Shown: piece after piece, positions 1 to 35,277 of the stretch | Numbering within the stretch: the first letter of the stretch is position 1 | How the letters are laid out: each line of letters begins with the position of its first letter | Origin: Nitrososphaerota archaeon | Lineage (GTDB): Archaea; Thermoproteota; Nitrososphaeria; Nitrososphaerales; JAAOZN01 | NCBI GenBank assembly: GCA_011605775.1 | Contig: JAAOZN010000068.1 | Span: forward strand, 1-35,277 | DNA length: 35,277 bases | Direction of reading: 5' to 3' | Made by a program: the position numbers and the translations under genes | Notes under the pieces: model-generated | What the model was told of the DNA's origin: nothing | Database searches by the model: none | Seen by the model: the letters and a program-made list of their open reading frames with translations, nothing else

Positions 1-81
1 GCCAAAATTTTGGCGGAGTGGGGCGTAGGGTTATGCGAATGGGAAGCCCTTGATGCGGCTACGGTTGAGAATTGAATATTT

Positions 82-193
82 CCTTCAACGCTACACTCAC
101 AAAGAAATCGCCAATCACGCGCTTGCTGTTACTTTAATTGGCGAGGGTGAAGTAAGCCGGGCATAGACTGATCGCAAAAGTAAGCGTTGAAGG
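82..193. repeat. Nested inverted repeats near left edge
   Basis: An exact 11-bp inverted repeat (CCTTCAACGCT at 82-92, its complement at 183-193) encloses a second exact 7-bp inverted repeat (CGCCAAT at 109-115, ATTGGCG at 137-143). No convincing gene lies in 1-227; positions 1-75 are an open frame ending in TGA that could be the tail of a gene cut by the window edge. The structure may be a mobile-element end or a structured RNA, but nothing decides between these. Confidence 0.4.
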
Positions 194-227
194 TTTAGGT
201 ACACAAGGAGAGTAAAGTTAACAAAAC

Positions 228-1163
228 TTGCAAGGATTGAGTTGGCGAAGCCGCTTTATGGTGGTGAGGTTTGGTCAAAGAAATGGCATCCTCATTTACT
301 CACTCATCATAGTTTTGTCCTACACCCTGATTGCCCTTGGGCTGATGTTCGGGATACTCCCTCTACTCACAGTAATATCTTTCTTAACCTTACCATTAGC
401 ATATAGAAGCGTTTCCGCTGCGCTCACACACCACGACAACCCACAAAAATTCATATCGGCTATACGTGACGCAGCGGCGATTTACCTCTCTATCTCGTCG
501 ACCCTAATCTTCTGCTCTCTTTTTTGGGAGGAAAAGAACGACGCATTAGCCCCACTCGATCTCAGGCTCCTCGACCCAGCTTGCGGGAGCGGAACATTCC
601 TCGTCTTGGCTATAGGTAGGCTTAGACGGTATGTTGAGGAGCATTGGGTGGATAAAGGTACAGCATTAAGGAGGATTACGAAGAACATCGTTGGTTTTGA
701 CCTCAACCCCCTTGCTGTGATCGCCTCAAGAACAAACTACCTCATAGCTTTAGGCGATATGCTGAGGGAGAGAGGTGATGAGCCGATAGAGATACCCGTC
801 TACCTAGCTGACTCGATACTCGTAGAGAGGAGGCAGACGCTCACAGGGGCAGCATATATCCTGAAGACGGCTGTGGGAGAGTTCAGCATTCCAACCAGCG
901 CAGTGGAGAAAGGATTGCTGGCGAAAACTTTAACGGTAATAGAGGAGTGCATTAGGGGAAAACGCAGCTTAAACGAGTTTAAGGCAAGACTATTAAGAGA
1001 GGTAAGCTTGGAAAAAGATGAGGTATTAATCCTATCAGAGCTCTTTGAAAAATTATTAAGGCTTGAAAAGGAAGGCAAGAACAGGATATGGACTAGAATT
1101 TTAAAGAACTCTTTTGCACCGTTCTTCGCAGGAAAATTCGATTATGTGGTGGGAGTTTTGTAG
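228..1163 (+). pseudogene. Chimeric remnant: MenA/UbiA C-terminus joined to truncated N6-adenine DNA methyltransferase
   Basis: One open frame of 311 codons from a TTG holds two unrelated pieces. Residues 10-100 (VVRFGQRNGILIYSLI, then hydrophobic helices and LPLAYRSVSAALTHHDNP) look like the last membrane helices of a MenA/UbiA prenyltransferase, without its catalytic N-terminal half. From about residue 107 the frame changes to an N6-adenine DNA methyltransferase of type I/IIG restriction systems: the SAM motif LDPACGSGTFL at 115-125 is followed by FDLNPLAVIASRTNYLIALGD. The frame ends at FDYVVGVL just where the catalytic NPPY/F motif should follow FDYVVG, so the enzyme lacks its active site and target-recognition domain. 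I read it as two gene relics fused by deletion; expression is doubtful. Confidence 0.7.
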
Positions 1164-1257
1164 GGGTTTCTGGTTGATACACTGTTTAAGACTCTCTTCG
1201 GTACGGAGTTGCTCCTCACTCTGGTCACAGACTTTATGTTGTTGAAGTTCTCTCTTA

Positions 1258-1290
1258 TTTCGAGTTTCGAAACATAAAATCCATATATGG
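1258..1290 (+). promoter_or_regulatory. Promoter of MEDS-PadR regulator with dyad operator
   Basis: The dyad TTCGAGTTTCGAAA (1259-1272) is centred about 20 bp upstream of a TATA element, CCATATATGG (1281-1290). The TATA box predicts transcription from about 1311, just before the ATG at 1316, so the mRNA would have a very short leader. The same dyad precedes four other gas vesicle promoters. Confidence 0.6.
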
Positions 1291-1315
1291 TGCTGGTGTT
1301 TAGTAGGAATCAAGT

Positions 1316-2212
1316 ATGTTAAAGGGCGAGTCGTTGCCGTCTAATGTAAACATTGCACCATCAACCACTGGAGAGTTTAAGCATGTTTTACACTTCTACA
1401 GTTCTGGCGTTAACAAGTACTCGATTCAAATACCTTTCCTTGCAACCGTCGGGAGGGGAAGTGCGGTTTATGTGACCGCTGACGATCCGGAGACGGTGAA
1501 AAACGTGTTTAAAATGTTAAACCCTAATCTCATCATAGTACGCCCAGAAAAGCTCGGTAAACTTTTGGCCAGCAAACGTGGCCTAAGGATTGTTGTAGAC
1601 GCTGGCTCGATAAGCCTCAGCGATCCTAGATTGATGGAAAACTATATGCAGACAAGAAAAGGCAGCTACATCGACCATCTTAATAGGGAAGAGTACTTGA
1701 AAGAAAAATGTGGAGAGCACACGATCCTTTGCACATATGATATGAGCAAGCTCAGCCCAGAACTGGTTAAACAGCTTGTGTCCTTCCACGATAAACTCAT
1801 ACTAACGACGAGCGACATGGTCCTTCTAGCAGGAGAATCTCCCGATCGAACTTCTATCTCTGAAGATGCCGTCCAGCAATTAGTTAAGGACGAACTTGAG
1901 AGCATCGTGCTCACCCTCCTCCTTAGGAAACCGTTATGCGGGGTCGAGATTATAAAAGCTGTCTACGACCAGTTTAATGTGCTACTCAGCCCAGGCACAG
2001 TCTACCCGCTATTGCATCTCCTCGAGAAAAGGGGGATGTTGAAATGTGAATACGGTGTGAAGAATAAGACCTATAGGCTTGACGAGGCAGCAAAAGAAAA
2101 AATCTTTAAGATGCTTGAAGAACGCGTTAGGGCAAGCCTGCTCCTTAACAGTTTTCTGCAGACGGTTACGATAAATGTGAGGCAAAAGGAACATTCGGAT
2201 TCTGAAAAATAA
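1316..2212 (+). CDS. MEDS-domain PadR-family transcriptional regulator of the gas vesicle cluster
   Basis: A 298-residue cytoplasmic regulator. Residues 20-165 resemble the MEDS (DcmR sensory) domain: HVLHFYSSGVNKY near the start, GRGSAVYVTADDPETVKN, and TILCTYDMSKLSPELVKQL near its end, a KaiC-like fold without a P-loop. Residues 195-290 are a PadR-like winged helix: LESIVLTLLLRKPLCGVEII, then LSPGTVYPLLHLLEKRGML and KTYRLDEAAKEKI. It sits first in the gas vesicle cluster, where haloarchaea carry gvpD/gvpE, and has its own dyad-TATA promoter, which suggests autoregulation. A paralogue with the same layout lies at the other end of the cluster. The ligand of the MEDS domain is not evident. The role in gas vesicle control is inferred from position and the shared operator. 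Confidence 0.8.
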   Translation: MLKGESLPSNVNIAPSTTGEFKHVLHFYSSGVNKYSIQIPFLATVGRGSAVYVTADDPETVKNVFKMLNPNLIIVRPEKLGKLLASKRGLRIVVDAGSISLSDPRLMENYMQTRKGSYIDHLNREEYLKEKCGEHTILCTYDMSKLSPELVKQLVSFHDKLILTTSDMVLLAGESPDRTSISEDAVQQLVKDELESIVLTLLLRKPLCGVEIIKAVYDQFNVLLSPGTVYPLLHLLEKRGMLKCEYGVKNKTYRLDEAAKEKIFKMLEERVRASLLLNSFLQTVTINVRQKEHSDSEK

Positions 2213-2255
2213 GGTTTAAATCATAGCCGAGTTTCAACGGAAATGTATGTGAAGC

Positions 2256-3242
2256 ATGGAGTATCCGCCTGATATTGAAGTGATCGGGAAAGGTGGGGGG
2301 AAGGAGCCATTTCGAATAGTGGGGCAGCGGGGGCTCTATTTCTTCATCCGCACTGAAACATTCGATCGACTAAGGGAGATAAACGATGCATATAGGCTCA
2401 CCGGCCAAACAGATCCAAAGCCGTTAGACGCTATAAAGGTAGTTGGAAGAAGGGGGGTCGTCGGACGAAGACCATTTCTTCTGCCGGGGCGTAGCGGAAC
2501 CTACCTCTGTATCCTCGATGAACATCTTAAGCAGCTTGTGAAGATTGCTCAGGCATATAAAATGTGGCTTGAAGCCAAAGAAGAAGAGAAAAAGCTAGAA
2601 AGGATTGTTAAGCCGCCTGAGGAAGGAAGATACGTTTACTGTATTATACCTTGGGACGGTAGCGACCGCAGTCTCAGCTTTGGAGAAATCGGCATAGAAA
2701 ACAGTGGGGAGGTATACACTATTCCCTACGGGGATGTCGCCGCCGTCGTAAGCAACGCACCGTTCAAAGAGTACACACCTAATAAGGAAAACGCCTACGC
2801 TCACATACAAGTCATGACGCTTGTAATGAGAGAACACACGGTTTTGCCGATGGCCTTCGGTATGGTGTTCAAGAACGAGGAAGTACTTCGAAGAGTGCTT
2901 GAGAGAAGCCGCGACGAGTTAAGAAAGGCCTTAAACGAAATCGAAGGCAAGGCGGAGTTCGGCGTCAAGGTGGTTCGGCCAAAGGGGGTTGAGCTCGACG
3001 AAGACGCGTTCGCTTCAGAGATAGGGGAGCTGCGCAAACTGGCAGTCCAAACCAAGCTCGGTAAGCGGTTCAGCAGATCCCTCATTTTGAACGCCTACTA
3101 CCTTATAAGAAAAGAGGATGTGGAGAACTTCCTAAACAAAGCTAGGGCGCTCGAAGAAAAGTTTAAGCAGCTAAAATTTCAGGTCACAGGCCCTTGGCCC
3201 CCGTCCAACTTTGTGAAAATAAAGATTGGGAGGAGAGATTAG
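2256..3242 (+). CDS. gvpF: Gas vesicle protein GvpF/GvpL with a duplicated N-terminal extension
   Basis: Residues 124-328 form a GvpF/GvpL domain: GRYVYCIIPWDG, EVYTIPYGDVAAVVSNAP, HTVLPMAFGMVFKNEEVL and the closing TGPWPPSNFV. GvpF/L proteins are minor assembly factors that bind GvpA. The first 123 residues are not part of the usual family. They contain two similar segments (about 7-47 and 60-102) with the shared pattern I-x-V-x-G, glycines, PF, G-x-x-G-x-Y, I-x-x-E, and L-x-x-I-x-x-AY, followed by a charged helix. The gene lies 43 nt after the regulator and 1 nt before gvpG, in an operon with gvpG and gvpH. A weak TATA-like sequence lies at about 2212-2220. The extension's function is unknown. 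Confidence 0.87.
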   Translation: MEYPPDIEVIGKGGGKEPFRIVGQRGLYFFIRTETFDRLREINDAYRLTGQTDPKPLDAIKVVGRRGVVGRRPFLLPGRSGTYLCILDEHLKQLVKIAQAYKMWLEAKEEEKKLERIVKPPEEGRYVYCIIPWDGSDRSLSFGEIGIENSGEVYTIPYGDVAAVVSNAPFKEYTPNKENAYAHIQVMTLVMREHTVLPMAFGMVFKNEEVLRRVLERSRDELRKALNEIEGKAEFGVKVVRPKGVELDEDAFASEIGELRKLAVQTKLGKRFSRSLILNAYYLIRKEDVENFLNKARALEEKFKQLKFQVTGPWPPSNFVKIKIGRRD

Positions 3243-3243
3243 G

Positions 3244-3537
3244 ATGCCATTTTTGATCGACGACATAATACTTCGGATGGTTGGCATCTCACTACCACCC
3301 TTTGACATGCTCTGGTTGCTTGAGACAATAAGAGACTATGCGATCCAAGAGCTCTACAACCCCGAAAAGATCGGCGACGAGTTAAAGGAGGCCGCGCTCC
3401 TATACGATCTCGGCGAGATCACGAAAGAAGAGTATGAGCGAAGATACGCTGAGCTCACAGAAAAGCTGAAGATAGCCCAGCGTGTCAGAGAATCGAACAT
3501 CATAAAGCGGGTCGACATTCTAAACGTGGGTGTTTAA
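3244..3537 (+). CDS. gvpG: Gas vesicle protein GvpG
   Basis: A 97-residue protein that starts MPFLIDDIILRMVG and continues PPFDMLWLLETIRDYA, then an acidic helical part (DLGEITKEEYERRYAEL) typical of GvpG, a small accessory protein needed for gas vesicle assembly. An in-frame TTG exists at 3226, but the GGAGG at 3230-3234 sits correctly for the ATG at 3244, so I chose that start. The 3' end overlaps gvpH by 8 nt, which points to coupled translation. The order after gvpF is the same as in haloarchaea. Confidence 0.88.
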   Translation: MPFLIDDIILRMVGISLPPFDMLWLLETIRDYAIQELYNPEKIGDELKEAALLYDLGEITKEEYERRYAELTEKLKIAQRVRESNIIKRVDILNVGV

Positions 3538-3988
3538 CGTGGGGTTCGATGAACTGCTAAAAGGACTACGTGAATTCATCAGAGCATTAGATGAGCTGGC
3601 GCAAAAGGAGGTGGTGGAGAAAAGGGGAAAAGGAAAGTTAATGGGAGCCGACGTTACATATTCCTATACCATTAGATATCTTTCACCTGCCAGACCAAGG
3701 GCTCCCCCAGCGGGAGGCGTGGAGAAGCCGTTAGTAGACGTTTTCGACAGGGGTGATCACATCGTCGTCGTCGCGCTCATCCCAAACGTCAAGGAAGAAG
3801 ACTTAAAGTTTAGGATAGAGGGCGATACATTAAAGATCACCTCAAACAAGGCAGGCACCAAGATCCTGAAGGAAGTATCGATACCGAAGGACAGCGAGGT
3901 CGATAAAATCTTAGACGCATCGTTCAAAAACGGCGTCCTCGAAATCAGGCTGAGAAAGAAACTTCGAACTTCGAAAGATAAAGGGTAA
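3530..3988 (+). CDS. gvpH: GvpH-like Hsp20/alpha-crystallin protein
   Basis: A 152-residue protein starting at a GTG that overlaps gvpG. Residues 1-45 form a charged helix (LLKGLREFIRALDELAQKE), and residues 68-145 an alpha-crystallin-type beta-sandwich: PLVDVFDRGDHIVVVALIP, KEEDLKFRIEGDTLKI, and the A-x-x-x-N-G-V-L-E-I signature as ASFKNGVLEIRL. GvpH in haloarchaea is an Hsp20-related factor that accompanies the GvpF/L assembly proteins. The C-terminal codons also carry the dyad operator of the next gene (3963-3976). Position between gvpG and the basic ORF supports the GvpH assignment over a general small heat shock protein. Confidence 0.87.
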   Translation: MFNVGFDELLKGLREFIRALDELAQKEVVEKRGKGKLMGADVTYSYTIRYLSPARPRAPPAGGVEKPLVDVFDRGDHIVVVALIPNVKEEDLKFRIEGDTLKITSNKAGTKILKEVSIPKDSEVDKILDASFKNGVLEIRLRKKLRTSKDKG

Positions 3989-3995
3989 ATAGGCT
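3963..3995 (+). promoter_or_regulatory. Promoter with perfect dyad upstream of the gvpI-slot gene
   Basis: TTCGAACTTCGAAA at 3963-3976 is identical to the site upstream of gvpA. It is centred about 19 bp before an AT-rich TATA-like element, GTAAATAGGC (3985-3994), with predicted initiation near 4012. The operator lies inside the last codons of gvpH, so it marks an internal promoter. Confidence 0.55.
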
Positions 3996-4025
3996 TAAGA
4001 TAAACCGATTTACAGGGATGTGAGA

Positions 4026-4364
4026 ATGGCTGGGAGTGTTGAAGCACCAATCAGCTTCCAGAGAATGAAGGCAGTAAGGAAAGCTGAGCTAGCTAGAGAC
4101 CGAGGCAGAATCAAATTGCTTGCGATAAGGCGTAAGCTGAAGTTTCAGGTCGAAGGAAACGAAGCCAAAATGAGTCGAAGGAAGCAAGAGCAGGCGAAGA
4201 ACCTTAACCCGACCTCAAGGCTTAGAACCCTGGCTGCGCGTGAATGGGCGAAACTGGTCAGGAATCCTTCAAATTGGTCAAGTGTACCACTAAGGCCAAA
4301 GTATTCAAGCGTCAAGCCGAAGCCGAGGGTCTACGGCAGAAGGTTCGAGACCGTGGAAAGTTAG
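4026..4364 (+). CDS. Basic protein in the gvpI position
   Basis: A 112-residue, very basic protein (many Arg and Lys, few acidic residues), for example RKAELARDRGRIKLLAIRRK and SRRKQEQAKNLNP. I see no known domain. Haloarchaeal GvpI is also a short, strongly basic protein encoded between gvpH and gvpJ, so this is a plausible GvpI counterpart by position and composition only. A GTG at 4020 is in frame, but GGG at 4015-4017 is better spaced for the ATG at 4026. It has its own dyad-TATA promoter. The 150 bp after its stop are purine-rich without a further open frame; the next promoter follows at 4514. Confidence 0.55.
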   Translation: MAGSVEAPISFQRMKAVRKAELARDRGRIKLLAIRRKLKFQVEGNEAKMSRRKQEQAKNLNPTSRLRTLAAREWAKLVRNPSNWSSVPLRPKYSSVKPKPRVYGRRFETVES

Positions 4365-4513
4365 AAGGACTGACAAGACAGACGCGAAGAGAATACGAGG
4401 AAGCGGTTTAGAAGACAGCTGAAAGCGTATCAAAGATAGGTGTAGACGTAGGTGCATAAGTCAACGAGCAAAAAGAGACCTAAAGGAACGTTTTAGCAGA
4501 AGAATCCGACTAT

Positions 4514-4568
4514 GTCGAAATTCGAGACAGAATATTTAATAAATGAATTTTAAAACATCGTTAGGAGG
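4514..4568 (+). promoter_or_regulatory. Promoter of the gvpJ-K-L-M operon
   Basis: A dyad variant, GTCGAAATTCGAGA (4514-4527), is centred about 18 bp before the TATA region AATATTTAATAAAT (4531-4544). A strong ribosome binding site GGAGG follows at 4564-4568, 13 nt before the ATG at 4582. It would drive gvpJ through the gvpM-slot gene. Confidence 0.6.
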
Positions 4569-4581
4569 TAGAAGATAAGAG

Positions 4582-4947
4582 ATGGTTGAGAGCCTAGTAC
4601 CGTCAAAGGAAGGCGACCTCGCGCAGGTTGTAGAAAAGATTCTGGAAAAAGGGCTTGTGATAAACGCAGACATCTCTGTGTCGGTTGCAGGCACCGAGCT
4701 ACTTGGCATAAAAATTAGGGCCGCGCTAGCATCCTTCGAGACAGCGGCAAAGTATGGGCTAGAATTCCCATCTGGCACAAACTATCAGGCGAGAGGGTGG
4801 AAGGAGATTGAAATAAGGAAGGCGAAATGTCCTGGCTGCAGAAATGAGGTTCCAGAAGACGAACTGTTTGAGGAAGGCTGCCCCTACTGTGGTTGGGTTA
4901 GCCCGCGAAAGAAGCGCAAGCAAGCGCCAACCATAATCTCAACTTAG
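4582..4947 (+). CDS. gvpJ: GvpJ-like gas vesicle protein with C-terminal zinc ribbon
   Basis: Residues 10-60 are a GvpA/J/M-family core: DLAQVVEKILEKGLVINADI, then VSVAGTELLGIKIRAALAS and FETAAKYGL. In GvpA/J proteins this makes the helix-strand-strand-helix unit. After it come about 20 residues and a C-terminal CPGC (83-86) and CPYC (100-103) pair, spaced as in a zinc ribbon, then a basic tail. A zinc ribbon is not part of standard GvpJ, which is otherwise a minor shell or initiation protein. It leads an operon with gvpK, gvpL and the gvpM-slot gene. The gvpJ name rests on position before gvpK; by sequence it could also be called GvpA-like. Confidence 0.82.
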   Translation: MVESLVPSKEGDLAQVVEKILEKGLVINADISVSVAGTELLGIKIRAALASFETAAKYGLEFPSGTNYQARGWKEIEIRKAKCPGCRNEVPEDELFEEGCPYCGWVSPRKKRKQAPTIIST

Positions 4948-4995
4948 GTTCACTGCCCCTTACACTACAGCGTGTTCGAAATGGAGGGGGAACGC

Positions 4996-5307
4996 ATGCC
5001 CATCAGTATCGATGAGGATAACCTTAAGCAAGGTTTACTAGGTGTAGTCGTCGCCCTAGTTGAAATCATAAAAGAGGTGCTTGAAAGACAAGCTATTAGA
5101 AGAATGGAGAGGGGGGATTTGGAAGACGAGGAAATTGAGAGGCTTAGCATCGCTCTAGCCGATTTGAATGAGGCGCTTGAAAACATAAAGAAGGAGAACG
5201 GGATCGAGGATGCTGTAAAATCTGTACGAGATGGACTTGATGAAGTAGCCGATAAAGTGATAGATAAGTTCTTGAATCCGAGGAGGTGGGCTGAAGAGGT
5301 CAGATAG
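4996..5307 (+). CDS. gvpK: Gas vesicle protein GvpK
   Basis: A 103-residue protein with the GvpK pattern: NLKQGLLGVVVALVEIIKEV, then LERQAIRRMERGDLEDEEIE and LSIALADLNEALENIKKENG. GvpK is a small accessory protein required for gas vesicle formation. A GTG at 4972 is in frame, but the purine run GGAGGGGG at 4983-4990 fits the ATG at 4996. The intergenic space contains the half-site TTCGAAA (4975-4981). It is followed at 2 nt by gvpL. Confidence 0.9.
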   Translation: MPISIDEDNLKQGLLGVVVALVEIIKEVLERQAIRRMERGDLEDEEIERLSIALADLNEALENIKKENGIEDAVKSVRDGLDEVADKVIDKFLNPRRWAEEVR

Positions 5308-5309
5308 AG

Positions 5310-6101
5310 ATGAGTGAGGTGCAAGAAGCTGGCGAAGGCAGATACCTTTACTGCATAATCAACGGTGGAGTGGAGCTTAACTTAGGCAGGATAGGTATAG
5401 AAGATGCCGAAGTCTATACGATCCCTTATAAGGATGTTGCTGTGGTTGTGCACTCTTGCCAAGCTAAGCCCTACGTGTCGAAGGACGAGGAGAAGGTGAA
5501 AAGGTGGATCTTCAACCACAATTATGTAATCGACAAAGCAACAGAACTATTCGGCACAGTCTTGCCCTTCTCCTTTGACGTGATAATCAAAGGAGACGAG
5601 ACTACGGTTAAAGATTGGCTAAGTAGGAATTATGAGAAGTTTAAGGAAGGGCTTGAGAAGGTTAAGGACAAGGCGGAATATACGGTGCAAATCTTCTGCG
5701 ATCAAGATAGGCTCGCGGAGAAGATTTTGAGCGAAGACGAGGAGCTGAGAGCATTGAAGGGAAAAATTGAAAAAATGCCGCAGGCGTCGACCTACCTGCT
5801 TCGGCGGAAATTGGAGCTTAAGGTAAAAGATAAAATTTCAGCCGAAATATCCAAGCTTGCCGAGGAGTTTGCCTCAAAGATAAGGGAGCTGGTCGAGGAA
5901 ATGAAGGTCGAAGAAACTTCGCGAGTACCAGAAAAATATAAGGACAAAAAGTTGGTTGTGACGCTCTCGTGCTTAGTGCATAAGAGCAAGGTTGAAGATC
6001 TTGGCAAGTTACTTGAGGAGATAAACGCTCGCGAAGGATATATCGTTCGCTTCACCGGGCCCTGGGCGCCTTTCAGCTTTGTTACATTTAAGGAGGCGTG
6101 A
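5310..6101 (+). CDS. gvpL: Gas vesicle protein GvpL (GvpF/L family)
   Basis: A 263-residue protein that is a GvpF/L domain throughout: EGRYLYCIINGG at 9-20, AEVYTIPYKDVAVVVHSC, VLPFSFDVIIKGDETTV, a long helical insertion around 130-205, and the closing VRFTGPWAPFSFVTFKEA. It lacks the duplicated N-terminal extension seen in the first GvpF/L of this cluster, so the two are distinct paralogues. Its position after gvpK corresponds to haloarchaeal gvpL. GvpL is an assembly factor that contacts GvpA and other minor Gvp proteins. AGGAGG lies at 6090-6095 inside its last codons, just before the next start region. Confidence 0.9.
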   Translation: MSEVQEAGEGRYLYCIINGGVELNLGRIGIEDAEVYTIPYKDVAVVVHSCQAKPYVSKDEEKVKRWIFNHNYVIDKATELFGTVLPFSFDVIIKGDETTVKDWLSRNYEKFKEGLEKVKDKAEYTVQIFCDQDRLAEKILSEDEELRALKGKIEKMPQASTYLLRRKLELKVKDKISAEISKLAEEFASKIRELVEEMKVEETSRVPEKYKDKKLVVTLSCLVHKSKVEDLGKLLEEINAREGYIVRFTGPWAPFSFVTFKEA

Positions 6102-6103
6102 AG

Positions 6104-6133
6104 ATGCGTATGAAGATTGTGTGGTGCGTCTAA
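6104..6133 (+). other. Nine-codon mini-ORF in front of the gvpM-slot gene
   Basis: The strong AGGAGG at 6090-6095 is spaced for an ATG at 6104, which opens only MRMKIVWCV and a TAA at 6131-6133. The stop is one base before the ATG (6135) of the gvpM-slot gene (TAAGATG), and the two frames differ. It may be a coupling leader peptide, or a frameshifted original N-terminus. Confidence 0.4.
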
Positions 6134-6134
6134 G

Positions 6135-7064
6135 ATGAAGGCTGAGAGAGAAAACGACCTTGTTGATCTACTTGACAAACTTCTGAACCGAGGACTTGTG
6201 TTAAATGCGGACTTGATAATATCTGTGGCAGGCATACCATTGATCGGCGTAAGCCTTAAAGCTGCGATAGCGGGAATAGAAACTATGCTAGAATACGGTA
6301 TGATGGAAGCCTGGGATCAGCGCACAAGAGAATGGTATGCGAGAGAGTATGCGAAGAAGGGGGATGTGCCTCTTAGAGAAGGGGAAGAAGTTTTCCTCAG
6401 ATCGTTTGGATCCTTTCTGGACAGACGATGGATTAACCCAACTTGGCGACCTGGCTTTCTGTACCTCACAAACAAGAGACTCCTCCTATTGAGAAGGGAG
6501 CCGCCTGAAGTGTTGTTGGAAATCCCACTCGACAAGATGGAGGGGCTTGCGGTCAACAAAGAAATGCGCTATGCGAGGGAGAGAGAGGAACTTTACATCC
6601 AGTTCAACTGCGGCGAGATCGTTCGAATCCACGCTCCAAACGTCCTAGAGCTGAAAGATGAAATCGAGAAACTCGTTGGAAAAAGCCTTGAGCACAATAT
6701 TGAGAACTGTCATCCTCCTCTTTCCGAAGACGAAAAACTCCTTAGAGTGGAGAAATTATGGTACCTGTTTCCGGCAATGGGCATATTAGGCGAGACCTGG
6801 AAGCCTGGGCGCCTCTATCTAACAAACAAGAGACTTTTCTGGGTGTATAGGGTAGACGGTGAGAAAATGTTTGAAGTGCCACTTTATAGCATCAGTAATT
6901 TAGCTACAAGCTTCGACGAAAGGAAAGGCAAGGTTCTTACGATAACATTTGATGGCAGAAATGCATCGTTCAGCGGCGACGAACAGAGCGTCGACAGCAT
7001 CATAAGGGCGATAGAGCAAGTTGCCCACACAGCCTGCTCATACAATCCCCAGCAGCCTAAATAG
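6135..7064 (+). CDS. GvpA/J/M-family protein fused to two GRAM/PH-like domains (gvpM position)
   Basis: A 309-residue protein. Residues 8-55 are a GvpA/J/M core (LVDLLDKLLNRGLVLNADLI, then SVAGIPLIGVSLKAAIAGIE). After a linker, two similar domains follow at about 80-182 and 196-296, each with the GRAM/bacterial PH-like pattern: GEEVFLRSFGSF, PGFLYLTNKRLLLLRREP, EIPLDKMEGL, and in the second PGRLYLTNKRLFWVYRV, EVPLYSISNL, VLTITFDGR. GRAM domains usually bind lipids or proteins at membranes. The gene closes the J-K-L operon, where haloarchaea have the short gvpM. An upstream in-frame TTG (6117) exists without a ribosome binding site. The job is unknown; linking a nascent vesicle to membrane or assembly factors is a guess. 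Confidence 0.8.
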   Translation: MKAERENDLVDLLDKLLNRGLVLNADLIISVAGIPLIGVSLKAAIAGIETMLEYGMMEAWDQRTREWYAREYAKKGDVPLREGEEVFLRSFGSFLDRRWINPTWRPGFLYLTNKRLLLLRREPPEVLLEIPLDKMEGLAVNKEMRYAREREELYIQFNCGEIVRIHAPNVLELKDEIEKLVGKSLEHNIENCHPPLSEDEKLLRVEKLWYLFPAMGILGETWKPGRLYLTNKRLFWVYRVDGEKMFEVPLYSISNLATSFDERKGKVLTITFDGRNASFSGDEQSVDSIIRAIEQVAHTACSYNPQQPK

Positions 7065-7129
7065 TCGCTCAAAATTTCTCCGCAGTTTATCAGCTTCTGG
7101 GTCTTCATAGATTTTAAGCCACCTACTCT

Positions 7130-7160
7130 CTCAAATTTCGAAACAAAAAGACTATAAACG
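7130..7160 (+). promoter_or_regulatory. Promoter of gvpNO with dyad operator
   Basis: A dyad variant, CTCAAATTTCGAAA (7130-7143), is centred about 19 bp upstream of the TATA element ACTATAAAC (7151-7159). Initiation is predicted near 7181, which excludes the ATG at 7173 and supports the ATG at 7188 as the gvpN start. Confidence 0.6.
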
Positions 7161-7187
7161 TGATGGAAGGTTATGGGAGCGATTAAT

Positions 7188-8252
7188 ATGAGAGAATGGA
7201 GGAGGTTGCACCCTAGAATTGTGAGGGGGGCGCGTATTCATACGACTTTAGAGGAGAAGAAGGATATGGCAAAAGATCTTGGAAAAGAGTCTGCAGAGTT
7301 TCTGATGCGAACGGTCGAAAGGCTTGAAGGAGAAACATTTCAAATACAAAAATCCGGGCTGGTCAATACAAAATACTTGTTGCCAAACATTGAAAATTAC
7401 ATAGAAACAGAGGAGGTGAAGAAGATCAAGGAGAAAGTGAAGCTTTGGCTTAACGCAGGCTACCCTGTTCATATCGTTGGCCCCACAGGCTGCGGGAAGT
7501 CGACACTCGCGCTACGTGTAGCAGAAGAGCTCGGCAGACCCATAGTATGGGTGAACGGTGACGAGACGATGACCACAGCAGATTTGGTTGGAGGCTACTC
7601 TGAAGTTGAGGCTGAAAGTTTGAGGGATAGATTCATTCACACGGTTCTCAAGACCAGAGACGTTATGCGGGCAGGCTGGGTGGACAACCCCCTGACGGTT
7701 GCGTGTAAGTATGGTTACACGTTCATCTACAACGATTTTTCCAGAGCTAGGCCTGAAGCAAACAACATCTTGCTTCCGGTCTTTCAGGAGGGCGTACTTG
7801 AGCTCCCAAAGAGATTCGGAGAAGAACGCTACATCAAAGTCAACCCCAACTTCAGAGCGATTCTAACAAGCAACTCCGTCGACTATGTAGGAGTATTTCG
7901 ACCACAGAATGCCCTACTTGACCGAATGGTCGGCATCTACATGGACTTTTACGACTTCTACACCGAGGTTGAGATCGTTAAAGCGCACTCCGGAATACCG
8001 CAACGTGAGGCGGAAGCAATAGTTGAAGCTATCCGCAGGCTAAGGGAAAAGCTGCCTGATGCAGAAAAGCCGGGAACACGGGCCTGCATAATGATCGCAA
8101 AAAGGTTTGCGATGAGCGGCGGAAAACTTGAAGAACTCCTCGAAGAACTATGCTTAGACATTTTAGCAACTAAAAGTAGAGGCCCATCGGACTGGGCTGC
8201 AAAACAGAAGCTCGTCAAAGACATCTTAGCAACCAAAGGTGGTAAAGGATGA
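7188..8252 (+). CDS. gvpN: Gas vesicle AAA+ ATPase GvpN
   Basis: A 354-residue MoxR-type AAA+ ATPase. Walker A is GPTGCGKST (98-106); the Walker B region is FIYNDFSRARPEANN, and a sensor-like segment is FRAILTSNSVDYVG with DRMVGIYMDF after it. GvpN is a known component of gas vesicle clusters that hydrolyses ATP and promotes vesicle enlargement. The first 70 residues are a charged extension ahead of the ATPase. An in-frame ATG at 7173 lies upstream of the predicted transcription start, so 7188 is preferred. The stop overlaps the gvpO start (ATGA at 8249). It has its own dyad-controlled promoter. Confidence 0.92.
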   Translation: MREWRRLHPRIVRGARIHTTLEEKKDMAKDLGKESAEFLMRTVERLEGETFQIQKSGLVNTKYLLPNIENYIETEEVKKIKEKVKLWLNAGYPVHIVGPTGCGKSTLALRVAEELGRPIVWVNGDETMTTADLVGGYSEVEAESLRDRFIHTVLKTRDVMRAGWVDNPLTVACKYGYTFIYNDFSRARPEANNILLPVFQEGVLELPKRFGEERYIKVNPNFRAILTSNSVDYVGVFRPQNALLDRMVGIYMDFYDFYTEVEIVKAHSGIPQREAEAIVEAIRRLREKLPDAEKPGTRACIMIAKRFAMSGGKLEELLEELCLDILATKSRGPSDWAAKQKLVKDILATKGGKG

Positions 8253-8533
8253 ATGAGGTAGAAATCCTAGAGATTGGCGAAAAATGCTGCGCCCAAATGG
8301 CAAGGCTATTAAATAAGAAGGTAGAAAGTATCGTGAGCCTTACAAAAGAGGAGAAAGGGTGGAAAGCGCTTATTGAGGTTTTAGAAAGGAAGGCAGTGCC
8401 TGACACGCACGACCTACTCGGAAGGTACGAGGTGACAATGGACCCGAACGGAAGGGTCTTAAAATACAGTCAAACACTCATAAGATACAGATCCGATCGT
8501 CTCGGAATAGAATTCAGAGAAGCAAAAGAATAG
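8249..8533 (+). CDS. gvpO: Gas vesicle protein GvpO
   Basis: A 94-residue GvpO: GEKCCAQMARLLNKKVESIV followed by the characteristic GWKALIEVLERKAVPDT and DLLGRYEVTMDPNGRVLKY. GvpO is a small cytoplasmic protein always found with gas vesicle genes; it has been linked to regulation or stability of gvp transcripts. It overlaps gvpN by 4 nt, so the two are co-translated, as in the haloarchaeal gvpACNO unit. Downstream (8534-8669) lies a short convergent gap with no gene. Confidence 0.9.
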   Translation: MNEVEILEIGEKCCAQMARLLNKKVESIVSLTKEEKGWKALIEVLERKAVPDTHDLLGRYEVTMDPNGRVLKYSQTLIRYRSDRLGIEFREAKE

Positions 8534-8643
8534 CACGGCCCCTCTAAAACTTCGCCCCTCCCTAAGCAATTCCCTTAGAAATAGTATTCCCAACTGAAGC
8601 GATGCCAGAACAAGTCAGATTAAAATGCTCCTAGTTGGCGTAG

Positions 8644-8656
8644 TAAAAAAATAAAG
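8644..8656 (-). terminator. T-rich terminator after the gvpA operon
   Basis: Read on the minus strand, the sequence TTTATTTTTTACTA follows 14 nt after the stop of the gvpC-slot gene. It is a typical archaeal T-rich terminator and also separates this operon from the convergent gvpNO. Confidence 0.5.
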
Positions 8657-8669
8657 GGGGTGTTCTGGT

Positions 8670-8834
8670 TCACCCATACCAGAAATTCTTGGCGTAGCTC
8701 CTAATATCTTCTTTTGCTTTTCTGATACCTAGCTGGAGTTTTCTGATACCATCCCCCAATTTCGCTATCGCTTCAGCGTTCCTCTTTACCTGCGCGTCTA
8801 TTGCGTTGTGGAGAGCCCTAACACTTTTCGGCAT
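8670..8834 (-). CDS. 54-residue helical protein in the gvpC position
   Basis: This small gene starts 10 nt after the gvpA stop on the same strand. Its ribosome binding site (AGGTG) overlaps the gvpA stop codon, so the two are co-transcribed and probably coupled. The product begins MPKSVRALHNAIDAQ, continues KRNAEAIAKLGDGIRKLQL and ends SYAKNFWYG; it is basic and appears wholly alpha-helical. In haloarchaea and cyanobacteria gvpC, encoding the outer stiffening protein of repeated helices, follows gvpA. This protein has no evident 33-residue repeats, so it may be a minimal GvpC analogue or an unrelated shell partner. Confidence 0.6.
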   Translation of the reverse strand: MPKSVRALHNAIDAQVKRNAEAIAKLGDGIRKLQLGIRKAKEDIRSYAKNFWYG

Positions 8835-8844
8835 TCTTAAGCAC

Positions 8845-9087
8845 CTAAGCCGTAGGTGCTGCTGGTGCTGGCGCTGGTGGTGCGACCGCTGCAGCCTCTA
8901 TTTTCGTTATCTCTTCAGCGTAGTGTATGAACGTGTCAACTGAGGCTACAACTACTCTAGCTTCAATCGTCAAAATCTCGATGCCGACTAGTGAGACACG
9001 TACCCACGCGTCGATGACTATGCCCCTGTCCAGTATCCTGTCTAGTACTTCAGCCAAATTACTTGCCGAGGGTGTTACGTTTACCAT
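8845..9087 (-). CDS. gvpA: Major gas vesicle shell protein GvpA
   Basis: An 80-residue Gvp[21 protein letters not shown], then [19 protein letters not shown] and [11 protein letters not shown] match the helix-strand-strand-helix unit that polymerises into the gas vesicle wall. The tail after residue 63 is rich in Ala and Pro ([12 protein letters not shown]), as in many GvpA proteins. It is transcribed opposite to gvpN-O from a dyad-TATA promoter with a leader of about 32 nt, and leads the 54-residue gene downstream. It is the only standard GvpA here; the other two family members carry extra domains. Confidence 0.95.
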
Positions 9088-9100
9088 CTTGCATCACTCG

Positions 9101-9173
9101 TTTCGAACGAAAGAGTTCTCTTAAAATGTTTTCTTTTCCAATCTAATATCAGGGAAAGTTTCGAACTTCGAAA
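9101..9173 (-). promoter_or_regulatory. gvpA promoter with perfect dyad
   Basis: On the minus strand, the perfect dyad (9160-9173; TTTCGAAGTTCGAA when read in the direction of gvpA) is centred about 20 bp upstream of the TATA element GATATTAGAT (9141-9150). Initiation is predicted near 9119. A second palindromic element, TTTCGTTCGAAA (9103-9114), lies in the leader and could be a further binding site for the regulator. Confidence 0.65.
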
Positions 9174-9190
9174 ATGATCCAAATACGAGG

Positions 9191-10173
9191 TTAAAAGTTG
9201 ACCACCTTTTGAAGCGAGTTCGCAATGTATTTTTGGGCCGCTATTAGATGTCTTATTTTATCTTTCGCTTCTTCTTTTCCCGCTTCTGTCAGCGCATAAA
9301 CTTTTGAACGCGGATTTTTGGATTCCACTATTTTGAGGAGACCGCGTTTTTGCATGGCGTACAGCATTGGGTAAACGGTTCCTTGGCTGAGAAACGTATA
9401 GTATTCTTGATAGATTCTTCGGATAAGTTCGTAGCCGCAAAGAGGAGCTTTTAGCAGCAAGGATAAAATGATTACTTCAAGGTGTTTTTTTACGAAAATT
9501 TCTAGACTCTCCCGAGAAACTGTATCGACAACATCTAAATCTGGCTTCCAAAGGGATCGTAGACTGAGCCCTATGATCGCCTGCTCGGTTTTTGTGGAGA
9601 GAATAACGTTCCTGTAGAGTTCCAGTAAAGCCTCCAACAAATTGCTAGGCAAAGTATCGATCTCAAAAGCGATTAGCGACTTGATAGTAAAAGGCATTTT
9701 TTCACCCATTCTTATGCGAACCTCCCTTAGACAATCAACAAGCTCTTTAGTGACGGAAGAAGTAACCGAGCCCCCAAAGTCCATTACAGCCCTCAAACCG
9801 GAATAACTTTTTGGAACAAGGTTACGCAGTTCTTGGAGTTCAGCTTTTAAATTGCTTATCTCATGTGATGTGACCGCCCCCCCCGGACCGCGATTGGAAA
9901 AGCATACAATCTACGCGATTCAATATCTTCTCTAAACTCTCTCTCAAAACGAAATCTGTTTGTCTCATCATTATTATATACAAAGAGGCATAGCTCACCG
10001 GATTCAAGACCGAGGCGCAGGAAAGAAGATAGCATCTGCAAGACTTGCACACCATATTCGTATAGGAGAAGCAGGTGCTCAAATTTACAGGGAAAAGCAA
10101 GAACCTTACGGGAACAAGGAAGAAAAAGCCACTCCCTTCTCCTTTTCACCCTAATATTTTGGTCCATTCTCAT
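9191..10173 (-). pseudogene. Second MEDS-PadR regulator, split by a frameshift at a G8 tract
   Basis: Two frames on the minus strand make one MEDS-PadR protein. The first (10173 to 9856) has the start of a MEDS domain: EHLLLLYEYGVQVLQMLSSF, GLESGELCLFVYNNDET, YAFPIAVRGG. The second, open from before 9877 to 9191, carries the rest and a PadR winged helix: LEVIILSLLLKAPLCGYELI, LSQGTVYPMLYAMQKRGLL, SKVYALTEAGKEEA. They switch at eight G (plus-strand C run 9877-9884). Nine G would join them exactly as AVRGG-AVTSHEISN, so a one-base change restores about 327 residues. It is the paralogue of the regulator at 1316-2212 and lies upstream of gvpA. It could be a phase-variable gene in the off state, a pseudogene or an assembly error. 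The downstream frame also has a possible TTG start at 9796. Confidence 0.7.
9877..9884. repeat. Homopolymer C8 (G8 on the coding strand) at the regulator frameshift
   Basis: Eight consecutive C on the plus strand lie exactly where the two frames of the minus-strand regulator meet. Gain of one base or loss of two restores a single frame. Runs of this kind change length by slipped-strand mispairing in phase-variable genes. Confidence 0.75.
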
Positions 10174-10895
10174 CCTTTTTTATTAGAGCGCTTCCACAAT
10201 TATACTTTTCTTTTTAGAATCGAAAATAGAAACGAAGGTTGTTTCGGGCCGGAAGCTTGAATAGCAGGTTCACAAATCTTACCATTGTTTAGCTCCCCAA
10301 CTTCACGTTTCCCTAACCCATGACTGAAAAATCAAGGAGAAGCACATTTCGCGTAAGCCGCTTTCCACTCATTTGAAACATCGATATTCCGAAACGACAA
10401 GAGGAAGCGCATTGACCGTGCATTGTATACCTAAACAGGGTTGGCGGATAAGCACTATACACTACGCTGTATCCGCACGCGTATCCACCGCCTTTAACAG
10501 GCTACAAGACACTCCTGCGTCTGATCAGAGGCTAAAAGAGTTCTACAACTCAACGTGATACTCTCTATTTGCATTAAAGCTAACAACTGGAGGGGTTGGG
10601 CAGCAGGAGAGATCGTTAAAGCACTCGGTTCAGGTACACAAAAGAAACACTCCACCACCCTTAAAATAGTATCAGTTCCGCTATATGCTTACCGCTATAA
10701 AACCAGCACCAACAAGCTCTATTTGTATACCTAAACCAAGACGGCTGAAACCGATTATACGCTCTCTTATCCTGAGCAGAGGAGGCATGTTCTAGAAGAG
10801 TTTCTTGGATTAACATACTTGTAAGCTTAACCGCTTAAGCTTACATCATAGATCGGATCTCAGCCCTCGAATGCTTACGCCGAGTTTCTGATAAA
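10174..10895. pseudogene. Decayed stretch with a broken ORF and a 300-bp-spaced repeat
   Basis: No intact gene is visible. From a GTG at 10555 the plus strand reads NVILSICIKANNWRGWAAG and continues to a TAA at 10732, then resumes in frame (TKTAETDYTLSYPEQ, HVLEEFLGLTYL) to 10824, so it looks like a gene with an internal stop. The 14-mer TTGTATACCTAAAC occurs at 10423-10436 and exactly 300 bp later at 10723-10736, with weaker similarity beyond it, which suggests an old tandem duplication. I do not recognise the protein. The promoter of the split regulator lies at the left end (TATA-like sequence near 10195-10205 on the minus strand). Confidence 0.45.
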
Positions 10896-11426
10896 CTAAC
10901 TACTCTTCATCTCAACCTCGAACACGCACTTCTCATCTCCCTTCGATAAGCACGAGACCTCCTCGACCGAAACCTCTTTAGCGTAGAGTGTGGTTAGGAA
11001 GCCCTTAAGGAAACCTTTTGTGAAGAAGCAGGATGGCTTATCTGATCTGAAAACCTTAGCCTCGAACACACCCTCGCAAACAAGCCTACCTGAGCAACGC
11101 TCAGCATCAAACGAATCTAGGCTCATCTTGAACCAACCCTCCCTCAACTTATACTCAGAAAAGAACCTTAAGACAACAATCTTATCCCCGAACTCCTTCA
11201 TAAGCCTCTCACAAGACCTGGCGCCACAAGCTAAGCCGACCTCATAGAGTATGACGCCCCCGCCTGAACCAAAGCGCTCGAATAAAGCAGACTTAAAGTC
11301 AGCAAAAGTCACACACCTAAAGATGAACGCATCACCACTCCTAAGCAAAGTATAGGGCGCAGCTGACTCCTCAGAAGAATCCGTAAACCGCCCCCCCCCC
11401 CTTTTTCGATAAACACGCAACTTCAT
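10896..11426 (-). CDS. V4R-domain sensor protein with an in-frame G11 tract
   Basis: A 176-residue protein. Residues 25-175 match a V4R (4-vinyl reductase) domain: EVGLACGARSCERLMKEFG in the middle and FFTKGFLKGFLTTLYAKEVS with the closing CLSKGDEKCVFEVE, a C-x5-D-x2-C ending typical of V4R. These small-molecule-binding domains are often sensors linked to regulators. The gene stands alone, without a DNA-binding domain. Codons 8-12 contain eleven consecutive G (plus 11391-11401, protein RKRGGGRF), in frame in this sequence, so any length change not divisible by three would silence it. A TTG lies one codon upstream; the ATG is preferred. A TTAATTAAA TATA-like element is about 25 nt upstream. 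Confidence 0.75.
   Translation of the reverse strand: MKLRVYRKRGGGRFTDSSEESAAPYTLLRSGDAFIFRCVTFADFKSALFERFGSGGGVILYEVGLACGARSCERLMKEFGDKIVVLRFFSEYKLREGWFKMSLDSFDAERCSGRLVCEGVFEAKVFRSDKPSCFFTKGFLKGFLTTLYAKEVSVEEVSCLSKGDEKCVFEVEMKSS
11391..11401. repeat. Homopolymer C11 (G11 on the coding strand) in the V4R gene
   Basis: Eleven consecutive C on the plus strand, preceded on the coding strand by five A, fall within codons 8-12 of the V4R gene. This is the longest homopolymer in the window and a strong candidate for slippage. Confidence 0.8.
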
Positions 11427-11470
11427 CAAAGAAAAATTATCACCCAGCTTTTAATTAAAGCTTACTCATC

Positions 11471-11530
11471 ATGTTCAAACGAGGATCTTTGAGAATTGGG
11501 TAAAACGTGTTTGTCGTTATGTTTGAACAT
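11471..11530. repeat. Inverted repeat ATGTTCAAAC
   Basis: ATGTTCAAAC (11471-11480) and its exact complement GTTTGAACAT (11521-11530) are 40 bp apart. They lie between the V4R gene promoter and a gene remnant. They may be the edge of a former mobile element or a regulatory dyad; nothing else supports either. Confidence 0.4.
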
Positions 11531-11826
11531 CCTTCATCAGGTATGAGGGATTAGATGATTGGCTTATGAACGGTCTAGGGTGTAGGCGTGTCTGACGTTC
11601 GTAGAAGATGTCCTGAGAAAATTCAAAGAAATTAAGGCGTTTAGAGGTGCCCACAGGCGGCTTCCTAATCCTAATCAAAGTTCCACCAGACGGTAGGCCT
11701 GTTAAAGCAAACTTCGACAGACCGATCACAGCAGAAGAATACACAGTCGTCTACCCAGGTGTTGTAAAAGTGGTTGGTAGGATGACGGATGTGCGACCTC
11801 TCATAGATTTGCGGAGGGTGTGCTAA
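11531..11826 (+). pseudogene. Frameshifted remnant of an unrecognised gene
   Basis: The plus strand reads protein-like in successive frames: RYEGLDDWLMNGLGCRRV, then LTFVEDVLRKFKEIKAF, then from 11647 a clean 59-codon frame (VPTGGFLILIKVPPDGRPVK, ANFDRPITAEEYTVVYPGVV and a final stretch to DLRRVC) ending in TAA at 11824-11826. The breaks between frames indicate decay. The last part alone could still be translated from the GTG at 11647. I do not recognise the family. The flanks are an inverted repeat on one side and the HEPN-MNT pair on the other. Confidence 0.45.
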
Positions 11827-11884
11827 GCTCAGCTCCGCTCCCTGCAATGAGTGAAGCCCTTCGGGCCCACCTTAATTCTATCTG

Positions 11885-12256
11885 CTAGGTAATCTCTTCA
11901 TAGTTGGATATGAACTTCCTATACCACTCAAACTCCTCCAAAGTTACCAGATGCAGCTCAAAAGGGTTAGGCGTGCCAAAGACCTGCCTAGCCAAATCGT
12001 ACGTCTTAAGCCTCTTCTCAAGTTCTTTAAATTCGTCACATATAACCAGCACGTCAACATCGCTTAGTGGCCCGCTTCTACCCTCAGCAACACTTCCGAA
12101 GACAAGAACTCTAACGCGGCTTTTAAGGTGGTGTGCGAGCTCAGATTTGAACCGTCGGAGCGACTCTTGATACCTACTTCTCATCGCAGCTAATTTAAGA
12201 CTCCTCTTAACCACACGCTTGAACGCTTCACTCAAACTCAGATAACCTCTTGACAT
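11885..12256 (-). CDS. MNT-type nucleotidyltransferase antitoxin
   Basis: A 123-residue minimal nucleotidyltransferase with the full active-site signature: VLVFGSVAEGRSGPLSDVDV, with G54-S55 and D66-x-D68 (GSX10DXD). Such proteins act as antitoxins to HEPN-domain partners, in studied cases by AMPylating the toxin. The gene overlaps the 3' end of the upstream HEPN gene by 29 bp, so they form a coupled toxin-antitoxin pair. The N-terminal 45 residues are a basic helical extension. Confidence 0.85.
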   Translation of the reverse strand: MSRGYLSLSEAFKRVVKRSLKLAAMRSRYQESLRRFKSELAHHLKSRVRVLVFGSVAEGRSGPLSDVDVLVICDEFKELEKRLKTYDLARQVFGTPNPFELHLVTLEEFEWYRKFISNYEEIT

Positions 12257-12584
12257 AATCCTCTGCGAAACGTAGTATGGTCATAGCGGTTTCTTTTGAA
12301 TAATCCTTCGGTAAGTACCTTGAAGTTATGTATGCCTCCTCTAATAGATCTAAGATCATATTCGGCAGCTCCGGCGGCTCAGCACCTATCTCTCTAAGCT
12401 CAGATAGCAGTACCTCGATGCTATGTGTTTTAGGGTATTCGCCTACTCGTTTAGCCAACAGATACTTCAAGTAGAACTGTATCGCTTGTTCGCAATTAAA
12501 GAGTGTTAAGTTATACAAGCCTAATTCAAACGCCTTCCCCGCTAGGGTAAGCATCTCAGATGCCCTCTTCTTAAGGAACTCCAA
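12228..12584 (-). CDS. HEPN-domain protein (putative toxin)
   Basis: A 118-residue HEPN protein: LKKRASEMLTLAGKAFELGL, NLTLFNCEQAIQFYLKYLLA and the PKTHSIEVLLSELREIG segment with the family His. HEPN proteins paired with MNT partners are usually RNases or targets of AMPylation. The Rx4-6H motif of HepT is not clear here, so this belongs to the general HEPN family and enzymatic activity is uncertain. It is the first gene of the pair; a TTAAATACT TATA-like element lies upstream on the minus strand near 12612-12620. Confidence 0.8.
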   Translation of the reverse strand: MEFLKKRASEMLTLAGKAFELGLYNLTLFNCEQAIQFYLKYLLAKRVGEYPKTHSIEVLLSELREIGAEPPELPNMILDLLEEAYITSRYLPKDYSKETAMTILRFAEDYVKRLSEFE

Positions 12585-12680
12585 TCCAAAAGAAGTTGGT
12601 GCTCAAAAGTATTTAACCTTGAACATTTACTCTCCCAAGATACCTAACACTCTACCCCACATATTATCTACAATAGTGAA

Positions 12681-13007
12681 TCAAATGCTTCGCTTTTTGG
12701 CTTCTTTAGCAAGCTCCAATATCAAATCATCTATGAATTGCTCAAAAGCTTTCGGGTTGGTTAACTTAAGAAACTTATTCCGCTCTATATCCTCTCTTAC
12801 CTTCTCTAGAAATCGATCTTTCTCGGCTTCAGGCAGATAATCCTGTATCTTCAAAACCCTACCGAGCGCATCGATAAGCCTGAAGGTCCCGTAGGACTGA
12901 GGCTCCTCCAAGCAGCCTCTTGCGCTCGAAGCCATATACGTTGCGAGCTCGAAGAGGTAATTGGATAGAGATCTTTTTTCTGTGTTACCCACTTCTAGGC
13001 ACCTCAC
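12681..13007 (-). CDS. DUF6092-family protein
   Basis: A 108-residue protein whose core, LFELATYMASSARGCLEEP followed by YGTFRLIDALGRVLKI, resembles the DUF6092 family of archaea and bacteria. The family has no established function. The gene overlaps the 3' end of the upstream nitroreductase gene by 23 bp, which indicates coupled expression. Confidence 0.7.
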   Translation of the reverse strand: MRCLEVGNTEKRSLSNYLFELATYMASSARGCLEEPQSYGTFRLIDALGRVLKIQDYLPEAEKDRFLEKVREDIERNKFLKLTNPKAFEQFIDDLILELAKEAKKRSI

Positions 13008-13536
13008 TTGCCCAACTTACGCCGTATCTATTCAAATAGGCTATTTCTTCTATCCTCTTTTTGGGAGGCGCCTTAGGTTGCTCCTTAGGATGCCCTAGTA
13101 TAACTATAAATTCAGGCTCGATTCTCTCAGGCAGTTCGAGAATCTCCTTTAGTGCTATTCTAGAGAACGATTTAATGACACATGCTCCTAAACCGAGAGC
13201 GTGCGCTGCGAGAAGCATATTTTCAACAGCCATAGCGCAGTCCGCTATTCTGATATAGTTTTTACCCAACTCCCCTCCCTCTTTTTCATAGATGTCAAGG
13301 TCTGAGCACACAACGATGGCTGCGGGGGCGTTGCCTAGAAAGCCGGGCGAAAAGAGCCTAACTAGGTTAAGTATACGTTGATCTGTTATGACTATGAATT
13401 TCCAGCCCTGAAGGTTGGAGCCTGAAGGTGCTAATCTTGCGGCATCAAGGATCTTCCTAAACTCCTCCATAGTTACCTTTTCATCTGTAAAGCTGCGGAT
13501 ACTTCGCCTGCTCATTATAGCTTCAAAGACATCCAA
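12985..13536 (-). CDS. Nitroreductase-family FMN oxidoreductase
   Basis: A 183-residue nitroreductase. The N-terminal MDVFEAIMSRRSIRSFTDEK has the FMN-phosphate-binding RRSIR, APSGSNLQGWKFIVI is the second FMN-contact segment, and GLGACVIKSF and LGHPKEQPKAPPKK follow. These cytoplasmic homodimers reduce varied substrates with NAD(P)H; the physiological substrate cannot be read from sequence. The gene opens a minus-strand operon with the DUF6092 gene and is divergent from mscL. The length is typical of the short archaeal members. Confidence 0.88.
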   Translation of the reverse strand: MDVFEAIMSRRSIRSFTDEKVTMEEFRKILDAARLAPSGSNLQGWKFIVITDQRILNLVRLFSPGFLGNAPAAIVVCSDLDIYEKEGGELGKNYIRIADCAMAVENMLLAAHALGLGACVIKSFSRIALKEILELPERIEPEFIVILGHPKEQPKAPPKKRIEEIAYLNRYGVSWASEVPRSG

Positions 13537-13619
13537 ACTTTATCGAAATGAGTGAAGCCTTCTGGCTATTATTAAACATTTATTAATAGTAAGGTTTGCA
13601 TATCGAATAAGGGGTTCAT

Positions 13620-13987
13620 TTGGTGAAAGAGGAAGAGATCTTAGAGGAGTTAAGGCGCATAAGGGCACTTCTGGAGCCTAAGCCTGCGCCACCTCCACCC
13701 CAAGGTTTGTGGGCTGAATTCTTAGATTTCATCTCAAAGTATAAGGTTATGGGTATGGCAGTTGCCTTCATATTAGGTCTATATATCTGGGAGCACTTGT
13801 CAAAGCCCTGGTTGACGACATAATAATGCCGATTGTACAGTTTGCTACACCAAACGTTGCGTGGGAAGCCATAGAGATCGGCCCCTTCAGAGTTGGCCAC
13901 TTTGTAGGGTCACTTATCACATTCATTATTATAGCATTTGTGGTCTTTCTACTGGTGAAAGTGAGTAAAAGATTCAAGATAGAGTAG
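13620..13987 (+). pseudogene. mscL: Frameshifted MscL-like mechanosensitive channel
   Basis: The first frame (13620 to about 13786, TTG start) reads a short charged N-terminus and SKYKVMGMAVAFILGLYI, the first MscL membrane helix. It then runs out of frame. The second frame, from about 13787 to a TAG at 13985, continues LGALVKALVDDIIMPIVQFA and GSLITFIIIAFVVFLLVKVS, the rest of the MscL channel with the conserved DDIIMPIV. One base missing in the AT-rich CTATATATCTGGG region (about 13780-13790) accounts for the break. MscL releases solutes on hypo-osmotic shock. It could be a recent pseudogene, a sequencing error or a slippage site in the short TA repeat. It is divergent from the nitroreductase operon and convergent with the MMPL gene. 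Confidence 0.7.
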
Positions 13988-14020
13988 AGAAGCTTGTGTA
14001 GCTAATGCGAATGCGATCAA

Positions 14021-17000
14021 CTATACTTCTGATCTTTTGCTTTTTAACCCTTTGGGCCACCAGTTCCACTTCTTCGCAACAACTATTATAGATGGGTTGA
14101 GGAAGATGCGCATGAAGAATGTGTCTATGTATATTGCGAGGCTTAGGGCGAAACCCATCTCTTTGAGCACTAGGTTAGGGCTGAGCATGAGGCTTCCTAG
14201 CGCAGAGCCCAGGATCAGCCCGGCTGCTGTGAGGACTAAGCCTGTCCTTTCTACCGCGTTTACAACCGCTTCTTCGTCGCTCAAACCCTTCAAGGCTTCT
14301 TCCTTGACTCTTGTTATGAGGAAGACGTCGTAATCTACTCCCAGCCCCATCAGCACGGAGAAAGTGAAGAGTGGCGTTAACCAGTATATCTTCGCACCTA
14401 AGCCGTATTGAAAGACGAGGGTGAGTATACCTAGGGACCAGACCGCGCTCATGGCTGTGGTCGCTAGAAGCCTAAGTGGGAGCAAGATGGAGCCTAGGGC
14501 TATTAGTAGGACTATGAAGATGCCTATGCACGCTGCTGGTATTATTCTGTAGAAGAAGTCTTGGTTTATGGTGTTGGTCAAGTCTAGGTAGAAGGCTGCA
14601 CCGCCTCCCACCAAGATTTCAGCTCCGCTTAACGCAGCTTCATCTCTTGCGACTTCGCTAACCTTCTCTCTAATCTTTTTGATAGTTGTAAAGGCTTCGT
14701 CTGCGGTGTAGAAGCTCTTTAGGCTGGTTGTTATCACGAAGGTCTTGCCCTCTTCATCTGCGTACTGTCTTATGCTGCTTCTATCAACTTCGTCTGGTGC
14801 CACATATTCGCCCCTTGGTCTAGTTGGACCGTAGGTGTATTCTGGGTAAACATCATCAAGTTTGGAGATTTCGGTGTGTAGTCTATCCAGAGCTTGGTAG
14901 AGGTCTCTTTTGACTCCGCTGCTAGTAAATAGTGGCTCTCGGCTGACGACTACGATCTGCGTCTGCGAGAGAGGCGCTGCTCCGAAGGAGTTGAGTATGG
15001 CATCGACTCCACGCTTTGATTCGAAGGGTGGGAGCATCTCTATGTCGCCGTATGTGATTGATATTGTGGTGATTACTGCGCCTAGGGCTGCTGTGGCTAG
15101 TAGCCCGATTGCCAGAACCCTCTTTGGCTTTGATACGCAGTAGTGTGCCATTCTTCTGAATATGGCTAGTCTGACTGCGAAGTTTGGTATGGTTTTTCGA
15201 GGCAATAGTATCTTGTCTTTTATGGTGGAGAGTGTTGATGGGATTGTTAGTAGAGCGCCTGTGAGTGTTAAGAGTATGCCTAGGGCTAAGCCTATGCCTA
15301 TGCTTTGGAGTATGCCTATTGAGGAGAGTGCTAGGCAGCTGAAGCCTATGAGGACTGTTGACGCGCTTAAAATTACTGCGCCTCCTGCGTGTATGGCTGT
15401 TCTTTTAACTGCTGCTGTGTGATCGATGTTGTTTCCTCTTTCCTCGATGTATCTGAAGATCATGAAGATTACGTAGTCTACGCCTGCGCCTAGTATGACT
15501 ACGCTTATCATACTCCTTAGTAGATAGTATTGTTTGAAGCCTAGTTCTGCGAGGAGAGCCAATAGACCTATTGCTGCGGCGAGTGCTGAGCCTACGGTTA
15601 GTAGTGAGATCGTTGGGACTATTAGCGACGCTATCAACGCTGCGCCTAGTATGAAGACCAGCAAGATGGTTACTTTATCGATGACACCTATGTCTTCAAC
15701 GTCCTGATTTCTGAGGTCGTAGGATAGGGTCATGGGGCCTGTTAGTAGGGTTGTGAACCCGGCTTGCTTCACCTCGCCAACAATCTTACGGAGGGCTTCA
15801 ACCGCTACTCTCTGCTCTGCTTCAGATAGGCTGCCGTTGAACCGAATGAGGATGAGCGCGGTTTTGTTATCGCCGCTAACAAGCTTGCTGTAGATATCTT
15901 TTGGTATGCTGTCTGGGAAGGGTGGTGTGGGGAACTTCGATCTGATCTCTGCGAAAACCCGTTGGGTTAGGTTTTGGGCAGCGGCATCTAAAGCCTCTTG
16001 TGTTGGTTCTCTGCCGAGCTCTAAGCAGATCTGGATTATGCTCTTTTCAAGACCCTGCTCTGCTAGCAGAGTGGCTGTGAGCACTTCTACGTCGTGTTGC
16101 GTCGCATCTGGTCCTAGGTTGATTAACTCTCTGATTACGCTTTCGCTTAGACCCGATTCTTTGGAAACTATTGATGCTGCTGTATCCTCGATTATTTGCT
16201 GCCTTGTGGCTGAATCGGCCCATTGGGTTATGTTCATAGCCCCATTTAATTCTGTGAAGAGTTTTGAGGCTTCGCCAAGATTTGTTGGTGTGAAGACGTG
16301 TGGTGCTGCTGTGTTTATCGCTGCTTGGGCCTTTGTATAGAGTAGTTGGGGTTTTAGGTCTGTGATCTTTATGTACTCTTCTGTGAAGGTTGAGGACCAA
16401 GCTGTGTAGAAGGCTTTGAGGTAGGCTTCGGTGAGTGGTTTGCCCCCTTCTGGCAGCATCTTTAGTGCTGTGTTATATGCTTGTTCGTTGAGTGGTTTGA
16501 CTGGTATGGGTTGGAGAGGATTGGCTTGGGCGATCTGCTGGGCTGCTGAGGACCAAGCTTGGAGGTAGAGGGTTGGGACCCCATATATTATTTGGGCTGC
16601 TTCTGTTAGTCTGTTGATTAGTGTGTAGAGTGTTTGGTGTAGGGTTTGGAGTTCGTCTGCTGCTCTGTAGAATTGTTTGTGTGCCTCTGTTAGGTTAGCC
16701 TTGATCTTCTGCTCTATTTCGCGGTATGTTTCGTTCATCTTAGCCCAGTATTTTGCTAGGATTTCGTCGTAGATTGTGGTTGCGCTTACAACACCAGCAA
16801 ACCCCTTTAGCTCCTCTTTGCCCTTAGATTCAATGGTCTTGCTTAGGGCAGATATGTAGCCTCTACCCTCATCTGAAAATATGTTGCCCTCCTCAGCCTT
16901 AACTACTAGGATCTCTGTGTCCCCTTGGTCTGAGCCGATCTTCTCAGATATGATCTGCTGAGCCCTCTTAGCCTCTAATGTGCTTGGAATGAAAGGATCT

Positions 17001-17131
17001 AGGCTGTGCTGAATATGCTCCTCTAAAGCCGGGAGGTTTACACCTAGAACAATTACTACGAGGACCCAAAGGGCTATGAGAAACTTGCCTCTTTGGGTGG
17101 AGAGAGCTGCATATTTATCGAGCAACTCCAC
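14021..17131 (-). CDS. MMPL/RND-family membrane transporter
   Basis: A 1036-residue RND-type exporter with two MMPL halves. A first membrane helix (17-34, FLIALWVLVVIVLGVNL) is followed by a large extracytoplasmic loop rich in helices (about 40-470). Then come five helices (about 485-640) with the typical GAGVDYVIFMIFRYIEERG, a second extracytoplasmic loop (about 700-860) and five more helices with GLGVDYDVFLITRVKEE. The Asp in each GxGxDY motif is the expected proton relay. MMPL proteins export lipids, terpenoids or drugs using the proton gradient; the substrate here is unknown. It starts at a GTG and is divergent from the HepT-MntA fusion. Confidence 0.9.
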   Translation of the reverse strand: MELLDKYAALSTQRGKFLIALWVLVVIVLGVNLPALEEHIQHSLDPFIPSTLEAKRAQQIISEKIGSDQGDTEILVVKAEEGNIFSDEGRGYISALSKTIESKGKEELKGFAGVVSATTIYDEILAKYWAKMNETYREIEQKIKANLTEAHKQFYRAADELQTLHQTLYTLINRLTEAAQIIYGVPTLYLQAWSSAAQQIAQANPLQPIPVKPLNEQAYNTALKMLPEGGKPLTEAYLKAFYTAWSSTFTEEYIKITDLKPQLLYTKAQAAINTAAPHVFTPTNLGEASKLFTELNGAMNITQWADSATRQQIIEDTAASIVSKESGLSESVIRELINLGPDATQHDVEVLTATLLAEQGLEKSIIQICLELGREPTQEALDAAAQNLTQRVFAEIRSKFPTPPFPDSIPKDIYSKLVSGDNKTALILIRFNGSLSEAEQRVAVEALRKIVGEVKQAGFTTLLTGPMTLSYDLRNQDVEDIGVIDKVTILLVFILGAALIASLIVPTISLLTVGSALAAAIGLLALLAELGFKQYYLLRSMISVVILGAGVDYVIFMIFRYIEERGNNIDHTAAVKRTAIHAGGAVILSASTVLIGFSCLALSSIGILQSIGIGLALGILLTLTGALLTIPSTLSTIKDKILLPRKTIPNFAVRLAIFRRMAHYCVSKPKRVLAIGLLATAALGAVITTISITYGDIEMLPPFESKRGVDAILNSFGAAPLSQTQIVVVSREPLFTSSGVKRDLYQALDRLHTEISKLDDVYPEYTYGPTRPRGEYVAPDEVDRSSIRQYADEEGKTFVITTSLKSFYTADEAFTTIKKIREKVSEVARDEAALSGAEILVGGGAAFYLDLTNTINQDFFYRIIPAACIGIFIVLLIALGSILLPLRLLATTAMSAVWSLGILTLVFQYGLGAKIYWLTPLFTFSVLMGLGVDYDVFLITRVKEEALKGLSDEEAVVNAVERTGLVLTAAGLILGSALGSLMLSPNLVLKEMGFALSLAIYIDTFFMRIFLNPSIIVVAKKWNWWPKGLKSKRSEV

Positions 17132-17309
17132 TCACACAACCTACCGCCAAAGAACCGGGTTTAAAAGCTCTGCTATACTGCCAGCTCTTCCGCTGATTTT
17201 TAGTGATGCTTGCTGCACCATAAACCCTACAATCTTTTTAGAATAACATTGCGAGGCAACTGCAATAATTATAAATATATGGCGTCTAATTCAAAGGTGT
17301 CAGGGGTAA

Positions 17310-18083
17310 TTGAAAGTTAGGGAAAGAATAAGCAAACAAGCCGAGCAAGTCGTTCATCTAGTTAAGGAACTCAAAGAGGAGAAGAGCTATAGGGGGGTAG
17401 AAATGCTTGTCCAACTAATAATACAAGCGCTCCTCGACTTGGGGATAATGGTGACCACAGCGGTTGGTGGAAGAACTCCCAAGACTTATTCGGAGGTAGG
17501 TGAACTACTGGCAGACCTAAATCTGCTAAATGAAGAGGACGCAAAGCTCTTAAAGTCGATGGCTGGCATGAGAAACATACTCGTGCACGCGTATACCGCA
17601 GTAGATAGGGCGATCGTTACTGGTGCTGCACAGAGAATTGTGGAAGACGCTGTGAGGATCGAGGAGGCTATTAAAGATGGCTTAAAAGATAGGGTACTCG
17701 ACCCCCCATCTTACCACACTTTATGTGAAAGGTTGCGTGATGTGTTTAAGGGGAGGGTTAAGGCTGCTCTTCTATTCGGTGGGAGAGTCAAAGGCTACAC
17801 GCTTAAAGGAGATTACGACATCGCGGTCTACTTTGGTAGGAGCCACAGCTTATATGATTTAGGCGAGCTTGCTGTAGATGTGGCTAGAGCCTTGAACATA
17901 GGCGAAGAAGAGGTTGATCTCGTTGATCTAGACTCAGCTGCGCCTGAGATTAGGCTAGAGGCTCTGCAAGGCAAACCGCTTTACGTAGAGGATGATTATG
18001 TGCTCTTTGAACTTAAGGTTAGAAGCATTCTGGAGCTGCTGGATATGCGCAGTGGTATGCGACCTCTAGAGGGGTTAACTTGA
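17310..18083 (+). CDS. Single-chain HepT-MntA toxin-antitoxin fusion
   Basis: A 257-residue protein joining two parts that are normally separate genes. Residues 1-125 are a HepT (DUF86) HEPN RNase with the complete RX4HXY motif, RNILVHAY (R88, H93, Y95). Residues 135-245 are an MntA nucleotidyltransferase: ALLFGGRVKGYTLKGDYDIA, with D168 and D170 present but Gly158 in place of the usual Ser of the GS motif. In studied systems MntA AMPylates the Tyr of HXY and so blocks the RNase; here this could happen within one chain. The start is a TTG with GGGG 3-6 nt upstream; an ATAAATATAT TATA element lies at about 17270-17280. The next small gene overlaps its stop codon. Confidence 0.8.
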   Translation: MKVRERISKQAEQVVHLVKELKEEKSYRGVEMLVQLIIQALLDLGIMVTTAVGGRTPKTYSEVGELLADLNLLNEEDAKLLKSMAGMRNILVHAYTAVDRAIVTGAAQRIVEDAVRIEEAIKDGLKDRVLDPPSYHTLCERLRDVFKGRVKAALLFGGRVKGYTLKGDYDIAVYFGRSHSLYDLGELAVDVARALNIGEEEVDLVDLDSAAPEIRLEALQGKPLYVEDDYVLFELKVRSILELLDMRSGMRPLEGLT

Positions 18084-18247
18084 GCGCCGAAAGATGTCAA
18101 CTTGACATCGGAATTGAATCTCTGGAGGAAAAACGCACGCTTGTTATACATTGTAACAGACCAATTAAAAGGAACGGGAAGTATATTTTTCATATCAAAG
18201 ATGAAACTGGTGAAGAGCTAAACTATTTGAAGATGTCAATTTCCTAA
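18080..18247 (+). CDS. 55-residue protein coupled to the HepT-MntA fusion
   Basis: An open frame starts at a TTG whose last two bases are part of the TGA stop of the upstream gene (TTGA overlap). The product begins SAERCQLDIGIESLEEKRTL, continues VIHCNRPIKRNGKYIFHIK and ends at a TAA at 18245-18247. The alternating hydrophobic pattern suggests a small beta-rich fold. I do not recognise a family. Overlap suggests a functional link with the toxin-antitoxin fusion, such as an extra antitoxin, but this is inference and the start is unusual. Confidence 0.45.
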   Translation: MSAERCQLDIGIESLEEKRTLVIHCNRPIKRNGKYIFHIKDETGEELNYLKMSIS

Positions 18248-18335
18248 AACGATAGGATAATTCGCTGGAACAACCCAAACTTAATTTTGAACAGTGCCAA
18301 ATTTTTATGTTCGATGAATCAGCGTTCGGCGGCAC

Positions 18336-19136
18336 TCATCTTGCTTGGCAGACAACTCTCAGTTTCGCTCCCACATATATATTACCTAGCATACCATCAA
18401 GGCTCGAATATCCAAACAATTTCCCAAACGCACGCATCTCACCTAAATCAACGATCTCAACCCCCATGGTGGGAATTATCTTCTCACGCCACACAAGCAG
18501 ATACAAATTATCGGAGAGCTTAAAGTAATCAGCCCTATCAGTATCCGCTAACCCCTTCTCAACCCCCATCAAGCAGTGCCAAGTAAAGAGGCTCTCAAAA
18601 TATATATGCTCATAGACCGCCCTAGGACCGTACCGAAATTCCACACGTTTCCCAAGCAGCTCATTTGTCTTCTCGTGGCGTGGTGTCTCAGCGCTAGGAG
18701 GTCTATCTATGGAACCATGACCGAATACTACCCTAACATCGGTGAGCTCTTCCCCTAATCTAACGCGATCCAAAAGAGTCTTCGAAGACGGCAACGGTAT
18801 CTCACCCAATATAGACGTGAAGATGTTCTTGCCTAGATCCAACACCAGAGTCAAGGAGCGCCTAGGAGCAGCGTCACTCGTGATGTCAACGAAGTACACA
18901 CTATCCCTAGCTCTAAATGCTACGTAACGTCCAGTAGACGGCTCTCCCGCCTCGGATTTTAAAAGTCTGCTCCAAGCAACCACCCCATCATCTTTGAAGC
19001 TGAAAGACTCAACTCCACCATCACTATAATATAATTTCACACTCCTCCCAACCAGATCGTTGACCTTCGGTGGAAGATAGGTTTCGCGAAAATCCTTGCC
19101 GAACTCCTCCAATGTAAACCAAGTAATACTTGACAT
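18336..19136 (-). CDS. MoaF-like protein
   Basis: A 266-residue soluble protein with two similar halves, as in MoaF: NDLVGRSVKLYYSDGGVESF and SVYFVDITSDAAPRRSLTLV in the first, NELLGKRVEFRYGPRAVYEH and DYFKLSDNLYLLVWREKIIP in the second. MoaF-family proteins are lipocalin-like and are found near molybdenum-cofactor or aromatic amine pathways, but their biochemical role is unsettled. Neighbouring genes give no clear pathway. The promoter region lies at 19137-19165. The stretch 18248-18335 downstream is a convergent gap with no gene. Confidence 0.7.
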   Translation of the reverse strand: MSSITWFTLEEFGKDFRETYLPPKVNDLVGRSVKLYYSDGGVESFSFKDDGVVAWSRLLKSEAGEPSTGRYVAFRARDSVYFVDITSDAAPRRSLTLVLDLGKNIFTSILGEIPLPSSKTLLDRVRLGEELTDVRVVFGHGSIDRPPSAETPRHEKTNELLGKRVEFRYGPRAVYEHIYFESLFTWHCLMGVEKGLADTDRADYFKLSDNLYLLVWREKIIPTMGVEIVDLGEMRAFGKLFGYSSLDGMLGNIYVGAKLRVVCQAR

Positions 19137-19248
19137 CAGCTGGATCGTTGCGTCTCATCCATATATAAGGATTAAGCAAGCTGGCGCCGCGCCATTATGC
19201 TCCTCTTCATCCTGTCACCGATGCGATAGGTTTAGCTAGAAATATTGG

Positions 19249-19365
19249 TGCGGGGGGTGGGATTTGAACCCACGAACCCCTACGGGACAGGAGCTCTGCG
19301 CGCGGCTCCTCAGTTTCGCAGCCACTTGGGCACCTGCGCCTTTGACCTGGCTTGGCAACCCCCGC
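19249..19365 (-). tRNA. tRNA-Leu, probably anticodon GAG, with two introns
   Basis: The minus strand starts GCGGGGGTTGCCAAGCC and ends GTGGGTTCAAATCCCAC then CCCCCGCA, giving paired acceptor and T arms and a class II variable arm (TCCCGTAGGGGTTC). The gene is 117 nt, about 32 nt longer than a mature tRNA-Leu. The anticodon-stem side CAGG is followed by inserted sequence, then CTGAGG, more inserted sequence, and TCCTG. Removing about 18 nt at position 30/31 and about 14 nt at 37/38 gives stem CAGGA/TCCTG and loop CTGAGGC with anticodon GAG, and an 85-nt tRNA. The exact intron borders are inferred. CCA is not encoded. A GATATTATTA TATA-like element lies about 28-37 nt upstream. Confidence 0.85.
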
Positions 19366-19464
19366 GCCCAATTGACCGTAGGCGGGTGGGGTAATAATAT
19401 CTTACTTCCGGGGTTGTGGAGGAAGATATGTAAGTTAGCGTTGTAAGTAGTATGTTGATGGAAT

Positions 19465-20805
19465 ATGTGGGATGATGCGTTAGAGGCGTATTTGAGGAGG
19501 ACAAGAAGGTCTAAAGAGCTGTTCGATGCTGCGAAGCTGGTCTTCGTGGGTGGAGTGAACCACAACATTAGGTTCTTTGAACCATACCCATTCTTCGCCG
19601 CAAAGGCTTCAGAAACTTTTCTTTGGGATGTGGATGGGAATAGGTATGTGGATTATTGGATGGGGCATGGTTCGCTAATATTGGGCCATTCCCCAGAGGT
19701 AGTTGCTTCTAAGCTTAGGGAGCAACTCAGCAACGGTACAATCTTTGGCACACCAAACGAAGTTTCAGTTAGGTTAGGCGAGCTTGTCTGCGATTGCGTA
19801 CCCTGCGCTGAGCAAGTTAGATTCTGTAATACTGGTGCTGAAGCAACTATGTACGGTGTTAGGCTAGCAAGAGCATACACAAAGAAGCGCGTTGTGATCA
19901 AGATCGAAGGGGGTTGGCACGGATATAACTCGGATTTAGTTAAGGATGTTTCTCCACCCTTCGGCGTTGAGAGCGCTGGGGTGGACGAGTGTGTCAGATA
20001 TGTCGCTTCGGCGCCCTTCAACGACCTTGAAGCGGCTAGAAGAGTAATAAGCGAGAATAAATCGGAGCTGGCTTGCGTCCTAGTCGAGCCTGTTTTAGGT
20101 GGGGGTATAATACCAGCTGAGAGAGACTACCTTAAGGGTTTACGTGAGGAAACAGAGAAAGCGGGTTGTCTACTCTTCTTCGACGAGGTCATAACGGGTT
20201 TCAGAGTCGCCTTAGGCGGTGGGCAGCAATACTATGGTGTTGTACCAGATTTAGCTGCACTGGGTAAGGTGCTCGGAGGAGGGCTCCCGATAGGTGCTGT
20301 GTGCGGGTTAAGGGAGGTTATGGCATATGCTGACCCCAGGCTCCCTAAGAGTGAAAGGGCTTGGATCGGTGGGGGAACGTTTTCAGCAAACCCTCTCAGC
20401 ATGACAGCTGGGTTGGCTACTATACAGTACCTAAGCGAGAAGAGTAGTGTGATATACCCCTACCTTAACGAGTTAGGCGAAGAGGCTAGGCGAGGCATAG
20501 ATAGAGCCTTTGCTGAAGCAGGTATCCAATCAGCAACCACGGGTCTAGGTTCACTCCTATTAACGCACTTCCCCAGGGATGGCAAGACGCCTAAGGATGC
20601 GAGAGCTGTTCATAGCTGTGACCGTAAACTTCAGTTCCAATTCTACTTCGCCCTCTTAGCCAAGCACAGCATCTTCTTTCTACCCGGTCATCTAGGTGCT
20701 ATCTCATATGCGCACACCAAAGAAGACATAAAGGCTCTGGTCGAGGCTTCAGCAACGTTAGCGCAGGAGGCGAAGGGAGCTTACGGAAAAGGTGGGTTAG
20801 GATGA
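19465..20805 (+). CDS. Glutamate-1-semialdehyde aminomutase-like class III aminotransferase
   Basis: A 446-residue PLP enzyme of the HemL family. Visible segments are VDYWMGHGSLILGHSP, the GAEATMYGVRLARA cofactor region, FDEVITGFRV, and the PLP-lysine segment LGKVLGGGLPIGAVCG, followed by GGTFSANPLSMTAG. True HemL converts glutamate-1-semialdehyde to 5-aminolevulinate for haem; close archaeal relatives are aminotransferases or aminomutases of other substrates. No other haem gene is visible here, so a HemL paralogue is as likely as HemL. It overlaps the next gene by 4 nt (ATGA at 20802). Confidence 0.82.
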   Translation: MWDDALEAYLRRTRRSKELFDAAKLVFVGGVNHNIRFFEPYPFFAAKASETFLWDVDGNRYVDYWMGHGSLILGHSPEVVASKLREQLSNGTIFGTPNEVSVRLGELVCDCVPCAEQVRFCNTGAEATMYGVRLARAYTKKRVVIKIEGGWHGYNSDLVKDVSPPFGVESAGVDECVRYVASAPFNDLEAARRVISENKSELACVLVEPVLGGGIIPAERDYLKGLREETEKAGCLLFFDEVITGFRVALGGGQQYYGVVPDLAALGKVLGGGLPIGAVCGLREVMAYADPRLPKSERAWIGGGTFSANPLSMTAGLATIQYLSEKSSVIYPYLNELGEEARRGIDRAFAEAGIQSATTGLGSLLLTHFPRDGKTPKDARAVHSCDRKLQFQFYFALLAKHSIFFLPGHLGAISYAHTKEDIKALVEASATLAQEAKGAYGKGGLG

Positions 20806-21248
20806 TCTGGCAAGAAGTAAAAATAGGGCGAGTATTAGTCTGCAGAATGGATTTTGAATCAGACCTACTCTCATCCTTAGAGGAGTTCGCCAAAGAGCAT
20901 AAGGTAGACGCTGCTTTCTTCACCGCTCTAGGCGCGGTTAAGAAGGCCGCTTTTGCTTACTACGAGCAGGCAGCGAAAAGGTATGTGGAAGAGGCTGTGG
21001 AGGAGCCTATGGAGCTCTTAAGCTGCATAGGGAATATCGCAACACTAAACGGCAAAGTGGTGGTGCACGCGCACGCTGTCTTCTCAGACAGATCAGGTAG
21101 ACTCAAAGGAGGGCATCTTCTCAAAGGAACTACCGTCTTCGCAGGAGAGGCGCTGATCCTCGAACTCAGCGGCGTGGAATTAGTTAGATCTTACGATAGT
21201 GTCACTGGACTGAACCTCTACACACCTAAGCCCAAGCCTGAGAGATAG
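20802..21248 (+). CDS. PPC (DUF296) domain protein
   Basis: A 148-residue PPC/DUF296 domain: RVLVCRMDFESDLLSSLEEF, AFFTALGAVKKAAFAYYEQ, ELLSCIGNIATLNGKVVVHA with the typical HAHAVFSD metal-binding histidines, and GGHLLKGTTVFAGEALILEL. Plant relatives are DNA-binding AT-hook proteins; prokaryotic stand-alone PPC proteins form trimers of uncertain function, so no DNA-binding role should be assumed. It is translationally coupled to the HemL-like gene, which suggests that it acts in the same process. Confidence 0.88.
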   Translation: MIWQEVKIGRVLVCRMDFESDLLSSLEEFAKEHKVDAAFFTALGAVKKAAFAYYEQAAKRYVEEAVEEPMELLSCIGNIATLNGKVVVHAHAVFSDRSGRLKGGHLLKGTTVFAGEALILELSGVELVRSYDSVTGLNLYTPKPKPER

Positions 21249-21257
21249 CTGTTGACG

Positions 21258-22355
21258 CTATGCTGGCTTGAACCTACCCTCTATCTTCTTCAACACATTG
21301 CTGAGTGTTGTGTATTCCATCTCCTCAGGCCCCAGTCTGGCTGGCATAAAGGGTCCGTGCCTCCTCATATAATCCGCTACCTCATTAGCTAAGCTTCTAG
21401 CTCGGTCGAATGCTGGATCATCGAAGAGGTCTGCTGGCCCAACAAGCATTCCCTCATTCAACTGGAAGCCTAAGGCTACTACCCTAGGTGGACCGTCGAA
21501 TCTCGTGCACCTCGCATTCCTAAGAGAGACCGGCATAAGTGGGCCGTTGTGTGAGCCCCGCATCCAACCCGCCACGAGGTGGGGGAACGCGAAGGGCTCT
21601 AGCACTTCTCCTACAGCTGGTAGACCGTGCTGCGCTCTCACAAACATGACCGGGTCGTCTTTGCCCACATACCTCCCAGCTATTAACGAGAGTCTTGCTG
21701 TACTAGCTACAGCCGCTAAGAGGTTGTCTGCTCTTCGATATACGCTGTGTATAACATATCTGCTCGGCGTTCCTATGAGTGCAAGGAGGTCGTAAGATTC
21801 ATCAGGGGTATGGATATCTACGACTTTATCCTCCATAACATCCATCACTCTAAATGTGAAGCCTGTGTGAAGCTTCTCATCTATTATTAGACCAGCGGTA
21901 TTGAAGGGGTCTGCGAATATTCGGTATAAAGGTAGGTTCCAAGCACCGGGCTCGGTTTTATCAGCCATAAAGATCACTATAGGCTCGCTCACCCGCTCCT
22001 CAATCTCAGCTTCAGCCACACCAGGACCCATGCCCTTCAAGTTCCCAGAGAAGGCAGTTGCAAGCAGATCTTGTCCAGCAGCATACAGCTTAAGCTTCTT
22101 AGATGCCTTTTCAGTAACTTCCTTGAATGTCTCCCACGCTAGACCATGGATTTCACTACTGTTCACACCTTTTGTGTGAGTCATAATAAGTTGGAGGTCA
22201 TCACCAACCGCTGTTACATAGAAGTCTCTCAGTAGACCTTTCTCCTTGGCTTCAGCGAGCTTTTCTTGAGCAACCTTAATCTGCTCTGGGTGTACCATGT
22301 GGTGCCCAGCTAGGCTGCCTACGTCAGCTTTTATTACAGATAATGTTATCCTCAT
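21258..22355 (-). CDS. fbp: Bifunctional fructose-1,6-bisphosphate aldolase/phosphatase
   Basis: A 365-residue class V enzyme that makes fructose-6-phosphate from triose phosphates in archaeal gluconeogenesis, by aldol condensation and then dephosphorylation. Characteristic segments are TLSVIKADVGSLAGHHMVHP at the N-terminus, VGDDLQLIMTHTKGVNSSEI, MGPGVAEAEIEERVSEP, MADKTEPGAWNLPLYRIFAD and FDGPPRVVALGFQLNEG. The length and all main motifs are those of the thermophilic archaeal family, which is common in organisms that fix carbon or grow on small acids. It is convergent with the PPC gene at 10 nt. Confidence 0.95.
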   Translation of the reverse strand: MRITLSVIKADVGSLAGHHMVHPEQIKVAQEKLAEAKEKGLLRDFYVTAVGDDLQLIMTHTKGVNSSEIHGLAWETFKEVTEKASKKLKLYAAGQDLLATAFSGNLKGMGPGVAEAEIEERVSEPIVIFMADKTEPGAWNLPLYRIFADPFNTAGLIIDEKLHTGFTFRVMDVMEDKVVDIHTPDESYDLLALIGTPSRYVIHSVYRRADNLLAAVASTARLSLIAGRYVGKDDPVMFVRAQHGLPAVGEVLEPFAFPHLVAGWMRGSHNGPLMPVSLRNARCTRFDGPPRVVALGFQLNEGMLVGPADLFDDPAFDRARSLANEVADYMRRHGPFMPARLGPEEMEYTTLSNVLKKIEGRFKPA

Positions 22356-22428
22356 ACTCTATCGGGTTAAGTGGAGTTTAGGGGAAAAATAAACTTATGG
22401 GTAGTCTCTCAGCTCTGCCAAGCCTTGT

Positions 22429-22524
22429 TCAGTATTCTTCTTCCTCTTCGTATTCTTCTTCCCACTCTTCCTCTTCGAAGTCCTCCTCAAAGTCCTCTTC
22501 AAATTCTTCTTCAGACATAACCAT
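22429..22524 (-). CDS. 31-residue highly acidic microprotein
   Basis: A small open frame with a good ribosome binding site (AGAGGT just before the ATG) encodes MVMSEEEFEEDFEEDFEEEE and a tail WEEEYEEEEEY. It is almost all Glu, Asp and aromatics with a repeated EEDFEED unit. An AT-rich TATA-like element, AAGCTTATTAATGG, lies about 35-50 nt upstream and could also serve sua5 in the other direction. No family is recognised. A second ATG is two codons downstream. It could be a nucleic-acid mimic or a binding peptide, but that is a guess. Confidence 0.5.
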   Translation of the reverse strand: MVMSEEEFEEDFEEDFEEEEWEEEYEEEEEY

Positions 22525-22596
22525 TACCTCTAGAGCATCGTCTATCCGTTTAGATACCATTAATAAGCTTTTTGATGCTAAGTGGAGAGGCGGGCG

Positions 22597-23241
22597 ATGT
22601 GTGCGGTCAAGATTATGAGGTGTAGTAGTGAGGAGGCTATCGAAGAGGCTGTAAGAGTGATCTCCCGGGGAGGATTAGTAGTCTACCCCACAGATACAGT
22701 ATATGGACTAGGGTGTGACCCCTTTAATGAAGAAGCTGTTGAGAGGGTCTTTAGGGTTAAAGGTCGGCTAAGTAGACCGCTGCCAATTCTAGTCTCAAGC
22801 ATGGAAAGAGCGGAGCGGCTAGTCGATCTAGGTAGCGTCGGGGCGACGCTAGCATCTAACTTCTGGCCCGGAGCACTTACGATCGTAGCACCAATTAAAA
22901 GAGGTGTACCTATACCTAAGAATCTAACGTGCGGCTTTACCACACTAGGTATTAGGGTTCCAAACCACAGTTGTGCACTCAGATTGATAGAGGGCGCTGG
23001 AGGTTATCTGGTTGGGACGAGCGCTAACCGGTCTGGCGAAAAACCTTCTCTAACGGTTGATGAGGCTGTCAAGAGTCTGCAGCAAAGTGTTGACCTCTAC
23101 CTAGATGGGGGTAGTACTGCGTTAGGTAAAGAGTCTACAGTGCTTGATATAAGTGGGGAGAAGCCTAAGGTGGTTCGGGAGGGGGCTATAAGCAAAGAAA
23201 CAGTATTTGGTGTTCTAAGATCACTCGGGTTCCCGATCTAG
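22597..23241 (+). CDS. sua5: Threonylcarbamoyl-AMP synthase (Sua5/YrdC family)
   Basis: A 214-residue YrdC-domain enzyme that makes threonylcarbamoyl-AMP from threonine, bicarbonate and ATP for tRNA t6A37. Motifs: GGLVVYPTDTVYGLGCDPFN, RVFRVKGRLSRPLPILV, FWPGALTIV, LGIRVPNHS, GTSANRSGEKPS and STVLDISGEKPKVVREG. It has only the YrdC domain, without the C-terminal Sua5 domain seen in longer homologues. A GTG at 22582 is in frame but the ATG at 22597 follows a purine-rich GGAGAGG and is preferred. Its 3' end overlaps that of cgi121, which works downstream in the same pathway. Confidence 0.9.
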   Translation: MCAVKIMRCSSEEAIEEAVRVISRGGLVVYPTDTVYGLGCDPFNEEAVERVFRVKGRLSRPLPILVSSMERAERLVDLGSVGATLASNFWPGALTIVAPIKRGVPIPKNLTCGFTTLGIRVPNHSCALRLIEGAGGYLVGTSANRSGEKPSLTVDEAVKSLQQSVDLYLDGGSTALGKESTVLDISGEKPKVVREGAISKETVFGVLRSLGFPI

Positions 23242-23780
23242 AGGTTAGCTACGCTGGCGAGCAGCACTGACTTTTCAGCTAGCAGATAGGGTAATGGGTT
23301 CTCATCTGTTAAGGTGGAGGCGTAGGCTTGTGCTAGACTGTGTTGGGAGAGTAGTTTCGAGGACTTTTCATTCGTTAACTCGATTACGCTGTCATCTAGT
23401 GTACCGAGCCTCTCAAGCATCTTAAGAAATTCTGCTGGGAATGAGTCTTCACCAAGGGATAAGGCGACGATGTTCATTCTTCGAGGCTTTAAACCCACCT
23501 TCTCGACCGCCTTCTTGAGCTGGTTTTCACAAGCCACCCTGGCTAGAAGATCGATTTCAGGCTGCTTAGCGTATGTTAACCCTCTCTTGCTAGCTTCGTA
23601 TGCTTGCTTCAACAGGAGCTCTATGTGACGCCTACCTGCGACAAAATCCGCATCAACTAACACGATTGGTGTGTTGGATATCTGCTTTACTTCCCGTAAT
23701 AAACCTTCGGGGTCTTTTATATCCGCGTCTCTTACCCCTTGAGCAGCATACCTTCTGCCCTCGACTTCCAATGTGAACAT
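23238..23780 (-). CDS. cgi121: KEOPS complex subunit Cgi121
   Basis: A 180-residue Cgi121/TPRKB-type protein: IVLVDADFVAGRRHIELLLK and QAYEASKRG near residues 40-70, EIDLLARVACENQLKKAVEK and VGLKPRRMNIVALSLG after it. Cgi121 binds the tRNA 3' CCA end for the KEOPS complex, which transfers threonylcarbamoyl to A37. Facing sua5 tail to tail suggests a conserved t6A neighbourhood. It is the last gene of a minus-strand operon with S17e, a SerK/ParB-like gene and a MoaD-like gene (2-18 nt gaps). The remaining C-terminal 60 residues are less conserved. Confidence 0.8.
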   Translation of the reverse strand: MFTLEVEGRRYAAQGVRDADIKDPEGLLREVKQISNTPIVLVDADFVAGRRHIELLLKQAYEASKRGLTYAKQPEIDLLARVACENQLKKAVEKVGLKPRRMNIVALSLGEDSFPAEFLKMLERLGTLDDSVIELTNEKSSKLLSQHSLAQAYASTLTDENPLPYLLAEKSVLLASVANL

Positions 23781-23782
23781 CT

Positions 23783-24025
23783 TTATCCACCGTGGCTTAT
23801 CGGTATTAGTATAATGGAGTCACCGTCGTTGACCTCTGTTTCCTCGCCTTTTAAGGCTGAGACTTCCACACCATTTAGTAAGATGAGAGTGTTAGCCCTT
23901 GTTATCTTAGCTCCTTTAAGGTTCAGTCTGTTTAATAGCTCCGCTACACTTATGTTGCCTTCTTGAAACTCCACTTCCTCCTTAAGGTGTGTTGCTAGAT
24001 GGCCTATTAGACGTACCCTTATCAT
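23783..24025 (-). CDS. MoaD/ThiS-like ubiquitin-fold sulphur carrier
   Basis: An 80-residue beta-grasp protein that ends in the diglycine ISHGG. It shows MIRVRLIGHLATHLKEEVEF, VAELLNRLNLKGAKI, LILLNGVEVSALKGEETEVN and DGDSIILIPIS, the usual MoaD/ThiS fold. Such proteins carry sulphur as a C-terminal thiocarboxylate for molybdopterin or thiolated tRNA, or act as SAMP protein modifiers in archaea. No MoaE or E1-like gene is nearby, so the pathway cannot be assigned; tRNA modification would fit the neighbours. Confidence 0.85.
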   Translation of the reverse strand: MIRVRLIGHLATHLKEEVEFQEGNISVAELLNRLNLKGAKITRANTLILLNGVEVSALKGEETEVNDGDSIILIPISHGG

Positions 24026-24030
24026 GCCCT

Positions 24031-24699
24031 TTAGTCGCCCCTAAGATAGGATAGTCTGAAGCATATATCTTTAGGCTTAGAGGGTAAAATGTGGCGGGAG
24101 GATTTGGGTGGGAAGAGACGCCCTTGCAATGCGTTACTAAGTACATCTTGTTTATTAAGTGTTGGGCGATATAGTATGAGTTCAAATTTTCTAAGCAGAG
24201 ACTCTATGCTCTCCGCATCTGATGAAAATTCGATCGCAGAAGCGGCTCTTTGAAAGAGACGCCATCCGCCCCAATATGCTTCAAAGATAGATCGAAATCT
24301 CTCTGTACTAAGATAACCGCCTTTCCTACTTAGTAAAGCGAAGGGTGCTCGCTGCTCTTCGACTGCAGAAACAGCTGCGATGTTTTCAACAGTTTTTTGT
24401 TCTAGGGCTTCCTTCACCGAACTTAGATCTGCGCTCTGCGCACAAGGTAACCATCTTTTAACAACGATCTCTGGCTGAGAGTATTGCACTGCATACACCA
24501 CAGCGTACCTTAACCCTAACTCTACCATAGATCTGTATCTATGTGTGCCATCAAGTATTACGCAGGTTTCGGCATCAACTATCAATGGTGCCTTCTGCGC
24601 ACCCGAGGAGAGGAGAGCTGCCTTAATCTTTTCAACTTCGCTCGGTATAGTCTCTTCGTGCGGTTTAAGATCCTTAAGTGGGCTAACCCTCAGACTCAA
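24031..24699 (-). CDS. ParB/SerK-like protein (possible free-serine kinase)
   Basis: A 222-residue protein with a ParB N-terminal-like fold: LRVSPLKDLKPHEETIPSEV, LIVDAETCVILDGTHRYRSM, VELGLRYAVVYAVQYSQPEI and VVKRWLP. This pattern is shared with archaeal SerK, the ADP-dependent serine kinase that makes O-phosphoserine for cysteine synthesis, in which the HPLVVD and DGHHR-type segments form the active site; here the corresponding segment is DGTHR. The last 90 residues have no clear counterpart. The TTG start has no clear ribosome binding site. It could equally be a ParB-like DNA-related protein. It sits 18 nt after S17e. Confidence 0.6.
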   Translation of the reverse strand: MSLRVSPLKDLKPHEETIPSEVEKIKAALLSSGAQKAPLIVDAETCVILDGTHRYRSMVELGLRYAVVYAVQYSQPEIVVKRWLPCAQSADLSSVKEALEQKTVENIAAVSAVEEQRAPFALLSRKGGYLSTERFRSIFEAYWGGWRLFQRAASAIEFSSDAESIESLLRKFELILYRPTLNKQDVLSNALQGRLFPPKSSRHILPSKPKDICFRLSYLRGD

Positions 24700-24717
24700 A
24701 ATTCTTTGAACACCGAG

Positions 24718-24936
24718 CTAGGTTTCTTCAGGCTTTTCTGGAGAACTTTTACTTCGATTGGTCTTCATGAGCCGAGTAATATAGCCTGCGATCTCATTTC
24801 TCAGCTCTTTAGATCGGATAACAGCTACTTGTGATAGTATCTCTTTGTTCTTTTCAAAGTCTGTGGTAAATAGGTTACCGTGCTTCTCAAGCACCAGCAA
24901 AGAGAGTCTCCTGATTCTGTCCAATCTGACTTTCAC
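24718..24936 (-). CDS. rps17e: 30S ribosomal protein S17e
   Basis: A 72-residue S17e, a small-subunit protein found only in archaea and eukaryotes. KVRLDRIRRLSLLVLEKHGN, LFTTDFEKNKEILSQVAVI and KELRNEIAGYITRLMK match the family along its whole length. It leads a minus-strand operon that continues into the SerK-like, MoaD-like and Cgi121 genes. The intergenic region to the divergent CDSGH-type gene (24937-25001) is AT-rich and would hold promoters for both. Confidence 0.93.
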   Translation of the reverse strand: MKVRLDRIRRLSLLVLEKHGNLFTTDFEKNKEILSQVAVIRSKELRNEIAGYITRLMKTNRSKSSPEKPEET

Positions 24937-25001
24937 ACAACCTCTTTTAATGCGGCATAATAAACTTTAATTAATACACCACTCCCTACTAAACTATCGA
25001 T

Positions 25002-25178
25002 ATGAGCAGAGTTATAATAAAGGCGTCAGAAAACGGACCATATCTGGTTGAGGTGGATGGGAAGATAGTTGCTGCGCTCTGCCGATGTGGCGGCTCTACC
25101 AAGAAACCCAACTGCGATGGCACACATAGAAAAGCTGGTTTCACAGCTGCGGCAGCTGAAGTTAAAGTTGCTGAGTAG
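25002..25178 (+). CDS. CDGSH iron-sulphur domain protein
   Basis: A 58-residue protein with the complete CDGSH signature, CRCGGSTKKPNCDGTH (C-x-C-x2-S/T-x3-P-x-C-D-G-T-H), in which three Cys and one His hold a [2Fe-2S] cluster. It starts MSRVIIKASENGPYLVEVDG and ends in an Ala-rich tail. Such small archaeal proteins act in electron transfer or Fe-S/redox homeostasis; the partner is unknown. It is too small to contain anything else and lies alone between S17e and alaS. Confidence 0.92.
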   Translation: MSRVIIKASENGPYLVEVDGKIVAALCRCGGSTKKPNCDGTHRKAGFTAAAAEVKVAE

Positions 25179-25259
25179 TAAAATGTCCTCCGAAGACAAG
25201 GTCGATCTAATAAAGCGTAAATAATAAAGTGTTAGATGGTGTAAGGCTGCCCTTGGCTG

Positions 25260-27971
25260 ATGGCTGAAAAAGATAAGGAAGAACTACGTAGAAGGTTCTC
25301 TGCCGACCCAGATAGGTACTATAGGGTTGAGCTCTTCGCCAGAGAGGGGTTTAGTAGGAGAAGATGCAGAGGTTGTGGGAGGTACTTTTGGGCATTAGGT
25401 GATAAGGAGTTCTGCCCAGAGTCTCCGTGCAGCACCTATACCTTCTTAGGCGACCCACCGACGAAGCGTCGGATAGGTTATGTTGAAGCGTGGAGGCTAG
25501 TCGAATCCTTCTTCGTTGAGCAAGGGCACACAAGCATTAAGCGATATCCTGTTGTCTGCCGGTGGAGACCAGATCTATACTTTACCGTAGCCTCGATAGT
25601 GAACTTTCAAAGGGTAGAAGGGGGTAGGGTAGTATTCGAGCTCCCAGCCAACCCGCTTATCGTGCCTCAGATGTGCTTAAGGTTTAACGATATACCCAGT
25701 GTAGGAGTCACAGGTAGGCACTACACCTCATTCTGTATGATCGGTCAGCACAGCATAGCCGATGGGCAAGGATATTGGAAGGATCGGTGCATAGACCTCG
25801 ACTTCGAGCTACTAGTGAGGGTCTTCGGCATACCTAAAGAAGAGGTCGTCTTCGTAGAGGATGCTTGGTTAGGCTACGGTGCCTTCGGCTACTCTCTTGA
25901 GTACCACGTAAGGGGGCTTGAGCTCGGAAATGCGGTCTTCACAGAGTTTGTAGGCGAACCGTCTGATGCAGTTGAGATGAAGGAGAAGGTCGTGGATATG
26001 GGTGCAGGGCTTGAACGGTTCAGCTGGCTATCAACAGGCAAACCTACGAGCTACGACACAACCTTCGACTACGCTCTTCCAAAGCTGCTGGATAGATGCA
26101 AGGTGGGGTATGATGAAGACCTCCTCTTCCGCTACTACAAGCAGAGCGCTGGCTTCGACTACGCAGAGGGGAAAACACCTATTAAAGCGGGTGAAGAGGC
26201 GGACGCGCTGCGACGTAAAATCGAGCCGCTCCAGGCACTCTACACCCTCCTTGATCACACAAGAACACTAACATTCGCTATTGCAGATGGAGGGTTACCG
26301 AGCAATGTAGCAGGGGGCTACAACTTACGGGTCATACTTAGAAGAGCCTTATCCATGCTGGAGCGCTTCAGATTCGACATAACTTTGGGTGAACTTGTCG
26401 ATATGCATATACTTGGCTTAGCCCAGATCTACCCCGAACTCTCAGAGCATAGAGATGAAGTTAAGATCATCTTGTCCGTGGAGGAGCAGAAGTATCTGAA
26501 GACCAAAGAGCGGATAGCGAAGATCATAGAGAAACTTAAACGCGAATCAAAGCCTCTGACAGAAGATAGGGTAATCACACTCTACGAATCCGAAGGAATT
26601 CAACCTGAAGAGCTTGTTAAGCACAACATAATACCAGTTGTCCCTGAAGAGTTCTACAAGAAAGTTACAGAAAAACACCTTGGTGTTAAAGTCGCTCACC
26701 CCGAGAAAACTAGATTCGATCTCAACAGCTTCCCTCCAACACACCTACTCTTCTATGCGGATGAGAAGATGCTCCGCTTTCAAGCGAGGGTGCTGAAGAT
26801 CTTAGATGGGCGCTACGTGATCTTAGATCGAACAGCATTCTACCCGAGATCAGGCGGCCAAGAACCAGACTTGGGCACTATAGGCTCGAGCAGGGTCATT
26901 GATGTGGAGAAACTGGGGCAGGTTGTGCTACATCTTGTTGATAAACTCTCTTTTAAAGAAGGCGATTTGGTGGACTGCTCGGTCGATGAAGAGAGGAGGG
27001 AGAGGCTCACTAGACACCACACAGCAACACACATAGTTAACGGTGCTGCGAGGAGGCTGCTGGGTAGCTGGGTGTGGCAGCACTCAGCATACAAGGATGT
27101 GGACAGAGCGCGCCTCGACATAACCCACTTTGAACACCTAAGCGATGAGCAGCTGAAGGCGATAGAAGATCTAGCGAACAGAGTTGTCAGAGCTAACTTA
27201 CCTGTGGTGAAGGAAACGCTACCAAGAGGGGAAGCAGAAGCAAAATACGGCTTCAGAATATACCAAGGAGGAGTTGTGCCCGAAAGAGAAGTTAGGATCA
27301 TAAACATAATCGATTGGGATGTTGAGGCTTGCGGCGGCACACACTGTAACAGCACAGGTGAAGTCGGCTACATAAAGATTCTGAAGAGTGAAAGGATTCA
27401 GGACGGTGTTGAGAGGCTAGAGTTTGCCGCGGGTGCACCAGCTGTGGAATATGCTCAGAAGATGGAGGGGTATGTTAAAGCGGTCGCTAAGATCTTGGGT
27501 GCGCAAGAGGATAAGGTGATTCAAGTGGTAGATGAGTTGAAGCGTGGGTTGGATGAAGCTAGAAGAGTTAAGCGCAGCGTAGCGAAGAAGCTAGTTAACT
27601 TAGAGTTAAAGCAGATAGCTCAAGAGGCTAAACCCATCAAGAACCTTATGCTGAAGCTCAACGAGGAAGCTGGTTTAGATGAGGAGTACCACATCCTTTT
27701 TGGCGAAGCGGCTACAAGCCTCTACCCGAATCTCATCTATGTCGGCTTAGCCGTGGTTAATGGGAGGGTGAAGGTGTTGGTCTTCTCTGGCTCAGAAGCC
27801 GTTAAGAGCGGGGTTAACGCAGGTCTGCTCGCAAAGGCTTTATCAAAACAGATGGGAGGCTCAGGTGGAGGAGACGCTAGATTTGGTCAAGGAGGTGGCG
27901 CAGTGGACAAGGCGAAAGAAATCTCAGCCAAGGTAGAAGAGATCGTTAAAGAGATGTTAGGTGAAGAATGA
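25260..27971 (+). CDS. alaS: Alanyl-tRNA synthetase
   Basis: A 903-residue archaeal AlaRS. It has an N-terminal Cys cluster (CRGCGRYFWALGDKEFCPES), class II catalytic motifs (WRPDLYFTVASIVNFQRVE, HTRTLTFAIADGGLPSNV), the editing domain with RHHTATHIVNGAARRLL and CGGTHCNST that hold the metal, and a C-terminal C-Ala part with the DDLxEIxxQxGG-like GGSGGGDARFGQGGG. It charges tRNA-Ala and removes mischarged Ser or Gly. A TATA-like GTAAATAATAAAG lies at about 25214-25226. The stop overlaps the leuS start (ATGATGA), so the two synthetases form one operon. Confidence 0.97.
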   Translation: MAEKDKEELRRRFSADPDRYYRVELFAREGFSRRRCRGCGRYFWALGDKEFCPESPCSTYTFLGDPPTKRRIGYVEAWRLVESFFVEQGHTSIKRYPVVCRWRPDLYFTVASIVNFQRVEGGRVVFELPANPLIVPQMCLRFNDIPSVGVTGRHYTSFCMIGQHSIADGQGYWKDRCIDLDFELLVRVFGIPKEEVVFVEDAWLGYGAFGYSLEYHVRGLELGNAVFTEFVGEPSDAVEMKEKVVDMGAGLERFSWLSTGKPTSYDTTFDYALPKLLDRCKVGYDEDLLFRYYKQSAGFDYAEGKTPIKAGEEADALRRKIEPLQALYTLLDHTRTLTFAIADGGLPSNVAGGYNLRVILRRALSMLERFRFDITLGELVDMHILGLAQIYPELSEHRDEVKIILSVEEQKYLKTKERIAKIIEKLKRESKPLTEDRVITLYESEGIQPEELVKHNIIPVVPEEFYKKVTEKHLGVKVAHPEKTRFDLNSFPPTHLLFYADEKMLRFQARVLKILDGRYVILDRTAFYPRSGGQEPDLGTIGSSRVIDVEKLGQVVLHLVDKLSFKEGDLVDCSVDEERRERLTRHHTATHIVNGAARRLLGSWVWQHSAYKDVDRARLDITHFEHLSDEQLKAIEDLANRVVRANLPVVKETLPRGEAEAKYGFRIYQGGVVPEREVRIINIIDWDVEACGGTHCNSTGEVGYIKILKSERIQDGVERLEFAAGAPAVEYAQKMEGYVKAVAKILGAQEDKVIQVVDELKRGLDEARRVKRSVAKKLVNLELKQIAQEAKPIKNLMLKLNEEAGLDEEYHILFGEAATSLYPNLIYVGLAVVNGRVKVLVFSGSEAVKSGVNAGLLAKALSKQMGGSGGGDARFGQGGGAVDKAKEISAKVEEIVKEMLGEE

Positions 27972-30868
27972 TGATCGATTGGCGTGCTCTAGAAGAAAAG
28001 TGGAGGAAGTGTTGGTTCGAGCAGCGCATATTCGAAGCGAACCCAGACCCCAATAGACCAAAGTTCTACATAACCGTAGCCTACCCTTACCCCAACTCGC
28101 CTCAGCACATAGGACACGGCAGAACCTACACGCTCGCCGATGTGCACGCTCGATACAGAAGGATGCAGGGCTATAACACGCTCTTACCTATGGGTTTCCA
28201 CTACACAGGCACACCCATATTAGCTATGTCGAAGAGGATAGCATCTGGAGACGAAGGTTTAATCGACACCTTTAGATCAATCTATAAGGTGCCAGAAGAG
28301 AAGATTAAGGAGTTCAAAGAGCCTCTAGCTATCGCCAAGTTCTTCCACCAAGAGATCAAGAGCGGCATGATCGACATGGGCTTCTCTATCGACTGGCGGC
28401 GAGAGTTCACCACCATAGACCCGCACTACAGCAGATTTATCGAGTGGCAGTTCAAGAAGCTGAAAGACCTCGGCTTCATAAAGCAAGGAAGCCATCCCGT
28501 AGGCTGGTGCCCAGTTGACGGGAACCCAGTTGGCCAACACGATACCTTAGATGATGTTGAACCAGAGATAGGGGAGTTTACGCTCATAAAGTTCATGGGG
28601 GATGGTAGGGTCTTCCCAACCGCAACCCTAAGGCCTGAAACGGTCTTCGGGGTTACGAACCTCTGGCTCAACCCCTCTGCGACATATGTCGAGGCAGAAG
28701 TAGATGGGGAGGCTTGGGTGGTTAGTAGGGAAGCGGCTGAAAAGCTAAGATATTTGAATAGAAAGGTTGAGGTTAAAAAGACTCTTGAAGCGCGCAAGAT
28801 AATAGGTGCTAATGTGGTCAACCCCCTGACAGGAGCCTCGGTACCTATACTCCCAGCGTCCTTTGTTGACCCAAAGGCTGGGACTGGTGTGGTTATGTCG
28901 GTGCCAGCACATGCGCCCTACGACTACCAAGCTCTTGAGGATCTTAAAGCGGATAAAGAAACCCTAAGAAGCTATGGTTTAGAGGGCATCGTACCTAATC
29001 TGGAGGCTATTAAACTCATAGAGAGTGAAGGCTACAGCGGTATACCAGCGTTAGAGGCGCTACGCAGATTCAACGTCAAAGATCAGAACGACCCTAAGCT
29101 GGATGAGGCGACGACCTCGCTCTACGCACACGAGTTCCACTCCGGTAGGATGATGAGCAATACAGGACCCTATAGTGGGCTGCCTGTTTCAGAAGCTAGG
29201 GTTAGGGTGAAGGAGGATATGCTGAGCAGAGGCATAGCGGACAAAATGTATGAGCTCATGAACAGACCGGTCAAATGCAGGTGCGGAGCAGAGTGCGTAG
29301 TAAAGATCTTTGAAAACCAGTGGTTCATAGACTACTCTAATGCAGAGTGGAAGAGGCTCGCGAAGGAAGCCGCATCAAGCATGACTTTCTACCCAGAAGA
29401 TATTAGGGCCGAGTTTGAATATACAATAGATTGGCTAAGAGAAAAAGCGTGTGCCAGAAAGTCCGGCTTAGGCACACCGCTGCCTTGGGATAAGGGGTGG
29501 ATAATCGAGAGCCTCTCAGACTCGGTAATCTATATGGCATACTATACAATAGCACACCTCATTAGAAAGATCGACCCAAGCCGCCTAAAGGAAGAATTCT
29601 TCGACTATATCTTCTTGGGTAGAGGAGAAGCCGAGGAAGTTGCTAAAATCTGCGGGGTAGATACCTCTCTAATAGAGGAGATTAGAAGAGAGTTCACCTA
29701 CTTTTACCCGTTGGACGCTAGACACTCTGGCAGAGATCTGGTACCAAACCACCTTACATTCTTCATATTCAACCACGCAGCCATCTTCCCCAGGAACCTA
29801 TGGCCTAGATCTATCGTTGTAAATGGCTCTGTCCTCATGGAGGGGAAGAAGATGTCTAAATCGTATGGCAATATCATCCCACTAAGAGAAGCGGTCTCAA
29901 AGTACTGCGCCGACGCTCTAAGGCTAGCGCTGCTCGCTACAGCAGAGTTGCTTCAAGATGCTGACATCAGTCTAGGGCTTATCCGCCACTTCCAAGAGAG
30001 GCTTGAAAAACTCTATACGCTCACCGAGGAGGTCTTGACCCTACCACGCGAAGGCGAACCAACCTACACGACAGCAGACCGATGGCTGATGTCAAGGCTG
30101 CAAGAGGTTGTAAGAAAGACTACTGAGGCGATGGAGAAGCTTAGAGTCAGAGAAGCCATCCACAACATAGTGTACGTAATGGATCAAGATGTAGCCAAAT
30201 ACCAGAAGATGAAGGAGGTGTTGAATAAAGGTGAGCTGGCTGCGAAAGCCACGGTCTTGCGTCAAGCCTTACATGCAAAAGTAAGGATGCTAGCACCCTT
30301 CGCGCCATACCTCTGTGAAGAACTCTGGCATAAGATTGGAGGTGAGGGGTTCGTTTGCTCCGCTCAGTGGCCTAAGTGTGACGAATCTAAGATAGATCTG
30401 GCTGCGCTCGCTAGTGTTGAGTTGATTGATACACTGCTGGAGGACACTCAAAACATTACCCAAGCCACAGGGATCAAACCCAGAAAGGTGTTCTACTATA
30501 CCGCAGCATCGTGGAAAAGGAGAGCTTACCTCAAGGCCCTTGAGCAGAAGATAGGAGCGGGGCTTGACTTAAAAGGATTGATTAAAGATGTAATGCAGAG
30601 TGAACCGAATATTGACCCAAAGAAAGTTTCAGACTTCGCCAAAAAGGTTGTGAACGATCTTACCTCCACACCCCTAGATGTCGCTAAGAGGAGGTTTGCA
30701 GTGGGTTTGCTGGATGAAAATCTAGTTCTGAAAGAGTTTTCGAATTACCTTGCGAAGGAGATCGGCGCTGATATCTTTGTGTTTAGCGAAGACGACCATT
30801 CTAGATACGACCCAAAGAATAGGGCTGAATTGGCCAAGCCCTATAGGCCTGCGATATACCTCGAATAA
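27968..30868 (+). CDS. leuS: Leucyl-tRNA synthetase
   Basis: A 966-residue archaeal-type LeuRS. The class I HIGH motif is in PYPNSPQHIGHGRTY, and KMSKS in EGKKMSKSYGNIIPLREA. Between them lie the CP1 editing domain (TLRPETVFGVTNLWLNPSA, GTGVVMSVPAHAPYDYQAL) and a Cys pair segment (VKCRCGAECV). The C-terminal part is an anticodon-binding helical bundle and an archaeal C-terminal extension, ending at about 966. The start is one of two adjacent ATGs overlapping alaS. A tRNA-Leu gene lies in the same window about 9 kb to the left, without linkage. Confidence 0.97.
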   Translation: MMIDWRALEEKWRKCWFEQRIFEANPDPNRPKFYITVAYPYPNSPQHIGHGRTYTLADVHARYRRMQGYNTLLPMGFHYTGTPILAMSKRIASGDEGLIDTFRSIYKVPEEKIKEFKEPLAIAKFFHQEIKSGMIDMGFSIDWRREFTTIDPHYSRFIEWQFKKLKDLGFIKQGSHPVGWCPVDGNPVGQHDTLDDVEPEIGEFTLIKFMGDGRVFPTATLRPETVFGVTNLWLNPSATYVEAEVDGEAWVVSREAAEKLRYLNRKVEVKKTLEARKIIGANVVNPLTGASVPILPASFVDPKAGTGVVMSVPAHAPYDYQALEDLKADKETLRSYGLEGIVPNLEAIKLIESEGYSGIPALEALRRFNVKDQNDPKLDEATTSLYAHEFHSGRMMSNTGPYSGLPVSEARVRVKEDMLSRGIADKMYELMNRPVKCRCGAECVVKIFENQWFIDYSNAEWKRLAKEAASSMTFYPEDIRAEFEYTIDWLREKACARKSGLGTPLPWDKGWIIESLSDSVIYMAYYTIAHLIRKIDPSRLKEEFFDYIFLGRGEAEEVAKICGVDTSLIEEIRREFTYFYPLDARHSGRDLVPNHLTFFIFNHAAIFPRNLWPRSIVVNGSVLMEGKKMSKSYGNIIPLREAVSKYCADALRLALLATAELLQDADISLGLIRHFQERLEKLYTLTEEVLTLPREGEPTYTTADRWLMSRLQEVVRKTTEAMEKLRVREAIHNIVYVMDQDVAKYQKMKEVLNKGELAAKATVLRQALHAKVRMLAPFAPYLCEELWHKIGGEGFVCSAQWPKCDESKIDLAALASVELIDTLLEDTQNITQATGIKPRKVFYYTAASWKRRAYLKALEQKIGAGLDLKGLIKDVMQSEPNIDPKKVSDFAKKVVNDLTSTPLDVAKRRFAVGLLDENLVLKEFSNYLAKEIGADIFVFSEDDHSRYDPKNRAELAKPYRPAIYLE

Positions 30869-30894
30869 AAAATACAGGTGGAAGAGGTTTTTTT
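30867..30894. terminator. Bidirectional T-rich terminator between leuS and the coiled-coil operon
   Basis: Plus-strand T7 at 30888-30894 lies 20 nt after the leuS stop, and an A6 run at 30867-30872 gives a minus-strand T run after the convergent gene. Archaeal T-run termination in both directions is plausible. Confidence 0.5.
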
Positions 30895-31327
30895 ACTTCT
30901 GCCATCTTTCACCTTCTAGCTTAGCGAGCTCCTCTTGGAAGCCTCTCTTTACCCCTCTGAGATACTCAACCTCATCATGAAGACTGTCTCTTCTATTTCG
31001 CAGCCGCTCCAGCTCGAGCTCCTGCTTCACACTCTCCAGCTCAGCGTTAAGTAGTCGAATCTTCTCATTCATTTCCCTAACCTTAGCAGCCAGCTCCTCC
31101 CCTTCTGAAGCTTTCTTCCTCAGCAGCGCCAACTCTGCTTCGTGTATGATCCTGAATCTCTTAGAGCCAGCTACGATGGGAAACTTTGTCTGGCACCTTT
31201 CACATACATAAAGCGCTATCCTCTTCTCGGAGAAGCTCCCTCGCTGATCGAGTTCACCTGCTATACTCCAGATCTTGCTAGGCTGCTGCACTTCATTTCG
31301 GCAGTTTGGGCATGTGGCGGTCATCAA
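30893..31327 (-). CDS. Zinc-ribbon and coiled-coil protein
   Basis: A 144-residue protein. The N-terminal part carries CPNC (6-9) and CERC (42-45), the four Cys of a zinc ribbon. The region from about 62 onwards is a continuous coiled coil (AELALLRKKASEGEELAAK, KIRLLNAELESVKQELELE, VEYLRGVKRGFQEELAKLE). It is coupled to the upstream coiled-coil gene by a 4-nt overlap (31324-31327). Function is unknown; structurally it resembles small archaeal chromatin- or division-associated coiled-coil proteins, but there is no specific match that I can name. Confidence 0.75.
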   Translation of the reverse strand: MMTATCPNCRNEVQQPSKIWSIAGELDQRGSFSEKRIALYVCERCQTKFPIVAGSKRFRIIHEAELALLRKKASEGEELAAKVREMNEKIRLLNAELESVKQELELERLRNRRDSLHDEVEYLRGVKRGFQEELAKLEGERWQK

Positions 31328-31599
31328 GTAGCAACCTGTATCGTTACTGGAGTAGCGGTTGGCGCAGCTTGCTCGTAGGATAGGATTTCTTGTTCCAAAT
31401 TCGCCTTTTCAGAGCGTAGGGCATCGACTTCGCTTTGTAAAGCTTTGAGTCTTGCTTGTAGTCTCAGCACCTCTACGCGTTCTTTGAGTTTGGGTATCTC
31501 TTCAAGAAGGGCTGCGCGCTCGGCTTCTAGTGCCCTTATCTGGGCTTCTAAGCTCTGCTTCATCTCCAAATAGTTTTGCGTGCTCTCCAACACCACCAC
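31324..31599 (-). CDS. Coiled-coil protein
   Basis: A 91-residue protein that is almost all coiled coil: EMKQSLEAQIRALEAERAA, LLEEIPKLKERVEVLRLQA and LQSEVDALRSEKANLEQEI have heptad spacing. The C-terminal 15 residues (APTATPVTIQVAT) are a flexible tail. It starts the operon with the zinc-ribbon coiled-coil gene and the pair may form a heteromer. A GAAATTTAACC TATA-like element lies about 20-30 nt upstream on the minus strand. Function is unknown. Confidence 0.7.
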   Translation of the reverse strand: MVVLESTQNYLEMKQSLEAQIRALEAERAALLEEIPKLKERVEVLRLQARLKALQSEVDALRSEKANLEQEILSYEQAAPTATPVTIQVAT

Positions 31600-31719
31600 C
31601 TACTCATCTCTTGTTGGAAGGTTAAATTTCAAAGCCGTAGCCTAAACAAATTGCCACACTTATCAAATGGATTACATCTTCTTGAAAACATATATCTTCT
31701 GTGTAGGTAGGGTAGAGCT

Positions 31720-31890
31720 ATGAGGGTTGAGCGACGTTTCTGCGACCGCTGCCTAATCAGAACCGAGCATGAGGTCATTAAGGAACCTGAAATGCCTACT
31801 CGAAAGGCGAAAGCTAAGTATAGGTGTAAGGTCTGCGGCAGAGAACGTTGGCTGACCCCCCTTCGACCTAGCTCAGAAATAAGTTACTAA
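31720..31890 (+). CDS. 56-residue zinc ribbon protein
   Basis: A small open frame from an ATG with a TATA element ACATATATC at about 31688-31696. The product starts MRVERRFCDRCLIRTEHEVI and has two CxxC pairs, CDRC (8-11) and CKVC (36-39), the second followed by GRERWLTPLRPSSEI. This is a typical compact zinc ribbon, perhaps RNA- or protein-binding. I know no specific family name. It is divergent from the coiled-coil operon and precedes the antiporter gene by 90 bp. Confidence 0.7.
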   Translation: MRVERRFCDRCLIRTEHEVIKEPEMPTRKAKAKYRCKVCGRERWLTPLRPSSEISY

Positions 31891-31979
31891 CCATAAATCC
31901 CCTATCTAAGCTCAGCAGTAGAGCAAAACTCTTTGACAAACCCCTTCATAACATCGCATACCAGCTAGAGCGAGCAAAG

Positions 31980-33728
31980 ATGCTACCCCTAGTCTTCGGG
32001 TTAGTAGCGATCATAATCTTCTTCGCCTTCATAAGCGGGTATGCTTCACGAAGAACAGGGTTACCCGAGATAATCTTCCTCATGCTCCTAGGGGTCTTGG
32101 TTGGGCCTGTGCTTCAACTAGTCAAGGTTGAGGATCTTGCGCCAATTTCACCCTTTGTAAGCTCTCTAGCAGTAACCCTAATCCTCTTTGACTCCGGGTT
32201 AAAGATGGATCTAGTCAACGCCATAAGAGAAAGCGGTAGAGCGATAGTGCTCGGTGTATTAGGGTTTGTCTTCTCGTTTCTAACGGTGGCCGCATATACA
32301 GTGCTTTTCTTAAACTTGGACCTCTTTTTCGGCCTTATAGTTGGTTGCGTGGTAGGCGGGACCAGTTCTATAATTGTAATCCCGATGCTTAATCGGCTGA
32401 GCGTAAATAGGCGGGTTGCAACGATACTAAGCCTAGAGAGCGTTGTTACAGATGTGCTAGTTATCGTCTGCGCCCTCGGCTTACTCAAGATCTGGACAGG
32501 TAGCCAAAGCGAGGGGTTGAACTTAGCGAAGAACCTCTTCGACAGCTTCGCCTTAGGAGGGGTAATAGGTGTAGCCGGAGGTTTGATCTGGCTTAAGATG
32601 CTCAACACCTTCACAGAGGACGACTACAACGGCATCCTAACTCTTGGGGTAATGCTTGGCTTATACAGCATCTCAGAACTGATGCAGGGTAGCGGAGCGA
32701 TAGCAGCACTAACCTTCGGCTTAATCTTAGGTAATGGTACACTAATCTCAAAGAAGCTTAAACTAAATCTGGACCGCCAGCTGGATCGAGTTAGCCTCGG
32801 TTTTCACGAGCAGATCACCTTCCTACTAAAGAGCGTGGTCTTTGTCTACTTAGGCATCATACTCTGCCTCATAAACCCAAGTAATTTCATCGTTGGAGTT
32901 GGTGCTGCGCTACTACTACTTTTAGCTAGGGCTGCTGCTGTCTACATATCGAGCCTAGGCGACCCGATTCTAAGTTTAGATCGAAGAATAATGATCTTCC
33001 TATTGCCAAGAGGGCTTACTGCCGCAGCGGTAGCCCAGCTCGTAGCAGCTCAGGGCTTACCTAACCTCCAGACCTTCAACGACATCTACATCTCCGTAAT
33101 CCTAACAACGATAATCATAACGATAGCTGGAACACGGCTGCCCAACATCAGAATACCCTTTACTCCACGCCTAAAAGTTGGTTTACCTACAAAAATACGA
33201 AAAGTCGCTGAGGAAGAGGTCTATAAAGAAAAGAAGATAGTAGATCGCTTCGAAGACGAAGATGAACAGCACTACAGACTAAGACAACAAGCAGCAGTCT
33301 GCTTACTCAACGATAAAAAGCTAGGTCTACTCTTAGCAGAAGCGCCCAAGTCTTGGAGCTTTCGACCAGACTTGTATCTAAAACACCCCAGCTGTGCGGT
33401 TGCTATAGAGGTGTTAACAAGTAATCAGCCGCCTAACGAAAAGAAGATCGTATCTGAGATAAACAGCCTTGTTGAAAGATACGCATCGATCGATTTTGAG
33501 GGGATTTTAAAGTTCGTTTTAGATGATCTGACCGTTTTACGCAATTTAAGGGCGCTGCACCTCTTAAATAGGTACTACGAACTAACCGAGGTCACGAGAG
33601 GCTTCAAAATCACGTTAGAAGCCTTCGACCCAAATAAGAAGAGGCTTATCCCAGTCAATGAGATAGTGAAATGCGTTACTAAGAGAAGCCAACCACTCTT
33701 CAAAACGCAAGCAGCCCACAGGTCCTAG
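31980..33728 (+). CDS. Cation/proton antiporter with an unusual cytoplasmic C-terminal domain
   Basis: A 582-residue protein. Residues 1-395 are a CPA-type Na+(K+)/H+ antiporter with about 12 membrane helices: GYASRRTGLPEIIFLMLLGV, LILFDSGLKMDL, GGTSSIIVIPMLNRLS, the central SLESVVTDVLVIV with the ion-binding Asp, and MIFLLPRGLTAAAVAQLV. The soluble tail (about 415-582) is not a TrkA-N or universal-stress domain. It contains WSFRPDLYLKHPSCAVAIEV (about 459-478), which resembles the beta-strand pattern of a PD-(D/E)xK fold but lacks the catalytic Lys. Its role may be regulatory. It stands alone, without a partner subunit. Confidence 0.85.
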   Translation: MLPLVFGLVAIIIFFAFISGYASRRTGLPEIIFLMLLGVLVGPVLQLVKVEDLAPISPFVSSLAVTLILFDSGLKMDLVNAIRESGRAIVLGVLGFVFSFLTVAAYTVLFLNLDLFFGLIVGCVVGGTSSIIVIPMLNRLSVNRRVATILSLESVVTDVLVIVCALGLLKIWTGSQSEGLNLAKNLFDSFALGGVIGVAGGLIWLKMLNTFTEDDYNGILTLGVMLGLYSISELMQGSGAIAALTFGLILGNGTLISKKLKLNLDRQLDRVSLGFHEQITFLLKSVVFVYLGIILCLINPSNFIVGVGAALLLLLARAAAVYISSLGDPILSLDRRIMIFLLPRGLTAAAVAQLVAAQGLPNLQTFNDIYISVILTTIIITIAGTRLPNIRIPFTPRLKVGLPTKIRKVAEEEVYKEKKIVDRFEDEDEQHYRLRQQAAVCLLNDKKLGLLLAEAPKSWSFRPDLYLKHPSCAVAIEVLTSNQPPNEKKIVSEINSLVERYASIDFEGILKFVLDDLTVLRNLRALHLLNRYYELTEVTRGFKITLEAFDPNKKRLIPVNEIVKCVTKRSQPLFKTQAAHRS

Positions 33729-33795
33729 AGTAGAGAAGGCAAAGGATGTAAAAATGAAGCACATTTTCTGAGTAAGGAAACAAGCTTTTTTCTAT

Positions 33796-33817
33796 CAACA
33801 TATCTTTTTATATGTTG
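33796..33817 (+). promoter_or_regulatory. Reverse gyrase promoter with dyad over the TATA box
   Basis: CAACATAT (33796-33803) and ATATGTTG (33810-33817) form an exact 8-bp inverted repeat around CTTTTT. The right arm overlaps the likely TATA element TTTTTATATG (33805-33814). Initiation is predicted near 33836, giving a leader of about 18 nt to the ATG at 33854. A protein bound to the dyad could control transcription; a hairpin is the alternative. Confidence 0.5.
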
Positions 33818-33853
33818 AGGCTATTCCAAAGTTGCGTATGTGCGGGATGAGTG

Positions 33854-35277
33854 ATGTGGGTTAATTACCACGGTTTATGCGTGAACTGTGAAGGAGTAAT
33901 ATCTAACGATAGGCTTCTCAAGCTCGGTGTTTGTGAAAAATGTCTTGATAGGGTTGACGGCGTTAGAAGCTGGTCTCACCTCTTAAAGCTTCTAAAGGAC
34001 AGGGGTAAGCTCTATTTCGCCGAAGACCTCTTCAAGTTTCACGAAAGGTTTAGGGACTTTTCCCTATTCTTTAGAAGGGTTGTCGGGCAGAGAATGTGGT
34101 CTCTTCAAGAAACTTGGGCTAGAAGAATTCTACTGAACAGCAACTTCTCCATAGTAGCACCAACAGGCGTTGGCAAAACAGTTCTCGGAACCGTTTCTGC
34201 CCTTTATTCCGCGGTGAATGGGCAGAAGAGCTACATAATATTGCCAACAGCACTACTTGTGCAGCAAGTTGTGGAAAGGATAGACACCTATATGCAGAAG
34301 ATCGGTGTTAAGGTGAGAAGGCTATTTTATCACGCAGGCTTGGATGAAGCTGAGCGAAAGGAAGTTCTGGAGAAGGTGGCGAAAGGCGAATTCGACATCT
34401 TAGTGACTACGGAAAGGTTTTTGATAAACCATTTTGAGGCTTTAGAAGGCAAGGTTTTTGACTACGTTTTTGTGGACGATGTGGACTCCTTTCTGAAGTC
34501 GCCACACAACATAGACAAGATCATGGCGATCCTCGGATTTGATAATGAAGTAATAGATTCAGCCTTTCAGATCATAGAACTACAAAGGGAGGCGAGCCGA
34601 CTAAGAAGGATGGGAAAACAGCCTACAGAAGTTTTGGAGAAGATAAGGGATCTGAGAAGCAAAATCGAAGACTACAAACATCAAAACAGAATAGGCCTAC
34701 TCGTGGTTTCAGGTGCGACGGTAAAAGCGAAGAGGACAAAGAGGATAAAGCTCTTCGAGGAGCTACTCAACTTCCAGATAGGCTTCAAACCCGAATTTCT
34801 CAGAAACATAAAGGACTATTACTTAACGACAGAAAACCAAGTCGAACAGCAGGTTTTATCCATCTTAAACAAATTCGGCGGCGGATGCTTAGTCTTCGTC
34901 CCATCAGCACTCGGCAAGGACTACGCCGTTAAACTTGGCGAATTCTTAAACGCAAATGGTGTGCGAGCCTACGTTTACACGAAGATGGATGAGGAAATGA
35001 TTCTCAGCTTTGAAAGAGGCGAGTATGACGCCCTAATAGGGGTTGCGAGTTTTAGAAGCCCGCTTGCGAGGGGCATAGACCTTCCAGAAAGAATCCGCTA
35101 CGTAGTCTTTGCTGGGGTCCCGAGGATGGAGGTTAGGCTGAGCTGGGATGAATATAGCCCTGTGAAGCTCCTAACACTCATCAAAAACATCAGAGAGTTT
35201 CTTGAACCACCAATGCAGGAAAAGGCTAGCCGAATAATCGAGACGCTGCGTAGAACTCTACCTATAAACAAACATAC
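33854..35277 (+). CDS. rgy: Reverse gyrase, N-terminal part cut by the window edge
   Basis: The first 474 codons of reverse gyrase are present, and the gene runs off the right edge without a stop. The N-terminal zinc finger is CVNC...CEKC; the helicase-like half has Walker A in APTGVGKTVLG, motif II VDDVDSF and LLVVSGATVKAKR, and the second RecA-like lobe includes GGGCLVFVPSALG and ASFRSPLARGIDLPERIRY. The topoisomerase half lies outside the window. Reverse gyrase introduces positive supercoils with ATP and is characteristic of organisms growing above about 60-70 degrees C. The ATG at 33854 is chosen by the zinc finger following within eight codons. Confidence 0.92.
   Translation, partial: MWVNYHGLCVNCEGVISNDRLLKLGVCEKCLDRVDGVRSWSHLLKLLKDRGKLYFAEDLFKFHERFRDFSLFFRRVVGQRMWSLQETWARRILLNSNFSIVAPTGVGKTVLGTVSALYSAVNGQKSYIILPTALLVQQVVERIDTYMQKIGVKVRRLFYHAGLDEAERKEVLEKVAKGEFDILVTTERFLINHFEALEGKVFDYVFVDDVDSFLKSPHNIDKIMAILGFDNEVIDSAFQIIELQREASRLRRMGKQPTEVLEKIRDLRSKIEDYKHQNRIGLLVVSGATVKAKRTKRIKLFEELLNFQIGFKPEFLRNIKDYYLTTENQVEQQVLSILNKFGGGCLVFVPSALGKDYAVKLGEFLNANGVRAYVYTKMDEEMILSFERGEYDALIGVASFRSPLARGIDLPERIRYVVFAGVPRMEVRLSWDEYSPVKLLTLIKNIREFLEPPMQEKASRIIETLRRTLPINKH

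Follow-up and report, generated by a model that had tools for sequence, protein, structure and literature searches.

A GvpM-type gas vesicle protein with two PH-like domains in a Nitrososphaerota archaeon and its relatives in other archaea

The window, a stretch of 35,277 nucleotides from a Nitrososphaerota archaeon, carries a gas vesicle gene cluster in which a GvpM-type gene (6135–7064, forward strand) runs on in the same reading frame into two PH-like domains, as judged from Pfam, NCBIfam and AlphaFold2. The fusion is more than a product of chance, since the same fusion is found at 41 further loci. The short GvpM on which most is known is only one form of the protein.

Translated from the ATG at 6135, the gene encodes 309 amino acids with no internal stops. 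The mechanical start of the open reading frame is a TTG at 6117, upstream of this ATG, which we prefer because it fits the M-x-[PA]-x-R start of three relatives in a four-sequence alignment. The GvpM core (residues 1–62; 6135–6320, +) includes a match to Pfam Gas_vesicle (PF00741) over residues 9–46 (E 3.3e-13, 50 bits against a cut-off of 25). Among the NCBIfam models, halo_gas_GvpM ranks highest (E 1.4e-25), ahead of GvpJ (5.9e-13) and GvpA (3.5e-6), although its score of 88.8 bits lies under the curated cut-off of 109 for this model (NF046091), and we therefore use the name “GvpM-type gene” rather than “haloarchaeal GvpM.” The gene also closes the F-G-H-I-J-K-L-M row. The original prediction that the fusion replaces gvpM by position was right as to the position but not as to the replacement, for on family score and gene order 6135–7064 is gvpM itself. 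Downstream of the core come a predicted linker helix (residues 62–74; 6318–6356, +; AlphaFold2), a first PH-like domain (residues 86–181; 6390–6677, +; AlphaFold2, VIA-align), which groups with the single PH domain of other members, and a second (residues 202–301; 6738–7037, +; Pfam, AlphaFold2, VIA-align).

The cluster contains gvpA, F, G, J, K, L, M, N and O together with an H-like gene. It opens with a PadR-like regulator (1316–2212, +; Pfam PadR E 3.9e-8), after which follow, all on the forward strand, a GvpF/L family gene where gvpF is expected (2256–3242; Pfam GvpL_GvpF E 4.8e-49), gvpG (3226–3537; Pfam GvpG E 1.3e-15), an Hsp20/GvpH-like gene (3530–3988; HSP20 E 1.2e-6, GvpH E 0.0036 and below cut-off), a short open reading frame in the gvpI position (4020–4364; no Pfam family, one homologue in gvp cluster L120), gvpJ (4582–4947; NCBIfam halo_gas_GvpJ E 1.2e-30), gvpK (4972–5307; Pfam GvpK E 1.1e-20) and a further member of the GvpF/L family that occupies the gvpL position immediately 5' of gvpM (5310–6101; Pfam GvpL_GvpF E 3.8e-66). 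Beyond gvpM lie an AAA ATPase gene (7173–8252, +; AAA_5 E 4.2e-18) with homologues in other gvp clusters, which we take to be gvpN from its place beside gvpO (8249–8533, +; Pfam GvpO E 2.4e-22), and, on the reverse strand, the shell protein gene gvpA (8845–9087; NCBIfam GvpA, NF006874, E 3.9e-36) and the PadR-like regulator at the other cluster end (9191–9796; Pfam PadR E 1.2e-13). The row F-G-H-like-(I)-J-K-L-M, followed by N, O and a divergent A, is the haloarchaeal order, which PMC9501494 gives in full. By eye, GvpJ ends in a Cys-x2-Cys...Cys-x2-Cys tail whose zinc-ribbon matches are below cut-off. Similar zinc-ribbon-like tails are visible on GvpJ at L052 5631–5975, L053 5495–5863 and L060 910–1302 (−), and one of the same kind lies 3' of the second PH domain in a GvpM of genome G917 (L074). 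A partial DNA-methyltransferase match at 228–1163 of the window (MmeI_Mtase E 2.3e-5, below cut-off) is perhaps a gene remnant.

An assembly chimera or a misjoined MAG contig is an exceedingly improbable source of this arrangement. It would be favored by the lack of a PF00741 match in both same-genus genomes, though one of these is only 72% complete; against it, full-length homologues 58% and 48% identical to the window protein occur in separate assemblies, and both genomes of the genus align to the contig along its right flank (76% over 2.7 kb and 69% over 1.9 kb). We reject it on these intact homologues in independent assemblies and on the flank alignment. The outcome that had been named as fatal to the prediction, a chimera not found in related genomes, did not occur, as the fusion recurs in the genomes of relatives. 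The lack of PF00741 in the two same-genus genomes makes the cluster a probable accessory island of the genus. A single-sequence search of the window's own genome yielded no second copy of the PH module.

The PH-superfamily matches in Pfam fall on the residues after about 80. For the whole protein, curated cut-offs are exceeded by Vps36_ESCRT-II (GLUE/PH; E 2.2e-8, 34.6 against 24.1 bits) and, just, by bPH_3 (E 5.6e-5, 24 against 23 bits). PH_TFIIH (E 3.2e-4) is below its cut-off, as is GRAM (PF02893; E 3.8e-4, 20.7 against 23.6 bits), and the domains are therefore filed as PH-like and not as GRAM. When the halves were scanned alone against Pfam, a check proposed with the original prediction for GRAM/bPH_2-type profiles, the C-terminal half again passed the GLUE (Vps36) cut-off (24.8 against 24.1 bits) and the N-terminal half passed none (Vps36 14.1 bits; bPH_3 E 0.019). 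The two YLTNKRL stretches that had drawn attention to a repeat are real, half against half giving 43% identity over 46 residues in BLASTP (E 3e-11). Across 38 members, Gas_vesicle is found in all 38, and at E 0.01 Vps36 (PF11605) and bPH_3 (PF14470) are each found in five and GRAM in four. With so few members matching the Pfam PH models, the PH assignment of most single-PH members depends on their resemblance to the domain in the window. Searching PDB sequences with the PH alignment returned no matches at E 10.

AlphaFold2, supplied with four sequences (the window protein and three homologues), predicted two consecutive domains, each with seven strands followed by a C-terminal helix, both in the run with the full protein (mean pLDDT 70) and in that with the PH pair alone (80); the GvpM core was poorly modeled, with pLDDT under 50 over residues 20–43. 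In the predictions both domains are thus seven-stranded barrels capped by a C-terminal helix. In VIA-align, domain 2 aligned best to the PH domain of TAPP1 (Z 14.1; 98 residues at 1.8 Å) and to MTMR2 (Z 13.8), and domain 1 to 4tyz (Z 13.0) and the GLUE domain of EAP45 (Z 12.8), in a list made up mostly of matches to the second domain, so that families missing from it may still be related. The top Foldseek matches were BBS5, which heads both lists, FARP1/2, Rtt106 and centaurin-alpha, proteins with two PH-fold domains each. The TM-scores by query length are low, about 0.2–0.4, which means that the domains are alike but that the relative placement of the two is unsupported. CheF was also among the Foldseek matches (7ovp_A, E 1.9e-5). 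Sequence and prediction together show two PH-fold domains that follow the linker, outside the hydrophobic part of GvpM. The originally predicted layout of a core followed by two PH/GRAM-like domains is accordingly upheld by Pfam, AlphaFold2 and VIA-align except for the GRAM score itself, and the contrary result, no PH/GRAM fold in residues 80–296, did not arise.

Reading of open reading frames placed the core and a PH domain in one frame at 42 distinct loci, the window included. These comprise 35 from the first reading, L113, L115, L122, L123 and L124, and finally L126 and L128, whose PH match is taken from the PH-profile scan of the Bathyarchaeota MAG's class. L102, L113, L123 and L124 entered as stop-to-stop frames with no chosen start, and the full member alignment, A4, holds 38 of the 42 fusions. 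Two PH domains are present in five of the 42: the window, L051, L052, L074 and a Streptomyces plasmid gene. The relatives found in a scan of GTDB contigs come from three MAGs, one of Bathyarchaeota (58% identical), one of Methanocellales (48%) and one of Methanothrix (48%, one PH domain), and with the window protein they form alignment A1. Viral contigs were also scanned with A1, and none of the 14 stretches that matched encodes a relative.

PH-profile matches accompany gvp almost without exception in the class of the Methanothrix MAG, where the PH alignment and PF00741 each match 40 of 237 genomes and 39 are common to both, i.e. 39 of the 40 gvp-bearing genomes also match the PH profile. In the remaining gvp-bearing genome, G804, the only match is of GvpA type and lies on a contig of 7.3 kb. 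G779, with a PH match and no gvp, was not counted as a fusion (E 6.7e-4, a 58-residue frame and no gvp gene on L119), and PH-profile matches at unread loci (such as G884, G909, G814 and G899) are profile matches only. In the class of the Bathyarchaeota MAG the same four of 256 genomes match both the PH alignment and PF00741, so that all four gvp-bearing genomes do so, and in that of the Methanocellales MAG one genome of 11 matches the PH alignment. The expectation that GvpM is normally short therefore holds in Halobacterium (84 amino acids) and fails in the Methanothrix MAG's class.

In a sample of the window's phylum, two of 398 genomes match the PH alignment, the window's own and G403, which we take to be the same genome as G1108 of the Bathyarchaeota MAG's class because coordinates and score coincide. 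PF00741 is found in 31 of 400 sampled genomes of the window's class, its own included, and a phmmer search at E 1 of 12 short regions from 11 of the 30 other gvp-bearing genomes gave no PH domain. In three of these PH-less regions, a scan of the third paralogue shows instead a fusion of GvpK with a GvpA-type domain: L063 581–1090 (−; GvpK E 1.8e-25, Gas_vesicle E 3.4e-11), L057 1444–2088 and L054 9–1115 (−), the last running on into GvpL/F. GvpM-type genes that lack a PH domain occur in Halobacterium, in G018 (L060) and, as one of two copies, in G917 (L112). This copy in G917 (L112 4395–4742) stops close to the expected beginning of a PH domain, and the same genome also has the tandem-PH GvpM of L074. 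The search for the same fusion in other gvp clusters, which the original prediction had called for, was productive.

A tree built from 43 PH segments has one branch that separates the five second domains from all first and single domains, with support of 93/82 (not starred) and recovery in 96% of 200 bootstrap trees, the Streptomyces rows being long-branched. It follows from this split that single-PH proteins carry the first domain. The second looks like the outcome of a single early event with later losses, or of a rare acquisition that then spread. In A4, the window's GvpM is 59% identical to the single-PH protein of L075, from the Methanothrix class, and 57% to the Bathyarchaeota one; that L075 is as close as the Bathyarchaeota GvpM suggests transfer between archaea. 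Median dN/dS over 68 non-independent pairs is 0.27 for PH and 0.08 for the GvpM core, and these sequence comparisons show the PH module to be under purifying selection.

According to PMC8716928, Halobacterium GvpM binds GvpL, a contact for which its first 25 residues are important, and touches GvpF, H and L through its last 25; removal of those last 25 still allows gas vesicles to be made (Vac+/− or Vac+), and removal of 27 does not. GvpL attracts all other accessory Gvp (PMC7688916), and a GvpM-GFP fusion aggregates (PMC9501494). The PH module is attached where haloarchaeal GvpM has its C-terminal tail. In the explanation that we rank best, and to which we give an even chance, the PH domains would be protein-docking surfaces that hold GvpM in the accessory complex at an early stage, with GvpL as the most probable contact. 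Besides the published contacts, we count in its favor the identity of the gene, the predicted fold, the wide conservation of the module in gvp clusters, the purifying selection on it and its single copy in the window's genome; the small number of Pfam PH matches among members, the poor model of the core and the GvpM genes with no PH domain count against it. The docked module would keep aggregation-prone GvpM soluble and correctly placed at the nucleus, and GvpA would then be delivered to the nucleus where GvpM sits. The first PH domain would be the widespread, working unit, and the second, probably from one old duplication or insertion, would have been kept in a minority. Haloarchaea would have a short, largely dispensable GvpM tail in place of the PH module of other archaea.

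GvpM lies directly 3' of GvpL in 13 of the 17 PH-bearing clusters laid out, the exceptions being L073 and L117 (order J-M-K-L), L110 (DnaK between) and L111 (after J). Tree distances at 15 loci show the first PH domain following GvpL (rho 0.77) more closely than GvpK (0.48), as did a first version that included the Streptomyces row (0.68 against 0.38). At the ten loci that allow GvpL, K, J, G and F to be compared together, however, GvpK (0.56) and GvpL (0.55) are tied, and the GvpM core by itself also follows GvpL (0.69 in ten loci, 0.59 in fifteen), so that the GvpL signal is neither robust nor PH-specific and serves as a hint only. Several clusters also encode a GvpL/F protein fused to a DnaJ domain, at L051 3044–4030 (Pfam E 6.9e-15), L052 1453–2463 (−; 7.7e-17) and L110 of G403 (7259–8242, −; by similarity), with DnaK genes adjoining inside the gvp cluster (L051 4051–5820; L052 3–1472, −; L110 5307–7346, −), apparently a chaperone pair dedicated to gas vesicles.

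A putative docking role fits better than lipid binding. PH domains that bind archaeal membrane lipids, placing the nucleating vesicle at the cell membrane, would be in keeping with the phosphoinositide-binding PH and PH-GRAM domains of TAPP1 and MTMR2 among the best structural matches and with the leading position of BBS5, but a shared fold shows no function. The net charge of the 43 PH segments, a weak proxy for the binding surface as it is not surface charge, ranges from −8 to +6, being positive in 12, zero in six and negative in 25. PH domains that are not consistently basic weakly disfavor membrane tethering, which we consider unlikely; where a lipid- or protein-binding module had been predicted, the lipid part has found no support beyond the shared fold. 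Much less probable still is a GLUE-like reader of ubiquitin-like modifiers that would connect archaeal protein modification with the assembly of vesicles or their turnover. Vps36/GLUE is the best Pfam match after the core, and the first domain aligns to the ubiquitin-recognizing GLUE domain of EAP45, yet the Vps36 model matches only the five members noted above and many other PH types match equally well.

It is doubtful, too, that the folded domains act solely as a solubility aid or spacer, with no specific partner, keeping hydrophobic GvpM out of aggregates or out of the ribs. The aggregation of GvpM-GFP, the higher dN/dS of PH than of the core and the members without PH all speak for this, whereas a pure spacer should swap freely and this fold recurs at an identical position in several lineages of archaea as well as on one bacterial plasmid. 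The PH-less GvpM of Halobacterium, L060 and L112 do imply that the module is dispensable for gas vesicles in general. The docking reading has a bolder extension, which we advance tentatively: in many non-haloarchaeal archaea the nucleus might form on a PH scaffold, with the PH module acting as a specific receptor. Its ligand would be GvpL or a place on the cell surface or skeleton, and the receptor would set the site and time of vesicle initiation. Were this so, the haloarchaeal and Bacillus systems that have been studied would lack a real layer of control. Gas vesicle nucleation and the roles of the minor GvpA homologues are still open. For individual gvp genes, too, PMC4586473 states that many questions about function persist. 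A folded PH module on GvpM offers a soluble handle for pulling out its partner, and the best-studied, 84-residue haloarchaeal GvpM may be a reduced form.

No publication linking a gas vesicle with a GRAM or PH domain was found in the literature searched, which took in few subscription papers, and “pleckstrin homology” appeared beside gas vesicles only in an unrelated place. Within that scope, the original statement that no described gas vesicle protein of this layout is known stands, and the papers covered apparently contain no account of this widely conserved PH-bearing GvpM. The module can go unnoticed behind a different gene name, as in the Streptomyces sp. SGAir0924 plasmid protein WP_137962300.1, annotated “gas vesicle protein GvpJ.” This has the window's layout of core, PH and PH-like domain (38% over 259 residues), with the GvpM model again best in NCBIfam and below cut-off; it differs in being bacterial, in its strongly diverged second PH domain (domain E 0.0032) and in the order J-M-K-L. 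Among general PH families, GLUE, bacterial PH and GRAM (PF11605, PF14470, PF02893) share the fold, but they match few members at E 0.01, and the window's GRAM score is below cut-off. CheF, the archaeal chemotaxis adaptor, resembles the domains in structure (7ovp_A) and weakly in sequence (E 0.003, below cut-off); unlike GvpM it acts in chemotaxis, and it has, to our knowledge, no GvpA-type domain. The GvpM of Halobacterium salinarum shares the core (62% over residues 25–66), the best NCBIfam match and the place after gvpL in J-K-L-M order, whereas its 255-base gene goes no further than the core and a short tail and encodes no PH domain. That of Methanothrix sp. bin.308 (L053, 185 amino acids) likewise has J, K and L before M and shares the core and the first PH domain, differing in having one PH domain only. 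According to PMC10470525, Methanothrix thermoacetophila transcribes a row annotated gvpG-gvpA-gvpM-gvpK-gvpLF (Mthe_0069–0073). Its order is that of L117, whose GvpM bears a PH domain, and by analogy we infer that Mthe_0071 is a PH-bearing GvpM.

Follow-up and report, generated by a model that had tools for sequence, protein, structure and literature searches.

The window, as the whole 35,277-nucleotide stretch of Nitrososphaerota DNA analysed here is called, contains a gas-vesicle cluster and two genes for MEDS-PadR regulators (Table 1). Its source falls in one phylum with a Bathyarchaeia assembly (G400, locus L208), from which membership of Thermoproteota is inferred. Orthologs of the first, reg1, are found in the gas-vesicle clusters of many archaea. 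The second, reg2, is located immediately 5′ of gvpA, in the same orientation, and is divided between two reading frames. Both reg1 and gvpN have the palindrome TTTCGAAA near their TATA-like boxes, and the inverted repeats at 9101 and 9159 in the gvpA promoter region are related to it. All of these are candidate operators of the cluster without binding data, and the statistics behind them are modest (11 heptamers versus 6.0 expected). No match was obtained for the window in Rfam. An ORF at 228-1163, where the gas-vesicle region starts, resembles a DNA methylase remnant or fusion (it includes LLDPACGSGTFL). A short repeat at 19244-19365 (about 41 and 32 bases, 98-100% identical) is dispersed in the source genome and in both genus mates of the source organism.

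Table 1. Features of the window discussed in the text, with strand where assigned.
Feature	Position	Strand	Remarks
Palindrome TTTCGAAA	1265..1272		By TATA-like box of reg1; candidate operator
reg1, first MEDS-PadR regulator	1316..2212	+	Intact, no tract
Gas-vesicle cluster	2256..8533	+	
GvpF/L	2256-3242, 5310-6101	+	
GvpJ/M-type shell-protein homologs	4582-4947, 6117-7064	+	
Palindrome TTTCGAAA	7136..7143		By TATA-like box of gvpN; candidate operator
GvpN	7173-8252	+	
GvpO	8249-8533	+	
gvpA, main gas-vesicle shell protein	8845..9087	-	PF00741; directly downstream of reg2
Inverted repeats TTTCGAACGAAA (9101) and TTTCGAACTTCGAAA (9159)	9101..9173		gvpA promoter region, between reg2 and gvpA; candidate operators
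reg2 C-terminal frame	9191..9877	-	Remaining MEDS and PadR winged-helix DNA-binding domain (PF03551, E 1e-13)
reg2 N-terminal frame	9856..10173	-	First half of MEDS (RecA/KaiC-like) sensory domain, 105 aa
G8 tract, reg2 frame break	9877..9884	-	OFF; ON = G6, G9 or G12
V4R-domain sensor protein gene	10896..11429	-	Probable leaderless ATG at 11426
G11 tract, V4R codons 9-13	11391..11401	-	In frame (ON)

Anatomy of reg2 and its G8 tract

The tract appears as eight C on the plus strand. Starting at 10173, the N-terminal frame passes through it and ends in RLYAFPIAVRGGRSHHMR before a stop at codon 106, seven codons beyond the run of G. From the tract down to 9191 the C-terminal frame has no internal stop, reading from AVTSHEISNLKAELQ to a final VVNF and stop. 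An earlier, sequence-only reading of this DNA had claimed that the two frames meet exactly at the eight G, and that a ninth G would restore a single protein. The former claim was borne out by frame translation and the latter by an in silico series of tract lengths, in which G6, G9 and G12 alone gave one open reg2 protein (326-328 aa) and G5, G7, G8, G10 and G11 all gave a stop at codon 104-107. One-base changes in length were thereby found, in silico, to toggle reg2 between a full-length and a truncated product.

The PadR winged helix (PF03551) scores 51 bits, above the curated cut-off of 27. The MEDS domain (PF14417) of the joined protein is a weak match, with 19.6 bits against a curated cut-off of 29.8, and joining the halves did not raise its score appreciably (from 19.4 bits). 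Since this score stays flat, Pfam alone is no proof of the junction, and it is the homologs that supply the proof; one of them, L225, is above the MEDS cut-off with 35.2 bits. An AlphaFold2 model of another homolog, L224 (mean pLDDT 77), displays a sensor fold of RecA/KaiC type, with a PadR domain after it. When placed on this model, the G tract of the window is predicted to fall in the loop that links strand 82-87 to helix 92-112.

Homopolymers are a classic site of sequencing and assembly error, and the assembly is fragmented (107 contigs). However, the suggestion that the real run is nine G and that reg2 is intact is very improbable: window ORFs of 1036, 966, 903 and 582 aa are unbroken and the V4R gene keeps its frame through G11, indicating that indel errors are rare. 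Even a G9 in reg2 would fit the recurrence of such tracts in other genomes.

Intact homologs and recurrent tracts in other archaea

Used by itself as query against 84,980 species, the joined reg2 gave no match, and homologs were collected with an alignment of MEDS-PadR proteins as query, which yielded 39 loci. All compared sequences are metagenome assemblies. Intact full-length reg2 homologs were observed to be continuous through the junction, with 30-39% identity: 39% over 300 aa for L224 and 37% for L227 (both Hadesarchaea/Hadarchaeum), 32% and 31% for L225 and L226 (Euryarchaeota), and 30% for L211 (Aenigmatarchaeota). The gene order at L211, gvpA(-)-reg2(-)/gvpN(+)-gvpO-reg1-gvpF, is that of the window. 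Because intact homologs align across the junction, one of them within the same gene order, comparison of the sequences suggests that the intact form of reg2 is probably ancestral and the split form derived. Among viral contigs, a search for the tract regions found no match, and one with A2 found two weak matches only.

A derived split could mean that reg2 is recently dead, a single slippage indel at a chance G8 or G9 run having been followed by drift. One homopolymer indel is the commonest route to gene loss. In addition, gas-vesicle genes are absent from the two genus mates, and the lack of the whole cluster in same-genus relatives indicates that the region is labile. Death of the gene is possible for the window copy taken alone, but it is unlikely. 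Apart from the tract, reg2 contains no stops or indels over its 327 codons, the adjoining gvpA, gvpN and reg1 are intact, and similar tracts in the reg2 of three other genomes are left unexplained by drift in a single lineage.

These three genomes come from a sample of 327 genomes of another archaeal phylum that were searched for gas-vesicle MEDS-PadR pairs. A reg1/reg2 pair was detected in 3 of the 327, namely the genomes of L232 (Woesearchaeota UBA10216), L298 (G779) and L299 (G796), and reg2 contains a tract in all three. In the gvpA-linked reg2 of L232, C15 followed by NN is located at the frame change. In L298, the first codons contain G8, and a later frame break coincides with G10; there, G9 or G12 joins the frames. 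In L299, G10 separates the gene body, which also has its own ATG, from an upstream ATG; G8 or G11 joins the two. Overall, reg2 is linked to gvpA in six cases (the window, L211, L232, L233, L298 and L299), and four of these carry a tract, with none in L211 and L233. Four kinds of position are represented: one is N-terminal, and the three mid-gene tracts are predicted from the L224 model to occupy separate loops (51-54, 88-91 and 125-128). Three further genomes (L327-L329) have reg1 and show no MEDS-type reg2; one has a short PadR gene by gvpA, and two contigs are incomplete.

By comparison, none of 25 reg1 genes (two partial), often from the same clusters, has a G/C run of at least 7 within 200 bases. 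The difference between 4/6 for reg2 and 0/25 for reg1 gives a Fisher p of about 5e-4 (4.2e-4 when computed with 26 reg1). Taking the top per-gene chance of 1.2%, the probability of 4/6 is about 3e-7. The background of G/C runs of at least 8 was zero in 200 kb and 135 kb of the L298 and L299 genomes, respectively, and about 10 per Mb in the L232 genome (G724). A chance origin of the reg2 tracts is hard to hold, with the reservation that these figures are post hoc and the numbers small.

Two other features of the runs were recorded. The G runs at window positions 9877 and 11391, at 6307 and 6460 of L298 and at 6719 of L299 are followed by CG and mostly then by TT/TTA, which may be chance. In another archaeal gas-vesicle cluster, a histidine-kinase gene has a G14 run at its 3′ end (position 9795 of L327, genome G1083), and a response regulator gene follows closely.

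The recurrent tracts also bear on whether the frame is bridged during expression without DNA change, by -1 ribosomal frameshifting or RNA-polymerase slippage, to give both truncated and full-length protein. A -1 slip at G8 would yield an identical fused protein. For archaea, -1 frameshifting at a run has been reported once, in the Saccharolobus solfataricus gene fucA (PMC8211752); bacteria are known to show transcript slippage at such runs (PMC3711429). However, a programmed site is normally conserved, whereas the tracts of the relatives differ in place and in the shift needed, one of them being C15, and L299 and L298 each have a tract at the gene's 5′ end, where contingency genes often have theirs. 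Bridging of this kind cannot be excluded, but it is considered somewhat less likely again than the loss of the gene.

Long G runs in the source genome and the V4R gene

Pattern searches of the source genome (1,623,569 bases) found only three G/C runs of at least 8, each sense-oriented relative to a signalling or regulatory gene; runs of exactly seven G number 19. Two of the three are those in the window, within 1.5 kb of each other, and the chance of two of three being so close is about 0.6%. Dinucleotide shuffles of the window alone predict 0.78 runs, against three in the whole genome. Real runs are few relative to shuffles, and long G runs are therefore depleted; a global enrichment was considered and rejected, the runs being rarer than predicted by shuffling. 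Relatives have 0-9 long G runs per genome, and so their presence is not unusual as such.

The third run, a G9 on the minus strand of contig C87 (14832-14840; L056 4833-4841), falls within a stretch ahead of a Ras-like GTPase that is either an in-frame N-terminal extension or a leader. The extension with G9 is missing from the homolog of a genus mate and from a paralog on contig C23, where the paralog adjoins a V4R gene.

The V4R gene next to reg2 had also been said to carry a G11 run, and eleven C are indeed found on the plus strand at 11391-11401. Any change in length that is not a multiple of three would truncate the product; in silico, G9, G10, G12 and G13 led to truncation at 17-39 aa. A paralog on contig C32, with 91% DNA identity, lacks a net 36 nt segment that includes G11, and retains the promoter (AAGCYTTAATTARAAGC) and an ATG about 25 bases downstream. 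The dN/dS between the two copies is about 0.1, a sign of purifying selection, and thus the G11-bearing copy is still functional or lost its function only recently. It is probably a second tract switch, at present ON. V4R genes form a multi-copy family in this genome, with the 91% paralog at C32:558-1049, a 3′ remnant at C87:5012-5151 and a 35% paralog at C23:5321-5746. A HEPN/nucleotidyltransferase gene pair at 11885-12584 of the window adjoins the V4R gene.

Proposed switch and known systems

We propose, with a probability of about 0.68, that reg2 is a slipped-strand contingency locus for gas-vesicle control, its G homopolymer falling in a sensor-domain loop. The anatomy of reg2, its frames, the intact homologs and the recurrent tracts elsewhere are directly observed; reversible length change, the regulatory target and the effect on buoyancy are inferred. 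The sequence-only reading had already suggested phase variation, and this suggestion is supported by homologs that are intact across the junction and by tracts in three other archaeal genomes, while remaining an inference. In the proposed mechanism, slippage of DNA polymerase at the tract would add or remove one G. With G8, reg2 would lack its DNA-binding domain, and with G9 (or G6 or G12) the full regulator would be made. In the OFF state, without the PadR domain, the gvp promoters would lose a regulator. A population would then be a mixture of reg2+ and reg2- cells, differing in gvpA/gvpN expression, probably via the TTTCGAAA sites. PadR proteins are usually repressors, and for this reason OFF may mean more gas vesicles, although the sign is a guess. 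Length heterogeneity has not been demonstrated for any of the four tract genes, and G8 is rather short for a contingency tract.

With somewhat less assurance, we lean toward the wider view that at least two archaeal phyla have independently made the gvpA-adjacent reg2 into a slipped-strand contingency gene, that buoyancy is phase-variable and bet-hedged in uncultured archaea, and that tract switching in the source genome extends to a few signalling genes (reg2, the V4R sensor and perhaps the Ras-like GTPase). Homopolymer phase variation has been described almost wholly in host-associated bacteria. If the proposal is true, a buoyancy regulator of free-living archaea that repeatedly gains tracts would mean that bet-hedging through DNA slippage does not depend on a host. 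Such a regulator would also account for the broken appearance of reg2 in assemblies, and would provide a directly testable system. A 2025 review defers the distribution of homopolymer phase variation in archaea to future work (PMC11868660), and no tract switch of archaeal gas vesicles was found in the open literature, subscription literature being outside the scope of the search.

How does reg2 compare with known systems? Contingency loci with poly-G or poly-C tracts are well known in bacteria such as Campylobacter and Neisseria (PMC6321876, PMC3786947, PMC11868660, PMC2831843). Like reg2, they have a long G/C tract in the coding sequence, often 5′, and are ON at every third length; their tracts are likewise rare, concentrated in particular genes and recurrent in orthologs. 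However, they mostly encode surface proteins, LPS enzymes and methylases of host-associated bacteria, whereas reg2 encodes an archaeal gas-vesicle transcription factor, in which length variation is so far unobserved. Among MEDS-PadR regulators (PF14417 and PF03551, with a DcmR-type sensory domain), reg2 shares the domain order, the RecA/KaiC-like sensor fold and the PadR winged helix. It differs in belonging to a subgroup that adjoins gvpA and is distinct from reg1, the sole one in which tracts were found.

Two archaeal cases are also relevant. Like reg2, fucA is an archaeal gene split at a run and one base off its full-length homologs, but its -1 programmed frameshift involves an A-run with a conserved site and stimulators, and is translational rather than genetic, unlike the switch proposed for reg2. 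Halobacterium salinarum undergoes high-frequency gas-vesicle variation by insertion sequences at rates up to 1e-2 (cited in PMC6202454). In its populations, gas vesicles are thus switched through a change in the DNA, as is proposed for reg2 in another archaeon. The means differ: transposition of insertion sequences inactivates gvp genes in H. salinarum, whereas the change proposed for reg2 is a single nucleotide in the tract of a regulator, and would be easily reversible.
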